Shown here in pieces: positions 1-60,251 of a stretch of 60,251 nucleotides of DNA. Positions within the stretch are counted from its first letter, which is position 1, and every line of letters starts with the position of its first letter. The stretch is from a virus: positions 1 through 60,251 of the IMG/VR virus record IMGVR_UViG_3300042478_002844. The stretch is one strand, 5' to 3'. The position numbers and the translations under genes are program-made. Below the pieces are notes generated by a model. The model saw only the letters and a program-made list of their open reading frames with translations. It did not search any database and was not told the origin of the DNA.

Positions 1-3504
<3,504 letters not shown>

Positions 3505-3508
3505 TTAT

Positions 3509-3796
3509 TTAATCTCCAACAAAAGTGTCTCCTGGATAATCTCCAGTTAAATCCATCCACTGAAAAACGTCTGGATTAGCTGACATTTGAACATAAATAT
3601 ATTCTGTAAGATTTTGAGTATTAAGCCATCTGTCTCCAAGTTTTGCTTCAGAAGGAGCATCGTCTTGTTGGTAAAAAGAAATACCACCACCTGTAACTGC
3701 TGTTTTAACTAATTCCCAATAAGATCCTGTCCATTGCCATGTTTTTCCGTTTATAATAAAACTTGTTGTTACAGAAGGATCAGGAAATTTAAACAT
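3509..3796 (-). CDS. Small fibre-module protein, 95 aa
   Basis: This short protein probably belongs to the tail fibre assembly. It has an N-terminal part with 'INGKTWQWTGSYWEL', resembling the '[10 protein letters not shown]' start of the adjacent fibre gene, and a second part 'LGDRWLNTQNLTEYIY' that matches the '[16 protein letters not shown]' module found twice in the fibre. It therefore looks like a one-module relative of the fibre encoded just upstream of it. GGAG lies 7 bases before the ATG. The gene ends 4 bases before the fibre start, so the two are probably co-translated. No enzymatic motif is visible. Confidence 0.7.
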   Translation of the reverse strand: MFKFPDPSVTTSFIINGKTWQWTGSYWELVKTAVTGGGISFYQQDDAPSEAKLGDRWLNTQNLTEYIYVQMSANPDVFQWMDLTGDYPGDTFVGD

Positions 3797-3798
3797 AA

Positions 3799-3987
3799 TT
3801 AACTCCCATCGCTTACAGATGAACCTGTTTCCATCCAGTAAGACTTTCCAGCATCATCTTTAACATATATTAACAAAATACCACGTGACGTATGAAACCA
3901 CTGATCTCCAGGAGTTGCATACACAGGAGATGTATCTTGAACAAAAAGTTTTTTGTTAACAACATTTGGGTATAGTGATAAGCTCAT
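3799..3987 (-). CDS. Small fibre-module protein, 62 aa
   Basis: This 62-residue protein has the pattern 'TPGDQWFHTSRGILLIY', then 'W', which is the same GD-x-W-x-x-T module found in the neighbouring 95-aa protein and twice in the long fibre. It is first in the leftward fibre operon (62 aa, 95 aa, fibre) and ends 2 bases before the next start. No good Shine-Dalgarno sequence is visible in the AT-rich stretch upstream. It could be a fibre attachment or capping piece, but that is inference from the shared module only. Confidence 0.6.
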   Translation of the reverse strand: MSLSLYPNVVNKKLFVQDTSPVYATPGDQWFHTSRGILLIYVKDDAGKSYWMETGSSVSDGS

Positions 3988-4547
3988 AAAATTAATTACT
4001 AAAAAAGTTTATTTTGTCTTTGTGCCGATATAGATTTTGTAGTTTTGTAACAGCACGACTACAAAATCTTATATGATATTGTGGCGCAGAGTTTTGAGTG
4101 GCCAGCGGTAATCAGTCCCAAACAACTCTGGTAGCGCATTTCCAAATGCGGTGGAAGGGTCGTCAAGGTCGAACCGGAACTGACTCAACTATTGGACAGC
4201 GAAAATAAGCTCTGTTAAAGCTTGCTGGCAACTAACCGTTGTTGCAAATAATTTATAAAATTTTAAAATATAACATCAAACAATAATTACAGAAACGGAT
4301 TCTGAAAACAGATGGGCGTGTGTCCTCTATATGAAATAGTTTCAGAATTATTATAGAGTGGCGATTGACTCGGGGATATCTCCCTGTTTCACAGGGAACA
4401 GAAACGGTTTCATACAGAAGTAGAATACATACCGTTCGATGTCACGAACGTGACATCGACAAATGGAGCGAAGCGACATTAACGAAATACTTATCCTCGT
4501 GGCTTTGCCACTCGGCACAGAACACTTCGTGTTCAGTGTTAGAAAAA
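3988..4547. ncRNA. Hairpin-dense non-coding block, candidate large structured RNA
   Basis: No convincing gene fills these 560 bases, although they lie in a densely packed region. Inverted repeats follow one another. A 12-bp stem pairs 4032-4043 with 4058-4069. AGAGTT at 4088-4093 pairs with AACTCT at 4124-4129, flanked by GCGC/GCGC. CGCAT/ATGCG lies at 4135-4150, GCAAC/GTTG at 4218-4235, and CAGAA/TTCTG at 4290-4304. CTCTAT/ATAGAG at 4325-4358 encloses TGAAA/TTTCA. TCCCTG/CAGGGA lies at 4381-4397, a 9-10 bp perfect stem at 4437-4458, GTGGC/GCCAC at 4499-4511, and GAACAC/GTGTTC at 4520-4534. The size and stem density recall large ornate phage RNAs such as ROOL and GOLLD, but the class and strand are unproven. 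It also spans the region where the fibre-operon promoter should lie. Confidence 0.4.
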
Positions 4548-5432
4548 TTACACATCATAATTAACTGTGTCGAAACCATGCACTTTTTCTAGATCAAGTA
4601 ATGCTTCACTTCCAACATTACTTTTTACTGCTTCAATAAAATTTGAACTATGAGACGTGGTGATAAACTGTTTATCAGGAAAACATGAAATGAGTCTCTT
4701 AACTAGTCCAGGGTGTCTCTTGAAATATATATGCATTTCAGCATTGTCTATTAAGTAAATGTTACTAGGATTTAATACTGATTCATTACATATGTGCCGG
4801 AGGAGTGTAGCTATTTTCTTTTCTCCATCACTCATTCTCTTAAAGTGTACTTTTACTTCATTCTTTTGTATGACTAGGTCTTGATAAAATGTTGCACTAT
4901 CTTCCATGTCATATGTTGTTATTTCTTTTCCTAATGAGATAGGTAGACCATAAACATAAGAAGCAATTTCAATAAATTTATCTTTTGCTTCTTTCCTAAT
5001 TTGAAATTTATTCATATTCATTGGGTGGTCTGCATCAGTAAAAACACTCCACCCTTCTTGATCTGAATTGTATCTTTGCAAGTTAGATTCTACAATTCCG
5101 TTTTGGTCTAATTTTACTGTATATTCTTTTTGTTCTTTATCTAAAAAAGTTGCTGTGAGTAAAAGATCCCTTGTTGATTTCATAAATCCAGAATATGTTG
5201 GATCGTAGTCTTCATGAAATATCATTTTTCTAAAATACATGTCATTTTCTCTACCAAAAAATTGATAAGGATTAGACAACATTCTGATTCCACTCAAAAC
5301 TGTGCTTTTCCCAGTTCCATTTGGTCCGAAAAATACAGTGAGAGGCAAAGGCTTATTGTCTTTAAAAAAATCTAAAGATAATTTTTTGTATCCACAGAAA
5401 TTAACAAAGTCAATACTTTTGAGATAATACAT
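4548..5432 (-). CDS. AAA-type ATPase, OLD/RecF-like P-loop protein
   Basis: This is a probable ABC-class or OLD-like ATPase of 294 residues. Walker A is 'GPNGTGKS' near residue 40. A signature-like 'MSDGEKKIATLL' lies near 200. A Walker B-like 'IYLIDNAEMHI' near 225 is followed by 'QFITTSHSSNF', the switch-His segment of this superfamily. In relatives the Walker B is usually 'hhhhDE.E.H', so the N after D is slightly unusual. I chose ATG at 5432, which has GGAG at the correct spacing, over the GTG three codons upstream. The start codon lies in a CATG shared with the divergent gene. Such ATPases act in DNA repair, recombination or defence; the role here is unknown. Confidence 0.8.
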   Translation of the reverse strand: MYYLKSIDFVNFCGYKKLSLDFFKDNKPLPLTVFFGPNGTGKSTVLSGIRMLSNPYQFFGRENDMYFRKMIFHEDYDPTYSGFMKSTRDLLLTATFLDKEQKEYTVKLDQNGIVESNLQRYNSDQEGWSVFTDADHPMNMNKFQIRKEAKDKFIEIASYVYGLPISLGKEITTYDMEDSATFYQDLVIQKNEVKVHFKRMSDGEKKIATLLRHICNESVLNPSNIYLIDNAEMHIYFKRHPGLVKRLISCFPDKQFITTSHSSNFIEAVKSNVGSEALLDLEKVHGFDTVNYDV

Positions 5433-6105
5433 GAACCACACTCCAATTAAGGTACAAGAGTTTTTTTCGGAATTACTTAAGAAATCTGTTGCTAAAGAGA
5501 TATTTAACGTAATATCAAATTCTAATTTCCCACAAGAAGCAGTAAATGTTGATTTTCATGTCAAAGACGGAAAGATGAGATCAACAAAACCATGGAACAC
5601 TCAGTTTCAGTGTGATGCTGATAGTATGGTGGAGTGCAAAAAGGTTCTTCATTACCTGACTATTGCGGAAGACCCAACAAAAGAGGACATCGATACTTTT
5701 GAAAATTGGAGAATGGATCTTGCAAAAGAATTGCTACTTTTATGTGACGATTCTTTTAAGTCAAATGTAAGAAAATTAGTTTTTGGAGAAGACAGTCCAG
5801 AAGTTTTTCCTCTAAATACAATCAAGGTGTATGACATAGACATTACAAATCGTCCAGAAAACGACAAGGTTCTTGTTGTTAAAAAAGAAGCTCCTCAAGG
5901 AATACAGACTCATCCTGTAACTGCAGAGTTGATTAAAGAACACGAGGAGACGGGGCGCGATGTAAGTGAAATAATTGCTGAAAAAAAGAAAAATGAAGAT
6001 ATTCGCTACAAGTGGGTTACAGGCGCAACGTGGAGAAAGCATTTTTACGATATAACAGTAAGTTTCATGATAGATTACACCCCAAATCAATACCCCTCAT
6101 CATAA
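5431..6105 (+). CDS. Unknown protein, 224 aa
   Basis: I do not recognise this protein. It is acidic and mostly hydrophilic, with no signal peptide, membrane segment or cysteine motif. The C-terminal third has 'VTAELIKEHEETGRD', a charged helix. Its start codon overlaps, on the opposite strand, that of the ATPase at 4548-5432, so the pair shares a control region that must lie within the coding sequence. A strong terminator follows at 6145-6181. It may be a partner of the ATPase, judged from the head-to-head arrangement only. Confidence 0.7.
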   Translation: MNHTPIKVQEFFSELLKKSVAKEIFNVISNSNFPQEAVNVDFHVKDGKMRSTKPWNTQFQCDADSMVECKKVLHYLTIAEDPTKEDIDTFENWRMDLAKELLLLCDDSFKSNVRKLVFGEDSPEVFPLNTIKVYDIDITNRPENDKVLVVKKEAPQGIQTHPVTAELIKEHEETGRDVSEIIAEKKKNEDIRYKWVTGATWRKHFYDITVSFMIDYTPNQYPSS

Positions 6106-6144
6106 TTTCATACATATATTTATATTTTAATAAAAAGGGGTATG

Positions 6145-6181
6145 GAACAGTACGGAGTAAAAACCGTACTGTTCTTTTTTT
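6145..6181 (+). terminator. Rho-independent terminator abutting the next ribosome-binding site
   Basis: An 11-bp perfect stem (GAACAGTACGG at 6145-6155 pairing with CCGTACTGTTC at 6164-6174) is followed by seven T residues. The next gene's Shine-Dalgarno GGAG begins at 6182, one base after the T-run, and its ATG is at 6192. It ends transcription of the gene at 5431-6105. It could also act as an attenuator or 5' cap hairpin for the next gene. Confidence 0.85.
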
Positions 6182-6191
6182 GGAGAATTAT

Positions 6192-6527
6192 ATGCTTGAA
6201 TTTAACTCAAACAACTACGAAATGCGTAAGCAAGCTGCAAAGCATAACGGCAAAGACGTTCCTCTTGGAAAGATTATGAAGGGTGACGTAAAGAAATTCA
6301 AGGTTTACGTCAAAGATCCAAAAAGTGGAAATGTTAAGAAAGTAAACTTTGGACACGGTGGTTCAAGTGCCAAGGCAAAGGGTGAAAAAACACTTTCTAT
6401 CAAGAGAAATCAGCCAAGCAGACAGAAAAGCTTCCTTGCTAGACATAAGTGTGATCAGGCAAAGGATAGAACTTCAGCAAAGTACTGGAGTTGCAAAGCT
6501 TGGAGAAAGAATACCAAGCTACCGTGA
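6192..6527 (+). CDS. Basic phage protein with 'KHNGKDVPLGK' and 'ARHKC' motifs
   Basis: This is a small, very basic protein of 111 residues. The ATG at 6192 is preceded by GGAG. It has 'KHNGKDVPLGKIMKGDVKKF' at the start, a Gly/Ser/Lys linker, and 'SIKRNQPSRQKSFLARHKC' followed by 'AKYWSCKAW' at the end. From memory this pattern recurs in small proteins of many tailed phages, usually of unknown function and often near virion genes. The two cysteines and basic charge would suit nucleic-acid or metal binding. The frame is open much further upstream, but that extension crosses the terminator stem and is unlikely to be coding. Confidence 0.8.
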   Translation: MLEFNSNNYEMRKQAAKHNGKDVPLGKIMKGDVKKFKVYVKDPKSGNVKKVNFGHGGSSAKAKGEKTLSIKRNQPSRQKSFLARHKCDQAKDRTSAKYWSCKAWRKNTKLP

Positions 6528-7261
6528 TTAAAGTTTCTTCATCAGATTGGTTTAAAATTGGCATAGAAAACAACTGGATTTCTTCAAAGAAAACAGTTGC
6601 TATTAGTGCTATGGATATGCCGTTTCCGTCTGCTTCTGGAGGAATTATTGATTCTGCGCGTGATTATGTTAGAGAAAAGAATAAGCCAGATTCTGGATCA
6701 GAATCTAGTAAAGAAGATTCTGGATCAAGCTTAAATAGCGTTCTTGGCATTACTGTTGGTTCAATTGCTGCACAAAATATTGTTTCTAACCTTATGTCAA
6801 GAAGTCAGATAAAGATGACTCCTGAACAAATTAATTCAATAGCATCTGATCCCAAAAAGTTAAAAGATTTATTAAGCTCTCGTGGGATTACTTCTGTAGA
6901 TCAATTAGCTGTATTTCAAGAAAAACCAAGCTTGTTTAGAAGAATGGTCGGACCAAGTAAAACTAGAACTGCTCTTGGAAGAGGAGCTGCTGCTTTGGGT
7001 GGTGGAGCTGCTGGGTGGCTTCTTACTGATTGGATTACTGATGCGACAGTAAATCAAAGAAAAGGCTTTAATGTTGCGTCAAAATCTGCTATTGAGCAAA
7101 AGGCAGGCAGTATACCTAAATTCAAAGGCGCTGGGCTTAAACTTACAATGATAGCAAGAGAAGTTTCTGGCATATCTAAAAGTTTAGATAAAACAATGGC
7201 AGAAGGTGTTGCTACATTTTTAGATTTATTAAATCAAATAGACTCTCAAAAAATACAGTAG
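6524..7261 (+). CDS. Tag-B protein with Gly/Ala-rich hydrophobic segment
   Basis: This protein is about 245 residues. The likely start is GTG at 6524, overlapping the previous stop as GTGA; no well-spaced Shine-Dalgarno is visible, so coupling is assumed. Residues ~3-18, 'KVSSSDWFKIGIENNWI', form tag B, shared with proteins at 7321, 8230, 31634, 32204, 53580 and others. A Ser-rich linker follows. Around residues 145-160 a 'GRGAAALGGGAAGW' segment looks able to enter a membrane. The tail is amphipathic, with 'GISKSLDKTMAEGVATFLDL'. The same layout recurs in the next gene. It may be a virion or ejected membrane-active protein, by inference. Confidence 0.7.
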   Translation: MIKVSSSDWFKIGIENNWISSKKTVAISAMDMPFPSASGGIIDSARDYVREKNKPDSGSESSKEDSGSSLNSVLGITVGSIAAQNIVSNLMSRSQIKMTPEQINSIASDPKKLKDLLSSRGITSVDQLAVFQEKPSLFRRMVGPSKTRTALGRGAAALGGGAAGWLLTDWITDATVNQRKGFNVASKSAIEQKAGSIPKFKGAGLKLTMIAREVSGISKSLDKTMAEGVATFLDLLNQIDSQKIQ

Positions 7262-7320
7262 TAACAAGGAAAAGACTTTTATTATCTTAAATAAGAAATA
7301 TAATTTGGAGGAATTTATAA

Positions 7321-8220
7321 ATGGCACGTTTTATCAAAATGGCAAATGCATCTCAACCAGTAGTAAAAATGAGCTCAAAAGAATGGCTTCAGGTTGGATT
7401 AAAAAGTGGATTATTTTATAAAGATGACAGCTCTATAAAGATAGCATTGACGGGTGCTCCGAGTGACAATCCAGTTGTTGGTGCAGGTAAACTTTTTGAT
7501 GAAAATCAAGGTAAATTAAAAGATCCACAGTGGCAAGCCGCATTGGGAGCATATAAAAGCAAACGTGCCCCGCAGGGGTATAGTGTCGTTGAAACAAGTC
7601 CAGGAAGTGGTATTTTTGGACTTAAAAATAATGCAACCGGTGCTTTGAATATGCCAGGAAGAGGTAATCAAAACTTGGCTAGTATGTTAAACTCTGTTGG
7701 AAGAAAAGCTGCTGCAGGTGGAACCGTGTTGCCAAATCCAATTCCAGACGGTGGCGGTGGCGGAGGAGGAACTACTCCAGCTCCAATTCCAGACGGTGGC
7801 GGTGGCGGAGGAGGAACTACTCCAGCTCCAGTTCCAGCTCCAGCTCCAAGTCTAACTAGGGGACAAATTCTTGGACGTGGCGCTGCCGCACTTGGCGGTG
7901 GTCTTGCTGGTTATTATGGAACAGGAGCTATGCTCGACGCAGCAAGAGGTAATAATCAAATGAAAGACTATCGTCCACAAGACTTTCATAGAGGTATAGC
8001 TTCTTTACAAATGGTCTTTCAACCAATCGCTGGCATTAGTAAAGTGCTAGATAAAGAAATGAGAAATATTATGGGAACAATAGCTGATTTGCAAAATCAA
8101 TTGCAACAAACTCAGCCTGCTTCTCGTGGTCCTTCAATGCGTAAACAAGATCAGGTTGCAGAAGCTTTACGCAATAGATATGCTCCCGGTTCATCTGCTC
8201 CAGATTACTTACCTAAATAA
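7321..8220 (+). CDS. Tag-B protein with Gly-rich repeats and hydrophobic segment
   Basis: This 299-residue protein starts at ATG with TTTGGAGG upstream. After 'MARFIKMANAS' comes tag B ('KMSSKEWLQVGLKSGLF', residues ~17-33). The middle holds two perfect 15-residue repeats of the type PIPDGGGGGGGTTPA (DNA repeat at 7738-7827), which form a flexible linker. 'ILGRGAAALGGGLAGYYG' at ~180-197 nearly copies the 'GRGAAALGGG' segment of the preceding gene. The tail 'GISKVLDKEMRNIMG' likewise matches that gene's tail, so the two are paralogues that have diverged in the linker. Function is unknown. Confidence 0.75.
   Translation: MARFIKMANASQPVVKMSSKEWLQVGLKSGLFYKDDSSIKIALTGAPSDNPVVGAGKLFDENQGKLKDPQWQAALGAYKSKRAPQGYSVVETSPGSGIFGLKNNATGALNMPGRGNQNLASMLNSVGRKAAAGGTVLPNPIPDGGGGGGGTTPAPIPDGGGGGGGTTPAPVPAPAPSLTRGQILGRGAAALGGGLAGYYGTGAMLDAARGNNQMKDYRPQDFHRGIASLQMVFQPIAGISKVLDKEMRNIMGTIADLQNQLQQTQPASRGPSMRKQDQVAEALRNRYAPGSSAPDYLPK
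7738..7827 (+). repeat. Two exact 45-bp tandem repeats
   Basis: The units at 7738-7782 and 7783-7827 are identical 45-mers encoding 15 residues (P-I-P-D, seven Gly, T-T-P-A). A third, partial Pro/Ala copy follows. The exact match points to a recent duplication in a linker where length is probably tolerated. Confidence 0.9.
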
Positions 8221-8229
8221 GAGGTTAAT

Positions 8230-8970
8230 ATGAAAAACGAAATGATTAAAATATCTCAAACACAATGGCTTGCTTCTGGTATAAGAAAAGGTTATGTTAT
8301 TCCAGAAAAAGACGGCACATTTACTCTTAACAAAGAAGCTCAGCTTGCTTACAATTTAGGAAAAGCGGTTGGCCCAGCTCTTGCAGGAGCAGGCAAAACA
8401 TTCTTTGGCTCTGCTCTTAGATCAGGATTGACTGGTGCTGGAGTAGGAGCTTTAGCAAGTATATTTAGTAAAACTAATCTTCTTCAATCTGCTCAAGATT
8501 GGTGGAAGGGCGGTTCTGAAACTCCAGAGATGTTAAAAGCTTTACAGAACGCTCAGGCAAGATTCCAACAAGAAGTTAAGAGTAGACTAGGCGGAATATC
8601 TGACAGATTAGATAATGACCTAAAGAATATAGACGCAAAGCTGAGCGAAAGAATAGCAACAATCTCTCAAAGATTGACTGAAAGAGGTATTGGACCTGCT
8701 TTTGAAGCTGGAAAGAGACTTCTCGAAGAAGATGAATTAATGAATGACATGTTGATAGCAACTGGCAAGTCTCCAACAAATTATGAAGCTCTGACAGGCA
8801 AGACTACTGGAGATCAGTTGCCACCAGCTCCAACTCCAGCAGCTGCTCCTTCAGCTCCAACTCCAGTAGTTTCAACACAGCCTGCAGCCGCAGATTTGCA
8901 GGCAGCTCCTAAAGCTAAGCCTTCTGGAACTGGAACTACAGCTGCATTAATGCAAAGATTTGATCAGTAA
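8230..8970 (+). CDS. Tag-B protein with hydrophobic Gly/Ala segment and coiled coil
   Basis: This 246-residue protein has AGAGG before the ATG. Tag B is at the N-terminus ('MIKISQTQWLASGIRKGYV'). Residues ~45-80 are Gly/Ala-rich and hydrophobic ('SGLTGAGVGALASIF'). A long helical coiled-coil region follows ('RLDNDLKNIDAKLSERIATI'). The tail is rich in Pro and Ala. It is the third member of a rightward run with the same order (tag, hydrophobic segment, helix), which suggests a family that works together. No known domain is visible. Confidence 0.7.
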   Translation: MKNEMIKISQTQWLASGIRKGYVIPEKDGTFTLNKEAQLAYNLGKAVGPALAGAGKTFFGSALRSGLTGAGVGALASIFSKTNLLQSAQDWWKGGSETPEMLKALQNAQARFQQEVKSRLGGISDRLDNDLKNIDAKLSERIATISQRLTERGIGPAFEAGKRLLEEDELMNDMLIATGKSPTNYEALTGKTTGDQLPPAPTPAAAPSAPTPVVSTQPAAADLQAAPKAKPSGTGTTAALMQRFDQ

Positions 8971-8983
8971 TAAGGATATAAAA

Positions 8984-9916
8984 ATGAACAATAGAACATC
9001 AAAAATAGCTAACAAATTCCTTTTAAAGTCTTCTGGAAATTTTGTAAAAGTAGCTCAACAATCTGCTGCAGATGCAAGAGCTCAAGCAAAGATTCGTAGT
9101 GCAAATCGCGAAAAAGCGCTCGCATTCATGAAAGAAGGAAGATTTGACAGAATCCCAGTTGCAGGAGCAGGTGGCGTATATTTTGCTAGTCTAGAACCAG
9201 CAGAAAAACTACAGATTGTTAACTATTGGAAAAATAGAATAGCAAATGGCCCAAACAGAGAAGCTGCTGCAAAAGATTTTATTGGTCTTATGGATATTGG
9301 AGATCAACAGGGTCTTGGGATAGCTGATCTTTCATCTAAAGATGGTTTTCCATCTCGTATCAAGTATTTAGATGAATTGGCCTCTGATATAGCAACCGAC
9401 ATGCAAGCTGCCGCTGGCCAAGGTGCAGGTGCAGCAGCTTCTACTGGCCCAGCTAGTGGAGGTAGCCCTAAAGCTCAAGGTCCACAGCAGGACATGAGAA
9501 GTCCATACGATCCTAATGTTCCACTAGGCGCTGGTCCAGAAGGCCAAAAGCCATCTCCAACTACACCAAGTAAAGACGATGTTGCTTCTAAGGCTCCAGC
9601 AGGTGGTGCAGCTGCTGCAGATACTACTGGAGGCGGTGGTGCTGCTGGTGGTGGTGCTGCTGGTGGTGCTGCTGGTGGTGCTGCTGCTGGTGGTGCAACC
9701 CCGGCCACTCCAGCCAATACAAATCTACCTCCCTCTGGCTCATCTGCATCTAATGTTCGTCAGCCAAACTACTTCTTCCCAGAAGGTAAGCAAGCAGCCA
9801 TTGAAGGGTACTACGGTCCCTATGCAGGACCAAATGGCAAAAAGCGCTACTTTAAGGTTGTATACGATAGATCTTCTAAGAGATATTCGTACACTGGTGA
9901 ATTTGAAGATAGGTAA
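8984..9916 (+). CDS. Ala/Gly-rich protein with N-terminal 'KVAQQ' and compact C-terminal domain
   Basis: The protein is about 310 residues from ATG at 8984 (AAGGATAT upstream). The upstream part of the frame overlaps the previous gene and lacks a good start. The N-terminus is basic and reaches 'FVKVAQQSAADARAQ', resembling the K-x-A-Q endings of other tagged proteins. Residues ~40-130 look globular. A long low-complexity linker rich in Gly and Ala fills ~140-245. The C-terminal ~60 residues contain 'YYGPYAGPNGKKRYFKVVYD', a small compact domain. It is last in the rightward cluster and is followed by a terminator. It may be structural. Confidence 0.7.
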   Translation: MNNRTSKIANKFLLKSSGNFVKVAQQSAADARAQAKIRSANREKALAFMKEGRFDRIPVAGAGGVYFASLEPAEKLQIVNYWKNRIANGPNREAAAKDFIGLMDIGDQQGLGIADLSSKDGFPSRIKYLDELASDIATDMQAAAGQGAGAAASTGPASGGSPKAQGPQQDMRSPYDPNVPLGAGPEGQKPSPTTPSKDDVASKAPAGGAAAADTTGGGGAAGGGAAGGAAGGAAAGGATPATPANTNLPPSGSSASNVRQPNYFFPEGKQAAIEGYYGPYAGPNGKKRYFKVVYDRSSKRYSYTGEFEDR

Positions 9917-9939
9917 TAAGTATTAAATATCAATAAATA

Positions 9940-9966
9940 AAAACAGGCAGTAATGCCTGTTTTTTA
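9940..9966. terminator. Bidirectional rho-independent terminator
   Basis: ACAGGC and GCCTGT pair around AGTAAT (9944-9960), with an A-run on the left and a T-run on the right. It therefore works for the rightward gene ending at 9916 and the leftward gene ending at 9984. Confidence 0.85.
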
Positions 9967-9983
9967 TTATATAAGTGTTTTAT

Positions 9984-10841
9984 TTATCTTGATCTATATG
10001 ATCTTTGTGCAGCTCTTTCTTGATACGCAGCCGCTATTGCTGGATTTTGCTTTCCAAGTATCTGTTGAGCCTTTATCATTTTTTCGCGTATGATATGATC
10101 CATCATTTTTGGGTTAACCATTTTATATTTTATAAGTTCTATTCTTAATCTTCTTTCGTATTGCTCAAATGTCTCAGTTCTTGTGCTTATATTTGGAAGA
10201 CTATTTATAAAACCATCCAATACTCTAAAAGCTTCATTTGTATCAATTTTTTCTAAGTCTTCTTCATTAAAAGTTAATATAGCCCTTAATATTCTTTGAT
10301 CACTAAAATCTTTTCTTCCACCAGGTGATAAGTCTGGCTTATTTAAATCACGCTCAAAATCATAGAGCGTTGGATAATGCTGATAAAATTGCTGAGCAGT
10401 CCAATTATAATTAGACATATACCATTGCTTAGCTTCTTCATAATCTTCAGCTAATTCTTTTTCTTTTCTTGCCATATCTGCCACTGTTCTATATGGAGGC
10501 AAATTGAGTCCCTGTCTTAATTTATTTGTTTCTATAAGACTTGATGGATCTAGCTGGCTTTGTTGCGACTGCGACTGTGGAGTAGTAGTTGTTGAAGGTG
10601 AAGTGTAAGCTTTAGCCTTTTCTGCCACGTTACTATCAGTATCTATTACAGTTCCAGACATTTGATCTATACGTCTACCATCAGACATATAATAATATTT
10701 TCTTCCTCCATGGTCGTACAGAACAGGATTCCTTGAAGGCTTTCCATTTACATCTACATACTGATTTCCTTGCTGTGCTTGAGCAATTTTTTCAAGTAAT
10801 TGACTATTTCGTGTAAAATGCAAACTGTTCGATGAATACAT
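9984..10841 (-). CDS. Unknown protein, 285 aa
   Basis: I do not recognise this protein. Near the N-terminus is 'SQLLEKIAQAQQGNQY', again with a K-x-A-Q string, then 'NPVLYDHGGRKYYYMSDGRR', a possible small beta domain. A Ser/Thr/Gln linker at ~85-100 precedes a helical region rich in charged residues and Tyr ('WYMSNYNWTAQQFYQHYP' near 145). The C-terminus is helical and basic. There is no signal peptide and no membrane segment. It is a single leftward gene between two rightward blocks, with a shared terminator at its 3' end. Confidence 0.7.
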   Translation of the reverse strand: MYSSNSLHFTRNSQLLEKIAQAQQGNQYVDVNGKPSRNPVLYDHGGRKYYYMSDGRRIDQMSGTVIDTDSNVAEKAKAYTSPSTTTTPQSQSQQSQLDPSSLIETNKLRQGLNLPPYRTVADMARKEKELAEDYEEAKQWYMSNYNWTAQQFYQHYPTLYDFERDLNKPDLSPGGRKDFSDQRILRAILTFNEEDLEKIDTNEAFRVLDGFINSLPNISTRTETFEQYERRLRIELIKYKMVNPKMMDHIIREKMIKAQQILGKQNPAIAAAYQERAAQRSYRSR

Positions 10842-10886
10842 AATAGGAATAACCTCAAAATTTTTGAAAATACATTATATTATACT

Positions 10887-11471
10887 ATGGCTATAAAAAA
10901 TATCCTTACTAATTTATATTCTAAATTAGAATCAAATTCTGACAATACTTTAACTCCAACAGAGCAAATGCTGGCAGAAAGTACAATATGGTTTTTAGAA
11001 ACAGAATTGGTAGAGTTGAATTATATTATATCCGAAGAGCAAAAAGCGCAAGATGATGATGAAAGAAACCCCCCACTTGTTCCAAGAGAACATTTTGATA
11101 TAGAAAAAATGAAGAAGTTTGTTTGGCTCATTGAATCTATAATCAATGGTTTAAATTTTTTAAGTTCAAGAACAAATCAATTAATGCAACAAAGATCTAG
11201 AAGCTCTATTGCCAAAATTGTTATGACCCCTGAACAAATGTGTGAAGTTCGTGGAACTAGAAAATTAGATATGAGCGCATTCCCACCAATCATGCCTCAT
11301 GAAATTCAAGATGTAATAGGAAAAGTTCCATTAAAATTTAAACAACAAGCAAGAAAAATACATCAATGGATAGAACAAGAGAATGTTTTTGGATCTCTTG
11401 GCCCCGTATTTCCGCCTTTAGGAAAAAACATTCAACAATTGTATGTTATAACTGGAGAATACTCAAGATAA
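10887..11471 (+). CDS. Unknown helical protein, 194 aa
   Basis: This is a mostly helical, acidic protein without recognised motifs. A -10-like TATACT sits directly before the ATG at 10887 and no Shine-Dalgarno is visible, so the message may be leaderless or the true start may be later (next Met at residue 29). It is the first of three closely spaced rightward genes (10887-12537). The C-terminal part, 'GSLGPVFPPLGKNIQQLYV', is more hydrophobic and might be an interaction segment. Confidence 0.65.
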   Translation: MAIKNILTNLYSKLESNSDNTLTPTEQMLAESTIWFLETELVELNYIISEEQKAQDDDERNPPLVPREHFDIEKMKKFVWLIESIINGLNFLSSRTNQLMQQRSRSSIAKIVMTPEQMCEVRGTRKLDMSAFPPIMPHEIQDVIGKVPLKFKQQARKIHQWIEQENVFGSLGPVFPPLGKNIQQLYVITGEYSR

Positions 11472-11480
11472 GAGGCAATT

Positions 11481-12092
11481 ATGATTATTATTAAAACATT
11501 AACTTTTTCTCATTTTCAAAAAGAAGCAAATTCATTTGGAGACAAGGCCAAGGACCTTATAGAAGAGACCAAGAGGAGTCCAACAAGTCCTTTCTGGGGG
11601 CTATTAAGCGCCATTACAGACAGTCCTACCGTAAACCAACTAATGGGTGGAACTTCTACCTTAGCACTCGCAAAAGGCTTGAGAGGTATGGGAGAAGTCC
11701 ATGGATTAGATACCGCAAATGTCATGGAAAAAGTATCTAAAGAAATGAAGCAAAGTTTTGAACAAGCGACTTCAAATGTTGTTTTGTTCAAACACTTGCC
11801 AGAAGAAATACAAAATATGCTTTGCATTTATAAGAGAAGTAGGGGCAGTTTACTTCCAGGTTCGGAACACTTTGATAACATAATGAAAGAAATTAAAAGA
11901 ATACCTTATGTGTATAATGAACTTCATGATGTTTACGAAGATACTGGAACAGCTTTTGAAACACCGACTCCAAAGGGTAAGAAACTAGACGAAAAACTAG
12001 AAAGCATATTTATTACATGGCTTCCAACCGCACTAGCAGGACTTGCTAGTCGTTTTCAAAGAGATAGAGATTACAATACGAAGTGTGTATAA
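11481..12092 (+). CDS. Unknown protein, 203 aa
   Basis: I recognise no family. The N-terminus 'TLTFSHFQKEANSFGDKAKD' resembles other genes here that have a short aromatic or basic opening ending in K-x-A-N or K-x-A-Q. A Gly/Leu-rich stretch, 'MGGTSTLALAKGLRGMG', lies near residues 52-68, and a helical region follows. AGAGG lies upstream of the ATG, 9 bases after the previous stop, which suggests co-transcription with the gene before it. Confidence 0.7.
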   Translation: MIIIKTLTFSHFQKEANSFGDKAKDLIEETKRSPTSPFWGLLSAITDSPTVNQLMGGTSTLALAKGLRGMGEVHGLDTANVMEKVSKEMKQSFEQATSNVVLFKHLPEEIQNMLCIYKRSRGSLLPGSEHFDNIMKEIKRIPYVYNELHDVYEDTGTAFETPTPKGKKLDEKLESIFITWLPTALAGLASRFQRDRDYNTKCV

Positions 12093-12102
12093 GGAGTGTT
12101 AA

Positions 12103-12537
12103 ATGAGAGAAATGCAACCGTCAAATCAAGGAAACATAAGTTCTCAACAAGATCCGATAGTTCTTAAAAGCCTAGAAAATGCAAATCAGGCTATTTCTTT
12201 ATTAAGTCAATATATAGTAAAAAATGAAGCATTACAAAGTGAAATAATGCGCAATCAAATTCTTATATCTCATATCAAAAGAAGTTTAGATGAATTAAAT
12301 TATGATATTAAGAAGCATTATTCAGAAGATAAGGTTGTAATGCATAAAATAAACAACATAGTTGACAACTCAGACATTAATAAAATTGCTGAAGCAGTTA
12401 AGGACATTCGATTGGCTATGGGTTTAATGAAGATTATAGCAGCCAATATAACTTCTTATAGTGGTGATCCAGAAGTTTGGTACAGATATACTGATGTTGT
12501 TAAAAGACTTGAAGACAAGGCTAATGTGCTGCCTTAA
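12103..12537 (+). CDS. Unknown helical protein, 144 aa
   Basis: The sequence is nearly all helix-forming, with heptad-like spacing ('SQYIVKNEALQSEIMRNQIL'), and is probably a coiled coil. AAGGAG lies before the ATG. It ends the three-gene rightward group and its stop codon overlaps the stop of the convergent gene at 12534. No function is suggested by the sequence. Confidence 0.7.
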   Translation: MREMQPSNQGNISSQQDPIVLKSLENANQAISLLSQYIVKNEALQSEIMRNQILISHIKRSLDELNYDIKKHYSEDKVVMHKINNIVDNSDINKIAEAVKDIRLAMGLMKIIAANITSYSGDPEVWYRYTDVVKRLEDKANVLP

Positions 12538-13019
12538 TCGTCGTTTTTTGCACCAATAAAATCCCAAGTCATTTTGATATTAGAGTATTTTGATAATTCT
12601 ATCTCGTTAATGAGGTCGTCTATATCTGCCCAAGTTGATCTTCTAGTTCCAAATCTTGTTATTGGATTAAGTTTAGCAAACTCTGGTATTTTTTCATATA
12701 TATACGCGTCGAAATCCAAATATTGCTCTTCTAGAAATTCTTCTAGAGTAATTCCGTATTGCTGTTTTACATATTGAGACATGTCAATAAGTAGTTGTAT
12801 ATTAAAAATAGAATACATGTTTGCGCTATCCCAAAAGCTTTTCTGAGATAACTTTATTCCGCCAAGCATTTCTTTGTATCGATAGTCTGATACTTGTGCC
12901 GTCATTTTATTATTTATAATGTCTTTGCATTCTTCCATTACATAAGCTATTCTTTCTGAAGAAAAAAGAATAGCATGAATAAGATCAATTGTGTATCTAT
13001 ATTCTCCCGGCTTTATCAT
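12534..13019 (-). CDS. Unknown protein, 161 aa
   Basis: This protein is helical and acidic with many Tyr residues, and I do not recognise it. Its ATG overlaps the TGA of the TIGR03790-like gene as ATGA, so it is the last gene of the leftward nucleotide-metabolism block and is probably translationally coupled. Its stop overlaps the stop of the convergent gene, with no terminator hairpin between them. Confidence 0.7.
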   Translation of the reverse strand: MIKPGEYRYTIDLIHAILFSSERIAYVMEECKDIINNKMTAQVSDYRYKEMLGGIKLSQKSFWDSANMYSIFNIQLLIDMSQYVKQQYGITLEEFLEEQYLDFDAYIYEKIPEFAKLNPITRFGTRRSTWADIDDLINEIELSKYSNIKMTWDFIGAKNDD

Positions 13020-14842
13020 GACAATATCATAACCTCTTTTCTGTCTCCGATAACTTCTCTTGAATCATTTAGTATATAAGTAAATTTTACCCATACTTTA
13101 TTCCCCATACTTTTATTTTTTATAAAAGTTCTATTTATAAATCTAATTTTTCTGTCTTTTAATGAGCTAAATATTCCTTGAGCAGGATATGGCTTCATTG
13201 ATTTGTCAAAATCTTCGAATCTCCAATTGTCTGTATCATTATAAGAATAAGAAGTTATAATTGGTTCTTCATCATCATAGTCTTCATAAACTTCTGCTTT
13301 TACTTGAAAATATCCTGTTCCTACATTCTGATCTGGCAGATATGTATCTATCAAAAACATTCCATTTGTTTCAATGTTTGATGGATTTATTTCTTCATAA
13401 ATTTGAGCATTATTTAAGTTTGCATTTACAAATGCGTTTGTCAGTTTGAAATCTATTTCATTTATAGATCTTAAAAAATTTGGAATAGTTTGAGTAATTT
13501 TATCAAAATATGCCACTTCTATATATTTTTTCCATCCTGACAATGCAGGGTCTATTAAAGCTCTAAGAGTAGCGATATTATTTCCAGTTAAAGCAGATCC
13601 GTAATTTTTAATTGCCCACAATTTATCATTTAGTCCAGAATATGTTCCTGCTCTACTTATTAATCTGTTTGATGCCACTGCTCTATTATTAATCAGAGCA
13701 CCTGCTTCGCTCAATTTGTAATGTATCTCTGACCATCCGTCACTTGTAGATATTTTTTCAGGAACTGCCACCGCTCCAGTTACATCTGCAGTCATCATTG
13801 GATCTGCAAAATAAGTCATAGGACAGCATAGTATGGGCGATGCATAATACATTGCTTCTAGTATGGTTGCACCTTGAGATATTGATTGAAAGAATGGCTC
13901 GGGTCTTATCCAGCATGAAACAGATGATTCTCCAACTAAATCGTATGGATCTGCAGAATAAGGATTTATATCCATAACAGAATCAAATTTACTCATCATT
14001 CCTGCAGCAGACACATATCCAGAATTTAGTGCAGCAATAGCTGGACCAAATTCATTGTTAGATCTAAAACTTATAAAAGAGTCTTCATCTGCATTAAAAA
14101 AGAAAACTCTGTTTGCTCTATTTGTATTTCTAAAATAGCTTTGAGTTAAATTTTGAAGTCCAGCTGACCAGAAAAAAGAGTCATTGTTTGCAAATCCAAA
14201 ATCACTTCTCAAATCATCTATTGGCTCTGATGTAGTAAAATATTTAGATATGTACTTAGATATAAATTTTTCTTCAAACTCTTGCAATTCAGCAGCATAC
14301 ACATCATATGAGAAGTCTTCTTTTAAGCTCCATCTATCAAAATACAAAGAACCATCAACGGTTATACCATTTCTGTAAATTGAAAAATCAGATATCTTCT
14401 TTCTCATCAGAGTAAAATTTGGCATGTCATGTTGACATGTAGGAAAAACTCCAAAATTATACATTTGAGATGTTTTAGTGTTTTTTCTATAAGCAGGGTT
14501 GTATACGGGAGATCCTTCAGAAAGAAACATAGAAGAAACAGCCGAGCAAGACGATATGACTCCATATTCAGATCTATATCCAGATGGAATTCTGTATCCA
14601 AGAACGCATCCTTGTACTAATTCGCCAAATCCACCTAATTCTTCGATCTTAGCTCTTAGTGGATTTAAAATCTGATCTTCAAACGCTATCCTATCATTTA
14701 AAATGCTCGTAGTAAAAGTATCGACCCCCAACATATTGGAGGTCGGCACTTGTCTCATGTATGCAAATTCTTGAGCCAGATTTACACTGTCTTCATCTCC
14801 AGAATTGTATACATAAATGATGTTAGATGACTTTAAACTCAT
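13016..14842 (-). CDS. TIGR03790-like protein
   Basis: This is a 608-residue protein. The N-terminal part, 'IIYVYNSGDEDSVNLAQEFA', followed by 'RQVPTSNMLGVD' and 'VQGCVLGYRIPSGY', matches what I remember of TIGR03790. Those proteins open with a 'hhhhYN...DSv.ia.yYa..RgIP..N' strand and later have an 'EA.Y.s.pfl...GDP' segment; here 'TILEAMYYASPILCCPMTYF' is followed by 'ADPM'. The family is uncharacterised but is reported to occur in genomes that carry exosortase. The C-terminal ~150 residues look like a beta domain. No signal peptide is seen, unlike many bacterial members. It overlaps dut (ATGA) and the next gene. Two PEP-CTERM genes lie at 51351-52783 in this window. Confidence 0.6.
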   Translation of the reverse strand: MSLKSSNIIYVYNSGDEDSVNLAQEFAYMRQVPTSNMLGVDTFTTSILNDRIAFEDQILNPLRAKIEELGGFGELVQGCVLGYRIPSGYRSEYGVISSCSAVSSMFLSEGSPVYNPAYRKNTKTSQMYNFGVFPTCQHDMPNFTLMRKKISDFSIYRNGITVDGSLYFDRWSLKEDFSYDVYAAELQEFEEKFISKYISKYFTTSEPIDDLRSDFGFANNDSFFWSAGLQNLTQSYFRNTNRANRVFFFNADEDSFISFRSNNEFGPAIAALNSGYVSAAGMMSKFDSVMDINPYSADPYDLVGESSVSCWIRPEPFFQSISQGATILEAMYYASPILCCPMTYFADPMMTADVTGAVAVPEKISTSDGWSEIHYKLSEAGALINNRAVASNRLISRAGTYSGLNDKLWAIKNYGSALTGNNIATLRALIDPALSGWKKYIEVAYFDKITQTIPNFLRSINEIDFKLTNAFVNANLNNAQIYEEINPSNIETNGMFLIDTYLPDQNVGTGYFQVKAEVYEDYDDEEPIITSYSYNDTDNWRFEDFDKSMKPYPAQGIFSSLKDRKIRFINRTFIKNKSMGNKVWVKFTYILNDSREVIGDRKEVMILS

Positions 14843-15312
14843 GTAATACCAGAAGATCCAAATCCTCCAGTAGATCTAACAGTATTTGTATCCACAATAC
14901 CATCTACCATTTGGATATCTTCTCTTCTAGTAATTACAAGCTGAGCGATTCTGTCACCTTTCTTATAAAGAGTTAAAGAATTTACATCTTTTGCTTCTAT
15001 ATTTACGACGGGCCTAAATGCAACCTGTATTGAGCCCCTGTAGCCTTCATCTATAACTCCAACAGAATTTGACAAAAATAGGTCGTACTTTTTTATACTA
15101 GATCTTGGGTAAACAAAGCCACAATAGCCTGCTGGAAATTCTACTCTGATTCCAGTATCATAAATAACATTTACAACATAATCTTGTCCTGCAATTGTCC
15201 TAATCTCAAATACAGGTTCAGATGATGCCGTAAGATCCCATCCAGAATCATTATGATTTGCTTTCTTTAAATCTCTTGCATCTTGATTGATTTTTTCAAA
15301 ATTAATATTCAT
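14839..15312 (-). CDS. dut: dUTP diphosphatase
   Basis: This trimeric-type dUTPase hydrolyses dUTP to dUMP and diphosphate, keeping uracil out of DNA and feeding dTMP synthesis by ThyX. All five motifs are present: 'DSGWDLTAS' (1), 'PRSSIKK' (2), 'GVIDEGYRGSIQVAF' (3), 'GDRIAQLVI' (4) and 'RSTGGFGSSG' (5, Gly-rich arm). Motif 1 has W where Y or F is usual. I chose ATG at 15312 (AAAGG upstream), giving 157 residues, the normal length. The longer frame starts at a GTG overlapping the nrdJ stop. The gene lies between nrdJ and the TIGR03790-like gene in one leftward unit. Confidence 0.95.
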   Translation of the reverse strand: MNINFEKINQDARDLKKANHNDSGWDLTASSEPVFEIRTIAGQDYVVNVIYDTGIRVEFPAGYCGFVYPRSSIKKYDLFLSNSVGVIDEGYRGSIQVAFRPVVNIEAKDVNSLTLYKKGDRIAQLVITRREDIQMVDGIVDTNTVRSTGGFGSSGIT

Positions 15313-15325
15313 GCTAAAACCTTTC

Positions 15326-17875
15326 TTATCCACACTTTGACCATCCGCAAGACTTACATATAATGCAACCTTCTTGTCTCACAAGAGCGCATTTTTCTTG
15401 AGTCTTACAGCTTCCACAGGTTTCACCAGACACTTCTGTACCATCTGCTATGTACTTCTTCAAAGCACGTGATATGCTTTTTGAGAACCCATGCATTGAG
15501 CCCTCTACCTTTTCAAGCTGATGCACAATAAATTGTACATCAGCACCATGTCTTAATGCTGTAGAGATCATTCTTGTTAAGGCTGCTTCTTCTTCAGATA
15601 ATCTGTCTCCAATTTTCTTTATTGTCATTTTATTACCGTGCTTATCTTGTAGATCAGCTCGGTAGTGACCTCTTGCTTCTTTAGTAAGACTGCCTTCATT
15701 AAAGTTCTTTGTAATCAACATGTCTGACTCTTCTTCAGAAATATGATTCATACTAGCAAATACCTCATATGGCTTGCCTTTGAGCAACCCAACAATAACA
15801 AAATATGGACTATTCTTTACAGAGCAATGATGAATGTCGCAAGTTAAAGTTTCAGGTCTCTTAGGAGCTTTTGTGATTGTGATCTCATCATTTGTTTCCT
15901 TCTTCTTTGTTTCTGCTACAAGTACGCCCGTTCTGCAGCCATCTCTATAGATGGTAATTCCCTTGCATCCACTCTTCCATGCAGTTCTATAGATTTCATC
16001 TACTGCTTCTACAGAAACATCATTCGGCAGGTTAAGTGTGCTTGAGATTGCATGATCTAAGTGCTTTTGAGCAACAGACTGAAGATAAACTCTTTTTCTC
16101 CAGTCAAGCTCTGGGGCAGTTGATCCCTTCCACGGACTCTTGTTAAGATCCGTTTCTCCCGTAATATCCATCCACATTTTTACCTTAGGAGGATAGATCT
16201 TAAATTCCATCCAGTGATCCCCGTTTTGATCAACAAAGTCACTTCTAAAGCCACTATCTCCAGGATTTCCCTTTTTTCTTCTGATATAAGGTTCAACCAT
16301 AAATTGAGGCTCAATGCCACTAGAAGTCTGTGTTAAGATAGACACGGACCCAGCTGGTGCAGTTGTTAGTAACGCAATATTTCTGCGTCCATACTTTTGC
16401 ATATCTGCATATAGCTGTGGATCTTCATCCTTTATCCTATTTAAGAATGGATTATTCTTCTCTAGATCTGGATTCCATATTGGGAATGCTCCAATTTCCT
16501 TTGCCATATTTACGCTGCTTCTATAAGCAGAAAGCTTTAAATTTTTATAGATTTTCTCTACCATATCTATGCCCTTATCGCTTGTATAAGGCATATTGAG
16601 GGCAGCAAGAGTATCTCCAATCGCAGTAGCCCCTGTTCCAGTTCTGCGACCGTTTAGGGCAGCATTTCTGATATTATTCCAAAGTTTTATTTCTCTAGAC
16701 TTAACTTCTTTATTTTCTGGATCACTCTTAATCTTGTCTAGTATTCTGTCAATACATTCGATTTCAAGATCTACAAGATCATCCATGAGTCTCTGGCAAA
16801 TTTCTGAATCTTCATTAAACTTTTCAAAATTAAAGCTTGCTTTCTTAGTAAATGGATTTTCAACATATCCAAATGCGTTCAATAACATCAATCTGCAACT
16901 ATCGAATGCAGACAATGGTATCTCAGAGCACGGATTTGTACTAATAGTCTTAAATCCAAGATCTTCATAGCAATCGGCTGGACTTTCATTAATAATATTA
17001 TCCCAGAATAACAATCCTGGCTCTGCCATGTGATGTGCGTTTTCAACGATAACACTCCACACCGATCTTGCATTAACTTTCTTAGAAACAGATGGAGAAT
17101 CTGAATCTACTGGCCATCTCTGCTCATATTCCTCATCTGCATCAACTGCCTTTAAAAACTCGTCTGTGAGCCTAATTGATATATTTGCTCCAGTTACCTT
17201 TGTCAGATCCCTCTTTACTTTTGCGAATTCTAGTATGTCAGGATGATGAACGTTAAGAGTAATCATCAACGCTCCACGACGACCAGCCTGACCAACTTCT
17301 CTAATTGAATTGGAATAACGCTCAGCAAACGAAACAACTCCTGTGCTAGTTCTTGCGGCATTCTTGGTTGGTGCTCCAGCTGGTCTTAAGTGAGATATAT
17401 CAATACCCACTCCTCCACGTCGCTTGCTAATCTGTACAAGATTTTCATCCGCTTCCATAATAGAGCCGTATGCATCTAATGGAGAATCAACGACATAACA
17501 ATTGCTTAATGAAATAAACTGATGCTTGTTTCCAATGCCATACATTGGAGAACCCTGTGCGACAATTTTATTAAAACCTTTTAGTTTTTCATAGATAAAG
17601 TCTTCAGTCAGGGGGTTCTTAAACTTTTTCTTTTCAATTCTTGCAAACTCTTTTGCAATTCTTCTATGCATGTCATCTGGATCTTTTTCAACAATTTGTT
17701 GATTTTGATTCTGTAAAGCATATTTGTCAACAAACACTTTTGCAGCTAGTTCATCGCCATTAAAATACTTAGAACTAGCCTCGTTTGCTTCCACATAGCT
17801 ATATACTGATTGTTTGATCTCACTGACAGCATTTATAACACCTGTCTCAGAGACAGTTTGTGCATTTTTATCCAT
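15326..17875 (-). CDS. nrdJ: Adenosylcobalamin-dependent ribonucleotide reductase, class II
   Basis: This enzyme reduces ribonucleotides to deoxyribonucleotides using a B12-derived radical and works with or without oxygen. At 849 residues it has typical NrdJ length. The active-site Cys lies in 'NPCSEIPL' (residues 314-321; the family usually has NPCGEI). 'LSNCYVV' (~124-130) holds a likely redox Cys, 'KRRGGVGIDISHLRP' is the conserved Gly-rich strand, and 'TTAPAGSVSILTQTSSG' is the phosphate-binding region. The C-terminus has a Cys-rich zinc-ribbon-like tail ('CGSCKTQEKC', 'CIICKSCGWSKCG') that may also supply the redox cysteines. No separate activator gene is needed. No cobalamin riboswitch is evident in the short gap upstream, so cofactor supply probably depends on the host. 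Confidence 0.95.
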   Translation of the reverse strand: MDKNAQTVSETGVINAVSEIKQSVYSYVEANEASSKYFNGDELAAKVFVDKYALQNQNQQIVEKDPDDMHRRIAKEFARIEKKKFKNPLTEDFIYEKLKGFNKIVAQGSPMYGIGNKHQFISLSNCYVVDSPLDAYGSIMEADENLVQISKRRGGVGIDISHLRPAGAPTKNAARTSTGVVSFAERYSNSIREVGQAGRRGALMITLNVHHPDILEFAKVKRDLTKVTGANISIRLTDEFLKAVDADEEYEQRWPVDSDSPSVSKKVNARSVWSVIVENAHHMAEPGLLFWDNIINESPADCYEDLGFKTISTNPCSEIPLSAFDSCRLMLLNAFGYVENPFTKKASFNFEKFNEDSEICQRLMDDLVDLEIECIDRILDKIKSDPENKEVKSREIKLWNNIRNAALNGRRTGTGATAIGDTLAALNMPYTSDKGIDMVEKIYKNLKLSAYRSSVNMAKEIGAFPIWNPDLEKNNPFLNRIKDEDPQLYADMQKYGRRNIALLTTAPAGSVSILTQTSSGIEPQFMVEPYIRRKKGNPGDSGFRSDFVDQNGDHWMEFKIYPPKVKMWMDITGETDLNKSPWKGSTAPELDWRKRVYLQSVAQKHLDHAISSTLNLPNDVSVEAVDEIYRTAWKSGCKGITIYRDGCRTGVLVAETKKKETNDEITITKAPKRPETLTCDIHHCSVKNSPYFVIVGLLKGKPYEVFASMNHISEEESDMLITKNFNEGSLTKEARGHYRADLQDKHGNKMTIKKIGDRLSEEEAALTRMISTALRHGADVQFIVHQLEKVEGSMHGFSKSISRALKKYIADGTEVSGETCGSCKTQEKCALVRQEGCIICKSCGWSKCG

Positions 17876-17937
17876 AATGTTCTCCTTTTGATATTTGTCC
17901 TAACAATTACAACAAACTACTGATACTTCCTGTGACG

Positions 17938-18576
17938 TTAATTTTGCCCCAAAAGAAGCTTTTTATAAAAATCAATTCCTTTTGCGTGCATCCTAAATTT
18001 GTCGGCAATTACGTCAATCTCTGACGCAGATCCACTTACATTTATAACCTCTTCTGTGCTATATTCTGATAATATCCAATTGAGTCCATGTTGACATAAA
18101 GAAATGGTGTGTGGCTTCCAAGTTTTATTTATTCCAAAAAAGTCTGTGTTTATCCCGTCTGTTTTGCAATCCATTCCAATCATAAATATTGGATTACACC
18201 CCAATGCATATGCAAACTGTACAGCAAGAGGACCAGAACTACCACGACCATGCAATATAGACGGAGATTCTGCTCTCTTAAAGCCAGATCCTTTTATATC
18301 AAAATGATTAAAGCGCTTGAGTGGGTCTCCTTTTGGATGGCAAACTCTTATGCTTTTTGACATTAATAGTTTATTTTTTTCAGTCATCCATAATTCTTTG
18401 TCTTGCCAAAAAAGTATAGTAGGATCAAACTTAAAAAATGCTCTATTAATTCCAATGGTAAAAAAATTCCTTATAGAATTTATATTTATCTTGTTTAGTG
18501 ATGGACTATTTCCAACAACAAAACATGGATGACCAGAAAGTCTTCCTGCCCATTTAGAGATTAAATTATTGTTCAT
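17938..18576 (-). CDS. DUF115/MptE-like protein, putative
   Basis: This 212-residue protein opens with 'HPCFVVGNSPSLNKI', then 'FFTIGINRAFFKFDPTILFW'. That pattern (a glycine-rich first strand, then 'IG.N.....f.pt....D') is seen in DUF115/MptE-like proteins and in phage proteins near glycan genes. 'FAYALGCNPIFMIGMDC' is a second conserved Rossmann-like strand. Relatives include 6-hydroxymethylpterin pyrophosphokinase and sialyl- or motility-accessory proteins, so a nucleotide-sugar or pterin role is possible. It overlaps the HNH gene by 11 bases. Confidence 0.55.
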   Translation of the reverse strand: MNNNLISKWAGRLSGHPCFVVGNSPSLNKININSIRNFFTIGINRAFFKFDPTILFWQDKELWMTEKNKLLMSKSIRVCHPKGDPLKRFNHFDIKGSGFKRAESPSILHGRGSSGPLAVQFAYALGCNPIFMIGMDCKTDGINTDFFGINKTWKPHTISLCQHGLNWILSEYSTEEVINVSGSASEIDVIADKFRMHAKGIDFYKKLLLGQN

Positions 18577-19144
18577 TATTTTTTATCTTAATAAAGTGTT
18601 TCCAAGAATCTGGTATCACAATATTTTCAGGCAAGTAATCAATGAGTCCCCATACTGGCTTAGAAGGATTACACATTGGTTTGTGATTTATTTCTTCTGG
18701 TGTTCTTGCGCCTTTTTTGTTATTAAAATTAAAACTAGTTACAACGCAATTGTCCCATTCCGTCTTTCCACCTCTTGATCTTGGCAATAAGTGATCTATT
18801 GTTGCATTATGTCTTTCTAATGGCTGTCCAGTATACTGGCATCGTAGTCCGTCTCTTTTAAGCAAGTTTTTTCTATTACAAGACGGATGTCTATAAAAAA
18901 CTCGCTCAAAAAACTTGGCTACGATAACTTCTGGCGCTGGCAAATAACCTCTAGTAGTCAGTATTCCTCCAGTATCTTCATCTGTTGCCATTTCCATCCA
19001 AGACTTTCCATCTACTAGCTGATAATCTGGCATTGTAATCATCAATGCTCTTTCGTTAAGCATTTTTGATATGCCGTGGTAAGCAGAACAAAAACTTACA
19101 GGCTTCCAGTGTTTGTTCAAAACTAAGCAAATTCTAGAATCCAT
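18566..19144 (-). CDS. HNH endonuclease
   Basis: This is a 192-residue HNH protein. It begins 'ICLVLNKHWKPVSFCSA', typical of the HNH subfamily common in phages and cyanobacteria. The nuclease core has 'CQYTGQPL', then 'ATIDHLLPRSRGGKTEWDN' with the catalytic His, and ends 'CVVTSFNFNNKKGARTPEE', where the usual Cys of the second zinc knuckle is replaced by N-F. It may be a homing-type or recombination nuclease. It lies between the sigma factor and the MptE-like gene, all leftward and closely spaced. Confidence 0.85.
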   Translation of the reverse strand: MDSRICLVLNKHWKPVSFCSAYHGISKMLNERALMITMPDYQLVDGKSWMEMATDEDTGGILTTRGYLPAPEVIVAKFFERVFYRHPSCNRKNLLKRDGLRCQYTGQPLERHNATIDHLLPRSRGGKTEWDNCVVTSFNFNNKKGARTPEEINHKPMCNPSKPVWGLIDYLPENIVIPDSWKHFIKIKNNEQ

Positions 19145-19146
19145 GT

Positions 19147-19971
19147 TTACCTCACAATTAATTCATCCTGTTCTTTAAAAATTTCCTTTAACTTTTTTAT
19201 TGCAGCTTCATGAACTGATGAGCTTCTACTTTCTTTAATCTGCAATATTTGAGCTGCTTCTTTTAAAGATCTACCTTCGTAATACACAAGATATATAAAT
19301 CTTGTTTCAATATCATTCAGTCCTGGAGCTATCTTGTTTGCAAAAAATTCTTTTCTTTCTAATTCTTCTATTTCACTAGGTCTTTTATCTACGTGCATGC
19401 TTGAAAAATCATCATCTTCATCTTCGAAAGGAAGTTTGTTTATAGAATATGACATTTTAATAATGCTATCGTCTATAATCTTCTGCTTTTCTGTTATAGA
19501 GCTTCCAGCAACTACTTCCATCATTTCTTCGTTTGTAGGAGTTCTTCCATGTTCTGCCATAAACTTCTCCCTCAGCTTCTCTACTTTAGAGTGCCGCTGA
19601 CGAGTTAGACGTGGAACCCAGTCTAATTTGCGCATTTCGTCATACATTGATCCGAATATTCTATACGTAGCAAAAGTTTCAAACTGTATGTCCTTATAAG
19701 GATCAAATTTGTCAATAGCATCTAGTAGGCCTATGCTTCCAAAGCCCTGCAAATCGTCTCTGTCTGTTTCTGGATATTTATGATGTAAAAGATCTGCCAG
19801 CTTAATTACAATAGGATAATTTAGCTCTGCTAATTTAGCTCTAACTTTTTTGTATGGCTCACTGTTTTGAAAATCTTTTACAGAACTTCTAAGCTCATCC
19901 AGTTGCTTCCACAATTCTGGATCTTGCTTAATTTTATTTTTTTTAGATCTTGTGTGTTTAAGTTTCTTCAT
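19147..19971 (-). CDS. Phage RNA polymerase sigma factor, sigma-70/FliA type
   Basis: The protein is 274 residues. Region 2 is clear: 'LQGFGSIGLLDAIDKFDP' (2.1-2.2) and 'IQFETFATYRIFGSMYDEMR' (2.3-2.4, -10 recognition). Region 3 follows ('RTPTNEEMMEVV'), and the end carries a region 4 helix-turn-helix ('YEGRSLKEAAQILQIKESR'). The layout is closest to alternative sigma factors of the FliA/SigB kind. It would direct host RNA polymerase to phage promoters, probably middle or late ones. I cannot identify its promoters with confidence; the recurring AAGTAT motif described in the findings is one candidate. Confidence 0.9.
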   Translation of the reverse strand: MKKLKHTRSKKNKIKQDPELWKQLDELRSSVKDFQNSEPYKKVRAKLAELNYPIVIKLADLLHHKYPETDRDDLQGFGSIGLLDAIDKFDPYKDIQFETFATYRIFGSMYDEMRKLDWVPRLTRQRHSKVEKLREKFMAEHGRTPTNEEMMEVVAGSSITEKQKIIDDSIIKMSYSINKLPFEDEDDDFSSMHVDKRPSEIEELERKEFFANKIAPGLNDIETRFIYLVYYEGRSLKEAAQILQIKESRSSSVHEAAIKKLKEIFKEQDELIVR

Positions 19972-19978
19972 TGACGAT

Positions 19979-20296
19979 TTATCCCTTTCTTGTGTCTAGT
20001 GTGTTTAGAAAATCAATTAAGTAAAATGATATTCCTGCTGCAGCAAATCCACTAATCGGCCATGTAAACGACTTAGAAATAGTAAAGTATAGAATGAGTT
20101 CACATATTAACGCTGTCCAAAAAGACATGCACACAGTGCACTCAAATACTTTAGACCAAGACTCTCCAAGTAAGAATCTCACTAGTCCCTGAGCGATTGT
20201 TTTTATTTTTTTAATTGGAAAGTCATCGCCCTTTTCTACAATAAGAGTAGCCATTCCAATACCACCAATGGTGGAAAGAGTAAAATGTTCTATCAT
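19979..20296 (-). CDS. Small membrane protein, DUF1360-like
   Basis: This 105-residue protein has hydrophobic segments near residues 5-20, 55-72 and 78-95. The pattern 'VFECTVCMSFWTALI', a C-x-x-C in front of a membrane helix, is typical of the DUF1360-like phage and bacterial membrane proteins. Function is unknown. It lies just upstream of the sigma factor gene in the same leftward unit. Confidence 0.65.
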   Translation of the reverse strand: MIEHFTLSTIGGIGMATLIVEKGDDFPIKKIKTIAQGLVRFLLGESWSKVFECTVCMSFWTALICELILYFTISKSFTWPISGFAAAGISFYLIDFLNTLDTRKG

Positions 20297-20298
20297 AC

Positions 20299-20556
20299 TT
20301 AATATATATCCAGCAAGTATCTGTAACTGTCCAAATAGTTCACAATAGGGTCAAAACCTTTAATTGTTTTTAAGTTTACTATTTGTAAATAAATAAGTTC
20401 TTCATCTAGAATGAACTCATGACGTATTTTTAACGTATAGAGTTTTTGACTAATACCGTAGCCGTTTGAATCAAGGCCACCGTAAAAAATAACTTCCCTT
20501 TTTTGTTTTATGCTTGGGAAGATTGTTTCGAAAATTTTGATACGACCTTGTCCCAT
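20299..20556 (-). CDS. Unknown small protein, 85 aa
   Basis: This protein of 85 residues probably has a beta-rich fold ('EVIFYGGLDSNGYGISQKLY'). Its ATG at 20556 lies inside the 3' end of the upstream gene (49-base overlap, other frame). That is long for this genome, but no better start is visible. I see no recognised motif. Confidence 0.55.
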   Translation of the reverse strand: MGQGRIKIFETIFPSIKQKREVIFYGGLDSNGYGISQKLYTLKIRHEFILDEELIYLQIVNLKTIKGFDPIVNYLDSYRYLLDIY

Positions 20557-20843
20557 TTAGACCCTTTACGGTTTGTCTTGGAAACAGTGCTTAAGCACAT
20601 CTTGATCGTTTCTTTTTCAACACTTAAGAACATGGCTATTAGAGAAATAAAATATCCACGATTTTCTTTTTTAAGCAACTTTCCGTCTTGGTCGATATTC
20701 CAGGCCTGTATCTCGTCCCATATTCTTGCAGCATCTCCAGATATAGACTTTTTGGGATTAAGCCACGCAGCGTTGATTTGATCAACTATTTTTTCTGCAT
20801 CTTGCAAAAGGTCCATTTTGTTATCTGGGTTTGAATTAAACAT
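20508..20843 (-). CDS. Unknown protein, about 111 aa
   Basis: I chose ATG at 20843 because GGAGG lies 5 bases before it; a GTG four codons upstream is poorer. The protein is helical: 'LLQDAEKIVDQINAAWLNPK' leads into 'ARIWDEIQAWNID', and a basic tail, 'KWDKVVSKFSKQSSQA', ends it. No family was recognised. It lies between thyX and the small membrane protein in the leftward block. Confidence 0.65.
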   Translation of the reverse strand: MFNSNPDNKMDLLQDAEKIVDQINAAWLNPKKSISGDAARIWDEIQAWNIDQDGKLLKKENRGYFISLIAMFLSVEKETIKMCLSTVSKTNRKGSKWDKVVSKFSKQSSQA

Positions 20844-20884
20844 AATTACCTCCACAGTATATTATGCTTAATTGATAAAAAATC

Positions 20885-21730
20885 CTACTCTTTACTAAAA
20901 ACATGGATTTTTTCAGTAAAACTATCTTTTCTTCTTTTGCTCCAAGATTCTGGAAAAACAGGTTCACAACCTATCGATAGCATGTCTTTCAATACTTCTA
21001 TTTCTTCGTTTGTAAATTTGATAGAGTCTAGCTGCGAAGACTTCCAAATACTCATAATGTTTGGAGCAATTTCATTTATAATTTCAAATATAGCATCTGC
21101 AAAAACTCTTATTTCATACTGAGCGTGATGGTCCATTCGGAGTCTTAAAAATTTAAGTAAATTATGCAAATTCATAACCCAATACATTTCAGTATAAACA
21201 TTAACTGGAATTACCATTCTTGCAAGCTCTCTAGAAAGACCTTGTGATAAAAGCTCTTTATAAAGCTTATAGCTTTTCTCAGAATGATCTAATATCTGAT
21301 GAGATATTTGGTCTGCATTTGGAACAACTTCTTCTGAAGAGCTTTGCTTATTTGTAGCACTTTGAGTTGTTAGACGAGAAGGCTCCGGTATGTAAAAAAC
21401 GTCTTCCATCACTGAATATCTTGCAGAGTATTCATTAACGCTGGCTGTTCTGTGCCTTATCCATTGTCTAGCGACAAAAATAGGCATTTTAATATGAAAT
21501 TTAAGGGTTACTCCTTCAAATGGACTAGTATGATCATTTTCTAATAAGTATTTTACTAATCCAATATCTTCTCTAAATGATTTTGTTCCACTCCCGTAAC
21601 TTACTCTTGCCATTTGAACAATAGCGGTTTCAAATGAATTTTCTTCATTTGTTAATGGCATAGTATCAACAAGACGAACCAAGCCATGATCTAAAACTTT
21701 TCTTTCATACTTATTAGTCGATGAATCCAT
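20885..21730 (-). CDS. thyX: Flavin-dependent thymidylate synthase
   Basis: ThyX makes dTMP from dUMP using FAD, NADPH and methylene-tetrahydrofolate, without producing dihydrofolate. The signature R-H-R-x-x-S-x-N-E-x-S-x-R-Y is complete: 'RHRTASVNEYSARYS' at residues 92-106. 'MARVSYG' near 40 and 'LLENDHTSPFEG' near 64 are also typical. The length (281) is normal for phage ThyX. It heads the leftward operon that also carries nrdJ and dut, giving a complete route from ribonucleotides to dTMP. Confidence 0.97.
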   Translation of the reverse strand: MDSSTNKYERKVLDHGLVRLVDTMPLTNEENSFETAIVQMARVSYGSGTKSFREDIGLVKYLLENDHTSPFEGVTLKFHIKMPIFVARQWIRHRTASVNEYSARYSVMEDVFYIPEPSRLTTQSATNKQSSSEEVVPNADQISHQILDHSEKSYKLYKELLSQGLSRELARMVIPVNVYTEMYWVMNLHNLLKFLRLRMDHHAQYEIRVFADAIFEIINEIAPNIMSIWKSSQLDSIKFTNEEIEVLKDMLSIGCEPVFPESWSKRRKDSFTEKIHVFSKE

Positions 21731-21775
21731 AACGCCTCCAAAAGGTTACATAGTACGTATTGGGTAAATATCCAT

Positions 21776-22213
21776 ATGGAACCTAAAAATGATATTAAAA
21801 CAAAACAAATTGTCAGGGATGCTCTTGGGAGAGTTATCTCTAGAGACCAGGACAGAGTTTATTTCGTCTCTTTTGATGGGGATGCCAACAACGTTAGTAA
21901 GTTTTTTAAGAATGCAGAAGATCAAATTAAAAAAACTGGCTTTATTAAACTATACAAAGAAAATCCACGGTCTAAAAATATAGTTAAAGTTCGTATAAAA
22001 CCGCAGGCAAAAATAGCTTGCATATCAATACCAAAGCATTTTTCTTTACTAAAACAAGTTCTTACATCTAATCCTGATGATAATTTAGTAAATCATGAGT
22101 GGAAGACAATTTTGTATTTGGGTTTTTCTGGCGTATTTAATCCGTCTGAAAATTTTATTAGAATCAACGACCTTAATAATATATCCTTTGTTGGTGCAGA
22201 ATTAAACGTATGA
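21776..22213 (+). CDS. Unknown protein, 145 aa
   Basis: This protein of 145 residues has no recognised motif. It is basic and has beta-rich segments ('KNIVKVRIKPQAKIACISI'). It heads a rightward unit that diverges from thyX, and its stop overlaps the start of the next gene (ATGA). The neighbours are fibre- or baseplate-like, so it may be a small structural or adaptor protein. Confidence 0.65.
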   Translation: MEPKNDIKTKQIVRDALGRVISRDQDRVYFVSFDGDANNVSKFFKNAEDQIKKTGFIKLYKENPRSKNIVKVRIKPQAKIACISIPKHFSLLKQVLTSNPDDNLVNHEWKTILYLGFSGVFNPSENFIRINDLNNISFVGAELNV

Positions 22214-23475
22214 GTGGACTTTTAGGAAAAACTCCATCTGAGTCTTACGGTGATCTTCTCGTTGTAGGCGATACGTACAAGGGTTTGTCTGAGAAAATGG
22301 AGTTTATCACAGACGGCCTAGGCAACAATACTCCAATTGCTTGTTCTAAGCACAGTATAGACATCAATTGTGGCGGAGGGGTGGTAACATCATACAGATT
22401 TAATTCCATGTGCTATAAGTTTGATCTTATTCGTAGTTCATGGACAGATTATCACACAGTATATGTTGGACAACCTCCAGAAGTTGTTTTAATGACCTAT
22501 TATTCAGATCCTTATGTTTCAGAATCTTATAATGTTTCAGTTAGCTTACTTGCACCTATGGCTTCTGAAATGGTTAACTCTTTACCCGTATATGCTGAGA
22601 CAAGAATTTTATACACAAATGGTGGCGTAGACGCAAGTGTTGTTTTTTCATCCCCAAATGGTTATCCCATTTATGGTCTTACTTCTTATAGTAAGCCTAC
22701 CGGCTCAAGCGTGGATATACTAAAAATACAATTTTACAGTAATAATTTTGGATCAGACGGTGCTTTTTTTATATCATTAGAAAGTGAAGACTTTTTTAAA
22801 TCTGGCGGAGAAAGTCCTTTAACAAGACCAAAAGAACTTTGCATAAATTCTGTTAATCTTTACGAAGATTACGTGAGAACTGGGAAAGTAGAAAAAACTG
22901 CTGTTCCTCTTGCTAAGTCTGCTCCAGGTGGATCATACAGAGACTTACTCTACCTAAACAATAGTGGTAATGGAATACCAGAAAATACAAGTCCTATTCG
23001 AGATGGTGCTGGGAATATATCTTTAATTAGTCTTTCGGAAAGTGTTGTAGAAATTGACACTTCTGGAGGAACAATTAAAGACCCCATAATCGGTTCTTCT
23101 GCAATCTCTACTTTTGAGTTAAATATAAACGATTCCATAAGTACATATACTGTCTCAGAAAACATAAAAGATCATATTGTTTTAAAATATGATTCCTCAA
23201 CTTCTGACATAAAAGATTTTTACATTCATATTGATGTATCTAATGTTCCATATATTAATCCGTCAAATTCTTCCGAATCAAATATGTTCAAGTGTACATT
23301 AAGTGCCATATATGACACTTTCACAAACTTCAATATACATGTAAAGTTTTTCAATTCTAATAATGAATCTGAATATTTTACTACAATAATACCTGCAGGT
23401 TCTTCTTATTTTATGACAGTAAAAAAATATATTGTTATTTTTTCTTCCACTATAGAAGAAGTAATTTCTTATTAA
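22210..23475 (+). CDS. Phage structural protein with two fibre-type modules
   Basis: This protein is 421 residues. Two copies of a module of the form '[ST]Y.DLL......G........I.DG.GN....L..S....I[ND]' are visible: 'ESYGDLLVVGDTYKGL' through 'CSKHSIDIN' near residues 9-52, and 'SYRDLLYLNNSGNGI' through 'SESVVEID' near 235-280. This pattern is frequent in phage tail-fibre and virion decoration proteins, where it joins subunits. Beta-rich domains follow each copy. It is translationally coupled to the gene before and is followed 4 bases later by a related gene. Confidence 0.7.
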   Translation: MSGLLGKTPSESYGDLLVVGDTYKGLSEKMEFITDGLGNNTPIACSKHSIDINCGGGVVTSYRFNSMCYKFDLIRSSWTDYHTVYVGQPPEVVLMTYYSDPYVSESYNVSVSLLAPMASEMVNSLPVYAETRILYTNGGVDASVVFSSPNGYPIYGLTSYSKPTGSSVDILKIQFYSNNFGSDGAFFISLESEDFFKSGGESPLTRPKELCINSVNLYEDYVRTGKVEKTAVPLAKSAPGGSYRDLLYLNNSGNGIPENTSPIRDGAGNISLISLSESVVEIDTSGGTIKDPIIGSSAISTFELNINDSISTYTVSENIKDHIVLKYDSSTSDIKDFYIHIDVSNVPYINPSNSSESNMFKCTLSAIYDTFTNFNIHVKFFNSNNESEYFTTIIPAGSSYFMTVKKYIVIFSSTIEEVISY

Positions 23476-23479
23476 AAAT

Positions 23480-24478
23480 ATGCCTAATTTAACAAACAAA
23501 AAAATGTCAGAGATACATAAAACCGTGCTAAATATAGCAGGTTCGAATAATGGCATTACATCTCAAGTCAATCACATTTGCGATGGAGCTGGCTACAATA
23601 CTGGACTTTCAATATCTAATGAAAAAGTAAACATCAATTCAAGAAGAGGTTTTATAAATAATTTTATACATAATGGATGCTCTTCATCTTCAATCAAAAA
23701 AGATTTATCTTTTCCAAACAGCATAAGCAGCAGTCTTATCAATCCAGCAGACTGGCAGTTTACAATTGACTTAGATTACTACAGTGGTGGAAGAGTGCAT
23801 TTAATAAGAGATAATTACACTTTTAAAATAGCCGTAAACAGTAGTTACTTTAATCAAAATCTAGATGGCACCCCGAAGCTTGTTGGATACTGGCTAAGAA
23901 GGTATGGCGGAGTTAAATATTATATGGTTAACGGAAGCACAGTTAGCCCTACTACAAATTTTGACAATACTCTTTATTCTTTATCTCCCGATCCAAATAC
24001 TGTTTCAGATACTGGTCGTTTAGTGTTCAATAGTGGACTAATTACTACGAAACAAAATACATTTGAAGGTATGAGGCACCCATGGTCTTCTTTAGCTTTT
24101 ACTCTTATTCTTTCATGCGATGAAGGGCTTGATATAGTTGTAGACAATACAATAAGAAAAATTAGAGAGTTTGAAGGTTCAAACAGTGGTTATTCATCTG
24201 TTGCTTCTATTATGCCTACAGATATTAGCAACTACCTAATGTATCTGACGAACTTTGATCGTTTTGTGGTAACTAGTACCCCAACAGTATATGAGTTTAA
24301 GACATTTAATCCAATATTGTATGGTATAGGAGGAGAAGGTGGGTATCCAGGACATCCACTTAATGATACGGGCGATCCATGTGTTTTTTGTGGAAAAGAA
24401 ATACTTCCAAATGTAGATTTAAGACTTTTAAATCTTATTCAGTTTCCTTACTTTTTTGTCACTAAACTTACTTCTTAA
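23480..24478 (+). CDS. Phage structural protein with one fibre-type module
   Basis: This 332-residue protein carries one copy of the module seen twice in the previous gene ('MSEIHKTVLNIAGSNNGI' through 'ICDGAGYNTGL', 'SNEKVNIN', residues ~9-50). The rest is beta-rich. Near the C-terminus are 'GIGGEGGYPGHPL' and 'PCVFCGKEILP', the latter a C-x-x-C that may bind metal. It is probably a fibre or decoration protein and a paralogue of 22210-23475 at its start. Its last 11 bases overlap the convergent gene. Confidence 0.65.
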   Translation: MPNLTNKKMSEIHKTVLNIAGSNNGITSQVNHICDGAGYNTGLSISNEKVNINSRRGFINNFIHNGCSSSSIKKDLSFPNSISSSLINPADWQFTIDLDYYSGGRVHLIRDNYTFKIAVNSSYFNQNLDGTPKLVGYWLRRYGGVKYYMVNGSTVSPTTNFDNTLYSLSPDPNTVSDTGRLVFNSGLITTKQNTFEGMRHPWSSLAFTLILSCDEGLDIVVDNTIRKIREFEGSNSGYSSVASIMPTDISNYLMYLTNFDRFVVTSTPTVYEFKTFNPILYGIGGEGGYPGHPLNDTGDPCVFCGKEILPNVDLRLLNLIQFPYFFVTKLTS

Positions 24479-24761
24479 AGTTTGACAAAAAAGAAGCTAT
24501 CTTTTTACATTCAGACTCTTTAATTCCTAATATGTCTACAAGTTTTCCAGACATATAGTTTTGCCTGTCTTTAGATTTATAGTTTTCAGAAACAAGTTTC
24601 ATTACTTCTTTTGTTTGATCATTTGACATGGAAACTTCAAATGATTCAAAAATTGCTTTCTTCAAAGATGCAGATTTTGTCATTCTTGCCTGTCCAATAC
24701 TGTCTGCAATATTTTGCAGTGATCTCAAGTACCAGTTTTGTGCTTCATCTTCATTTGACAT
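24468..24761 (-). CDS. Unknown small protein, 97 aa
   Basis: This helical, basic protein has 'EDEAQNWYLRSLQNIADSI' near the start, an internal N-W-Y string that may be a diverged tag A, and 'KKIASFLSNF' at the end. It ends the leftward operon that starts near 30446 and overlaps the SOD gene by 11 bases. Function is unknown. Confidence 0.6.
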   Translation of the reverse strand: MSNEDEAQNWYLRSLQNIADSIGQARMTKSASLKKAIFESFEVSMSNDQTKEVMKLVSENYKSKDRQNYMSGKLVDILGIKESECKKIASFLSNFKK

Positions 24762-25383
24762 ATTCTGCCTCCAGGATTACGTTATCTAAGTCTCTCCAAT
24801 TTATCTTTTCCCAAATTTTATCTATATAATCCTTTTTTCTATTTCTAAAATCAACATAATAACTATGCTCCCATAAATCTAAACCCATTAGCACTTTGCA
24901 TGGCTCATAGTTTAATGGAGTATCCTGGTTGGTTGTATTTTTGATTTTTAATCCATGCTTGTTTATTATTAGCCAGCACCATCCTGATCCAAAATAATTT
25001 TGAGATGACTCTTTAAACTTGCCCTCAAAATTTTTAAAATCTCCAAAATCTCTAGCTATAAGTTTACTGAGCAATTTTCCTGGCTTTGTTGGACCCTCAT
25101 TGAATAAATTAAAATACACTATGTGATTATAATGTCCACCTCCAAAGTTTTTAACTTTTTGAGCCAAGTCTTCATCAATTTCATCAAGCGTCTTTTTGCT
25201 TATTAGTTCATCTAAAGACAATTCTGTTAAAAAGTCATTTCCACTAATTGTTTCATTTAATTTTTCCACATACGACTTATGATGCTTGTTGTGATGCAAT
25301 TTCATTGTTTCTTGAGATATGGCTGGCTCAAGAAAATCATAATCATATTTTAGTTTTGGTAAACTAAACGGATACTTTTCCAT
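24751..25383 (-). CDS. Superoxide dismutase, Fe/Mn family
   Basis: This enzyme converts superoxide to oxygen and hydrogen peroxide. It is 210 residues, the normal length, with no signal peptide, so it is cytoplasmic. The metal ligands can be placed at H30 (in 'KLHHNKHHKSYV'), H87 (in 'GGGHYNH'), D169 and H173 (in 'LDLWEHSYY', the family signature). 'GSGWCWL' and 'NRKKDYIDKIW' are also typical. 'TNQDTPL' and the GG before H-Y-N-H favour the Mn-type or cambialistic group over Fe-type. Superoxide dismutase is uncommon in phages. It lies inside an operon of unknown proteins and overlaps the gene that follows. Confidence 0.92.
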   Translation of the reverse strand: MEKYPFSLPKLKYDYDFLEPAISQETMKLHHNKHHKSYVEKLNETISGNDFLTELSLDELISKKTLDEIDEDLAQKVKNFGGGHYNHIVYFNLFNEGPTKPGKLLSKLIARDFGDFKNFEGKFKESSQNYFGSGWCWLIINKHGLKIKNTTNQDTPLNYEPCKVLMGLDLWEHSYYVDFRNRKKDYIDKIWEKINWRDLDNVILEAEYVK

Positions 25384-25385
25384 AA

Positions 25386-25841
25386 TTATAGACCTGGTGG
25401 AGGGCCTGAAGGGGCTCCACCTACAGGCTGACCTGGAGGCTTAGATCCTAGATTAATTCCCATCACAGCTCTAATAAAAGGGGGATCTTGATCTGGAGCG
25501 TCTGGATCAACAGTCTCTGCAATATCTAATTGGCCGGGACTTAATATAGACCCATTTGCCATAATAGCCATAATAGCAGATGTTTCAATATCATGACCAG
25601 AATCTATTGCATTTTTAAAGTGCTTATTTAATTTTTTAAGCAACTTCTTATCATCTTTTTTAATATCATTTATATTTTCAGCATCTACTCCAGATACTGT
25701 GCCGACTCTTTGCTCAGATGGTCCAGCTGGTCCAGCACCTCCTGGTGGAGGCGGAAGACCTCCTGCTGGTGGCGGTGGTGGTGGCGGTGGGGGCGGCGGT
25801 GGAGCTCCCTTTGCTTGAGATATCTTGTACCAGTTATTCAT
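25386..25841 (-). CDS. Tag-A protein with polyproline tract
   Basis: This 151-residue protein opens with 'MNNWYKISQAKGAP', a version of tag A, and goes straight into a run of about a dozen prolines and a Pro/Gly-rich linker. Residues ~55-110 are helical and charged ('DDKKLLKKLNKHFKNAID'), followed by another Pro/Gly-rich tail. Long proline runs stall ribosomes and depend on EF-P, so translation may be slowed. The gene overlaps its upstream neighbour by ATGA. Function is unknown. Confidence 0.75.
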   Translation of the reverse strand: MNNWYKISQAKGAPPPPPPPPPPPPAGGLPPPPGGAGPAGPSEQRVGTVSGVDAENINDIKKDDKKLLKKLNKHFKNAIDSGHDIETSAIMAIMANGSILSPGQLDIAETVDPDAPDQDPPFIRAVMGINLGSKPPGQPVGGAPSGPPPGL

Positions 25842-27322
25842 GTTGCCTCTTTATATGATTTTACAAATACCATCTCTATATATTTAATCATTACTGCAAT
25901 ATACCTTGCAGTAAAAAAGTCAATAGCTGCGTCTCCAAATATAGAGTGAACTATATTTTTATTAAGTTTATTATCTTTTGTAATTATGCTTTGCTTATAT
26001 GAATTTATCAATGTCATGCACGAAGACAGGGCATCTTTTAGCTCGCTAATATCGTTTTTTGTAAAGTTTGTTACAGAAAGTCTTTTAGTCTCTCTTCTTA
26101 ATTGAAGAACTCCTAATATGTTTTTAACAGCTTCTAGCATTTTTTCCATAGCATTTAATTTAATACTATTTACATTTATTTCTATGGCATATTTTTCACT
26201 AATCCACATTCCCTCGTGCTGAAAACCCTTAGGATCTCCTGGAAGCAGATCCTTAAAGCTCTCTTCTGTGATAGGAGCAGTGATTGGCTTAAAAATAGGA
26301 TGTCTCTCTGTATCCGGTAAAGTTTGACGCTCATTCACGCTTTCAGACCTGTCTTTTGTGTAATCAGTACGTACCATTCGCTTTCTTTGAGCTTCTGCCT
26401 CTATTACCTGAACTATTTGAAGTGCAACACTGAGTATGTCTTTTACATTATGCCTTATTTTTCCAGATGGATCTGGCAGAATATCATTAAGAGCTCCAGA
26501 GTTTATATTTGTCTTAAACTCTTCCGGCTTGCCAATATATCTCATCACAAGAGCGTTAATCGCATCTTGCTCTGTCTTAATAAATTTTGAACCTTTTTTC
26601 TTTATTTCTTGATCAATAATAGAAGAAATGCTTTTAAAAACTTCAGGAGAGCCCTTGCTTACTATTGACTCGCTTTGATTTTTGTAGTATGATACAATTC
26701 CTTTTAAACGCTCTATTCTTGCTTCTAGTATATCTTCGCACTTTTTCAGCATAGGTATTGCTGGCATAAGGTTTGATACATCTCCTCTTTCATAGTTTGC
26801 TAGCCTTTCGTTTCTTGCCCAAGAATCTGTATCTCTAAGCAAAAATTGAGTTTCTCTATTTAGCTTCGTTAATATCTGCAAATTTTTAGATTTTAATCCA
26901 GAAAGTCCTTCGCTTATAGACTTTATAGCTTCTGGAGATCTAGCATAAACTAATTGCCCATTTTCCAAATTAATGTAATCATATCCAATGTGAATCCCGC
27001 CATCTTTATGTTGACGTATAATTAATATTGGTATATTTTTACCCGCCTCATCAATTATATTAATTGTATTATTTTTTGCTTTGGAAGATTTAAGCAACCA
27101 ATAATATGGCACTTGATTAAATGTAAAGCCTGGGAATTTTAATTTTGCGTCTTCTACTATTTTTGCCAAAGCATTTTTCATCTCATCACTTGCATTCATT
27201 TGCTCTAAAGACTTATACATCATAACAGTAGCATAACTCTTACTGTCTCCTTTAAGTAATGGAGTAAGCAAGTTAGGATCTTGACTTCTTAAAAATTCTT
27301 CAGATATGCTCTTCTTTAACAT
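25838..27322 (-). CDS. Unknown protein, 494 aa
   Basis: I do not recognise this protein. It is hydrophilic and mostly helical. A small beta-rich part at ~85-135 has 'IPILIIRQHKDGGIHIGYDY'. A helical stretch with 'DILEARIERLKGIVSYYKNQ' lies near 205-225, and 'HPIFKPITAPITEESFKDLL' near 345. There is no membrane segment or catalytic pattern. Its stop overlaps the next start (ATGA), and it lies 3 bases after the preceding gene, so all are translated from one message. Confidence 0.7.
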   Translation of the reverse strand: MLKKSISEEFLRSQDPNLLTPLLKGDSKSYATVMMYKSLEQMNASDEMKNALAKIVEDAKLKFPGFTFNQVPYYWLLKSSKAKNNTINIIDEAGKNIPILIIRQHKDGGIHIGYDYINLENGQLVYARSPEAIKSISEGLSGLKSKNLQILTKLNRETQFLLRDTDSWARNERLANYERGDVSNLMPAIPMLKKCEDILEARIERLKGIVSYYKNQSESIVSKGSPEVFKSISSIIDQEIKKKGSKFIKTEQDAINALVMRYIGKPEEFKTNINSGALNDILPDPSGKIRHNVKDILSVALQIVQVIEAEAQRKRMVRTDYTKDRSESVNERQTLPDTERHPIFKPITAPITEESFKDLLPGDPKGFQHEGMWISEKYAIEINVNSIKLNAMEKMLEAVKNILGVLQLRRETKRLSVTNFTKNDISELKDALSSCMTLINSYKQSIITKDNKLNKNIVHSIFGDAAIDFFTARYIAVMIKYIEMVFVKSYKEAT

Positions 27323-27325
27323 AAA

Positions 27326-28276
27326 TTATGTAAGCCTTAGACCTTCGGCAGGGTTAAATTGCATGTTCTGCATATTTTCTTTTACTCCGCTAATCATATT
27401 CAGTATAGATGCTGAGCATGAATTTAGTTCTAATGCTTCTCTGTAAAGCTGACATACATACATGGGATCATTGCTGAATTGCCCTGCTTTCATCTTTTGT
27501 TGTATTTCTGTCAATTTTGCCTTAAATTTATTAATGTCTTTTATCTCTCCATCTGGAGGACATGGTGGAGACTGTGTGTCGTTTGCGCAATACGCATTTA
27601 ATTGCGTAGCCTGCTGCTGAATTGATGCTATTATGGGTTTTAATATTTGATCTGATTGCTGCTGCACTTCTTGACTCATCTGTTGTAGTTGACCTTGAAG
27701 CTGCTGAGGATCCTGAGACGGCTGTTCGCCAGAACCACTCATCCACTCAATGACTGCAGGTGCTGCGCTTAATGCAAGAGGTATAGCATATGGCAATAAG
27801 GCGGCAATAGGAAGTGCGACCTTCATATTGGCTTGGTCATCTTTTGATTTAATCCATCCCTGAGACTTTCCTATTTTTACCCATTCTTGTTTAGTCATTT
27901 TTACTTTAGCATGCAACAGTTTTAATTCTGGAGCGATAAGCTCAATATTACTTACTCCAGTTTCTTGTGGAGTTTTAGGCATTTTTCTCCAACCAGATCT
28001 TGGCATCTTGTACAGATCAGCTCCTCTTCTGGACCTTACTGGTGGGTCAATAGTCGTAACTGGTCTAGGAATTATTTCTTCTCCTGTTGGCCCAGTGGTG
28101 AACCCCACAATATGTAATCTTTCTGTGAATCTTTCCATGTTCTCTGTAGGCATAATAATGAAGCCCATACGTCCTTTGCCTGCTTGAGCTTCCCATACTC
28201 CCACTGGAACTCCATTTCTTTCAGCCAACTCTCTTGCGTCTTCTAGAACCTCCACTGGGATATTGATATTAGACAT
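27326..28276 (-). CDS. Protein with internal tag B and hydrophobic segment
   Basis: This 316-residue protein is unusual because tag B lies in the middle ('KVKMTKQEWVKIGKSQGWI', residues ~124-142), not at the start. Before it is a small domain of ~120 residues ('GVWEAQAGKGRMGFIIMP'). After it comes a hydrophobic stretch ('ALPIAALLPYAIPLALSAAP', ~155-175), a Gln-rich coiled-coil region, and a tail with four Cys residues. It looks like a fusion of an extra domain to the standard tag-B layout (tag, hydrophobic segment, helix). A Met inside the tag could be an internal start, so two products are possible. Confidence 0.65.
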   Translation of the reverse strand: MSNINIPVEVLEDARELAERNGVPVGVWEAQAGKGRMGFIIMPTENMERFTERLHIVGFTTGPTGEEIIPRPVTTIDPPVRSRRGADLYKMPRSGWRKMPKTPQETGVSNIELIAPELKLLHAKVKMTKQEWVKIGKSQGWIKSKDDQANMKVALPIAALLPYAIPLALSAAPAVIEWMSGSGEQPSQDPQQLQGQLQQMSQEVQQQSDQILKPIIASIQQQATQLNAYCANDTQSPPCPPDGEIKDINKFKAKLTEIQQKMKAGQFSNDPMYVCQLYREALELNSCSASILNMISGVKENMQNMQFNPAEGLRLT

Positions 28277-28559
28277 GAACTTCTACCTTTCCATTTAAAA
28301 CACTAAATTTTTGATTACTATTCTTTACCTTAAACATACTATTGCTTACTACAAAAACATTTGGTCCTGCAGACTCTATTAACGAAGGCTGCTCCACGCT
28401 TCTTTGTATAAATTTATTTATTTCGTCTTGGGCTCTTTCTTCAGAACTCAAGTACATCTCATCAACATAATGCCAGCCATCTTCTTCTTTTTCAAAATGC
28501 ACAATAGATGGGTGTACGTTTGCCTGCTTTTTAAAAAAATTAGATTCAATTTTAATCAT
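28269..28559 (-). CDS. Unknown small protein, 96 aa
   Basis: This protein begins 'MIKIESNFFKKQANVHPSIV', a short aromatic and basic opening ending in K-K-Q-A-N that resembles other N-termini here. The rest is a small alpha/beta domain. It overlaps both neighbours (8 bases downstream, 4 bases upstream), so it is embedded in the leftward operon. No motif was recognised. Confidence 0.65.
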   Translation of the reverse strand: MIKIESNFFKKQANVHPSIVHFEKEEDGWHYVDEMYLSSEERAQDEINKFIQRSVEQPSLIESAGPNVFVVSNSMFKVKNSNQKFSVLNGKVEVHV

Positions 28560-29683
28560 ACTTCCTTACCTATCCACGCTGTTGCGCTAGTCCTTCCATC
28601 CACATTTAAAGACACAAAATATTCTTTAGATATACTATTTTTTATTATTTCTCCCATTTTTGCCTTTGTCTTTTTATCAAAAATAATCATGCGGTCTTTT
28701 CCGATTGGACGCCAACACCAATTAATTTTGTTTTCTAGCTCAAAGCCCCCATCATTTTTTAAATTTACAATAATGAACTGCTTAGCATGTATTTTATTTA
28801 TAAGTTTAATTTTTATATTTTTATCAAATATTTCTTCTTTTTTACTTACGTGGTTTATTTGTTGAGATTTTTTGGATGTATTATTAAAAACCTTACTGCT
28901 CACATTGTCGCTATTATCAGCTGGGATCCAGCCTTTGGGAAACCACATGTTTTGATTAAATTTTTTAAACCAAGGGTATGGGTAATAAACTTTTCCATTT
29001 TTATTTAAAAATCCACCCCACCAATGAAAAGTAGAATTTGATATAATACAATATTTTGCTTCTGACAATATTGGTAAGCAAAGTGGATATTCTATATAAT
29101 CATTTACAAAAAATAATCTATCATCATATTTTTTAAATATTTTTTTATAATGCTGAGTGTCTTCTTGGGGGACAACACTTACAGCAATTTTTAAGTTTTT
29201 TGGTAATATCTCTATTATTTTACTATAATAGCTAAAAGATAATCTTTCATCTATATTGTTATAATATGTTTTAAAATCTCCACCCCTTATATTTAAACTT
29301 ATATAATTATTGTCTTTAATTTTAAATTGATTTATAATTTTATTGCAATTATTAAATGTATCTTTTTGATAACGCAAAACATTTCTTATATATGTTTTTG
29401 AATTTTCGAGGTTATACTGAAAGTTGAAACCTCTGTAGATATGCAGTCCCTTACAATCTTCTTTGGCATAAACGATTTTTAAATTGATATCAGGGTCAAA
29501 AATTGAAAGAAAATCGTCTGATACTTCTCTAATTTTTTTTCTCTTGTGATCATAGCCACATTTTTTTGATTCTAATAAGTATAGCTGATTGGCTTTATTA
29601 TTTTCTTTTATGTTAGATAATGCTAAAGATAGTCCAAACAAAAAATTGCCAACACCCCAATTTGATTCTACTGCAACAGACAT
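28556..29683 (-). CDS. GT11-like alpha-1,2-fucosyltransferase with C-terminal extension
   Basis: The first ~270 residues resemble glycosyltransferase family 11, which transfers fucose from GDP-fucose to glycans. The N-terminal 'WGVGNFLFGLSLAL' matches the family's 'GLGNQ.FQ...a..LA'. 'LNIRGGDF' (130-137) stands for the GDP-fucose-binding H-x-R-R-G-D, with N for H and G for the second R. 'ISNSTFHWWGGFL' (~214-226) matches 'SNS.FSWW...L'. An extra ~90-residue domain follows. The changed H-x-R-R-G-D motif leaves activity uncertain. It could modify host surface glycans or phage proteins. Confidence 0.7.
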   Translation of the reverse strand: MSVAVESNWGVGNFLFGLSLALSNIKENNKANQLYLLESKKCGYDHKRKKIREVSDDFLSIFDPDINLKIVYAKEDCKGLHIYRGFNFQYNLENSKTYIRNVLRYQKDTFNNCNKIINQFKIKDNNYISLNIRGGDFKTYYNNIDERLSFSYYSKIIEILPKNLKIAVSVVPQEDTQHYKKIFKKYDDRLFFVNDYIEYPLCLPILSEAKYCIISNSTFHWWGGFLNKNGKVYYPYPWFKKFNQNMWFPKGWIPADNSDNVSSKVFNNTSKKSQQINHVSKKEEIFDKNIKIKLINKIHAKQFIIVNLKNDGGFELENKINWCWRPIGKDRMIIFDKKTKAKMGEIIKNSISKEYFVSLNVDGRTSATAWIGKEV

Positions 29684-29684
29684 G

Positions 29685-30446
29685 CTATTTATTTAACCTA
29701 ATAGATTTTAATATATTCTTTATTTTTTCGACTCTTTCAAGTCCACCTTTTGCCTTGTTTCCTGCCTTGTCATTATCATACCTGCCAATCCCTGAAGTGG
29801 TAGGCAAAGAAGCAAACTCAGCAGCCAAGTCATTCACAGCCGCTTCTATGTTGTCGCTTCTGCCTTCTATATAATCCATTAAGTTTTTACGTTTATACAT
29901 CAAGTGCATAAAAAGCTTTTCTTGAACATCTGGAATGAAAAAATCGTTGACACTTACACCTACTTTTGGATTTTTAACTGCTTCTGCAAGAGTTGAAGGA
30001 ATCATCTGATATTTTCCCACTGCAAAAAGCTCACGCTTACCATCTGACATCTTTGTGTTTTGCTTTGCCATTATTTGAGCGATTGTCAGCTTGGTAATAT
30101 CTATTGCAGGTTTCTTTGTATCTCCAGCCATACCCCTATTGTAGGCATAATAGTTGCCTTCTCCTGAAGCTATTTCTGCTTTAAGTAAATTCAGGCCATC
30201 GTTTTCTGATATCGAAGGCTTTTTGCTATCTATCTGTTCTTCTTTCTTCTCTACTACTGAAGGTAATTTTAAAACCTGACCAGGCTTAATCTTATTCGGG
30301 TCTTGCATGTTATTTAGTTTTTGAATTTCTGGCCAACGATTAATATCCTTTAACATTTTCTGAGCTATGAGGGACAAGCTGTCTCCTTCAACAACCGTGT
30401 AAGTGGCGTTATCTTGTACTTGTTGTGACATTTTATACCAGGTCAT
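29685..30446 (-). CDS. LysM plus lysozyme-like peptidoglycan hydrolase with tag A
   Basis: I chose ATG at 30446, giving 253 residues; the longer frame adds an untypical hydrophobic stretch before 'MTWYKMSQQV', which is a form of tag A seen at other starts. AAGAGAT lies upstream. LysM covers residues ~14-63 ('YTVVEGDSLSLIAQKM' to 'KIKPGQVLKLP'). The catalytic region has 'EIASGEGNYYAYNRG' (probable catalytic Glu at 96) and 'FAVGKYQMIPSTL', as in lysozyme-like and transglycosylase-like phage enzymes. It would bind and cut peptidoglycan, either as endolysin or as a virion enzyme. It has no signal peptide; the tag takes the N-terminal place instead. Confidence 0.8.
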   Translation of the reverse strand: MTWYKMSQQVQDNATYTVVEGDSLSLIAQKMLKDINRWPEIQKLNNMQDPNKIKPGQVLKLPSVVEKKEEQIDSKKPSISENDGLNLLKAEIASGEGNYYAYNRGMAGDTKKPAIDITKLTIAQIMAKQNTKMSDGKRELFAVGKYQMIPSTLAEAVKNPKVGVSVNDFFIPDVQEKLFMHLMYKRKNLMDYIEGRSDNIEAAVNDLAAEFASLPTTSGIGRYDNDKAGNKAKGGLERVEKIKNILKSIRLNK

Positions 30447-30507
30447 GTGTGTATCTCTTTCGTAATATATACTTATATCTAAATACAATTTAGGTATCAA
30501 AAAACCT

Positions 30508-31227
30508 ATGAACAAAGAACGTATAAGCATATTTCATCCTCAAGGACTTGGCGATGCGATTATCTGCAACGGCTTTTGTAGATATTACGCCAACAATGAC
30601 AGTACTGAAAAAGTTTATGTATATGTAAGGAAAAGATATATTGATATCGTCAGATGGATGTACCGAGATAATTTAAAAATTGTTCCTATACCTGTATCTG
30701 TGCCGCATTCAGAAGCATACAGTTATTGCAGTAATATTGCTAAAACTTTACGTTCAAAAGTTATTTTCGTCGGGAATACTCCGGTCAACAAATACAATGA
30801 TATACATAAAAAATATAAAAAGTTTGATGAAATCATATATGAGTTAGGAAAAGTTCCCTATGATCATAGATTTAAAAGCTTTTACATACAAAGAGAATTA
30901 GATATAGAAAAACAAGTCGCAGAAAAGCTTGGAGCTTTTGGCTCATACGCATTTGTACACGATGATCCAGAAAAAGGCTTTATATTAAATCCAAAGACTT
31001 CAATAAAACAGATAAGAAACGATAAGTCGATAAATCCTTTTCATCTTTGCTCTATCCTGGAAAATGCAGAAGAGATCCATTTAATGGAAAGTAGCATAAA
31101 AAATCTTTGCGAACAACTTATGTTAAAATCTAAAAAACTTTTTAGATACGATAAGGTGAGGCAGCAAAGCGGATATACTGGATGGAAGATATCTAAGGAG
31201 AGATACACATGGCAGAGAATATTTTAA
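30508..31227 (+). CDS. GT9-like glycosyltransferase, ADP-heptose transferase family, short
   Basis: This 239-residue protein begins 'ISIFHPQGLGDAIICNGF', the 'G.GD.h...p' first loop of family 9 transferases. Later it has 'NPFHLCSILENAEEIHLMES', which resembles their acceptor or nucleotide-sugar site region. It is shorter than bacterial heptosyltransferases (about 350), so the fold may be trimmed. Its 3' end overlaps the next gene by 19 bases. The Shine-Dalgarno is weak. It diverges from the lysozyme-like gene across a 61-base gap. Confidence 0.65.
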   Translation: MNKERISIFHPQGLGDAIICNGFCRYYANNDSTEKVYVYVRKRYIDIVRWMYRDNLKIVPIPVSVPHSEAYSYCSNIAKTLRSKVIFVGNTPVNKYNDIHKKYKKFDEIIYELGKVPYDHRFKSFYIQRELDIEKQVAEKLGAFGSYAFVHDDPEKGFILNPKTSIKQIRNDKSINPFHLCSILENAEEIHLMESSIKNLCEQLMLKSKKLFRYDKVRQQSGYTGWKISKERYTWQRIF

Positions 31228-31607
31228 AAATTCCCGTGTCTACTGGAGAGCTTTTTGATAAAATTTCCATCCTAAAAATAAAGTGCAAAAAGTTTACAGA
31301 CCCTTCAAAGCTAGCAAATGTAAATAAAGAACTTGAAGATCTTATGTCTGTAGCATCTTCTCATTTTGATACAAAGACTGTAGAGCATTGTATTACATCA
31401 ATGACGACAGTGAATGAAACTTTGTGGGACATAGAAGAAAATATAAGAAAAAAAGAATTCGACAAATCATTTGATGAAGAATTTGTAGCACTTGCAAGAA
31501 GCGTATACTTCTATAATACTGAACGTTCTGAAAAGAAAAAACTTATTAGCAGTATGCTTGGCAGCAGCATAATAGAAGAAAAAGACTACTCCACAGGATG
31601 GAAGTAG
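31209..31607 (+). CDS. DUF6165-like protein
   Basis: This 132-residue protein opens 'ILKIPVSTGELFDKISILKI' followed by 'KKFTDPSKLANVNKELEDL', a pattern I associate with the DUF6165 family, which in bacteria lies beside glycosyltransferases. It overlaps the GT9-like gene, which fits a two-gene glycan unit. AAGGAGAG precedes the ATG. The rest is helical. The biochemical role is unknown. Confidence 0.65.
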   Translation: MAENILKIPVSTGELFDKISILKIKCKKFTDPSKLANVNKELEDLMSVASSHFDTKTVEHCITSMTTVNETLWDIEENIRKKEFDKSFDEEFVALARSVYFYNTERSEKKKLISSMLGSSIIEEKDYSTGWK

Positions 31608-31633
31608 CCTTTTCTTTTAAATGTGAATACGCT

Positions 31634-32185
31634 TTACTCAACTGGTTCAGGTTGAGGACTTTGCCCAGTTTGTTGGCCTTGTGATGCCTGTCCAGCTTGC
31701 TGATTAGCTTGAGATTGCCCCTGTTGCTGTCCAGCCTGCTGTCCTTGCTGTTGTTGCTTTCTTGCAAGTTCAGCTGCAGCAATCTGAGCGTTTCCTTTTC
31801 CAGCAGAAGCATTCTCTGCTTCTGCCCTATCAATTGATGCTTTTGCTTGTTCTTTAAAGTTCTTAATTGCTTCATCAACCTGAGGAGACATCCCAGCTAT
31901 ACTTGCAAAAGTAACTTCTGATTGCTGTAAAATTTGTTTAATTTGATTTATCTTTTCTTGAGGTATGCCATAACCAAAAAGTCTTTCTTTCCAGTCGCCC
32001 GACTTGTATTTGTCGTAAAGCCAGTTGCCCGCCATCCCAGCTACACCGCCCAAAAGACCAGTGACAAGTGGAGCAAGAGCTTCTTTTTGCAATCTGCTTT
32101 CGCCAGTGGAGGTCTTTAAATAACCCCTTTTAACCCCAGCATTTTGCCAAGCTTCTTTTGTAAGTTTAAACTTTTTATTACTCAT
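31634..32185 (-). CDS. Tag-B protein with hydrophobic segment and Gln-rich tail
   Basis: This 183-residue protein carries tag B at residues 6-24 ('FKLTKEAWQNAGVKRGYLK'). A hydrophobic Gly-rich segment follows at ~37-55 ('LAPLVTGLLGGVAGMAGNW'). A helical region and a low-complexity Gln/Ala/Gly tail complete it. The layout matches the proteins at 6524, 7321 and 8230. It is convergent with the DUF6165-like gene and 18 bases downstream of a larger relative. Confidence 0.7.
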   Translation of the reverse strand: MSNKKFKLTKEAWQNAGVKRGYLKTSTGESRLQKEALAPLVTGLLGGVAGMAGNWLYDKYKSGDWKERLFGYGIPQEKINQIKQILQQSEVTFASIAGMSPQVDEAIKNFKEQAKASIDRAEAENASAGKGNAQIAAAELARKQQQQGQQAGQQQGQSQANQQAGQASQGQQTGQSPQPEPVE

Positions 32186-32203
32186 AATTATTATTACCTT
32201 ATT

Positions 32204-33478
32204 TTATGATTGTCTTTGCTGCTGCATACCTTGCATTGTTTGTTGAACAACTTGCTGTGCAAGCGGAGATTGCTGATTCATTTTATTAATAGCTGCTAAT
32301 ACTGTTGCGTTCAATCTTTCTATTGCATCATCTATGGCATTTGTAGCCCCTTTTGCGCCTTGCAAAGATCTCAGCTGAGCGCTTGCAACAAGTGCAGAAT
32401 TAACCTTTTGAGGATTAGTAAGGAATTCTTGATTAATAACCTGATTGTTTATAGCTTTATCCCTCAAGTATTGATATCCTTTTGCTCCTAATGCTGCACC
32501 TCCAGCACCCATCAAAAGGCCTCCCACTCCTAGTCCGCCCATGAGCTGAGGGCCCCATCCAAGACCTTGAACCCCCATTCGGCCTACGTTTGCTACACCA
32601 GAGCCCGCTGCTTGCATTCCTCTCCCTAAAGTGCCTAAATTTTGGGTAGTTTGAGAAAACTGTCCTGGAATATTTTTTACTCCCTGCACTGCAGATCTGG
32701 CTTTACCAGCTACATCTTGCCCAAAACCAGCTAATTGAGATATAGGTTTGCCTGTTCTTGGATCTAGTCTTTGCACAAATCCTGTCCCTGTTCCATCTGC
32801 TGGAGTTGCTTTTCCTCTTAGCGCAGTCCACATTTTTTGACCATTTGGAGTTTTCATTAATTCTTTTTTAAAGAGAACTTGTTCCCTTGGACTCATGCTC
32901 TGCAGCCTTTGTTGATTGACAGTTACTGCATCATTAAATCTATTTAGATTCATGCTTCTGTTTACTCCAGCGGCCATTTGCTGAGGAGTCATTCTTATCA
33001 TTCTGCCTGTTCTCGGATCTCTATATGTCAAATTTGCTGCTGGAGCTGATGGTTTTGCAACGGCTGCTTGTGCAGCAGCTTCTGGAGCTAGTTCGTAAGT
33101 TGGCGTTCCCTCAGGAGGAGGGGCTATTGCATTTTGACCTACTGCGGCCTGAGCTGCCTGCTGTCTTCTTGCAGCATTTTGTGCCTGCATTCTTTGAAAA
33201 GCGGCTTGCTGTGCTGGAGTTCTGGGCCTTCTTCCTTGTGCAGCAGCGCCTGCAGCAGCCATCTGTTGAGCTTGCGTATAGTCGTCAAGATAAGCTATTT
33301 TTGTTAGTAACTGATCTTTTACTCTCTCATCATTTGCTAGTTTAGAAGCGTAGGATCTTATATCTTCAATCTCACTAGAAGTTAGCCATCCATTAATTAC
33401 GCCTTGAGCAATCCATTCTTGGTCGTTTAATACTACTGTCTTTTTTCCAGTCAGTGAACTTGTTTTTATAAAAGCCAT
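32204..33478 (-). CDS. Tag-B protein, Ala/Gln-rich, with Gly-rich hydrophobic segment
   Basis: The 424-residue protein has tag B at ~14-32 ('TVVLNDQEWIAQGVINGWL'). A Gln/Ala/Arg-rich segment (~70-120) is followed by 'NLTYRDPRTGRMIRMTPQQM' and a related 'RLDPRTGKPIS' repeat. A Gly-rich hydrophobic stretch ('MGGLGVGGLLMGAGGAALGA', ~315-334) precedes a helical tail with Gln repeats. GGAG lies 9 bases before the ATG. It is the largest tag-B protein and could be a virion internal protein that meets a membrane at infection; that is inference from composition only. Confidence 0.7.
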   Translation of the reverse strand: MAFIKTSSLTGKKTVVLNDQEWIAQGVINGWLTSSEIEDIRSYASKLANDERVKDQLLTKIAYLDDYTQAQQMAAAGAAAQGRRPRTPAQQAAFQRMQAQNAARRQQAAQAAVGQNAIAPPPEGTPTYELAPEAAAQAAVAKPSAPAANLTYRDPRTGRMIRMTPQQMAAGVNRSMNLNRFNDAVTVNQQRLQSMSPREQVLFKKELMKTPNGQKMWTALRGKATPADGTGTGFVQRLDPRTGKPISQLAGFGQDVAGKARSAVQGVKNIPGQFSQTTQNLGTLGRGMQAAGSGVANVGRMGVQGLGWGPQLMGGLGVGGLLMGAGGAALGAKGYQYLRDKAINNQVINQEFLTNPQKVNSALVASAQLRSLQGAKGATNAIDDAIERLNATVLAAINKMNQQSPLAQQVVQQTMQGMQQQRQS

Positions 33479-33548
33479 TTGTTAAACTCCGAGGTAAGAA
33501 CAAAAAAAATAAGTATTAATTTATACTACGCTAACAAGGAGATCCCTC

Positions 33549-36500
33549 TTGAGACTTTTTGACATAATAAAATCTTCCCAAACTCAATCGTCTGGAAGAA
33601 ACATCATTACATTTGCTAAAGACTTGTTAAATAAACCAGAGGCAGAACTTCTCAATCTTGGCCTTACAAGTAGATCTATTCAAAGACTAAAAGACATATC
33701 TAATACTCCAATAAATAGACTTAGGGCGTCTGACATGACTATATTTTTTGCTTTACCAGAATCAGTAAAGCCAGCAGATCTACAACAGCTTATGTCTCAT
33801 GCCATAGCTATTAGCTCAGGACAAGAAGTAAGTGAATTTATTGAGAGTACAGCTCCACCTGCTCAGGTAGCTACTCCAGCATCTGCTCAAGCAGTTGAGG
33901 AAACACTTTCTCAAGCTGCTCCAAGAGGCTTGCGTGGAAAAAAGAAAATTAAAAATAAAATTGTTCCAAAATCAAAAAAGTTTAAAACTTTTGAATTTTT
34001 AAATAAAAATGATAATAAAAACTGGAAAGAACTTTTTGTAGTTCCAAAAATATCTACAGATAACAGTGACTTGCTTTTAATCTTTACAGAAGTTGGCTTA
34101 GTTTCTACAACCAGAGATAGATTTCAAGAGCCTAAAAATGTTATAGAAACAATTACTGCAGAACAATATATCCATCTTTTACGAGAATTAGAAGAAAACG
34201 GCTGGGATACTTCAATAGCAGATCAAGCTAAAGGTCACTTATTAAACATACAACAACATTCTGATATTAAAAACTTTGCAGAAGTCGATGCAAAATCTAT
34301 ATTTGATGAAACAAATGGCAATTGGATGTATAGGATTAGTGTTCCAAACATAGTAAACGTGCCGTATCAAAGACAACTTGAAATATTAGAGTGCATCACG
34401 TTTGCGTTCACTGGCATGACGGATGACCAGAAATATCCCAAAGATATAACAGATGAATTTGGAAAGTCCTTGCCACGCAAAAGATTATGCAGAATACATA
34501 AAGACACAGATATTAATGCTACTGCTAAAGGCTGGTACGTGAGAGGAGACCCCAGTGACTTTCAAAGATTCATTACCATCTGCAGCACTAGAGGGATTAA
34601 AGTTAGTAAGTTAACAGATCTTGTTTTTAGCGATTTCCAAAACAAAAGATTTTATGATCCCAGAAAAAAGCAATTTGTAGATCCAAAAACAGCAAAGTTT
34701 GAAGGCATCATAGATGGAGACGGTTATCATTCTGAAGTCGAATTTGAACAAGCTGTAAAAACAATTGCCAATTCAGGATTGCAGAAAAAAGCACTTAACA
34801 GAGATGCTGGAGCTGATGTATCAAAAGTGCAAGTGTACCCAAAACAAATAGAGGGTATTAAATTTTTATATTCAAGAACACACGCAATACTTGGAGATGA
34901 AACTGGTGTTGGAAAGACACTGCAAGCTATAGTCGCTAGTCATTTGCGCTTAAAAACAGATACTCGCAAAATGGGTAAAGACATGAAAGCAGTCGTGCTA
35001 ACTAAGTCTGTTGTAGTTCCTCAATTTAAGAAAGAGATTCAATTATACACCGGACTACCGGCAGATCAGATATGGACTGGAGACGAACTTTTTGATTATC
35101 TCATGCAGTTTGATCATCCAACAAAAATATTTGATGAAGGTAAAAACCCTAAAATTCCAGTTCCAAATTGGAAATGGTGCATACTAAACTATGAAAAATT
35201 TGCCATAGCACCAAGACCTCAAATTATAAGAAACTTAATAGCAAGAAAGCAAAATATTGCATCAGCATATCAGATGATCATGAATAGATCTCTTGATTAC
35301 GCTCAAAGAATAGCATCTGACATGTTTGCATCTATTCAAAATATGATAAATGCGACAAATCTAGGTTTAGACAAAAATAAAGCAATTAAAGACGCAGTAT
35401 ATGCATATTTAAATACTAATATCTCTATTAATTCTAAATATCCAAGCCTATTTATGAACGGAAGAGATTCATCTTGGTTCAAAGAAAAGGAAATAGACAA
35501 AGATGCAGAAAATTTGGCGAGATCTACTGCAGTAGAAGTTTTAAAAATTGTTTTTGAAAAACCAGAGGGTATTTTAAGTGCTGCAGATATAACAGAAAAA
35601 GTCCGTTATATGATTAGCAATGCAATTTCTGAAAGACTACTGTCTTATGACAAGTTTATCAAAAGACAAGAAGAAAGATTGCAAAAAACTGGAGAGCTGG
35701 AAGATATTCTATATAGACTTCAAGATCCAAGCATTTCTCCAGATGAAAGATCAGAATTAGAGGGAGAAAAAGCCCTACTAGAAAAAACAAAAGGCACAAG
35801 ATCTGGAGCCCTTAATTGGGGAGAAGACGGAAAGAGAAATATTCTCACAGCTTACTTTAATGCACTTTCTAAGCTTGGAGTTTTAGATGTGGTCATATTA
35901 GACGAAGTTCATACTGTAAAAAATGGAGATCCCGATGACAAGGCTGAAACGCTAGATGATGAACACGAGGCCAATTTTACTACATTTAATACACAAATAG
36001 TTACAAATGGAGCAAATAATGTCTGGGGTGCATCAGCAACTATTGTTGCAAATAAAGAGCAGGATCTTTACAATCAACTAAGAGCAATAAATAGCCCTCT
36101 TGGAGATTTAGATTATGGATCTTTTGTGCTACAGCTGGCATCCGCAGTCTCTGGAGGTGCCACTTCTACAGGGACTGCGATACGCGATGCAATTGTTCAA
36201 TCGAAAATATACATGCAAAGGTCAAAATATGACATTATTGAAGACATGAGGGCATCTGATCCCTCTAGACCTTCATTGCCTAAACAAATAGTAAAAAATA
36301 TTCAAAGCAATGACGCTGAAGCTTTAACATCATTTATAGATATTCGAAATACTGAACTCGAAGCTGCCAGAATGCGTGGAACACTTGATGGCAGAAATGG
36401 AGCTTTAGTTGCATATGGAATAGTGAGAAGATCTCTTGCTCAAGCCAAAGCTCCACTTACTGCTAGCGCCATGATTCAATACCTGCGTCAAGGGAAAAGA

Positions 36501-37169
36501 GTTGGAGTATTTACGGACTGCATAGAAGCTGGTCAAATAATAAAGAACAATGTAGAAAAAGCTTTACGAGACTTTCCAGACGAATCTTCTTTTAAAAATA
36601 AACATGTATATTTCCTATATGGCGGGGACGATGCAGAAAATAGAATGTTGCATGTAGATGAGTTTATGAAAGATTATGATCAATCTGCATACGCTGGCAT
36701 GATTATTTCTTTTAACGCTGGAGGCACAGGTCTTAGCTTAGAGAACACCGCTGATGTAGTTATATTTAATGATCTTCCGCAAACTCCAGTTTCTGACACT
36801 CAAGCAAAAGGAAGATTTTATAGAATTAATAGTCTGCGCGACAACTACACGTATTACATGATTCTTAAAAATGACGAAGACGAGAAGCTTTACGACATTT
36901 TGATGGATAAGCTAATAATAGCAGAAGAAATTTCAAAATTAAGACACATGGAAAATCAGTATGTGCTGCAAGGGCATTCAAGATCAGAAATCCGCATCAA
37001 GATACTTAATGAAATTAGAGAGAAAGAATTGAGACTCAAAGCACTTGATGAAGAACAAAAAAGAACAGAAAATAATATTGGCAGAAAGCTTCTTGGAGGC
37101 GGTCTAAGTCCTCGCAGGAAAAGAGCCTCGTCCATCAATGGGTGGTATAACTTTATAAAAAACACATAA
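33549..37169 (+). CDS. SNF2-type helicase-like ATPase
   Basis: This is a 1206-residue superfamily 2 ATPase. The start is TTG at 33549, supported by AAGGAG 8 bases before it. About 420 residues without recognised domains come first. Motif I is 'GDETGVGKTLQAI' (~447-459; ADEMGLGKT in most relatives). Motif II is 'ILDEVHTVKNG' (~780-790, DEVH). 'GASATIV' is motif III. The second RecA lobe has 'GVFTDCIEAGQI', 'SFNAGGTGLSLEN' (motif V, ~1053-1065) and 'QAKGRFYRINS' (motif VI, ~1085). A ~170-residue insertion splits the lobes. The C-terminus is '[I]NGWYNFIKNT', close to tag A. It may remodel DNA or nucleoprotein during replication. Confidence 0.9.
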   Translation: MRLFDIIKSSQTQSSGRNIITFAKDLLNKPEAELLNLGLTSRSIQRLKDISNTPINRLRASDMTIFFALPESVKPADLQQLMSHAIAISSGQEVSEFIESTAPPAQVATPASAQAVEETLSQAAPRGLRGKKKIKNKIVPKSKKFKTFEFLNKNDNKNWKELFVVPKISTDNSDLLLIFTEVGLVSTTRDRFQEPKNVIETITAEQYIHLLRELEENGWDTSIADQAKGHLLNIQQHSDIKNFAEVDAKSIFDETNGNWMYRISVPNIVNVPYQRQLEILECITFAFTGMTDDQKYPKDITDEFGKSLPRKRLCRIHKDTDINATAKGWYVRGDPSDFQRFITICSTRGIKVSKLTDLVFSDFQNKRFYDPRKKQFVDPKTAKFEGIIDGDGYHSEVEFEQAVKTIANSGLQKKALNRDAGADVSKVQVYPKQIEGIKFLYSRTHAILGDETGVGKTLQAIVASHLRLKTDTRKMGKDMKAVVLTKSVVVPQFKKEIQLYTGLPADQIWTGDELFDYLMQFDHPTKIFDEGKNPKIPVPNWKWCILNYEKFAIAPRPQIIRNLIARKQNIASAYQMIMNRSLDYAQRIASDMFASIQNMINATNLGLDKNKAIKDAVYAYLNTNISINSKYPSLFMNGRDSSWFKEKEIDKDAENLARSTAVEVLKIVFEKPEGILSAADITEKVRYMISNAISERLLSYDKFIKRQEERLQKTGELEDILYRLQDPSISPDERSELEGEKALLEKTKGTRSGALNWGEDGKRNILTAYFNALSKLGVLDVVILDEVHTVKNGDPDDKAETLDDEHEANFTTFNTQIVTNGANNVWGASATIVANKEQDLYNQLRAINSPLGDLDYGSFVLQLASAVSGGATSTGTAIRDAIVQSKIYMQRSKYDIIEDMRASDPSRPSLPKQIVKNIQSNDAEALTSFIDIRNTELEAARMRGTLDGRNGALVAYGIVRRSLAQAKAPLTASAMIQYLRQGKRVGVFTDCIEAGQIIKNNVEKALRDFPDESSFKNKHVYFLYGGDDAENRMLHVDEFMKDYDQSAYAGMIISFNAGGTGLSLENTADVVIFNDLPQTPVSDTQAKGRFYRINSLRDNYTYYMILKNDEDEKLYDILMDKLIIAEEISKLRHMENQYVLQGHSRSEIRIKILNEIREKELRLKALDEEQKRTENNIGRKLLGGGLSPRRKRASSINGWYNFIKNT

Positions 37170-37240
37170 TTTTATAAAAACCGTTTCTTTAGGAGATAGC
37201 AGGATAAATGCATTTTAAAACAAAATAATATATGGATACT

Positions 37241-37265
37241 GAAAATTGATGAATTTATCAATTTC
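37241..37265 (+). promoter_or_regulatory. Leader hairpin upstream of a membrane-protein gene
   Basis: GAAAATTGAT (37241-37250) pairs with ATCAATTTC (37257-37265), nine pairs with one bulged A. It lies in the 116-base gap after the SNF2 gene, 20 bases before the ATG at 37286 and just 5' of its ribosome-binding site. It has no T-run and is not a terminator. It could tune translation or mRNA stability. Confidence 0.4.
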
Positions 37266-37285
37266 AGAAAGAATTGAGGTACAAT

Positions 37286-37723
37286 ATGATTTCACCAGAA
37301 CTAATTAGCATGATTGGTGGCGGAGCAACCGGATTCTTGTTCCGCTTTATGGCACAAAAAAGTCAAGATCAAAAAGAAATGTTTGAACGCCTCATGACGG
37401 CGAACAAACAAACAACTGAAAATCAAGATAAGGCGGTACAAAGAGTCTCAATTGACGCTGGTAGAGCTGTTCGTCAAGTCATCGTTCTAACAGTGCTCTT
37501 TGGAGCTTTTGCAGCTCCATTTATTTTACCATTCTTTGGCGTCCCCACATTTGTTGAAGTAGACGTAAAAAATCCAGAAGGCTTGTTTGGACTAATACCT
37601 GCGACTGGTAAAAAAGCTTTCGTAGAAATTAATGGATTTTTCTGGACATCAGAAAACAGAGAAGTTCTGTTGAGTATAGTTGGCTTTTACTTCGGATCTG
37701 CAGCAGCTAATAATAAATCATAA
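37286..37723 (+). CDS. Small multi-pass membrane protein, holin-like
   Basis: I chose ATG at 37286 (TTGAGG upstream), giving 145 residues. The N-terminal 'MISPELISMIGGGATGFLFR' is weakly hydrophobic. A strong membrane segment lies at ~66-88 ('VLTVLFGAFAAPFILPFFG') and another near the C-terminus ('LLSIVGFYFGSAAA'). I recall similar proteins ('..SM.GG...GF.FK') in several large marine and freshwater phages, where they are unassigned. A holin role is possible because the next gene is a small lipoprotein with a membrane helix, but there is no direct evidence. Confidence 0.6.
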   Translation: MISPELISMIGGGATGFLFRFMAQKSQDQKEMFERLMTANKQTTENQDKAVQRVSIDAGRAVRQVIVLTVLFGAFAAPFILPFFGVPTFVEVDVKNPEGLFGLIPATGKKAFVEINGFFWTSENREVLLSIVGFYFGSAAANNKS

Positions 37724-37733
37724 GGAGTTCTAA

Positions 37734-38042
37734 ATGAAATACATATATCTACTAATTTTAGTCATCATTTTAACTGCTTGTGATACGGTTCCAGTTATTG
37801 TTCCCGATAACACTAGCGATAATGTAGTCATGATGCAACTCAAAGATGAAATAGCTCAAACTGGCGCTTCAAAGCCATCTTATGGATGGACGCTGTGGTA
37901 TTTTCCCGTTGTAATTATCGCTTTCATGTGGGCATATAGAGAATTTGTGCGTAAGCCAATGATATGCGATGATGGATTGGTCAAAGACGAAAAGGACAGA
38001 GATGGCGACGGAGTTGTTGATAAGCCAACAAATAATTCGTGA
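37734..38042 (+). CDS. Small lipoprotein with transmembrane helix, spanin-like layout
   Basis: This 102-residue protein has a lipoprotein signal ('MKYIYLLILVIILTAC', lipobox L-T-A-C, Cys 16). A short stretch of ~37 residues is followed by a membrane helix ('WTLWYFPVVIIAFMWAY', ~53-69). The tail has an EF-like 'DRDGDGVVD' loop. A lipid anchor in the outer membrane plus an inner-membrane helix is the layout of unimolecular spanins, which fuse the membranes at lysis. The periplasmic part is shorter than in known ones. AAGGAG lies upstream; the stop overlaps the next start. Confidence 0.55.
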   Translation: MKYIYLLILVIILTACDTVPVIVPDNTSDNVVMMQLKDEIAQTGASKPSYGWTLWYFPVVIIAFMWAYREFVRKPMICDDGLVKDEKDRDGDGVVDKPTNNS

Positions 38043-38257
38043 TGACTTGGTCTAATTCTTTCAGGTCTTATTGTTTTAATTTAAGAGTCGGCTCAATACC
38101 ATCTGGTTGTTGGGCCGATTTTAATAAAGTAAAAAGAGATTATTTTTACATTAAGCAGATGCGTTATTTTGAAACTGCTGATGACTTGCTAGGCTATGAC
38201 TCCATGCCTCCAGACCCTTATGTTGCAGATTATCCAATAGATTGTGATGAAAGCTAA
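38042..38257 (+). CDS. Unknown small protein, about 71 aa
   Basis: The ATG at 38042 overlaps the previous TGA (TGATG), so it is coupled to the lipoprotein gene. The sequence is rich in Tyr, Asp and Cys ('MTWSNSFRSYCFNL', 'DSMPPDPYVADYPIDCDE'). 'MTWSNSF' is only faintly like tag A. No domain was recognised. It ends the rightward group and its stop overlaps that of the convergent gene. Confidence 0.5.
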   Translation: MTWSNSFRSYCFNLRVGSIPSGCWADFNKVKRDYFYIKQMRYFETADDLLGYDSMPPDPYVADYPIDCDES

Positions 38258-38496
38258 TTAAAATTTTCTGGTTCTACTTTTGTTATTTCAGCATCTATTT
38301 TATTATTGATTATCTGAAAAGCGATCACATCTCCAAAAGTATCTTCTGGGTTTAATGTGGCTCTTTTTGCAGCTGCGTTATATTCTCTTTCTGTAAACAA
38401 TAGTTTAATTACACATCCGTTATCGTCTAATGCTGGTATATAGATGTAATTTTCAGCCTGTCTGCCTCTTTTGTTTTTATTTTTTCTCTTTTTCAT
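38254..38496 (-). CDS. Unknown small protein, about 80 aa
   Basis: I chose ATG at 38496; a TTG ten codons upstream is the only longer option. A Lys/Arg-rich opening is followed by 'NYIYIPALDDNGCVIKLLFT', probably a small beta domain. It overlaps the 3' end of the pterin-dehydratase-like gene by 20 bases. No function is visible. Confidence 0.55.
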   Translation of the reverse strand: MKKRKNKNKRGRQAENYIYIPALDDNGCVIKLLFTEREYNAAAKRATLNPEDTFGDVIAFQIINNKIDAEITKVEPENFN

Positions 38497-38755
38497 TTTT
38501 TCCCAATCTTTCTTTGTGTTTTTCAAAATACTGATCTATATATTTTGCCATTTCTACATCAAGATTTGTTATTTTTTCCAATTCATGATCACTCAATTCT
38601 ATTCTGACTGTATCATATTTTATTTCTACTGATGGATGATGATTGCACAATTGTGCTAGTTTAGAAATAAAATAAAAAAAACTAGAGCTAGAGCCCCAGT
38701 CCTTTGTGCGATAAGTTTTGAACATCTTATTGCTTTTTCGAGTCCATCCGCTCAT
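38477..38755 (-). CDS. Pterin-4a-carbinolamine dehydratase-like protein
   Basis: This 92-residue protein fits the PCD/DCoH family, which dehydrates 4a-hydroxytetrahydropterin in pterin recycling. The core 'LAQLCNHHPSVEIKYDTV' supplies the H-H-P (39-41) and aromatic residue, and the later His (57) and Asp (66) follow in 'LSDHELEKITNLD'. The usual pattern is 'A...HHP....y..V...l.TH...G.t..D'. The N-terminal part is shortened or diverged and the C-terminus has a basic tail. It overlaps the flavodoxin-like gene by ATGA, so the two may share a redox role. Confidence 0.75.
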   Translation of the reverse strand: MSGWTRKSNKMFKTYRTKDWGSSSSFFYFISKLAQLCNHHPSVEIKYDTVRIELSDHELEKITNLDVEMAKYIDQYFEKHKERLGKNEKEKK

Positions 38756-39525
38756 GCTTCTTTACCTTTAATTGTGAGTTTTATAATTCTGTTAAAATCT
38801 TTTGCGTCTTCTTTGTATCCTTGAGCAGTTTCATCTTTTTCATCATCCGTCCATTGCCAGTTCCAAAACAAATCATCTGGAGTTTTAAATCCATAAAATT
38901 TCATGACTTGCTTTTGCAGATCGATTACATTACTTCCATTAAAATTATGTCCAGTAAATATGCAACCTGCATCTATATTTGCAACAACATTATTTTCACC
39001 TAAAGTTGAATGTCTATTTTCTATCCAAGACAGTCTTTCAATAATTTTTTGATATATGCTATTTGCTTGCCCCCATCTGATTGATCCAAAGAATACTACA
39101 GCATCGCATTCAAAGAGTGGTTTCGTTATTTTCCATAACTCATCATTGGGGTTATTAATGGAGGCCCAGCATCTGTGATATCCAGATGGATCTTTTTCTT
39201 TATCTTTTAGTAAAGCATCTTTTGCTCCGCAGGTATTTCCATCCATCCTGGATATGTTTGCCTCACAGATATCAATCTTTAATTTTGCTGCATCTACTAC
39301 TGTAACTTTTTCATCTAATTTAGAAGCCATTGTAAGAGCTATTTGAGTTGATTTAGGAATATCAATAGGCGCTTTTTTCATTTGAAACCTATTGGAAGTT
39401 GTAACAAAAAGTATGTTTTTCTTCTGCTGCAAGTATGATACAGTTTTGTCAAATTGACTAACAAAATCTCCATTAGATTTAGTTAATAACTGTGCTAATG
39501 AAAATATTTGCTTGTCTTTATTCAT
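38752..39525 (-). CDS. Flavodoxin-fold NAD(P)H-dependent oxidoreductase
   Basis: This 257-residue protein has a flavodoxin-like or NADPH-dependent FMN reductase core. The first strand is 'KNILFVTTSNRFQ' near residue 37. 'CDAVVFFGSIRWGQANSIYQ' (~140-160) is the flavin-ring loop, and 'VANIDAGCIFTGHNFNGSN' a later strand. A ~30-residue N-terminal helix ('IFSLAQLLTKSNGDF') is extra. It starts inside the last base of the upstream gene and is coupled to the pterin-dehydratase-like gene that follows. It may be a flavin or quinone reductase; the substrate is unknown. Confidence 0.7.
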   Translation of the reverse strand: MNKDKQIFSLAQLLTKSNGDFVSQFDKTVSYLQQKKNILFVTTSNRFQMKKAPIDIPKSTQIALTMASKLDEKVTVVDAAKLKIDICEANISRMDGNTCGAKDALLKDKEKDPSGYHRCWASINNPNDELWKITKPLFECDAVVFFGSIRWGQANSIYQKIIERLSWIENRHSTLGENNVVANIDAGCIFTGHNFNGSNVIDLQKQVMKFYGFKTPDDLFWNWQWTDDEKDETAQGYKEDAKDFNRIIKLTIKGKEA

Positions 39526-40526
39526 TACTTTTTCTTACCCTTACGCCAACCGCCACCACGCTGCTTATACCACTTTGATGCAAAAAGATTTGCATACGCA
39601 GACGGATAAACTTTAAACTTAGCTTTTGCTGCAGCCTTTGCTCTAGCCCACAATGATGGATTTGTAGGCTTATTCTTTGATGACGTGGATTTCTTCTTTT
39701 TTGCTGCAGTTTTTAATTCATCCATCATTGGTCGATCCATAAGTAGGTAAGCCTCTTCTGGATGCCCGCCTATTTCCAAATCAACCTTGTGTTTAGCTGC
39801 TTCTTTTGCTATGGCGTCTAGCAAATCTTCTCTATTTATTTCGTGTCCAGTTGCACTTTCAATAACATCCATAATTACATGAATTTGTCCAAGGTATACT
39901 GACATTTTATTCTCATCATCTTCTTCTGGAACATTATTTTCTTTTCTTTCAATATGAGATTTTACCAATCTCTCTATTGCCAATTCCAGTGGAATTGGTT
40001 CGTGTCTGCGCTTGGCAAGCTTTAGTACATCCGACCATGGCTCGCATGATGCTTCAACCACAATCTCAGATGACTGCCAATTTATATTATATTTTTCAGA
40101 CAAAGACTCTGCCTTTATGAAGGCATCGTTTAATGACGATGCTATAACAGATAACACCTTGTCATTTTCTCCATCCTTGCAAATAACATCATAAATACTT
40201 AATTCTTCAATATTAGTGCTTGCTTTTTTATTTTCAGATCTACCAAATCCGTCAGAAGGAGTGCCCTCTAAATACATATCAGTATATGGGCAGTAATACT
40301 TACCCTCCTTGGGATCATAGTAGTAGACTCCGTGGTGAAGCTTAGTCTTAAAAGGTCCCTCTAGCCCTTTACGTGTACCAAACTCACGACCGCCAGCGTC
40401 AGTTACAACATCATCTTTCTTTTTCTTTTTTTCATCTTTACTTGCAGTTTTAACCAGAGACTGCTTACATTTGCTTTCAGAAACCAATTTGTTCCAGTTT
40501 ATTAAAGACGGTATATGCTTGCTCAT
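39525..40526 (-). CDS. Unknown protein with C-terminal 'VYPSAYAN' module
   Basis: This is a 333-residue protein. Near the N-terminus 'SLINWNKLVSESKCKQ' is a loose form of tag A. A Lys-rich linker precedes 'HHGVYYYDPKEGKYYCPYTD' (~65-85). A helical middle follows. The C-terminal ~45 residues, 'NPSLWARAKAAAKAKFKVYP' then 'SAYANLFASKWYKQRGGGW', match a small basic module I have seen in many phage and large-virus proteins of unknown function. It ends with W-Y-K and a Lys/Arg tail. AGGAG precedes the ATG. Confidence 0.7.
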   Translation of the reverse strand: MSKHIPSLINWNKLVSESKCKQSLVKTASKDEKKKKKDDVVTDAGGREFGTRKGLEGPFKTKLHHGVYYYDPKEGKYYCPYTDMYLEGTPSDGFGRSENKKASTNIEELSIYDVICKDGENDKVLSVIASSLNDAFIKAESLSEKYNINWQSSEIVVEASCEPWSDVLKLAKRRHEPIPLELAIERLVKSHIERKENNVPEEDDENKMSVYLGQIHVIMDVIESATGHEINREDLLDAIAKEAAKHKVDLEIGGHPEEAYLLMDRPMMDELKTAAKKKKSTSSKNKPTNPSLWARAKAAAKAKFKVYPSAYANLFASKWYKQRGGGWRKGKKK

Positions 40527-40599
40527 AAAAATCTCCTAAAGAACTACGTTTATTACATACAAATTAATCAAAAACCTCAAGGTAATTTTAAAAAGTAAA

Positions 40600-40699
40600 T
40601 TGTAATAGTATTGAAATGACATACTTACTTGCGCGCTCCCCAAAAGGTTGAGCGCAAGTTCCCAGAGCCCCCACCCTCTCCCCGGAGGGTGGGATTTTT
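40600..40699 (+). ncRNA. Candidate small RNA with two hairpins and a terminator
   Basis: Between two leftward genes lies a two-hairpin element. ACTTGCGC (40627-40634) pairs with GCGCAAGT (40652-40659). Then CCCACCCTC (40670-40678) pairs with GAGGGTGGG (40685-40693), followed by ATTTTT. The T-run is only on the + strand, while both neighbours are on the - strand, so the terminator implies a separate rightward transcript. The 5' end is unknown. The span 40527-40599 is AT-rich, and I see no clear promoter in it. Confidence 0.45.
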
Positions 40700-40919
40700 A
40701 ATTAAGGGTCTTTTTAGATTCAGTCAGCTGTCTAAAATAACTTGCTACTTCTAAAAGATCATCGTGGGCAGTTGTGATGTGCTCTAAAACCCAAGGTTCT
40801 ACCGAAACATGATCTATATTTGCATCTAAAACTTTTGTCAAAAGAAGTATTTGTTTAATTTTTTCTTTTGTCATGCCATCTGCTTGCTCAGAGGCAAGTT
40901 TGAATATTGGTTTTTTCAT
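40698..40919 (-). CDS. Small phage protein with 'EPWVLEHITTA' motif
   Basis: The ATG at 40919 overlaps the kinase stop (ATGA), giving 73 residues; the longer frame begins inside the kinase gene. It opens 'MKKPIFKLASEQADGMTKEK'. The core 'VSVEPWVLEHITTAHDDLLE' then 'VASYFR' is a helical pattern I have seen repeatedly in small virion-associated or unassigned phage proteins. The stop overlaps the T-run of the small-RNA terminator on the other strand. Confidence 0.7.
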   Translation of the reverse strand: MKKPIFKLASEQADGMTKEKIKQILLLTKVLDANIDHVSVEPWVLEHITTAHDDLLEVASYFRQLTESKKTLN

Positions 40920-41545
40920 TTCTTTTTTCCTTGCTTTTTCTTTACCTGCATAACGCAACTTTCATATTTTTTCTTGTTTTCTCTACCAACAGTAGACGTA
41001 CACACGGCCCAAGGGTTTGGGTCATATTCTTTTTTCTTTTTTGCTTCTTTATACCAGCTATTATTTTTACTACTTGTTTTTTGAGCTTCAGATTTTGGAG
41101 GCAGTGGTTTTCTTTCCTCTAAGCGCCTACTTGTGTCAAAAGGTTCAAATCTTGCTTTCATTCTTTCAAGAGCTTCTGGTGGGACTCCGTGTATGTTTTT
41201 TGTTGATTCACCTGTTGGGGAAACAGTCCCTTCAACATGCACAAATGTTACGTAATAACCTCTTTCTTGAGCAGCTTTTACATATGGCGACATTTCCCAG
41301 TGTTGAGTGTTGGTATTTGCCAATGCTATTTTTGTCTCACCACGATCCATTGCTTCTATAACTTTGTTTTTTGTTGATTCATGAGCTTTTCCCAGAAGAG
41401 ATGGATTAAAGCTCATATTTTCACCATATAGTCCAGGATAATCATCTGCTGCATAAACGTTTCCAGGAGCTAAAGCTTCTGCGACAGCACTTTTTCCGCT
41501 TCCCGGTAAACCTCTCATGATGTATAGTGTCTTTGAATTGTTCAT
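40916..41545 (-). CDS. P-loop kinase, N4BP2/polynucleotide-kinase type, fused to a small phage module
   Basis: This 209-residue protein starts with 'TLYIMRGLPGSGKSAVAEAL' (P-loop at 12-19), then 'YAADDYPGLYG' and 'IALANTNTQHWEMSPYVKAA', matching N4BP2L-like AAA_33 kinases ('RG.PGSGKST', 'S.DDYF', 'DNTN...W...pY...A'). They phosphorylate polynucleotide 5' ends or related substrates. After ~155 comes 'NNSWYKEAKKKKEY', a tag-A-like string, then 'NPWAVCTSTVGRENKKKYES', a small Cys module common in phages. The tag sits exactly at the domain boundary, as if a separate tagged gene had been fused. Confidence 0.8.
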   Translation of the reverse strand: MNNSKTLYIMRGLPGSGKSAVAEALAPGNVYAADDYPGLYGENMSFNPSLLGKAHESTKNKVIEAMDRGETKIALANTNTQHWEMSPYVKAAQERGYYVTFVHVEGTVSPTGESTKNIHGVPPEALERMKARFEPFDTSRRLEERKPLPPKSEAQKTSSKNNSWYKEAKKKKEYDPNPWAVCTSTVGRENKKKYESCVMQVKKKQGKKK

Positions 41546-41605
41546 AAAATACCTTTTGGTATGATTTATTTAACACAAACAGCATTTATACCTTTTAAGT
41601 ATTTT

Positions 41606-41741
41606 AATTTGATACTATTTGATTTTTTAATTTAAAAATCTTGTCAACTCACCCCTCAGGAGGGATATAGATGGGGTGGCGCAGGAACTTTTCCTGTTTT
41701 GCCGAAAAGAATAGTTCACACCTTTTGAAAAAGGAGACTTT
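41606..41741 (+). promoter_or_regulatory. Structured 5' leader of the outer-membrane protein gene
   Basis: A possible promoter is TTGATA (41609-41614) with TTAAAA 17 bases later (41632-41637); the match is moderate. The transcript would begin near 41645 and fold. CACCCC (41650-41655) pairs with GGGGTG (41673-41678) around a loop that contains GGAGGG. CAGGAA (41682-41687) pairs with TTCCTG (41691-41696), enclosed by GGC/GCC. The real ribosome-binding site AAGGAG lies after both stems at ~41731-41736. The loop's GGAGGG could mimic a ribosome site. No T-run is present, so control would be at translation or mRNA stability. Confidence 0.4.
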
Positions 41742-42509
41742 ATGAAGGAAGCGATAATTGGAATCGTCGGAGCATCAGTACTTAGCATGTCTGCCATGGC
41801 ACAGACAGCTCAGCCTGCTGTTGCGACAAACGACAGTGGATTTGCATCTTTCTTCAAGCTAAACGACTTTAGCTTTGATGAAAAGATCAATTTCTACAAC
41901 CTGGATACTGGGAATGTCACCCAGTTTGTTCAGCAGCTTAATTGGCAGACCCCGATTAAGGACCTTACCACCCACTTGACACTGCCAGTGTACACTGATG
42001 GCGTCACTGGTGCAGGCATGCTTGATTTGGGCGCTGATTGGACATTTGTTCACAAGCCATTGAGCTTTATGGACAAGGCTGACTTTTCAGTAGACGTTAA
42101 GCTTCCAACCAGCTCTGCTGGCTACGGCGGCAACAGTGTTAACGTTGTGCTCGGATTAGCAACAGAGGGAACTACCTTTGTTGACAAGCTGTCTTGGGGT
42201 GCTGGCATGAACTGGGAATTTAACACCAATGGTGACTATATTCCAGTTTTTGGAGGATTTACTACTCAGGACATTATGAATGTTAATGCAGATCTGGCCT
42301 ATCAGCTTGTTGATAAGCTTGATCTTGCAGTTAATTATAATTTCTGGTATCTTGATAGTGGTGAAAGTTTGAGCACAATCGGTCCTGCTCTTAATTGGGA
42401 TGTTTGCCCCAATGCGAACCTCAACTTCGGAGTTGATGTTCCATTCGCTCAGTACAGCGGCTCACCGCTTGATCTTATTGTTCGTTTTGGTGGTTCAGTC
42501 AAGTTCTAA
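41742..42509 (+). CDS. Outer-membrane beta-barrel protein
   Basis: This 255-residue protein has a signal peptide ('MKEAIIGIVGASVLSMSAMA', cleaved after A-M-A) and then alternating polar and hydrophobic strands, aromatic-rich ('VNADLAYQLVDKLDLAVNYN'). It ends 'DLIVRFGGSVKF', with the C-terminal Phe that BAM complexes recognise. No porin family was recognised. AAGGAG precedes the ATG. C-ending codons are more frequent than in neighbours, which suggests strong expression or a recent host origin. It could change host surface properties, for example by blocking other phages or allowing solute entry. Confidence 0.75.
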   Translation: MKEAIIGIVGASVLSMSAMAQTAQPAVATNDSGFASFFKLNDFSFDEKINFYNLDTGNVTQFVQQLNWQTPIKDLTTHLTLPVYTDGVTGAGMLDLGADWTFVHKPLSFMDKADFSVDVKLPTSSAGYGGNSVNVVLGLATEGTTFVDKLSWGAGMNWEFNTNGDYIPVFGGFTTQDIMNVNADLAYQLVDKLDLAVNYNFWYLDSGESLSTIGPALNWDVCPNANLNFGVDVPFAQYSGSPLDLIVRFGGSVKF

Positions 42510-42527
42510 TTGAAAGGAGAACAAATT

Positions 42528-42695
42528 ATGGATTCATCTAATGAGTGTTCAAAGTGCCCAATTATGGGCGGTTTCTGCTGGAAGAGCCCAGTTCACTGGG
42601 TCCTTTTCCTTGCCGTTCTTCCATTTACCGTTAAGGGCGTAGGTCTTATCGGCGCATGGATTGGCAAGCTAGTCACAACTGTAGCAGGCAGCTAA
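42528..42695 (+). CDS. Small membrane peptide with CxxC, 55 aa
   Basis: The ATG at 42528 is preceded by AAGGAG. The peptide has 'MDSSNECSKCPIMGGFCW', so C-x-x-C plus a third Cys, and then one or two membrane helices ('WVLFLAVLPFTVKGVGLIGA'). It follows the outer-membrane protein by 18 bases and shares its terminator, so the two form one unit. It may be an assembly or thiol factor for the barrel, but nothing proves this. Confidence 0.7.
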   Translation: MDSSNECSKCPIMGGFCWKSPVHWVLFLAVLPFTVKGVGLIGAWIGKLVTTVAGS

Positions 42696-42712
42696 TTTTA
42701 GTTATATATAAT

Positions 42713-42756
42713 AAAGATAAAGAGCAGGTTTCGGCCTGCTCTTTATCTTTTACTTA
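42713..42756. terminator. Strong bidirectional terminator, 16-bp stem
   Basis: A 16-bp perfect stem (42713-42728 with 42735-42750) encloses TTTCGG. A-runs and T-runs flank it. It ends the rightward outer-membrane unit, and on the other strand it ends the small leftward gene whose stop codon is at 42750-42752. Confidence 0.9.
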
Positions 42757-42869
42757 TTTTTCTTTTTTCTACCAGCGCAATGTGCTTTTTGACTAAAACC
42801 TTTTGGCCGAGAACAGTTAATCGATTTTTTGTACTTTTCTGACCATTTAGCGGTTTTTATGTTAATCAT
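42750..42869 (-). CDS. Small basic phage protein with 'GFSQKAHCAG' motif, 39 aa
   Basis: This 39-codon gene reads 'MINIKTAKWSEKYKKSINCS' then 'RPKGFSQKAHCAGRKKKNK'. The 'NC..PKGFSQ.AHC.GRKK' pattern recurs, from memory, as a small basic Cys/His protein or domain in many tailed phages, so the frame is very likely real despite its size. The two Cys and one His could bind zinc. The stop codon lies at the base of the terminator stem. It is the last gene of the leftward group that begins near 51205. Confidence 0.8.
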   Translation of the reverse strand: MINIKTAKWSEKYKKSINCSRPKGFSQKAHCAGRKKKNK

Positions 42870-42877
42870 AATATTCT

Positions 42878-43489
42878 TTATTTAGCTCCACGAGACTTCA
42901 TGTAATCAGATTGCTGTTGATTAATAAGATTAACGTAATCTTGCGGCTTTGCCTGCCCAGCCTTTATTTTCTCCAACATTGCTATTCTGTCGTTAAAAAT
43001 GCCCATGGTGTGGACTTGAGATGATGGCAAGGGCTTTTCTCCCTTAGAGATTCTATCAACTCTTTTCTTCAAGTCTTGTATATTAAAATCTACGGTTGCT
43101 GGATCCGAAAGCATTTTTACTTGTTCTTCATCAGACGGAGAAAGTGCTGACATTACAGCACCCATAGGTGATTTTTCCATTCCCTGTCCAATCATACTTT
43201 TCGCCAATTCGTCTGGAGTATTTCCGGTTGGACTTATAGCTCCACCTGTGGCCTTTGAGACTGCATTACCCACAGCGCTCACTGGCAGGCTAGACATTTG
43301 CTGCTGAGCTTTTGCTGGATCTGTAGATAATGGCTGCCCAGTAACTGCTTTCATAGCCTTGCTCGCGTCTTCTTGTTTTTTTCTAGAAGCTGCATCTGCT
43401 ACTTCCTTATACTGCTCTGCAGTTGGTGCTTGAGCAAGCTTTTCTATGCTCCATCCACTTTCTTTTAAAGTCCAAGCAAATTTTATCAT
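42878..43489 (-). CDS. Unknown helical protein with 'MIKFAW' opening
   Basis: This 203-residue protein opens 'MIKFAWTLKESGWSIEKLAQ', which is nearly the same opening as the unrelated protein at 45217-45690 ('MIKFAWKYTQAGWTIQKIGH'). This third tag type shares G-W and K-L-A-Q elements with tags A and B. The rest is helical with Pro/Gly turns ('AISPTGNTPDELAKSMIGQG') and no known motif. GGAG lies upstream of the ATG. It may be a scaffold or virion protein, but this is not shown. Confidence 0.65.
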   Translation of the reverse strand: MIKFAWTLKESGWSIEKLAQAPTAEQYKEVADAASRKKQEDASKAMKAVTGQPLSTDPAKAQQQMSSLPVSAVGNAVSKATGGAISPTGNTPDELAKSMIGQGMEKSPMGAVMSALSPSDEEQVKMLSDPATVDFNIQDLKKRVDRISKGEKPLPSSQVHTMGIFNDRIAMLEKIKAGQAKPQDYVNLINQQQSDYMKSRGAK

Positions 43490-43554
43490 ATAATTTTCTC
43501 CAATAATAAAGGTAATATTTTTATGTAAAATATTAAAAACGTCCTTCTATTTTA

Positions 43555-43959
43555 TTAAACCTTTACGTAATCATTTGCTTTTGCTATATCTTCTGAAAGC
43601 GTTTTGAACCAATTGCCACGACGATACAAACTTCCCTCAGCCCCACTAACTTCGCATATCGAATGAGACAACTCTTCAGTCATATCTACAACACCGTTAG
43701 TCCAGTAATCCCCACCACTTATATACATTCTTAAACTACCAAACTTCTCTTTAATTTGTTCCACATGTGCAGGAACATAAGCTAGATCGTTCTTTTTTTG
43801 TTGATTATGTTTATGCAAAAGCTTAGCAGCTGTTTTTATGATATTTGCCCATCCATCATCACAAGCCATCTCAAATGCTACATCAGTGTTTTCTGGCTCT
43901 TCGTCAAAGAATATAGACCAAGCTTCTAGTATAATCTTCTTTTCAATATCTTTATTCAT
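43555..43959 (-). CDS. Phage protein with 'IKEKFGSLR' motif
   Basis: This 134-residue protein contains 'EQIKEKFGSLRMYISGGDYW', followed by 'EELSHSICEVSGAEGSL' and 'NWFKTL'. I have seen the pattern '.KEKFG.LRFY....', then 'aE..S...CE.CG..G', and W near the end in many phage and bacterial proteins of unknown function; in most the second Cys binds with the first, whereas here S-G replaces C-G. AAGGAG precedes the ATG. It lies in a run of closely spaced leftward genes. Confidence 0.7.
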   Translation of the reverse strand: MNKDIEKKIILEAWSIFFDEEPENTDVAFEMACDDGWANIIKTAAKLLHKHNQQKKNDLAYVPAHVEQIKEKFGSLRMYISGGDYWTNGVVDMTEELSHSICEVSGAEGSLYRRGNWFKTLSEDIAKANDYVKV

Positions 43960-43962
43960 TTT

Positions 43963-44265
43963 TTAATTCTCCTTACGAGATAGACACTCAAGAAGCCATT
44001 TTTCTTTTGTAATGAAAACAGGCTCATGGTTTAAAGAATCCCATTTTATCCAGCCGCCAATTCTTTCAGAGGCCTCAAGTATAAGTTTTGACTGTACGTT
44101 GCCTACAGCTGGCGGATCACTGTGAACAGCATCCCATACCGTAAACTCTAAGTTTACCATCCATGTTGCTGACCAATACTCTTCAGATATTGAATAAAAA
44201 GAGTTTTTAAACCAATCTAAAACTTCTTCATCTGTAAATTGGTCAAAAAAATTACACTTTTTCAT
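43963..44265 (-). CDS. Unknown small protein, 100 aa
   Basis: This protein is rich in aromatic residues ('EEYWSATWMVNLEFTVWDAV'), is probably alpha/beta, and is acidic. Its ATG overlaps the previous stop (ATGA) and its stop lies 3 bases before the next start. No family was recognised and there is no membrane segment. Confidence 0.6.
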   Translation of the reverse strand: MKKCNFFDQFTDEEVLDWFKNSFYSISEEYWSATWMVNLEFTVWDAVHSDPPAVGNVQSKLILEASERIGGWIKWDSLNHEPVFITKEKWLLECLSRKEN

Positions 44266-44576
44266 TCTACTTCTACCAATACTGCAGGCTGGCTTGGCTC
44301 ATCTCCATATTGCCCTGGAGTAATTTTAACAATTTGTCTATCTTCTTTATATGGTGGATCCATAAAAAATTTACTTCCAACTTGTAAAAACGGGCCACCA
44401 GAGAAGTCTACAAATTCATACTCATTTTTTGTATCATCAGCATAACCGCACCTAACAAAATGAGAATCTCCATATACAAGATACTCTTTGTTAGAAATTC
44501 TCTTAATGTATCGTATTTCGCCGTATCTACTTTTTATCACGGCGTTTTGGTTTATTGGTATTCTTTTTAGCCTCAT
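44262..44576 (-). CDS. Unknown small beta-rich protein, 104 aa
   Basis: The sequence has a strand-rich pattern ('KSRYGEIRYIKRISNKEYLV', 'GPFLQVGSKFFMDPPYKED') that may form a small barrel, but no family is recognised. It overlaps the upstream tag-B gene by 50 bases in another frame, so its true start could be later, although no better Met is near. Confidence 0.55.
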   Translation of the reverse strand: MRLKRIPINQNAVIKSRYGEIRYIKRISNKEYLVYGDSHFVRCGYADDTKNEYEFVDFSGGPFLQVGSKFFMDPPYKEDRQIVKITPGQYGDEPSQPAVLVEVE

Positions 44577-44985
44577 TATTATTTTTCGTCATAACGATAT
44601 CGTCATCTTGAAGATTGAAGAGTTCATCATGAATTTCACCAATGTAATAGTCAAATAAGTTCTCAGCCACAGAACGCACTAACATATCGTTTACGGACAT
44701 CTCTCCATGCTCTTTTGTATATATTTTTATGCCTTCTTTAGCTGCTTTTTCAAATGCCAATACACCCATTTCTCTATTAAATAATCCTTTTTTAAGCTTT
44801 ATGGACAAGTTGTGTATAAGCGGGTTTATTAATTTTTTATATAATTTATTATAATGAACAATATGTGCTGTTAATTCATACACATTAGGAGCATGTTTAA
44901 GATGAGATACTTTGACCCAGCCAGCATGGATACCTATGTTTATCCAGTCATGCTTTGATATATTAATGCCATTATATTTAAACAT
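44527..44985 (-). CDS. Tag-B protein, 152 aa
   Basis: I chose ATG at 44985. Tag B covers residues ~6-25 ('GINISKHDWINIGIHAGWVK'). The remainder is helical with basic clusters ('KLINPLIHNLSIKLKKGLFN') and a Lys/Asn-rich tail. Unlike the members at 6524-8970 it lacks a Gly-rich hydrophobic segment, so the tag is not tied to membrane insertion. A terminator for the upstream gene lies just before it, at 45021-45042. Confidence 0.65.
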   Translation of the reverse strand: MFKYNGINISKHDWINIGIHAGWVKVSHLKHAPNVYELTAHIVHYNKLYKKLINPLIHNLSIKLKKGLFNREMGVLAFEKAAKEGIKIYTKEHGEMSVNDMLVRSVAENLFDYYIGEIHDELFNLQDDDIVMTKNNNEAKKNTNKPKRRDKK

Positions 44986-45020
44986 ACTAATACTTACCAA
45001 TACTAAGCTTTGTTACCTAC

Positions 45021-45042
45021 AAAAAACCCTCATTACTGAGGG
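45021..45042 (-). terminator. Rho-independent terminator for a leftward gene
   Basis: CCCTCA (45027-45032) pairs with TGAGGG (45037-45042), and on the leftward strand the stem is followed by six T. The TAA stop codon of the gene at 45033-45176 is within the loop. Confidence 0.8.
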
Positions 45043-45176
45043 CTTTCTATCTTGCGCTTTGCCTCGCAACCTTCCATGTTTCTAATCCGATCATGCTTTT
45101 TCTTCATTACTTTAGCTTTCCATGATCGTCTTGTCATCCCCAAATCGCTATAATTATTTCTAGAATTTTTACCCAT
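45033..45176 (-). CDS. Small basic protein, 47 aa
   Basis: This gene starts at ATG 45176 with GGAG upstream and reads 'MGKNSRNNYSDLGMTRRSWK' then 'AKVMKKKHDRIRNMEGCEAK'. It is strongly basic and helical, which suits nucleic-acid binding, but no family is recognised. The stop codon lies in the terminator loop, so translation through to the stop may affect termination. The good ribosome site, the strong terminator and the lack of any other gene support it. Confidence 0.7.
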   Translation of the reverse strand: MGKNSRNNYSDLGMTRRSWKAKVMKKKHDRIRNMEGCEAKRKIESPQ

Positions 45177-45216
45177 ATTTATCTCCTTTTATTACAAAAG
45201 CTAATCATGTTATCGA

Positions 45217-45690
45217 TTAATCTACCATTTCATCTAATTCAATATCATAATTAAATTTCTGTATTAAAAGTCTTTGCAGTATGGATTTAAAAGGTTCTTC
45301 TAATTCTCCAGCATCATTTGTATATTTTCTTCCATTTAATTTCATAAACTCTGCAATATGCTCTTTAATTTTCTGTGCTTTTCCAAAATTACTATCATCT
45401 CCAATTGAAACATTGTCGTCTTTTTCCACGTGTTTTATAACATCTAAAAATGTTTTTAGCTCATGAGCGAATATGTCTGGGTCTCTAAATTCAGGACCCT
45501 GAGCTTCTTCCATGTATCTTTTTTGTATTAGTCTTTGCAATTCTTGTTGATTGATTTCGCCCCTGTTAAGCCTTTCAATCAAATCACTTATATTAACATG
45601 ACTGAAATCTGCTGAAGACTTTCTCATATCATGCCCTATTTTCTGTATTGTCCATCCTGCTTGAGTGTATTTCCATGCAAACTTAATCAT
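45217..45690 (-). CDS. Unknown helical protein with 'MIKFAW' opening
   Basis: This 157-residue protein starts 'MIKFAWKYTQAGWTIQKIGH', almost the same opening as at 42878-43489 although the two bodies differ. A helical, charged region follows ('DLIERLNRGEINQQELQRLI'). AAGGAG precedes the ATG. No known domain is seen. The shared opening makes it part of the tag theme of this genome. Confidence 0.65.
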   Translation of the reverse strand: MIKFAWKYTQAGWTIQKIGHDMRKSSADFSHVNISDLIERLNRGEINQQELQRLIQKRYMEEAQGPEFRDPDIFAHELKTFLDVIKHVEKDDNVSIGDDSNFGKAQKIKEHIAEFMKLNGRKYTNDAGELEEPFKSILQRLLIQKFNYDIELDEMVD

Positions 45691-45741
45691 TTTTTCTCCT
45701 TAAATGTAACAGGTATAATTACTATAAAAATATACGCTATC

Positions 45742-48456
45742 CTATCTAGCTGCTCCGCACTTAGTGTGCTTATACCAGTTTATGCTTGCAAATTTTGGAC
45801 TAGATTGTGTCAAATCTAAATGCCAATATGTGGCATTTTTATATTGCACTTTTTTCATACCATATCTCATTGCTTTTTCATCATATAATTTTTTGTACAA
45901 CTCCATTGTTGAAGCTTTTGCATACTGTCTCCAGGTAATATACAAGTATGAAGCAGAAGCAACAAACAGGTGTTTTATGCCAAGCCGACTGCAGTACATA
46001 AATATCTCATTGTAAAAAGTGTCTAGCCAATCAGCAAATCTATTTTCAACTTTAGATTTAAATTCTGAAAGATGTGGTCTATTTAAGTGAGCATTGGAAG
46101 TTGCCATAAAATTGGCAACATCATTTATTTGTTTTTGCATTGCTTGCATTTTGTGTTCTATAGCCAATAATTTACTCTTATCGTTTATGAATGGATCAAC
46201 TCTTTCGGCTTTTTGTTGTTCTATCTTTTCAATAGCTTTGCTAATTTGCTGAACAAAATTCTGATCATTTGCGTTAGCTATTTTTTGCTTTAATTCTTTT
46301 ATTTTCAATTCATAGTATTGATCAGGAGTTAATCTAATTAAGTTTTTACTTATTTTGTCATGCTCTTCTTTTAACTTAGCAAGCTCTTGAGATAAAGACT
46401 CTAGACTTTTTAATGGATCTTTCATTCTTGGAGTATTCTGCATAATATCACTTTGTATCTCATTGATGTACATTATTTTATTATATAGATCTACAGTACC
46501 GCCAATCCATCCAATAAAATCGTAATGACTTTCTTGGCTTAACGCCCCTTCTTCATTTGATACCCATTCTTGTTTTGGAATGCTATATCCATGAAAATTA
46601 AGTCCAGTTTGTCTATCAAACACTGTTTCCATTTTTACTGGGTCTGATGCGCTCTTTTTAGGATAAATTGCAATATGGAATGACTGATAAGGAACTTCAC
46701 TTGGCATTGGCACATCTTTGCGCTCAAATGCTCCTCCTCCAGGATATCTTGCGTCAAGTCTCAATTGAGATATATGCTCAAATGGCTTCTGAATAATTCC
46801 CTCTTGTTTTGCTTTTTCTGATTCAGCATTTTCAAATGAGCGCAAACTTATTGAAGGATCAGACAATATCTTCTTTTGTTCTTCTACATGCTTTGCGATT
46901 TCTTCACGCTTGGATCTTTCTTCTGCTCTTCTTGCTTCTTCTTCTCTTTTTAGTTGCTCTTGTTGTTCACGCATCACCTTTTGTTGCTCTTCATATTCTC
47001 TCATTGCTTCTATGAGATCTGCATAATTTGGATTTTCTTCCGTTATAGACTTCTTCATTTTTTCAGCGTCTTTTGCTGGCATGTCTGATATGATTCTCTC
47101 AATTTGTTGCAGATTTGAGCCTATCTGTTCATTAGTCATTTGTGCAACAAGATTACGTTCTTCAGAAAAAATGGAAAGCAAATTTGGATCTGAAGCAACA
47201 GTCCATTTAATTACTTCTATTTGCTTTTTTATTTCTTGTACGTATTCATCTACTCCAATAACATGATGTTCTCTAGCCATGTCTTCAAGATCTTTTGCAA
47301 TACCCTCCCAATCATTTATTCCAAAATTTACAAACGGATTACTTAGGTTAACATTTACTTGACCACTCTCCTCATCCCATTCAAGCCAGTCGTGACTTTT
47401 CATTCTTTCTGTAAATGTTTTTCTTCGGTAGTGACGAACATTAGGATCTTCTTCCTCTGGAGGTAGCTCTTTTTCAGCCCATCTTCTGTCTGCGTAATCA
47501 AAGTCTGATGCAGCGCTTTCAGCTTGATTTTGTGCTTCTTCTTCTGCAAAACGATTTTTGTTGTTCTCAAACCATTTATTTTTTACGTCATCTTCAAAAA
47601 AACTTTGTATCTCTTCATCTAGATCTGTTTTATGATAAGGCATTTTTTCTATATTGCTTACATAAAAAGTTGCAACATTTTTATATGCGTCTCTAGCTAT
47701 TGAAAGAGCTTCATCTTCACTAAATGTTTTATCATTTGAAAAACCGCCCTGCATAGCACTCAAGGCCGACCTTTGAACTATCATTTCATTCATATTATAA
47801 TTGTATCTATCAAGCCAATTTTTTAATGTAGCGGATGAGTTCTCAGATATAACCTTTCCAATTAAATTATCTGCGGCGTCTCTTGCAGTCCAGCTCATTG
47901 CCTTCAACCCGCTAATAGAATCAATCATACCTATCCAATAGTTGGACGTATCTGTTTCTCCAGATCCTAATGCTGCAGCTATTTCCTGTAAAGTAACTGC
48001 TTCTTTTGATTTATTCTCCGCTCTTGAACTTGTAGGATAACTGAACAAATTTGCAATAAAGCTATCTTCATCAAATTTTTCCATCACAAACTTAAGGATA
48101 TCATCTTCATCTATCTCGCTTATATTTTCCCAAAATGTATCATCATTAAATAAGCCTTCATAAGATTCATACAAATAATCAGAATCTACAAACTGAGATA
48201 TAGCCTCATAATCCGGCTCTGGATCTAATTTAGCGTTCTCTAGCTCATATTGCATATGACTAAAAGCATTTAACAAAAACTGAAGCTTATACTTCTTTCC
48301 GCCCAATTTTTCAGAGTTTTTCTTCATAGCTTCGTATTCAGGACCCATGTCAAATAGGTATTGTTGACCTGGAGTGTGACTGAACTGTAGCAGTCTGATT
48401 ATGTTGGTAGGGCTGCACTTAAGAGTATGAGATTGAGCGAATTTATACCATTGCAT
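45742..48456 (-). CDS. Giant polyvalent-like protein with EIQSD motif, 904 aa
   Basis: The protein opens 'MQWYKFAQSHTLKCSP' (tag A) and ends 'FASINWYKHTKCGAAR', so the tag appears at both ends. The first ~450 residues are helical and acidic. A Glu/Arg-rich coiled coil spans ~500-560. The C-terminal ~330 residues contain 'IGWIGGTVDLYNKIMYINEI' and 'QSDIMQ' (~650-675), which resembles the 'EIQSD' element of phage polyvalent proteins. Another coiled coil and a final domain ('DWLDTFYNEIFMYCSRLGIK', 'YWHLDLTQ') follow. The C-terminal half is clearly homologous to the next gene upstream. Polyvalent proteins are thought to be injected effectors. Confidence 0.7.
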   Translation of the reverse strand: MQWYKFAQSHTLKCSPTNIIRLLQFSHTPGQQYLFDMGPEYEAMKKNSEKLGGKKYKLQFLLNAFSHMQYELENAKLDPEPDYEAISQFVDSDYLYESYEGLFNDDTFWENISEIDEDDILKFVMEKFDEDSFIANLFSYPTSSRAENKSKEAVTLQEIAAALGSGETDTSNYWIGMIDSISGLKAMSWTARDAADNLIGKVISENSSATLKNWLDRYNYNMNEMIVQRSALSAMQGGFSNDKTFSEDEALSIARDAYKNVATFYVSNIEKMPYHKTDLDEEIQSFFEDDVKNKWFENNKNRFAEEEAQNQAESAASDFDYADRRWAEKELPPEEEDPNVRHYRRKTFTERMKSHDWLEWDEESGQVNVNLSNPFVNFGINDWEGIAKDLEDMAREHHVIGVDEYVQEIKKQIEVIKWTVASDPNLLSIFSEERNLVAQMTNEQIGSNLQQIERIISDMPAKDAEKMKKSITEENPNYADLIEAMREYEEQQKVMREQQEQLKREEEARRAEERSKREEIAKHVEEQKKILSDPSISLRSFENAESEKAKQEGIIQKPFEHISQLRLDARYPGGGAFERKDVPMPSEVPYQSFHIAIYPKKSASDPVKMETVFDRQTGLNFHGYSIPKQEWVSNEEGALSQESHYDFIGWIGGTVDLYNKIMYINEIQSDIMQNTPRMKDPLKSLESLSQELAKLKEEHDKISKNLIRLTPDQYYELKIKELKQKIANANDQNFVQQISKAIEKIEQQKAERVDPFINDKSKLLAIEHKMQAMQKQINDVANFMATSNAHLNRPHLSEFKSKVENRFADWLDTFYNEIFMYCSRLGIKHLFVASASYLYITWRQYAKASTMELYKKLYDEKAMRYGMKKVQYKNATYWHLDLTQSSPKFASINWYKHTKCGAAR

Positions 48457-51205
48457 TTTTAACCTTCTTGTACCAATTTACTTTTGCGTACTTTGGCATA
48501 TTCTTTGTCAAATCCAGGTGCCACCATTTTCCCAATTTAGTCTGCACAAATTCTCCCTTAAATTCTTGAGCTCTTTTGTCGTATATCTTCTTGTACACTT
48601 CTACAGCACCAGCGTCTGCCAATGCTCCCCATCTATCCTTCAAGCCTTCAGACGTTATAATGTAAATATTTTTTATACCAAACCTAGCACTGTATGAAAA
48701 AATTTCATTATAAAATACATCTATCCATTCAGAAAATTTATTTTCAATTTTTGATCTTACATCATGTAGATTTGGTTTTTTCTTCCAATGGTTTCTTGAA
48801 TCTGTTTCAAAAGCTAATAATTTGTTGTATTGGTCTTCAATTTCTTTTTTATGTTTTTCTAATTCTTCTATTTTTTGTCTTATTTTTTTCCATGGATCTT
48901 CTTTTGCTTCTTTTTGTTTTTGTAATTTTTCAATAGCAATATCCATTTGTTTTTTAAATTGTTCGTTTTGCGCTTTGTCTCTTTTTTCTTCTAGTTCTTT
49001 TATTTTTTTATCATAAAAAGCATCAATGCCCATCGCTGATTGAGAGTTTAAATTTTCTTTTTCTTTTTTTATTTCATTTTCAACCTGAAGGTAATCTTCA
49101 TTTATTTTTTTCTTTGCTTTTATTGGATCTTTCATGAAGTTTGAAAATTGCATTACATCACTTTGCAGCTCAACAATGTACATATTCTTGTTAATATTGT
49201 CTACATACCCTCCCACCCATCCAAGTCCATAGTTGTGATGTCCTTCTCTGCTTATAGTAAACATAGAATTATGATGAAAATTTAAACCCTGTGGTGAAAG
49301 TGCTTCACCAACTAATGGATTTTCATTCATTTCTTTTTTTGGAAATATTACTATTTGGAAACTAGCGGGCTGTAAAATTCTTGTTGAAAGTCTAGGAAAA
49401 TATTTTTGCGCATTTTCATAGTTCTGAGTTAGAGAGCTAAAGGCTCCTTGACCTGGAAAAATACCAAATCTTATACTAGCTGAGTGCTCAAATGGAGAAT
49501 CTAGTATTTTTTGTTCTTTTGATTTTTTAAGCTCTTCTTCTCCAAATTGCCTATTAGGATCAACATTTAATAAAGAGCGGACATTTTTTTCAGTATCTTC
49601 TGCATTTGGGTCATAATCTAAATGCTCATCTGGATTTTCTAGTACTTTATTAAGTGTGTCAATTTCTGTTTTTATTATTTTTAATATAGTATTTTTTACA
49701 GAATTTACATAATTAGGATCATTGAATAAAGATGGATTTGCACCAAGTGCTAATGTTATAAAAGAAGGCAACGTAGCTGCACCACTTATTATTTGACGTT
49801 CATAGTCTGCTGATTCAATTTCTTTTTGTGCATCTTTTAGTAAATCGCGCTCTAATTCTACAGGACTCTTGCTGACACCCCAAATGCCATTATAATATCT
49901 ATAGGCGGTAACTGCAGCATGTAAGTTTCCAGCATAATACAGATTATTATTTTCTGCTATTTTTTTACTTTGTCTTAATTCTAATCTTTGTGTGCTTTCA
50001 TTTTTTTCATGATATTTTTTAAATATTGCAGCAAGATCAGGGTTGCTATTTATTATATTGTCAATAGTTTTTAATTTTGTACTTATGATTGAAAACAGAT
50101 CTTGTCCAGATATATTCCTATTTGTTCTTTTACCTTGCATGTCCAATCCACTTGCGTCAAAAGCAGCCCACATATCGCTTATCATGCGACTCCATTCTTC
50201 AACGGTCATTTTTGCAAAGGGACCACCACGCCTCATGGCGACAAAAGTATCATAATCAGCAACTCTTTCAAATAGGCCTCTTGCAACATGGTGAACGGCG
50301 TCTGTCCCTTGATGACTATCTGTTGGTAAATACCGTTTTTCCATAACTTCAAATATGGCTTTTGAATATCTCTGTTTTAAATTTTCGTTTACTCTTATAT
50401 AGTGGAAAAAACTTACCGCAGCAGTTTTGATGTCATCAAGCATGCCAAAATACACACCTGATTGCAAATTTTTTATAAATTGAGAAATAAATTCAATTCC
50501 AGCATAACTTAGTATGCATAGTAGCAAATATTCATCTGCATTTTTTGCAACAGAAGTATCCAATAGCAGTGTATTGGCCGTATTGACATCTTTGTGCTTA
50601 GCATCATCAATTAACTGAAGTATTCTAGATCTGTTATAACGAATATAATTTGGATAGTTAAGTAGGGCAAATTTTTCTATAAAATTTTCTTTAGAAATTT
50701 CTTGGGCTTTTATTCGATTATTGTTGCCCGCTTGCCGTAAGTCATCTTCCATTGATTCAAACATTTTTAGCAAGAATCCCAGTGCTACTCTATTGTTTTG
50801 ATTCCATTTTAAGTTATATATTAGTTGCGTTATGTATTCATTTCTAGCACGACCTGTCTCAGATGCCATGGGAGAACAGTTAAAGTATGAACCACAAAGC
50901 ATATTCCGCAATGACGTGTCATCTGACCTAAAAATTAAGTTAATGTTTTCGTAGCTTAATGGTATCTGATTAGGCACTAAGCCTAATCGGTTGGACTCTT
51001 CTATTTTTTCTCTTACTAAACGGTCGCCTCTTTCAATATCTTCTTTTTTAATTCTCTCTTCTTCTGATGTGACATTTTGCTCACGCTCCATAAGATTGCG
51101 AAGCTCTTGTTCATTATATGAAGCATCTGCGCCTTCAGTTTTTTTACCAAACCTATCGCGAAGCTTTCTAAACCAATTAAGTTGTGCAGTTTTTTCCGTA
51201 TCCAT
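48443..51205 (-). CDS. Giant polyvalent-like protein with ELQSD motif, 920 aa
   Basis: This is a paralogue of the gene at 45742-48456. The start has 'EKTAQLNWFRKLRDRFGK' (tag-A-like) and the end 'YAKVNWYKKVKNAMV'. The first ~550 residues are mostly helical and not alike between the two. From about residue 560 they align: 'GLGWVGGYVDNINKNMYIVE' and 'LQSDVMQ' (~660-680) against the EIQSD copy, then coiled coils, 'EWIDVFYNEIFSYSARFGIK', and 'WWHLDLTKNMPKYAKVNWYK'. The stop overlaps the start of its partner by 14 bases, so they form a tandem duplication. It may be a virion-carried multifunctional protein. Confidence 0.7.
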   Translation of the reverse strand: MDTEKTAQLNWFRKLRDRFGKKTEGADASYNEQELRNLMEREQNVTSEEERIKKEDIERGDRLVREKIEESNRLGLVPNQIPLSYENINLIFRSDDTSLRNMLCGSYFNCSPMASETGRARNEYITQLIYNLKWNQNNRVALGFLLKMFESMEDDLRQAGNNNRIKAQEISKENFIEKFALLNYPNYIRYNRSRILQLIDDAKHKDVNTANTLLLDTSVAKNADEYLLLCILSYAGIEFISQFIKNLQSGVYFGMLDDIKTAAVSFFHYIRVNENLKQRYSKAIFEVMEKRYLPTDSHQGTDAVHHVARGLFERVADYDTFVAMRRGGPFAKMTVEEWSRMISDMWAAFDASGLDMQGKRTNRNISGQDLFSIISTKLKTIDNIINSNPDLAAIFKKYHEKNESTQRLELRQSKKIAENNNLYYAGNLHAAVTAYRYYNGIWGVSKSPVELERDLLKDAQKEIESADYERQIISGAATLPSFITLALGANPSLFNDPNYVNSVKNTILKIIKTEIDTLNKVLENPDEHLDYDPNAEDTEKNVRSLLNVDPNRQFGEEELKKSKEQKILDSPFEHSASIRFGIFPGQGAFSSLTQNYENAQKYFPRLSTRILQPASFQIVIFPKKEMNENPLVGEALSPQGLNFHHNSMFTISREGHHNYGLGWVGGYVDNINKNMYIVELQSDVMQFSNFMKDPIKAKKKINEDYLQVENEIKKEKENLNSQSAMGIDAFYDKKIKELEEKRDKAQNEQFKKQMDIAIEKLQKQKEAKEDPWKKIRQKIEELEKHKKEIEDQYNKLLAFETDSRNHWKKKPNLHDVRSKIENKFSEWIDVFYNEIFSYSARFGIKNIYIITSEGLKDRWGALADAGAVEVYKKIYDKRAQEFKGEFVQTKLGKWWHLDLTKNMPKYAKVNWYKKVKNAMV

Positions 51206-51350
51206 AATATTAAAAATAAGTATAAAATATTTACTATTATTATCTATATTATCTTTCTGTTAAAAAATCACAAAAGGATTTTACTGTACCAATGTGTATT
51301 TTTACTATTGAAATATTTATATAATTCTCTTTAAGTATCGGGGGGTACAC
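51206..51350. promoter_or_regulatory. Divergent intergenic region
   Basis: These 145 AT-rich bases separate the leftward 920-aa gene and the rightward PEP-CTERM pair, so they should hold both promoters. AATAAGTATAAA (51215-51226) and TTAAGTATC (51331-51339) contain a motif seen in other gaps in this window. TATAAT lies at ~51319-51324 without a well-placed -35 box. I see no hairpin. Confidence 0.35.
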
Positions 51351-52139
51351 ATGGGGATAAAAAAGCCAGATATCGTTACAGCAGACGTTAGTCCAATTCA
51401 TAATCAGAGCACTTCTGGGGGGTGCTCCACTTGTGCTAGAATATGTGAAGAAGCTAAGGCCAAGGTTAAAAGCTTGGAGAAGAAAGTGTACATCATGACA
51501 ATAGTGTGCACTTCTGCCATTACGCTACTTGGAGAGAAGGGCATTCAATCCTTGATAACAGCACTTAACGGTGTAAATTCAGCTATGTCCGCAGCTGCTG
51601 AAACAGGGTCAGGCGAACCTGGACAAAAAGATGGCAATAAAAATTCATCAGATAGCAAGCAATCTAATAACAATTTTTTAAATCCACGATATCAAAGGCC
51701 TTGGCAGCCTCCTGTTAAGCTGGAAAATAAAGAACAGACTCGTGGGTATCGACCAACAGACGAACTTGCTCGTTTCTCAAAAGAAAATAAAATTGGTGGA
51801 GATAAACCTGTTGAAGAACCCATATCTGTGATTGTAGATCAACAGAAGACGACTCAAGAAATAATAAAAGCTGCAATGTCAAATGATACTTCCTTGATTG
51901 CTGGATTAGCTAATCAAAGCCCAGTTGCATTTGCAGACCCTTATGCGGTGTTTTTTACTCCAAGCCTGCTGCCATTTGATGTATACAGCACAACTCTTGC
52001 TCTGGGCAACAATTATGGATTTGGAGAATACTACGGGATAGATACTGGGTCTTCATATGTAGTTCCATCTGTGCCATCTCCTGGAACCGTTACTTTACTA
52101 TTTTTTAGTCAATTTACAAACACAAGAAAGAGATCATAA
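51351..52139 (+). CDS. Protein with short PEP-CTERM-like tail
   Basis: This 262-residue protein has a Cys cluster, 'GGCSTCARICEEAKAKVK' (~24-41), then a hydrophobic helix ('VYIMTIVCTSAITLLG', ~46-61) that could be an internal signal anchor. A low-complexity linker follows (~85-150). The end, 'VPSPGTVTLLFFSQFTNTRK' followed by R-S, has the order of a PEP-CTERM signal (P-x-P, hydrophobic stretch, basic end), although the hydrophobic part is short and broken by polar residues. It is coupled (TAATG) to a clearer PEP-CTERM gene. It may be sorted by a host exosortase, but this is weaker than for its partner. Confidence 0.6.
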   Translation: MGIKKPDIVTADVSPIHNQSTSGGCSTCARICEEAKAKVKSLEKKVYIMTIVCTSAITLLGEKGIQSLITALNGVNSAMSAAAETGSGEPGQKDGNKNSSDSKQSNNNFLNPRYQRPWQPPVKLENKEQTRGYRPTDELARFSKENKIGGDKPVEEPISVIVDQQKTTQEIIKAAMSNDTSLIAGLANQSPVAFADPYAVFFTPSLLPFDVYSTTLALGNNYGFGEYYGIDTGSSYVVPSVPSPGTVTLLFFSQFTNTRKRS

Positions 52140-52783
52140 TGTTTAAGATTTTTTTTGCATCATCTGTATTATTAATTTCGTCTTATGTCCAAGCAGGGTT
52201 GACGAATGGTGGTTTTGAAAGTTTTCCAGTCGTAGGTTATGGTTTTTATTCTGGAAGCGGAGACCCCACAACGGGCTGGGCAACAACAGCCCCGGACAAT
52301 ACACTTGAAATTTGGTCCGATGGATTTTTAGGAGTTCCAGCATATGAGGGCAGCTATTTTGCAGAATTGAATGCGAACTACGCTTCAACCCTATATCAGG
52401 AAGTTAATGGTCTTGGTGATTTTAACAGCATTAACTGGCATTTTGCTCATCGTGGAAGAGATGGAGTTGACACCATGCGCCTTACAATCACAGATCTAGG
52501 TGCAGATCAAGTTTACGGTAACGGAGATGATGTCACCATATTCCAGCAAGAATACTCTGCTGGAAATACTGCGTGGGTATTCAATTCAGGGACAATTATC
52601 TCAATAGGCAACAAGACGCGTTTTGCCTTTGAAGCTGTAAGCGCAGTTGGAGGCACAACTCAAGGAAACTTAATAGACGATTGTGATTTCGGACTTGATG
52701 TTGTTATTCCATCTCCAGGAATGCTATCTCTGATTTTGATAGCTGGACTATGCGGAGTAAGCGGACGTAAGCGCAAGTCGTAA
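52139..52783 (+). CDS. Secreted PEP-CTERM surface protein
   Basis: This 214-residue protein has a signal peptide ('MFKIFFASSVLLISSYVQAG') and a beta-rich domain that begins 'GLTNGGFESFPVVGYGF' and has 'YEGSYFAELNANYASTLYQE', the pattern of DUF642/galactose-binding-like domains in secreted bacterial proteins. The end, 'VIPSPGMLSLILIAGLCGVS' then 'GRKRKS', is a good PEP-CTERM sorting signal (P-S-P, helix, basic). Hosts with exosortase cut and export such proteins to the exopolysaccharide surface. Presence in a phage suggests capture from the host and a role in changing the host surface. A terminator follows. Confidence 0.85.
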   Translation: MFKIFFASSVLLISSYVQAGLTNGGFESFPVVGYGFYSGSGDPTTGWATTAPDNTLEIWSDGFLGVPAYEGSYFAELNANYASTLYQEVNGLGDFNSINWHFAHRGRDGVDTMRLTITDLGADQVYGNGDDVTIFQQEYSAGNTAWVFNSGTIISIGNKTRFAFEAVSAVGGTTQGNLIDDCDFGLDVVIPSPGMLSLILIAGLCGVSGRKRKS

Positions 52784-52802
52784 CTGCATTTAATACAAAA
52801 AT

Positions 52803-52840
52803 AAAAAAACAGGAGCATAATAACTCCTGTTTTTATTTTT
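52803..52840. terminator. Bidirectional rho-independent terminator
   Basis: AAAAACAGGAG (52805-52815) pairs with CTCCTGTTTTT (52824-52834), with more A and T on the two sides. It serves the rightward PEP-CTERM unit and the leftward gene that stops at 52849. Confidence 0.85.
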
Positions 52841-52848
52841 GTTAACTT

Positions 52849-53124
52849 TTATGGAGCAGAAATAGCATTAATTTGAGACATATAAGTTGAATGTTGAGTT
52901 TGATTAATAAAGCCATTGTCTAGTGCGCTTTGAATGATTATTCGAGCCCAATCTGCATGAAATGCAGCATTTTGCACATCACCTATAGCGGCTGAATTGT
53001 CAGCATTTTCAATCACACTTTCTATTCTACCTATAATTTTTGGAGCCACTGCTGCAATAGATGCAGATGTTCTAACCCATTGTCCGTTTAGTTTTTCAAA
53101 TCCTATTTTTTCTCTTATAGACAT
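52849..53124 (-). CDS. Unknown helical protein, 91 aa
   Basis: A short opening ('MSIREKIGFEKLNGQWVRTS') leads to three predicted helices rich in Ala, Ile and Asn ('AAIGDVQNAAFHADWARIII'). No family was recognised. It lies 3 bases after the gene before it and is last in a leftward unit starting near 53822. Confidence 0.6.
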   Translation of the reverse strand: MSIREKIGFEKLNGQWVRTSASIAAVAPKIIGRIESVIENADNSAAIGDVQNAAFHADWARIIIQSALDNGFINQTQHSTYMSQINAISAP

Positions 53125-53127
53125 ATT

Positions 53128-53583
53128 TTACCTCACTATAAAGCCATTTGAATTTATGCGTTTTGTCCCTGTTGGATCTTCTATGAATGTTGGTATTTTA
53201 TTATCTATTTCAACAGAGCTTTCGGAATTGTATAAGTAATCACTTAGATCTATATCCTGTCCATTATAAAATGCGTTTAAAGAATTAGTAAAATTATTAA
53301 ATTCTACAGAATTTATCATGTCGTATCTAACTGCAACATTTAAATTTTTCTTCAATGCAATGCCAAGCATTTTTGCTTCATATGGCACACTTTCTTCAGA
53401 AGCAGCAAGATCGTTGAGCTCTTTCATTGCTGCGTTCGCATATTTCTTAAAGTCTGTAGATAACTTTTCTTTTTTTTCTGGATTTGCCCTAAGCTGCTTA
53501 GCAAGATCTGCGTCATAAGCAAGAAGCATGAGCTTCATCCTTTTTGCGTCATCACCAGTACCATAAAGTTCAGAGTAATTCAT
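53128..53583 (-). CDS. Unknown protein, 151 aa
   Basis: I chose ATG at 53583, overlapping the previous stop (ATGA); the longer frame runs inside the tag-B gene. The first part is helical ('AYDADLAKQLRANPEKKEKL'), the second has 'FNNFTNSLNAFYNGQDIDLS', and the end is beta-like. There is no known motif, signal or membrane segment. Confidence 0.6.
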   Translation of the reverse strand: MNYSELYGTGDDAKRMKLMLLAYDADLAKQLRANPEKKEKLSTDFKKYANAAMKELNDLAASEESVPYEAKMLGIALKKNLNVAVRYDMINSVEFNNFTNSLNAFYNGQDIDLSDYLYNSESSVEIDNKIPTFIEDPTGTKRINSNGFIVR

Positions 53584-53822
53584 TTTCTTGCTACATTCAT
53601 GTAAAATTGAGCCATTCCACGTACAGAGGCATCTTCCGATTTCATTGCCTTGTCTGCACATGCTTGAGACGGTCCATCAAAACCATTTCTCTTGCAATAT
53701 TCAGTGAATCTGCCTTCATGATGAACTGCTTCTTGAATCCATTTCTTCTTTTTAGCTTCCTTCATCCATCCTGTTTGTTCACCAATTTTTTCCCATTCAG
53801 ATTTTGTAAGTTTATATTCCAT
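53580..53822 (-). CDS. Tag B fused to a small phage Cys module, 80 aa
   Basis: Residues 3-20 are tag B ('YKLTKSEWEKIGEQTGWMK'). After a Lys-rich joint comes 'KWIQEAVHHEGRFTEYCKRN' and 'GFDGPSQACADKAMKS', ending in 'ASVRGMAQFYMNVAR'. This second part is a module ('KWIQ.a....GRFTEYCK..GF.G....C...A..S.D..vR..A.FY.N') that I recall as a stand-alone protein or a domain in many phages. Here the tag has simply been placed in front of it, which shows the tag is a separable unit. The gene overlaps the next one by ATGA. Confidence 0.8.
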   Translation of the reverse strand: MEYKLTKSEWEKIGEQTGWMKEAKKKKWIQEAVHHEGRFTEYCKRNGFDGPSQACADKAMKSEDASVRGMAQFYMNVARK

Positions 53823-53872
53823 GATCAGCCTCCATTAAATTTTATTACATTATGTATTCAATAATGACCTAC

Positions 53873-54526
53873 TTATTTTCTAATGTCCCAATATTCTTGT
53901 ATCCATTTTTGCAGCATATCAAATATGTCGAATCTTATTTTTGCTTTTTCTTTATCCATAGACTCCATTAACTGCATTAAACTATCTTCACCCTGCATTG
54001 ATAGCATGTGTTTTTGTGCCTTCATAACTTCTGCATCTCTTCTCTCTATTGCTGATACAGTGTGTACAAGCCATGGTCTTGGATTCTTGGAATCAAATGG
54101 CACAGTGACTTTTTCTTTATCTTTATTTTGTTCGTGTGCTGGATTATCTCCACATTCATCACGCCATTCTGCTCTGGTTGTTAACCATTGCTCGTATACA
54201 TGATGGTCTTCAAATATTCTTCTAATGAGCAAATAATTATGAGAATTTCCTTCTTTATCTTCCCATTTACACAATTGAGCGCCAATTCTGTAACCCTGTG
54301 TTGCAAGACCTCGTGGAGCCAAAATAAACATTGGGGCAGCCCCTGTGTACTTACCTTGGTTGATAATTTCTAATTTTTCTATTCTTTCTTTTACCTCTTG
54401 AACTATTGTCTTAACTGGTTTGTTTGGAAATGTTCTTTGGAAATTTTGCAAATCACGTTGTGCATCAGGAGAATAGATAATTCTCTCTATTTGTAAACTA
54501 AATTGTGCAAATTTATACCAATTCAT
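53873..54526 (-). CDS. Tag-A protein, 217 aa
   Basis: The protein begins 'MNWYKFAQFSLQIERIIYSP' (tag A). Residues ~15-100 ('YSPDAQRDLQNFQRTFPNKP', 'PRGLATQGYRIGAQLCKWED') have an order of helix and strands that is faintly like RelE/ParE-type folds, but the evidence is thin. The middle has 'EQWLTTRAEWRDECGDN' and the end is helical. No partner antitoxin is visible. It lies alone between the tag-B gene group and the subtilase. Confidence 0.65.
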   Translation of the reverse strand: MNWYKFAQFSLQIERIIYSPDAQRDLQNFQRTFPNKPVKTIVQEVKERIEKLEIINQGKYTGAAPMFILAPRGLATQGYRIGAQLCKWEDKEGNSHNYLLIRRIFEDHHVYEQWLTTRAEWRDECGDNPAHEQNKDKEKVTVPFDSKNPRPWLVHTVSAIERRDAEVMKAQKHMLSMQGEDSLMQLMESMDKEKAKIRFDIFDMLQKWIQEYWDIRK

Positions 54527-54587
54527 TTTAATTATTTATTATCCTAACAATGTTTAATAAAATATATAGTTTGCAAGTTTTATATTT

Positions 54588-56009
54588 TTAAGGACATGTC
54601 CCCCATGCAGACAGTAGCATTCCAAGATCGCTTCCATCAACAAAGCCATCTCCATTCATGTCGTTTTGACTTGTTCCCCACGAAGCCAAAAGAATTCCCA
54701 AATCACTTCCATTCACCAAGCGATCTCCTGTGAAGTCTGCTGGGCAAAGCACGGGCTGTGCGGCACGGACTGCTGCATTCGCATCCAACATTCCCCATCC
54801 CGTGAGTGTGTCATATCCTGCCGTTCCGATGTCCCTGCATGTTGACTGCATGATCGATTCCACCTGTGCTGCCGAAAGGGAAGGATTGACCGAAAGAATC
54901 AATGCCGCTACCCCTGCTGCATATGGCGAAGAGAACGATGTGCCGTCGATGATTGTGTAGTCTCCCGATCCATATCCGTTCGTTCCTGTCCGATCCGTGG
55001 TGTAGATAGACTGACCAGGTGCAATAAATGCGAGTTTTGTTCCATACGAGGAGAAGGATGCCTTTTGCCCGTTTCTACTTGAAGCACCGACTGCGTTCAC
55101 GCTTGAAGCAGTTGCAGGATATCCAATTGTTGTATTTCCAGAATTTCCTGAACTGGCAAAATTGACAATTCCTGCATTTCTTGCAGCCGTGTATGCATTC
55201 GTCATGGCGGTGGAAGCCGTACCGTAATCATTGCTGTTATTGGTGACACGGACACCGTTTGCGATTGCCCAATTAATTGCATTGACCGTCCAAGATGTTT
55301 GTCCCTGCCATGATCCTGCCGTATTTGCCGTACCCACCTTGGCCGAGACCACTTTGCAATCTGGTGCAACTCCCACTGTACCAATTGAGTTGTTGATAAT
55401 TGCTGTGATGCATCCTGCCACGGCTGTGCCATGATTATCAAATATACTGCTCGGACCTCCTCCCGCTACACCATTTACCGCACCCGTAGTAAAATCACGA
55501 CCGGTAATTTGGTTGATGTCGGGATGATCTTGCTGAACTCCTGTTTCAAAAACCATAATTACAATACTAGGTAATCCTTTTGTAATTGACCATGCATTCG
55601 TGGTGTTCATATCAAAGTTGATGAGTCCACCCGACTGCCCTATGTTGCGATGTCCCCAACATTGTGAAAAGCCTGCATCGTTTGGAATGACTTCGTGTCG
55701 TGTTGCAGTGAATGTTTGGTCTTTTTCAATAAATTCAATTTCACTATTTTCTTTTAGTGCTGCAACTGCTGATTCCATTGCTTCCGTATTGATCATTTTT
55801 ACAATAGTGAGATTTGGTATATGAGAATAATGTTCAATAGACGAGACTCCATTTACTAAAGCAATAGTAGCTTCTTTATGTGCATCTTTTTTCCATTGAA
55901 TAAAAAATGTACTTACAGTCTCCTTTTGCGACTGCTGTGTTGTTGTTTTATTCACGCTAATGCCGCCAGCACATACGAGACTTACTATTAGTAAAAATAT
56001 TGTTTTCAT
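54588..56009 (-). CDS. Secreted subtilisin-like protein with altered catalytic Asp and dockerin-like C-terminus
   Basis: This 473-residue S8-family protein has a signal peptide (1-~16), an inhibitor-I9-like propeptide (~30-105) and a subtilase domain (~110-410). The His is in 'DNHGTAVAGCI' (H193), the oxyanion Asn in 'FASSGNSGN' (N289) and the Ser in 'DGTSFSSPYAAG' (S358). The Asp position reads 'IVIMVFETGVQQDHPD', so E155 replaces the usual D of 'DTG'. The end has two repeats ('CPADFTGDRLVNGSDLGILL', 'NGDGFVDGSDLGMLLSAWG') of a type frequent in Planctomycetota secreted proteins. It is richer in GC than its left neighbours, which suggests recent host origin. GGGAG precedes the ATG. Confidence 0.9.
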   Translation of the reverse strand: MKTIFLLIVSLVCAGGISVNKTTTQQSQKETVSTFFIQWKKDAHKEATIALVNGVSSIEHYSHIPNLTIVKMINTEAMESAVAALKENSEIEFIEKDQTFTATRHEVIPNDAGFSQCWGHRNIGQSGGLINFDMNTTNAWSITKGLPSIVIMVFETGVQQDHPDINQITGRDFTTGAVNGVAGGGPSSIFDNHGTAVAGCITAIINNSIGTVGVAPDCKVVSAKVGTANTAGSWQGQTSWTVNAINWAIANGVRVTNNSNDYGTASTAMTNAYTAARNAGIVNFASSGNSGNTTIGYPATASSVNAVGASSRNGQKASFSSYGTKLAFIAPGQSIYTTDRTGTNGYGSGDYTIIDGTSFSSPYAAGVAALILSVNPSLSAAQVESIMQSTCRDIGTAGYDTLTGWGMLDANAAVRAAQPVLCPADFTGDRLVNGSDLGILLASWGTSQNDMNGDGFVDGSDLGMLLSAWGTCP

Positions 56010-56045
56010 TTTTGTCTCCCTTGACTCTTGATATACGCCTTTACC

Positions 56046-56279
56046 TTATTCTTTGCTTTTTTTACCCTTCATAATACGCTCAAGGTATCCAGAACGAAGT
56101 GCACGTTCAATTTCTTCGTCGGTCATGCCTATATTTTTCATACGTTCAATAAATTCTTCTTTATATTGCTCTGGAGTTTTTTCGTCAGTGCCGTCATCTT
56201 CGGCTCTTAGTGCAGTTTTCATCCATCCAGCATTTACTCCAATTGATGTCCATTCTTCTTTTGATAATATGTATTTCAT
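56046..56279 (-). CDS. Tag-B protein, 77 aa
   Basis: I chose ATG at 56279 because GGAG lies at the right distance; longer starts are weaker. Tag B is at 2-20 ('KYILSKEEWTSIGVNAGWMK'). The rest, 'TPEQYKEEFIERMKNIGMTD', is an acidic helical domain of about 40 residues with a 'TDEEIERAL' helix. No function was recognised. It is short enough that the tag forms a quarter of the protein. Confidence 0.7.
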   Translation of the reverse strand: MKYILSKEEWTSIGVNAGWMKTALRAEDDGTDEKTPEQYKEEFIERMKNIGMTDEEIERALRSGYLERIMKGKKSKE

Positions 56280-56329
56280 GTATTTCTCCATTATTATATT
56301 CAAAATATCAAAAGATAGAACCTTTTGAT

Positions 56330-56806
56330 TCACCTTTCAATGCAAATTATTCTTGTTAATACTGGCACCTCAAGAGCTTTACCTATTGCTGCACGAGTCC
56401 TTCCTCCAGTAATAAACTGTTCTTTTCCGTTTACGTCAACAACGTTGACTGGGTCGTAACCGTCCTGATTCCATATTAATTCTGCGAGTTTTAATATGTA
56501 TTTACGTGGGTCTTTTTTTCTTTTAATTTCCCATCGAGTATCAAAAACATCATCTCTATTTTCCGTTGTTGCTATTTTCACTAATTTTGATATACGCTCT
56601 TCTGGCTTTCCAACAAGAACGCCACGGTACGGAGAGAAATTCCTAAATGCATCAAAGTTATTTGGCTGCAAAAGGACCACAGGAGATTCTTTCCATATCT
56701 TTCTCATCTCTTCTTTATGCATTCTTGGTATCAGTTTTCTTTTTTGATACCAACGTGCTTCCGAAAAGAAGTCTTCAAATGGACTGTAAGGATGCTCTCT
56801 CATCAC
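56330..56806 (-). CDS. ParB-like protein, 158 aa, tandem paralogue 2
   Basis: This protein resembles the ParB/Srx-like fold. The key segment is 'DPVNVVDVNGKEQFITGGRT' then 'RAAIGKALEVPVL', matching the 'P..v....g...v.dG..R..A....g...v' ParB core. 'EDFFSEARWYQKRKLIP' near the N-terminus parallels 'EDFLGEFKWYQERGIG' in the next gene. It has lost tag A (it starts 'MMREHPYSPFEDF') and overlaps the paralogue by ATGA. It may be a nuclease or a DNA- or nucleotide-binding regulator. No partner ParA is visible. Confidence 0.65.
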   Translation of the reverse strand: MMREHPYSPFEDFFSEARWYQKRKLIPRMHKEEMRKIWKESPVVLLQPNNFDAFRNFSPYRGVLVGKPEERISKLVKIATTENRDDVFDTRWEIKRKKDPRKYILKLAELIWNQDGYDPVNVVDVNGKEQFITGGRTRAAIGKALEVPVLTRIICIER

Positions 56807-57339
56807 TCTTCTTCTTTGTCATAAAAAAGTTTTTTCACTTCTGGATGAACTTCTTTTGATTCACTTGGAATATTTATCTTTTTAACTTTTAATGGGACAT
56901 CCAGTGCGCGTGCAGCAGCGGCGCGAGTTCTGCCACCAATAATAAACGAGCCTATGTCTGGAACTTCAACAATATTAACGGGAGGATAAGTTCCTTGTTT
57001 TACCATTTCAACAAGTCTATTCAGATATGCGCGAGCATTCGCACTTCTTGCGACTGACCATTTGTCTTCATTTACGTCTTCTCTGTTCTCTGTTGAAGCG
57101 TATTCAATAAAATTCTTTACTCTATCTTCTTCGCTTTCGCCAGATATTTCGGGGGTATAAGTGTTCCCTACCGCATCCAGATCTCGTGGATCCATGTACG
57201 AAACAGGAGCATCGCTCCATGCTTTTACCAATTCATCTTTTCCTAACGACGAGCCAATTCCACGTTCTTGGTACCATTTAAACTCTCCCAAGAAATCTTC
57301 TACATCACTGTAAGACTGAGCTCGTTTATACCAATTCAT
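56803..57339 (-). CDS. ParB-like protein with tag A, tandem paralogue 1
   Basis: The 178-residue protein opens 'MNWYKRAQSYSDVEDFLGEF'. The ParB-like core is 'PPVNIVEVPDIGSFIIGGRT' followed by 'RAAAARALDVPL'. It aligns along most of its length with the gene at 56330-56806 ('STENREDVNEDKWSVAR' with 'TTENRDDVFDTRWEIKR'). The two arose by duplication; only this copy keeps tag A. It lies 2 bases after the gene before it. Substrate and partner are unknown. Confidence 0.7.
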   Translation of the reverse strand: MNWYKRAQSYSDVEDFLGEFKWYQERGIGSSLGKDELVKAWSDAPVSYMDPRDLDAVGNTYTPEISGESEEDRVKNFIEYASTENREDVNEDKWSVARSANARAYLNRLVEMVKQGTYPPVNIVEVPDIGSFIIGGRTRAAAARALDVPLKVKKINIPSESKEVHPEVKKLFYDKEEE

Positions 57340-57341
57340 GT

Positions 57342-57656
57342 TTAGTCAAATTCATGTTCATATGCAGCTTCTTCCACCCGTTCATCGTCTTCAAGATTTT
57401 CCACAATGTTTTTTTCCATTTCTGGAGTTACTGAAACAATGTTGTCTTCTATGTCAAAACATTCTACTTCCTCTAATTCCGCCTTAATGTTTACATCACT
57501 TGTTGGTGGTTCGTATCTGTCACCTGGATCTCGTGATATTGACCAGTGTATCGTTGCTCTTCCATGGCAAAAGCAAGTTGGATTATCAAATTCCATATTA
57601 TCAAATTCCCATAAAAACTTTCCACTTCTTCCACGAGCGCTCTTGTACCAATTCAT
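57342..57656 (-). CDS. Tag-A protein, 104 aa
   Basis: I chose ATG at 57656 (GGAGG 9 bases before it). The start is 'MNWYKSARGRSGKFLWEF'. The middle has 'NPTCFCHGRATIHWSISRDP', with two Cys near a His, and the end is very acidic. A small beta domain is likely. It is followed after 2 bases by the ParB-like pair, so they form a three-gene unit. Function is unknown. Confidence 0.7.
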   Translation of the reverse strand: MNWYKSARGRSGKFLWEFDNMEFDNPTCFCHGRATIHWSISRDPGDRYEPPTSDVNIKAELEEVECFDIEDNIVSVTPEMEKNIVENLEDDERVEEAAYEHEFD

Positions 57657-57910
57657 AGTGAATCCTCCATATTTCTTATATTGCACTGATAATTGACTAT
57701 TCACCTTTCGTCTTTTATTCAAATGCCCTCCCTCCATTTCAAAACACGACCAAAATTTTTTTGGGGCATCCAAGCGGCTAAAATTTTTTTAAGGCCTTCT
57801 AACAGCGCATATTACATAAAAACGCTCCAATTAAAAAATCGGGGGATTACAAAAACAAAAGTTCGCTTCCGTTCCAGTGCGGCAGTAGACGATAAAGGAG
57901 AACAGAAAGG
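57657..57910. other. Divergent non-coding region
   Basis: These 254 bases separate the leftward tag-A unit from a rightward membrane peptide. Two A/T-run elements (near 57762-57770 and 57781-57791) resemble weak terminator tracts, and CCAAAA with TTTTGG can pair. The right end carries AAAGGAG, the ribosome-binding region of the next gene. I see no clear promoter, tRNA or other gene here. Confidence 0.4.
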
Positions 57911-58042
57911 ATGAACTACTCTATGAAGAACAAAACAATAATCAACTGGATCTGGGACCACCCCATGCTTGCCTCTACCCTTATTAATGTCCCGCTTTTC
58001 TTTGGGCTTATCTGCTTGGGCGTGAAGACTCAGGTTATATAA
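57911..58042 (+). CDS. Small membrane peptide, 43 aa
   Basis: The peptide reads 'MNYSMKNKTIINWIWDHPML' then 'ASTLINVPLFFGLICLGVKT', so a positively charged start and one membrane helix. AAAGGAG lies 13 bases upstream of the first ATG; the second ATG (57923) is also possible. It is the only rightward gene in the last 8 kb and faces the gene at 58082 tail to tail. A bulged stem (AAGGTATCC at 58062-58070 with GGATTACCTT at 58079-58088) sits between the two stops and may end both. A toxin-like or lysis role is possible but unproven. Confidence 0.55.
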   Translation: MNYSMKNKTIINWIWDHPMLASTLINVPLFFGLICLGVKTQVI

Positions 58043-58081
58043 TCCACCCCCAGGATGGGCTAAGGTATCCCCTTTCAAGGA

Positions 58082-58627
58082 TTACCTTGAGAATATATTT
58101 ACCTTTGGTCCAGTGTATACGCCGTTTTTTACCTTTTTATGCAGCTCGTTGAGCAGGTCTGGTATTCCCTGTGTTTCCACTACCGGAAATGCAGGGGGCA
58201 CAATCCTTCTAACAGTCTCGAAAAGGCCGCTGCTTGGGTGTACGTAAGCCGCCACCGCTGCATTCCCATTGCTTTTGTGGAATATGAGTCCTAGCGGCGT
58301 GTCCATGTACGGGGAAGCTGCCCCGTATATCTGACTGCCAAAGCCGGAATCCGCAAGATGTTCAGATACCGTAAACGGCATGGCGTAAAGGCCACGCTCC
58401 CTGTTGCCCATGCCCCACATGAGACGAACAAACCCGTCTATTGTCTTACTTCCATGCCCCAAAAATTCTCGTCCAGCTTCTTTGGACTTTTCCCGTATCT
58501 CAAGCTCCATTTCCTTGCCAATGCCGTCATTGGAGTTTATGGGTTGCTTTTGCCTCTTCAGCTCCTCTACGGCAGCGTTCATCTGCTCATGGACTGCCTC
58601 TGTGTTTGCTCGCTTATACCAGTTCAT
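58082..58627 (-). CDS. Tag-A protein, 181 aa
   Basis: The protein begins 'MNWYKRANTEAVHEQMNAAV'. A basic helical part is followed by 'REFLGHGSKTIDGFVRLMWG', 'GLYAMPFTVSEHLADSGFG' and 'SGLFETVRRIVPPAFPVVET'. The 'GHGS..........GLYA......A..YG' order is faintly like ADP-ribosyltransferase-type or similar alpha/beta domains found near polyvalent proteins, but I cannot claim the family. Its start overlaps the stop of the small 'CWKGYKRVG' gene (ATGA). Confidence 0.65.
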   Translation of the reverse strand: MNWYKRANTEAVHEQMNAAVEELKRQKQPINSNDGIGKEMELEIREKSKEAGREFLGHGSKTIDGFVRLMWGMGNRERGLYAMPFTVSEHLADSGFGSQIYGAASPYMDTPLGLIFHKSNGNAAVAAYVHPSSGLFETVRRIVPPAFPVVETQGIPDLLNELHKKVKNGVYTGPKVNIFSR

Positions 58628-58743
58628 TCTTTTCCCTTGGGCGCACAGTTAGGAACGAAGCGCTTTCCCTTGCGCTTCATGCCCACGCGCTTGTAGCCCT
58701 TCCAGCAGCTAGATTTTGCCCTTACCCCAAAAATTATATCCAT
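58624..58743 (-). CDS. Small phage protein with 'CWKGYKRVGMK' motif, copy 1
   Basis: This 39-codon gene starts at ATG 58743, inside the end of the dehydrogenase gene, and reads 'MDIIFGVRAKSSCWKGYKRV', 'GMKRKGKRFVPNCAPKGKE'. The 'CWKGY...GMK.KG...VPNC.P' pattern is, from memory, common in tailed phages as a small protein or domain of unknown role. A near copy lies at 59851-59964. It overlaps the next gene by ATGA. Unlike the second copy it has no tag A at its start. Confidence 0.8.
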   Translation of the reverse strand: MDIIFGVRAKSSCWKGYKRVGMKRKGKRFVPNCAPKGKE

Positions 58744-59750
58744 AGATTTTTAGGATTTCCCTCTACCGCAGATATCATGTTGGAAATCCATATCCTCTTT
58801 ACGTTTGCAACCGATTCTTTCGAATTGTATGAACACGGTGACATGTGAACACCCTCGTATCGACGCAAGCTCTCGGATTTGCGCCTGCCACCCTCTATCG
58901 AATACCCACGAACCCTGCCACTCTCCAGAGCGTCCTTTAGGGCATCGTTATCAACAATAATGTCTGTCGCAAGGTTCACCAGGATCAGGTCCTTGCACAT
59001 TCCCAAAAGCTTCCCGTTTATAAGACCGATGTTGGTTCGGTTCGTATGAGGCTGATGGCACGGAACGTGAATGCTCACCACGCAAGATTCCCTGAATATG
59101 CTCTCTAGCGAATCCTTCGCACCAAGCTTCGGATTTATATCGCAATACAGGACTCGCATGCCCATGGCTTCCAGAAACGAACCCACCCGAGAACCTATGT
59201 TGCCCTTGCCTATTATTCCCGCCGTCTTGCCCTTCAGGTCAAGCGACTCCCTGCACTCCACATCACGATCCTTCAGAACGTCAACGGATGCCAAATGACG
59301 GTTCCTTGCGTGCAAAAGTATCTCCGTAAGTGCTGATTCAGCAACACTTTCCGTTACAGCGTCAGGACAGCTCTGAATATCTATGCCAAGCCCCTTTGCA
59401 ATGCCAGGACTGAAAAAATCCACGTCAGTCATGTCAACATTGATGCACTTCAATCCCTTTACGCCCGGAGATTTATAAAATACCTCCGTAAGCTTGTCAA
59501 TCTTGTTAGGGTCAGGGAAAGGCATGGGATCCATGTTAAGCATTAGATAGTCATAGCTATCGCAGCGCTTCCCAAGCTCCCGCTCCGTAATACTCTTTGT
59601 CTTAACCCAGTCTACCTCCGCAACCGCACGCAGAGGCTCTAGATCCTCTTCCGTCATGCCCCACATATCGGGAAGTGACACCAAAAGCACCTTAGGACGC
59701 TTTCTCGCTGATCTAGACCCTTCCACTTTTGCCCATTTTAACCAATTCAT
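58734..59750 (-). CDS. D-2-hydroxyacid dehydrogenase-like protein with lost catalytic residues
   Basis: The 338-residue protein opens with a tag-A variant ('MNWLKWAKVEGSRS'). The fold is that of NAD-dependent D-2-hydroxyacid dehydrogenases. 'GKTAGIIGKGNIGSRVGSFL' (~174-193) is the NAD loop, 'VVSIHVPCHQPHTNRTNIGL' a family block, and 'CKDLILVNLATDIIVDNDAL' the next. The catalytic Arg of 'N.ARG..V' is Thr here (N-L-A-T-D), and the His of 'TPH' is Cys (S-P-C at 304-306). Normal oxidoreductase chemistry is therefore unlikely. It may be a binding or regulatory protein. AGGAT precedes the ATG. Confidence 0.85.
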   Translation of the reverse strand: MNWLKWAKVEGSRSARKRPKVLLVSLPDMWGMTEEDLEPLRAVAEVDWVKTKSITERELGKRCDSYDYLMLNMDPMPFPDPNKIDKLTEVFYKSPGVKGLKCINVDMTDVDFFSPGIAKGLGIDIQSCPDAVTESVAESALTEILLHARNRHLASVDVLKDRDVECRESLDLKGKTAGIIGKGNIGSRVGSFLEAMGMRVLYCDINPKLGAKDSLESIFRESCVVSIHVPCHQPHTNRTNIGLINGKLLGMCKDLILVNLATDIIVDNDALKDALESGRVRGYSIEGGRRKSESLRRYEGVHMSPCSYNSKESVANVKRIWISNMISAVEGNPKNLWI

Positions 59751-59797
59751 AAAATAATCCTAAATAGACTCTACCGTATCAATTCCTAATTTATGTA

Positions 59798-59854
59798 CTA
59801 CACACCTCCCACTAAGGTATCCCTTTTTGTCTTTGCCGATTTATACCAGTTCAT
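59798..59854 (-). CDS. Tag-A micro-ORF, 18 aa
   Basis: This is a tiny frame, 'MNWYKSAKTKRDTLVGGV', whose ATG overlaps the preceding stop (ATGA). It holds little more than tag A. At the equivalent place in the other copy of this cassette (58624-58743 then 58627) a full tag-A gene follows, so this may be the worn stump of such a gene or an empty tag. It may not be translated. The remaining ~50 bases up to 59750 show nothing else. Confidence 0.35.
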   Translation of the reverse strand: MNWYKSAKTKRDTLVGGV

Positions 59855-59964
59855 CCCTTTCCCTTAGGAACGCAGTTCGGAACAAGGCGTTTTCCCTTGC
59901 GCTTCATGCCTACTCGCTTGTATCCCTTCCAACAGCTTCCTTTTGCGCGTTTATACCAGTTCAT
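59851..59964 (-). CDS. Tag A joined to 'CWKGYKRVGMK' module, copy 2
   Basis: The 37-codon gene starts at ATG 59964 with a perfect GGAGG 8 bases before it and reads 'MNWYKRAKGSCWKGYKRVG', 'MKRKGKRLVPNCVPKGKG'. The module is the same as at 58624-58743, and the DNA is alike for most of ~95 bases. Here tag A replaces the other copy's first 10 residues. It overlaps the glycosyltransferase stop by 14 bases and its own stop overlaps a micro-ORF that again begins with tag A. Confidence 0.8.
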   Translation of the reverse strand: MNWYKRAKGSCWKGYKRVGMKRKGKRLVPNCVPKGKG

Positions 59965-60251
59965 TAGCGCCTCCGTTCATCCTTTCTTTAATTCTCTCTG
60001 TCATCCAAGCGCCAACTGCCTGCGGATGGACACATCTATTGTACCAGTCAACAGTTGCATCACTGATCTTCTGAAGCCTCTCTGGATCTGCAATAAGCTC
60101 ATCTATGATCGATAGATCACTCCAATCATCCATCATAATGCCAGGAAAATCCTTGTAATACCAAACGTCCTTTGGGAAAGGGTGGCTTCTTCCGTTTCCA
60201 ACAAGAAGAACACATCCGCACCTTGCTGCTTCAAATATCCTGAAAGACTCA
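59951..60251 (-). CDS. Glycosyltransferase, C-terminal fragment at the window edge
   Basis: The frame is open to the right edge, and about 99 residues are visible. It begins in mid-gene with 'ESFRIFEAARCGCVLLVGNG', the typical 'S.R.fEa.acGc.pv' donor-binding segment of glycosyltransferases (GT1/GT4 or exostosin-like). The end is helical ('DPERLQKISDATVDWYNRCV', 'MTERIKERM'). It precedes the tag-A small gene, with overlap. The 5' end lies outside the window, so the family and full role cannot be given. Confidence 0.75.
   Translation of the reverse strand, partial: ESFRIFEAARCGCVLLVGNGRSHPFPKDVWYYKDFPGIMMDDWSDLSIIDELIADPERLQKISDATVDWYNRCVHPQAVGAWMTERIKERMNGGANELV

Follow-up and report, generated by a model that had tools for sequence, protein, structure and literature searches.

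A diverged TIGR03790 relative and a separate gene pair with PEP-CTERM-like tails in an uncultured phage

TIGR03790 is an uncharacterised NCBIfam family associated with exosortase, and sorting by exosortase has so far been studied as a system that acts on a bacterium's own proteins. A sequence-only reading of DNA from an uncultured phage had placed a TIGR03790-like protein in a nucleotide operon and two genes with PEP-CTERM-type ends elsewhere on the same DNA, and had proposed that the phage may carry parts acting on the exosortase pathway of its host. We asked what the phage protein is, whether the tagged genes encode exosortase-type substrates, and whether the two belong together. Throughout, the window denotes the whole stretch analysed, 60,251 bases at 37% GC (IMG/VR virus record IMGVR_UViG_3300042478_002844).

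Family matches in the window include a SNF2-type helicase, a sigma factor, ThyX (20885-21730, profile match), the ribonucleotide reductase NrdJ, dUTPase, a LysM/endolysin-type protein, a tail-fibre-like protein and a subtilase; most other genes tested returned no match. The protein of interest, 608 aa long, is encoded by an intact reading frame on the minus strand (13016..14842) and follows the genes for the B12-dependent NrdJ (15326..17875, -) and dUTPase (14839..15333, -), both identified by profile matches, bearing out the nucleotide operon. Overlaps of 4 bases join the 608-aa gene to both neighbours, its start to the dUTPase gene and its stop to a 161-aa gene with no assigned function (12534..13019, -). 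Two relatives of the 608-aa protein were found in IMG/VR, with 85% (L002) and 60% (L130) identity. Each is again 608 aa long, and its gene is flanked by dUTPase and a counterpart of the 161-aa gene, whose products are 77% and 60% identical, so that length and operon position are constant in three related phage contigs; from this shared arrangement, the order nrdJ-dut-608-161 appears ancestral to the lineage. Elsewhere in the window we noted a D-isomer-specific 2-hydroxyacid dehydrogenase-like gene, unusual for a phage (58734-59750, -; PF02826), and a pair of neighbouring genes, 904 and 920 aa long, that gave no confident family match (45742-51205, -).

TIGR03790 was the sole NCBIfam match of the 608-aa protein in hmmscan (E 1.9e-12, 47.3 bits), covering profile positions 2-177 of 316 and scoring under the curated cut-off of 67 bits; both phage homologues were likewise below it (45.6 and 49.2 bits). 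Cellular TIGR03790 members from gammaproteobacterial and Verrucomicrobia-phylum samples were aligned and the resulting profiles compared with that of the phage proteins. Using hhalign, phage residues 5-351 aligned to the whole TIGR03790 domain with a score of 98.7 (P 1.9e-12), whereas none of 20 column-shuffled controls exceeded 20.1 and the reversed sequence scored 17.6. The reverse search, with the phage alignment against 241 genomes, gave 8 weak matches, 7 of them at TIGR03790 match sites. Of 39 hallmark columns in the joint alignment, the three phage proteins all retain 17, among them N13, S19, A23, R30, P33, N36, G275, G281, P299 and P348. The PGA..HL.S block, 73-96% conserved in the family, is absent from all three, with substitutions at its P, G, A, H and S (90-96% in the family) in every case, and the final GDPL..P motif keeps DP and has lost its G and last P.

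The remaining 257 residues (352-608) form a C-terminal extension without a family match. As had been read from the sequence, the protein has no signal peptide: its N-terminus lacks a hydrophobic stretch, and the highest 19-residue Kyte-Doolittle mean is 1.04 (residue 327). Nothing matched in Pfam, PHROGs, GenBank phages or plasmids, and the single match among PDB sequences was an enolase (E 0.097); assignment to another family was therefore rejected. A caspase/gingipain-like fold for TIGR03790, an idea taken from motif order, was supported neither by Pfam searches at E<=10 nor by PDB sequences, and the structure model of the 608-aa protein (pLDDT 28) was unusable. Together, these alignments make homology to TIGR03790 very likely. 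Because the match spans the full domain while the PGA..HL.S block is lost and the score falls below the cut-off, we describe the protein as a diverged homologue rather than a member, and its activity probably differs somewhat from that of the family. The earlier assignment thus stands for relationship over the whole domain and fails for membership, and no confident match to a different family took its place.

We then examined the premise that TIGR03790 occurs only with exosortase, in a sample of 241 genomes from the phylum of a Verrucomicrobia MAG, scoring exosortase as PF09721. It held in this sample: 122 of 123 TIGR03790-positive genomes carried exosortase, compared to 57 of the 118 genomes negative for TIGR03790 (Fisher P 1.3e-22, indicative only, as the genomes are related). 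No exosortase was detected in any of 11 phage records tested, the window phage among them, and the phage would therefore need that of its host. Among other viruses, the gamma-type TIGR03790 profile had zero matches and the Verrucomicrobia-type profile one, a TIGR03790-like reading frame at the end of a prophage-like contig that carries baseplate-like genes (L133 1-948) with a MYXO-CTERM-like end (GGGGCTWGVP...ALRRRKGRAT); this is probably a host gene flanking a prophage. A search for closer cellular relatives of the 608-aa protein found none in 398 Pseudomonadota genomes, but the search was insensitive, since the genuine TIGR03790 gene of G012 also escaped it.

These features can be accounted for if the 608-aa gene was taken long ago, probably from an exosortase-bearing bacterium, its product then lost export along with the conserved H/S block, and the gene became fixed in the ribonucleotide reductase-dUTPase operon of one phage lineage. 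The protein would now probably be cytoplasmic with a recruited role, and its presence hints that ancestors of the phage met exosortase-bearing hosts. Alternatively, it may be a virion or assembly protein built on an old alpha/beta domain, with a role unrelated to the host surface, a serious possibility that we nevertheless rate as somewhat unlikely. Such a role would suit three strongly conserved homologues of exactly 608 aa, all without a signal peptide, a C-terminal region that looks strand-rich in the low-confidence model, and a gene that always precedes the same 161-aa gene; neither the operon shared with nucleotide-metabolism genes nor the lack of any matching phage structural family, both of which speak against it, is decisive. 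A more specific version, tail sheath and tube for the 608- and 161-aa pair as suggested by their lengths, was dropped for lack of family support, and the 161-aa protein appears mainly helical on reading its sequence, which also counts against it.

The tagged genes lie 36.5 kb from the 608-aa gene and form their own plus-strand unit, apart from that of the 608-aa gene. P1 (51351..52139; 262 aa) is preceded by GGGGGG, a likely ribosome-binding site (51340..51345, +), and encodes a protein with a Cys-rich N-terminus, one internal hydrophobic segment and a PEP-CTERM-like tail, PSPGTVTLLFFSQFTNTRKRS (52074..52136, +), recognised from sequence and hydropathy. P2 (52139..52783; 214 aa) overlaps P1 in TAATG. 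Its product begins with a signal-peptide-like segment, MFKIFFASSVLLISSYVQA (52139..52195, +), as judged from its sequence and hydropathy, and ends in the tail PSPGMLSLILIAGLCGVSGRKRKS (52709..52780, +), supported by sequence, model and hydropathy; P1 has no cleavable signal peptide. A terminator-like hairpin follows P2 (52805..52834, both strands); 2 such hairpins were found against 1.4 expected.

Among 159 window reading frames of at least 60 aa, only P1 and P2 fit a simple C-terminal pattern, P.P-N11-18-[RK]2+, and every P2 (15/15) and P1 (9/9) sequence has all three tail elements, namely proline-type motif, hydrophobic stretch and basic end. Some relatives in other phages have clearer tails (VPEPST...RRR; VPAPG...RRRR), including a P1 relative in L015 that ends in VVPEPSTISVFLAQSFFNQRRRS with a literal VPEPST; P1 tails are weakly hydrophobic, with a best 12-residue mean of 1.3-1.8. 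Neither TIGR02595 nor PF07589 recognised the window proteins, even with the threshold relaxed to E<=1. P2 relatives reached 12.1-13.4 bits with TIGR02595 (cut-off 16), up to 16.2 bits with PF07589 (cut-off 20.7), and 12.8 and 11.7 bits with MYXO-CTERM (cut-off 20). The PEP-CTERM-type ends reported at 51351-52783 are thus upheld as tripartite tails and not as matches to either PEP-CTERM model. One more protein from a phage contig, with no relation to P1 or P2, combines a signal-like N-terminus with a PEP-CTERM-like end, VVPSPGTFALALCSCALGSNRRRK (L024 9163-9843, -).

The AlphaFold2 model of P2, built from 38 sequences (pLDDT 85), comprises a beta sandwich (residues 34-185), a C-terminal helix (193-209) and the basic end. 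Its top Foldseek matches were carbohydrate-binding modules (CBMs) or CBM-bearing enzymes (best E 3.1e-8; TM-score by target length about 0.7), and on this modelled fold P2 may bind sugar. Of the cellular relatives found for P2, a Methylobacter protein (L033 5932-6633) is the nearest, 46% identical over residues 18-213. It scores above the TIGR02595 cut-off (18.5 vs 16), and its gene adjoins a second one of PEP-CTERM type; the same genome encodes one TIGR03790 member and two exosortases that score above the cut-off. Elsewhere in the window, a glycosyltransferase family 11-like gene (28556-29683, -; PF01531, phrog_2644) could possibly serve surface-sugar modification by the phage, and a 255-aa protein (41742-42509, +) with a signal-peptide-like start, the look of an outer-membrane barrel and the end ...RFGGSVKF had zero Pfam or PHROG matches and is perhaps a phage-encoded outer-membrane protein.

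P2 relatives, approximately 60-70% identical, occur in about 20 viral contigs, and P1 lies immediately 5' of P2 in most of those whose upstream DNA could be inspected. Two P2 contigs carry T4-type genes (family B polymerase phrog_262, UvsX phrog_97, DnaB-like helicase phrog_19), and the order in these phages is holin-like, lipoprotein, P1, P2. The window encodes homologues of the first two, a holin-like membrane protein (37274..37723, +), 88-90% identical to the gene two upstream of P1-P2 elsewhere, and a lipoprotein-like gene (37734..38042, +) whose product has a second hydrophobic segment and which shares up to 76% identity with the gene immediately 5' of P1-P2 elsewhere; here they sit 14 kb from P1-P2 rather than adjoining them. 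In the flanks available for comparison, only these four genes were strongly conserved between the window and the P1-P2 phages, with dUTPase, ThyX and an HNH protein distantly in common, and the four therefore fit a functional module exchanged between phages. None of the P1-P2 phages tested had a TIGR03790 match, and P2 was not seen in either of the other contigs with a TIGR03790-like protein, each of which is a fragment.

On the basis of these tails and relatives, we consider it fairly likely that P2 is an exosortase-type substrate for a host exosortase. The best reading is that the phage makes P2 for the host envelope, as a lectin-type protein that is secreted and bears a PEP-CTERM-like tag, with P1 as its partner. 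A plainer account holds that P1 and P2 are ordinary membrane-anchored accessory proteins of the envelope or of lysis, with the tail as anchor and exosortase not involved. Their company of holin-like and lipoprotein genes in other phages is consistent with this, as are the failure of the window tails to match any sorting model and the weak hydrophobicity of the P1 tail. However, an anchor does not need a proline motif at a fixed distance, which all 15 P2 relatives have, nor does it account for the literal VPEPST in a P1 relative or for a TIGR02595-positive closest cellular relative in a genome with exosortases, and we regard it as unlikely. Still less probable is that the tails address another C-terminal sorting protease, of the rhombosortase or myxosortase type: the MYXO-CTERM scores of P2 relatives point that way, but their TIGR02595 scores come closer to cut-off, the P.P motif has no invariant cysteine, and the Methylobacter relative is a PEP-CTERM protein. 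Chance similarity to TIGR03790, which would suit a sub-cut-off score and a half-covered profile in hmmscan, is highly improbable and was rejected on the shuffled and reversed hhalign controls, which the full-domain match far exceeds, with all three homologues giving the same match and the reverse search leading back to TIGR03790 genes.

Overall, we favour, as a reasonably probable account, a two-part explanation combining a domesticated TIGR03790 relative with separate P1-P2 substrates of exosortase type. During infection, P2 would be exported by Sec, its C-terminal helix would keep it anchored in the inner membrane, the proline motif facing the periplasm, and a putative host exosortase would process it, such that the carbohydrate-binding-like domain may reach the surface or the exopolysaccharide. 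From that position it could shield the cell surface from superinfection or weaken the matrix when the cell lyses, purposes that we propose very tentatively. P1 may take the same route or anchor the complex. The 608-aa protein is linked to the exosortase pathway by family history and the common genome alone; loss of the conserved block, the separate transcription units and the lack of co-occurrence in the other contigs, which are fragments, all argue against a tie to P1-P2. We find doubtful a unified scheme in which a transferable envelope module in unrelated phages displays a phage lectin through host exosortase, with the TIGR03790 derivative acting on the same pathway. Of the original proposal that phage parts act on this pathway, the substrate-like P1 and P2 keep their place and the 608-aa protein only a doubtful one.

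We found no report of phage-encoded exosortase substrates in the open-access literature searched. Given that a pair resembling exosortase substrates turns up in phages of very different kinds, some phages may use the surface-sorting machine of the host to coat the cells they infect. If so, a module common to unrelated phages would mean that phages use the exosortase route to alter the infected-cell surface, small tagged phage proteins would become probes of the pathway, and exosortase would be a candidate host factor.

Comparison with known systems places the two parts differently. With the TIGR03790 family, the phage protein shares an alignable whole domain, N-terminal hallmarks and later glycines and prolines, whereas it is phage-encoded, scores below the cut-off, has the block replaced, carries a C-terminal extension and lacks the signal-like N-terminus of cellular members such as that in L059. 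P2 shares a beta sandwich with CBMs (the porphyran-binding CBM 8xmz, CBM4, CBM16, CBM22 and CBM61) at 12-17% identity, without relation at the level of sequence. PEP-CTERM features were used as defined in PMC1569441, where a signal peptide is nearly always present. P1 and P2 differ from such proteins in being phage-encoded and in having mostly PSPG, PGPG or PAPG instead of PEP; the window pair additionally gives no score with the models, and P1 is without a signal peptide. What they have in common is the proline motif, the hydrophobic helix and the basic extreme C-terminus, joined in P2 by the signal-peptide-like N-terminal segment. The PEP-CTERM protein of Methylobacter, a cellular gene with the tail VPVPSTVWLLGSGLLTLIGIRKK and no P1 neighbour seen, has the same domain and the same type of tail as P2.
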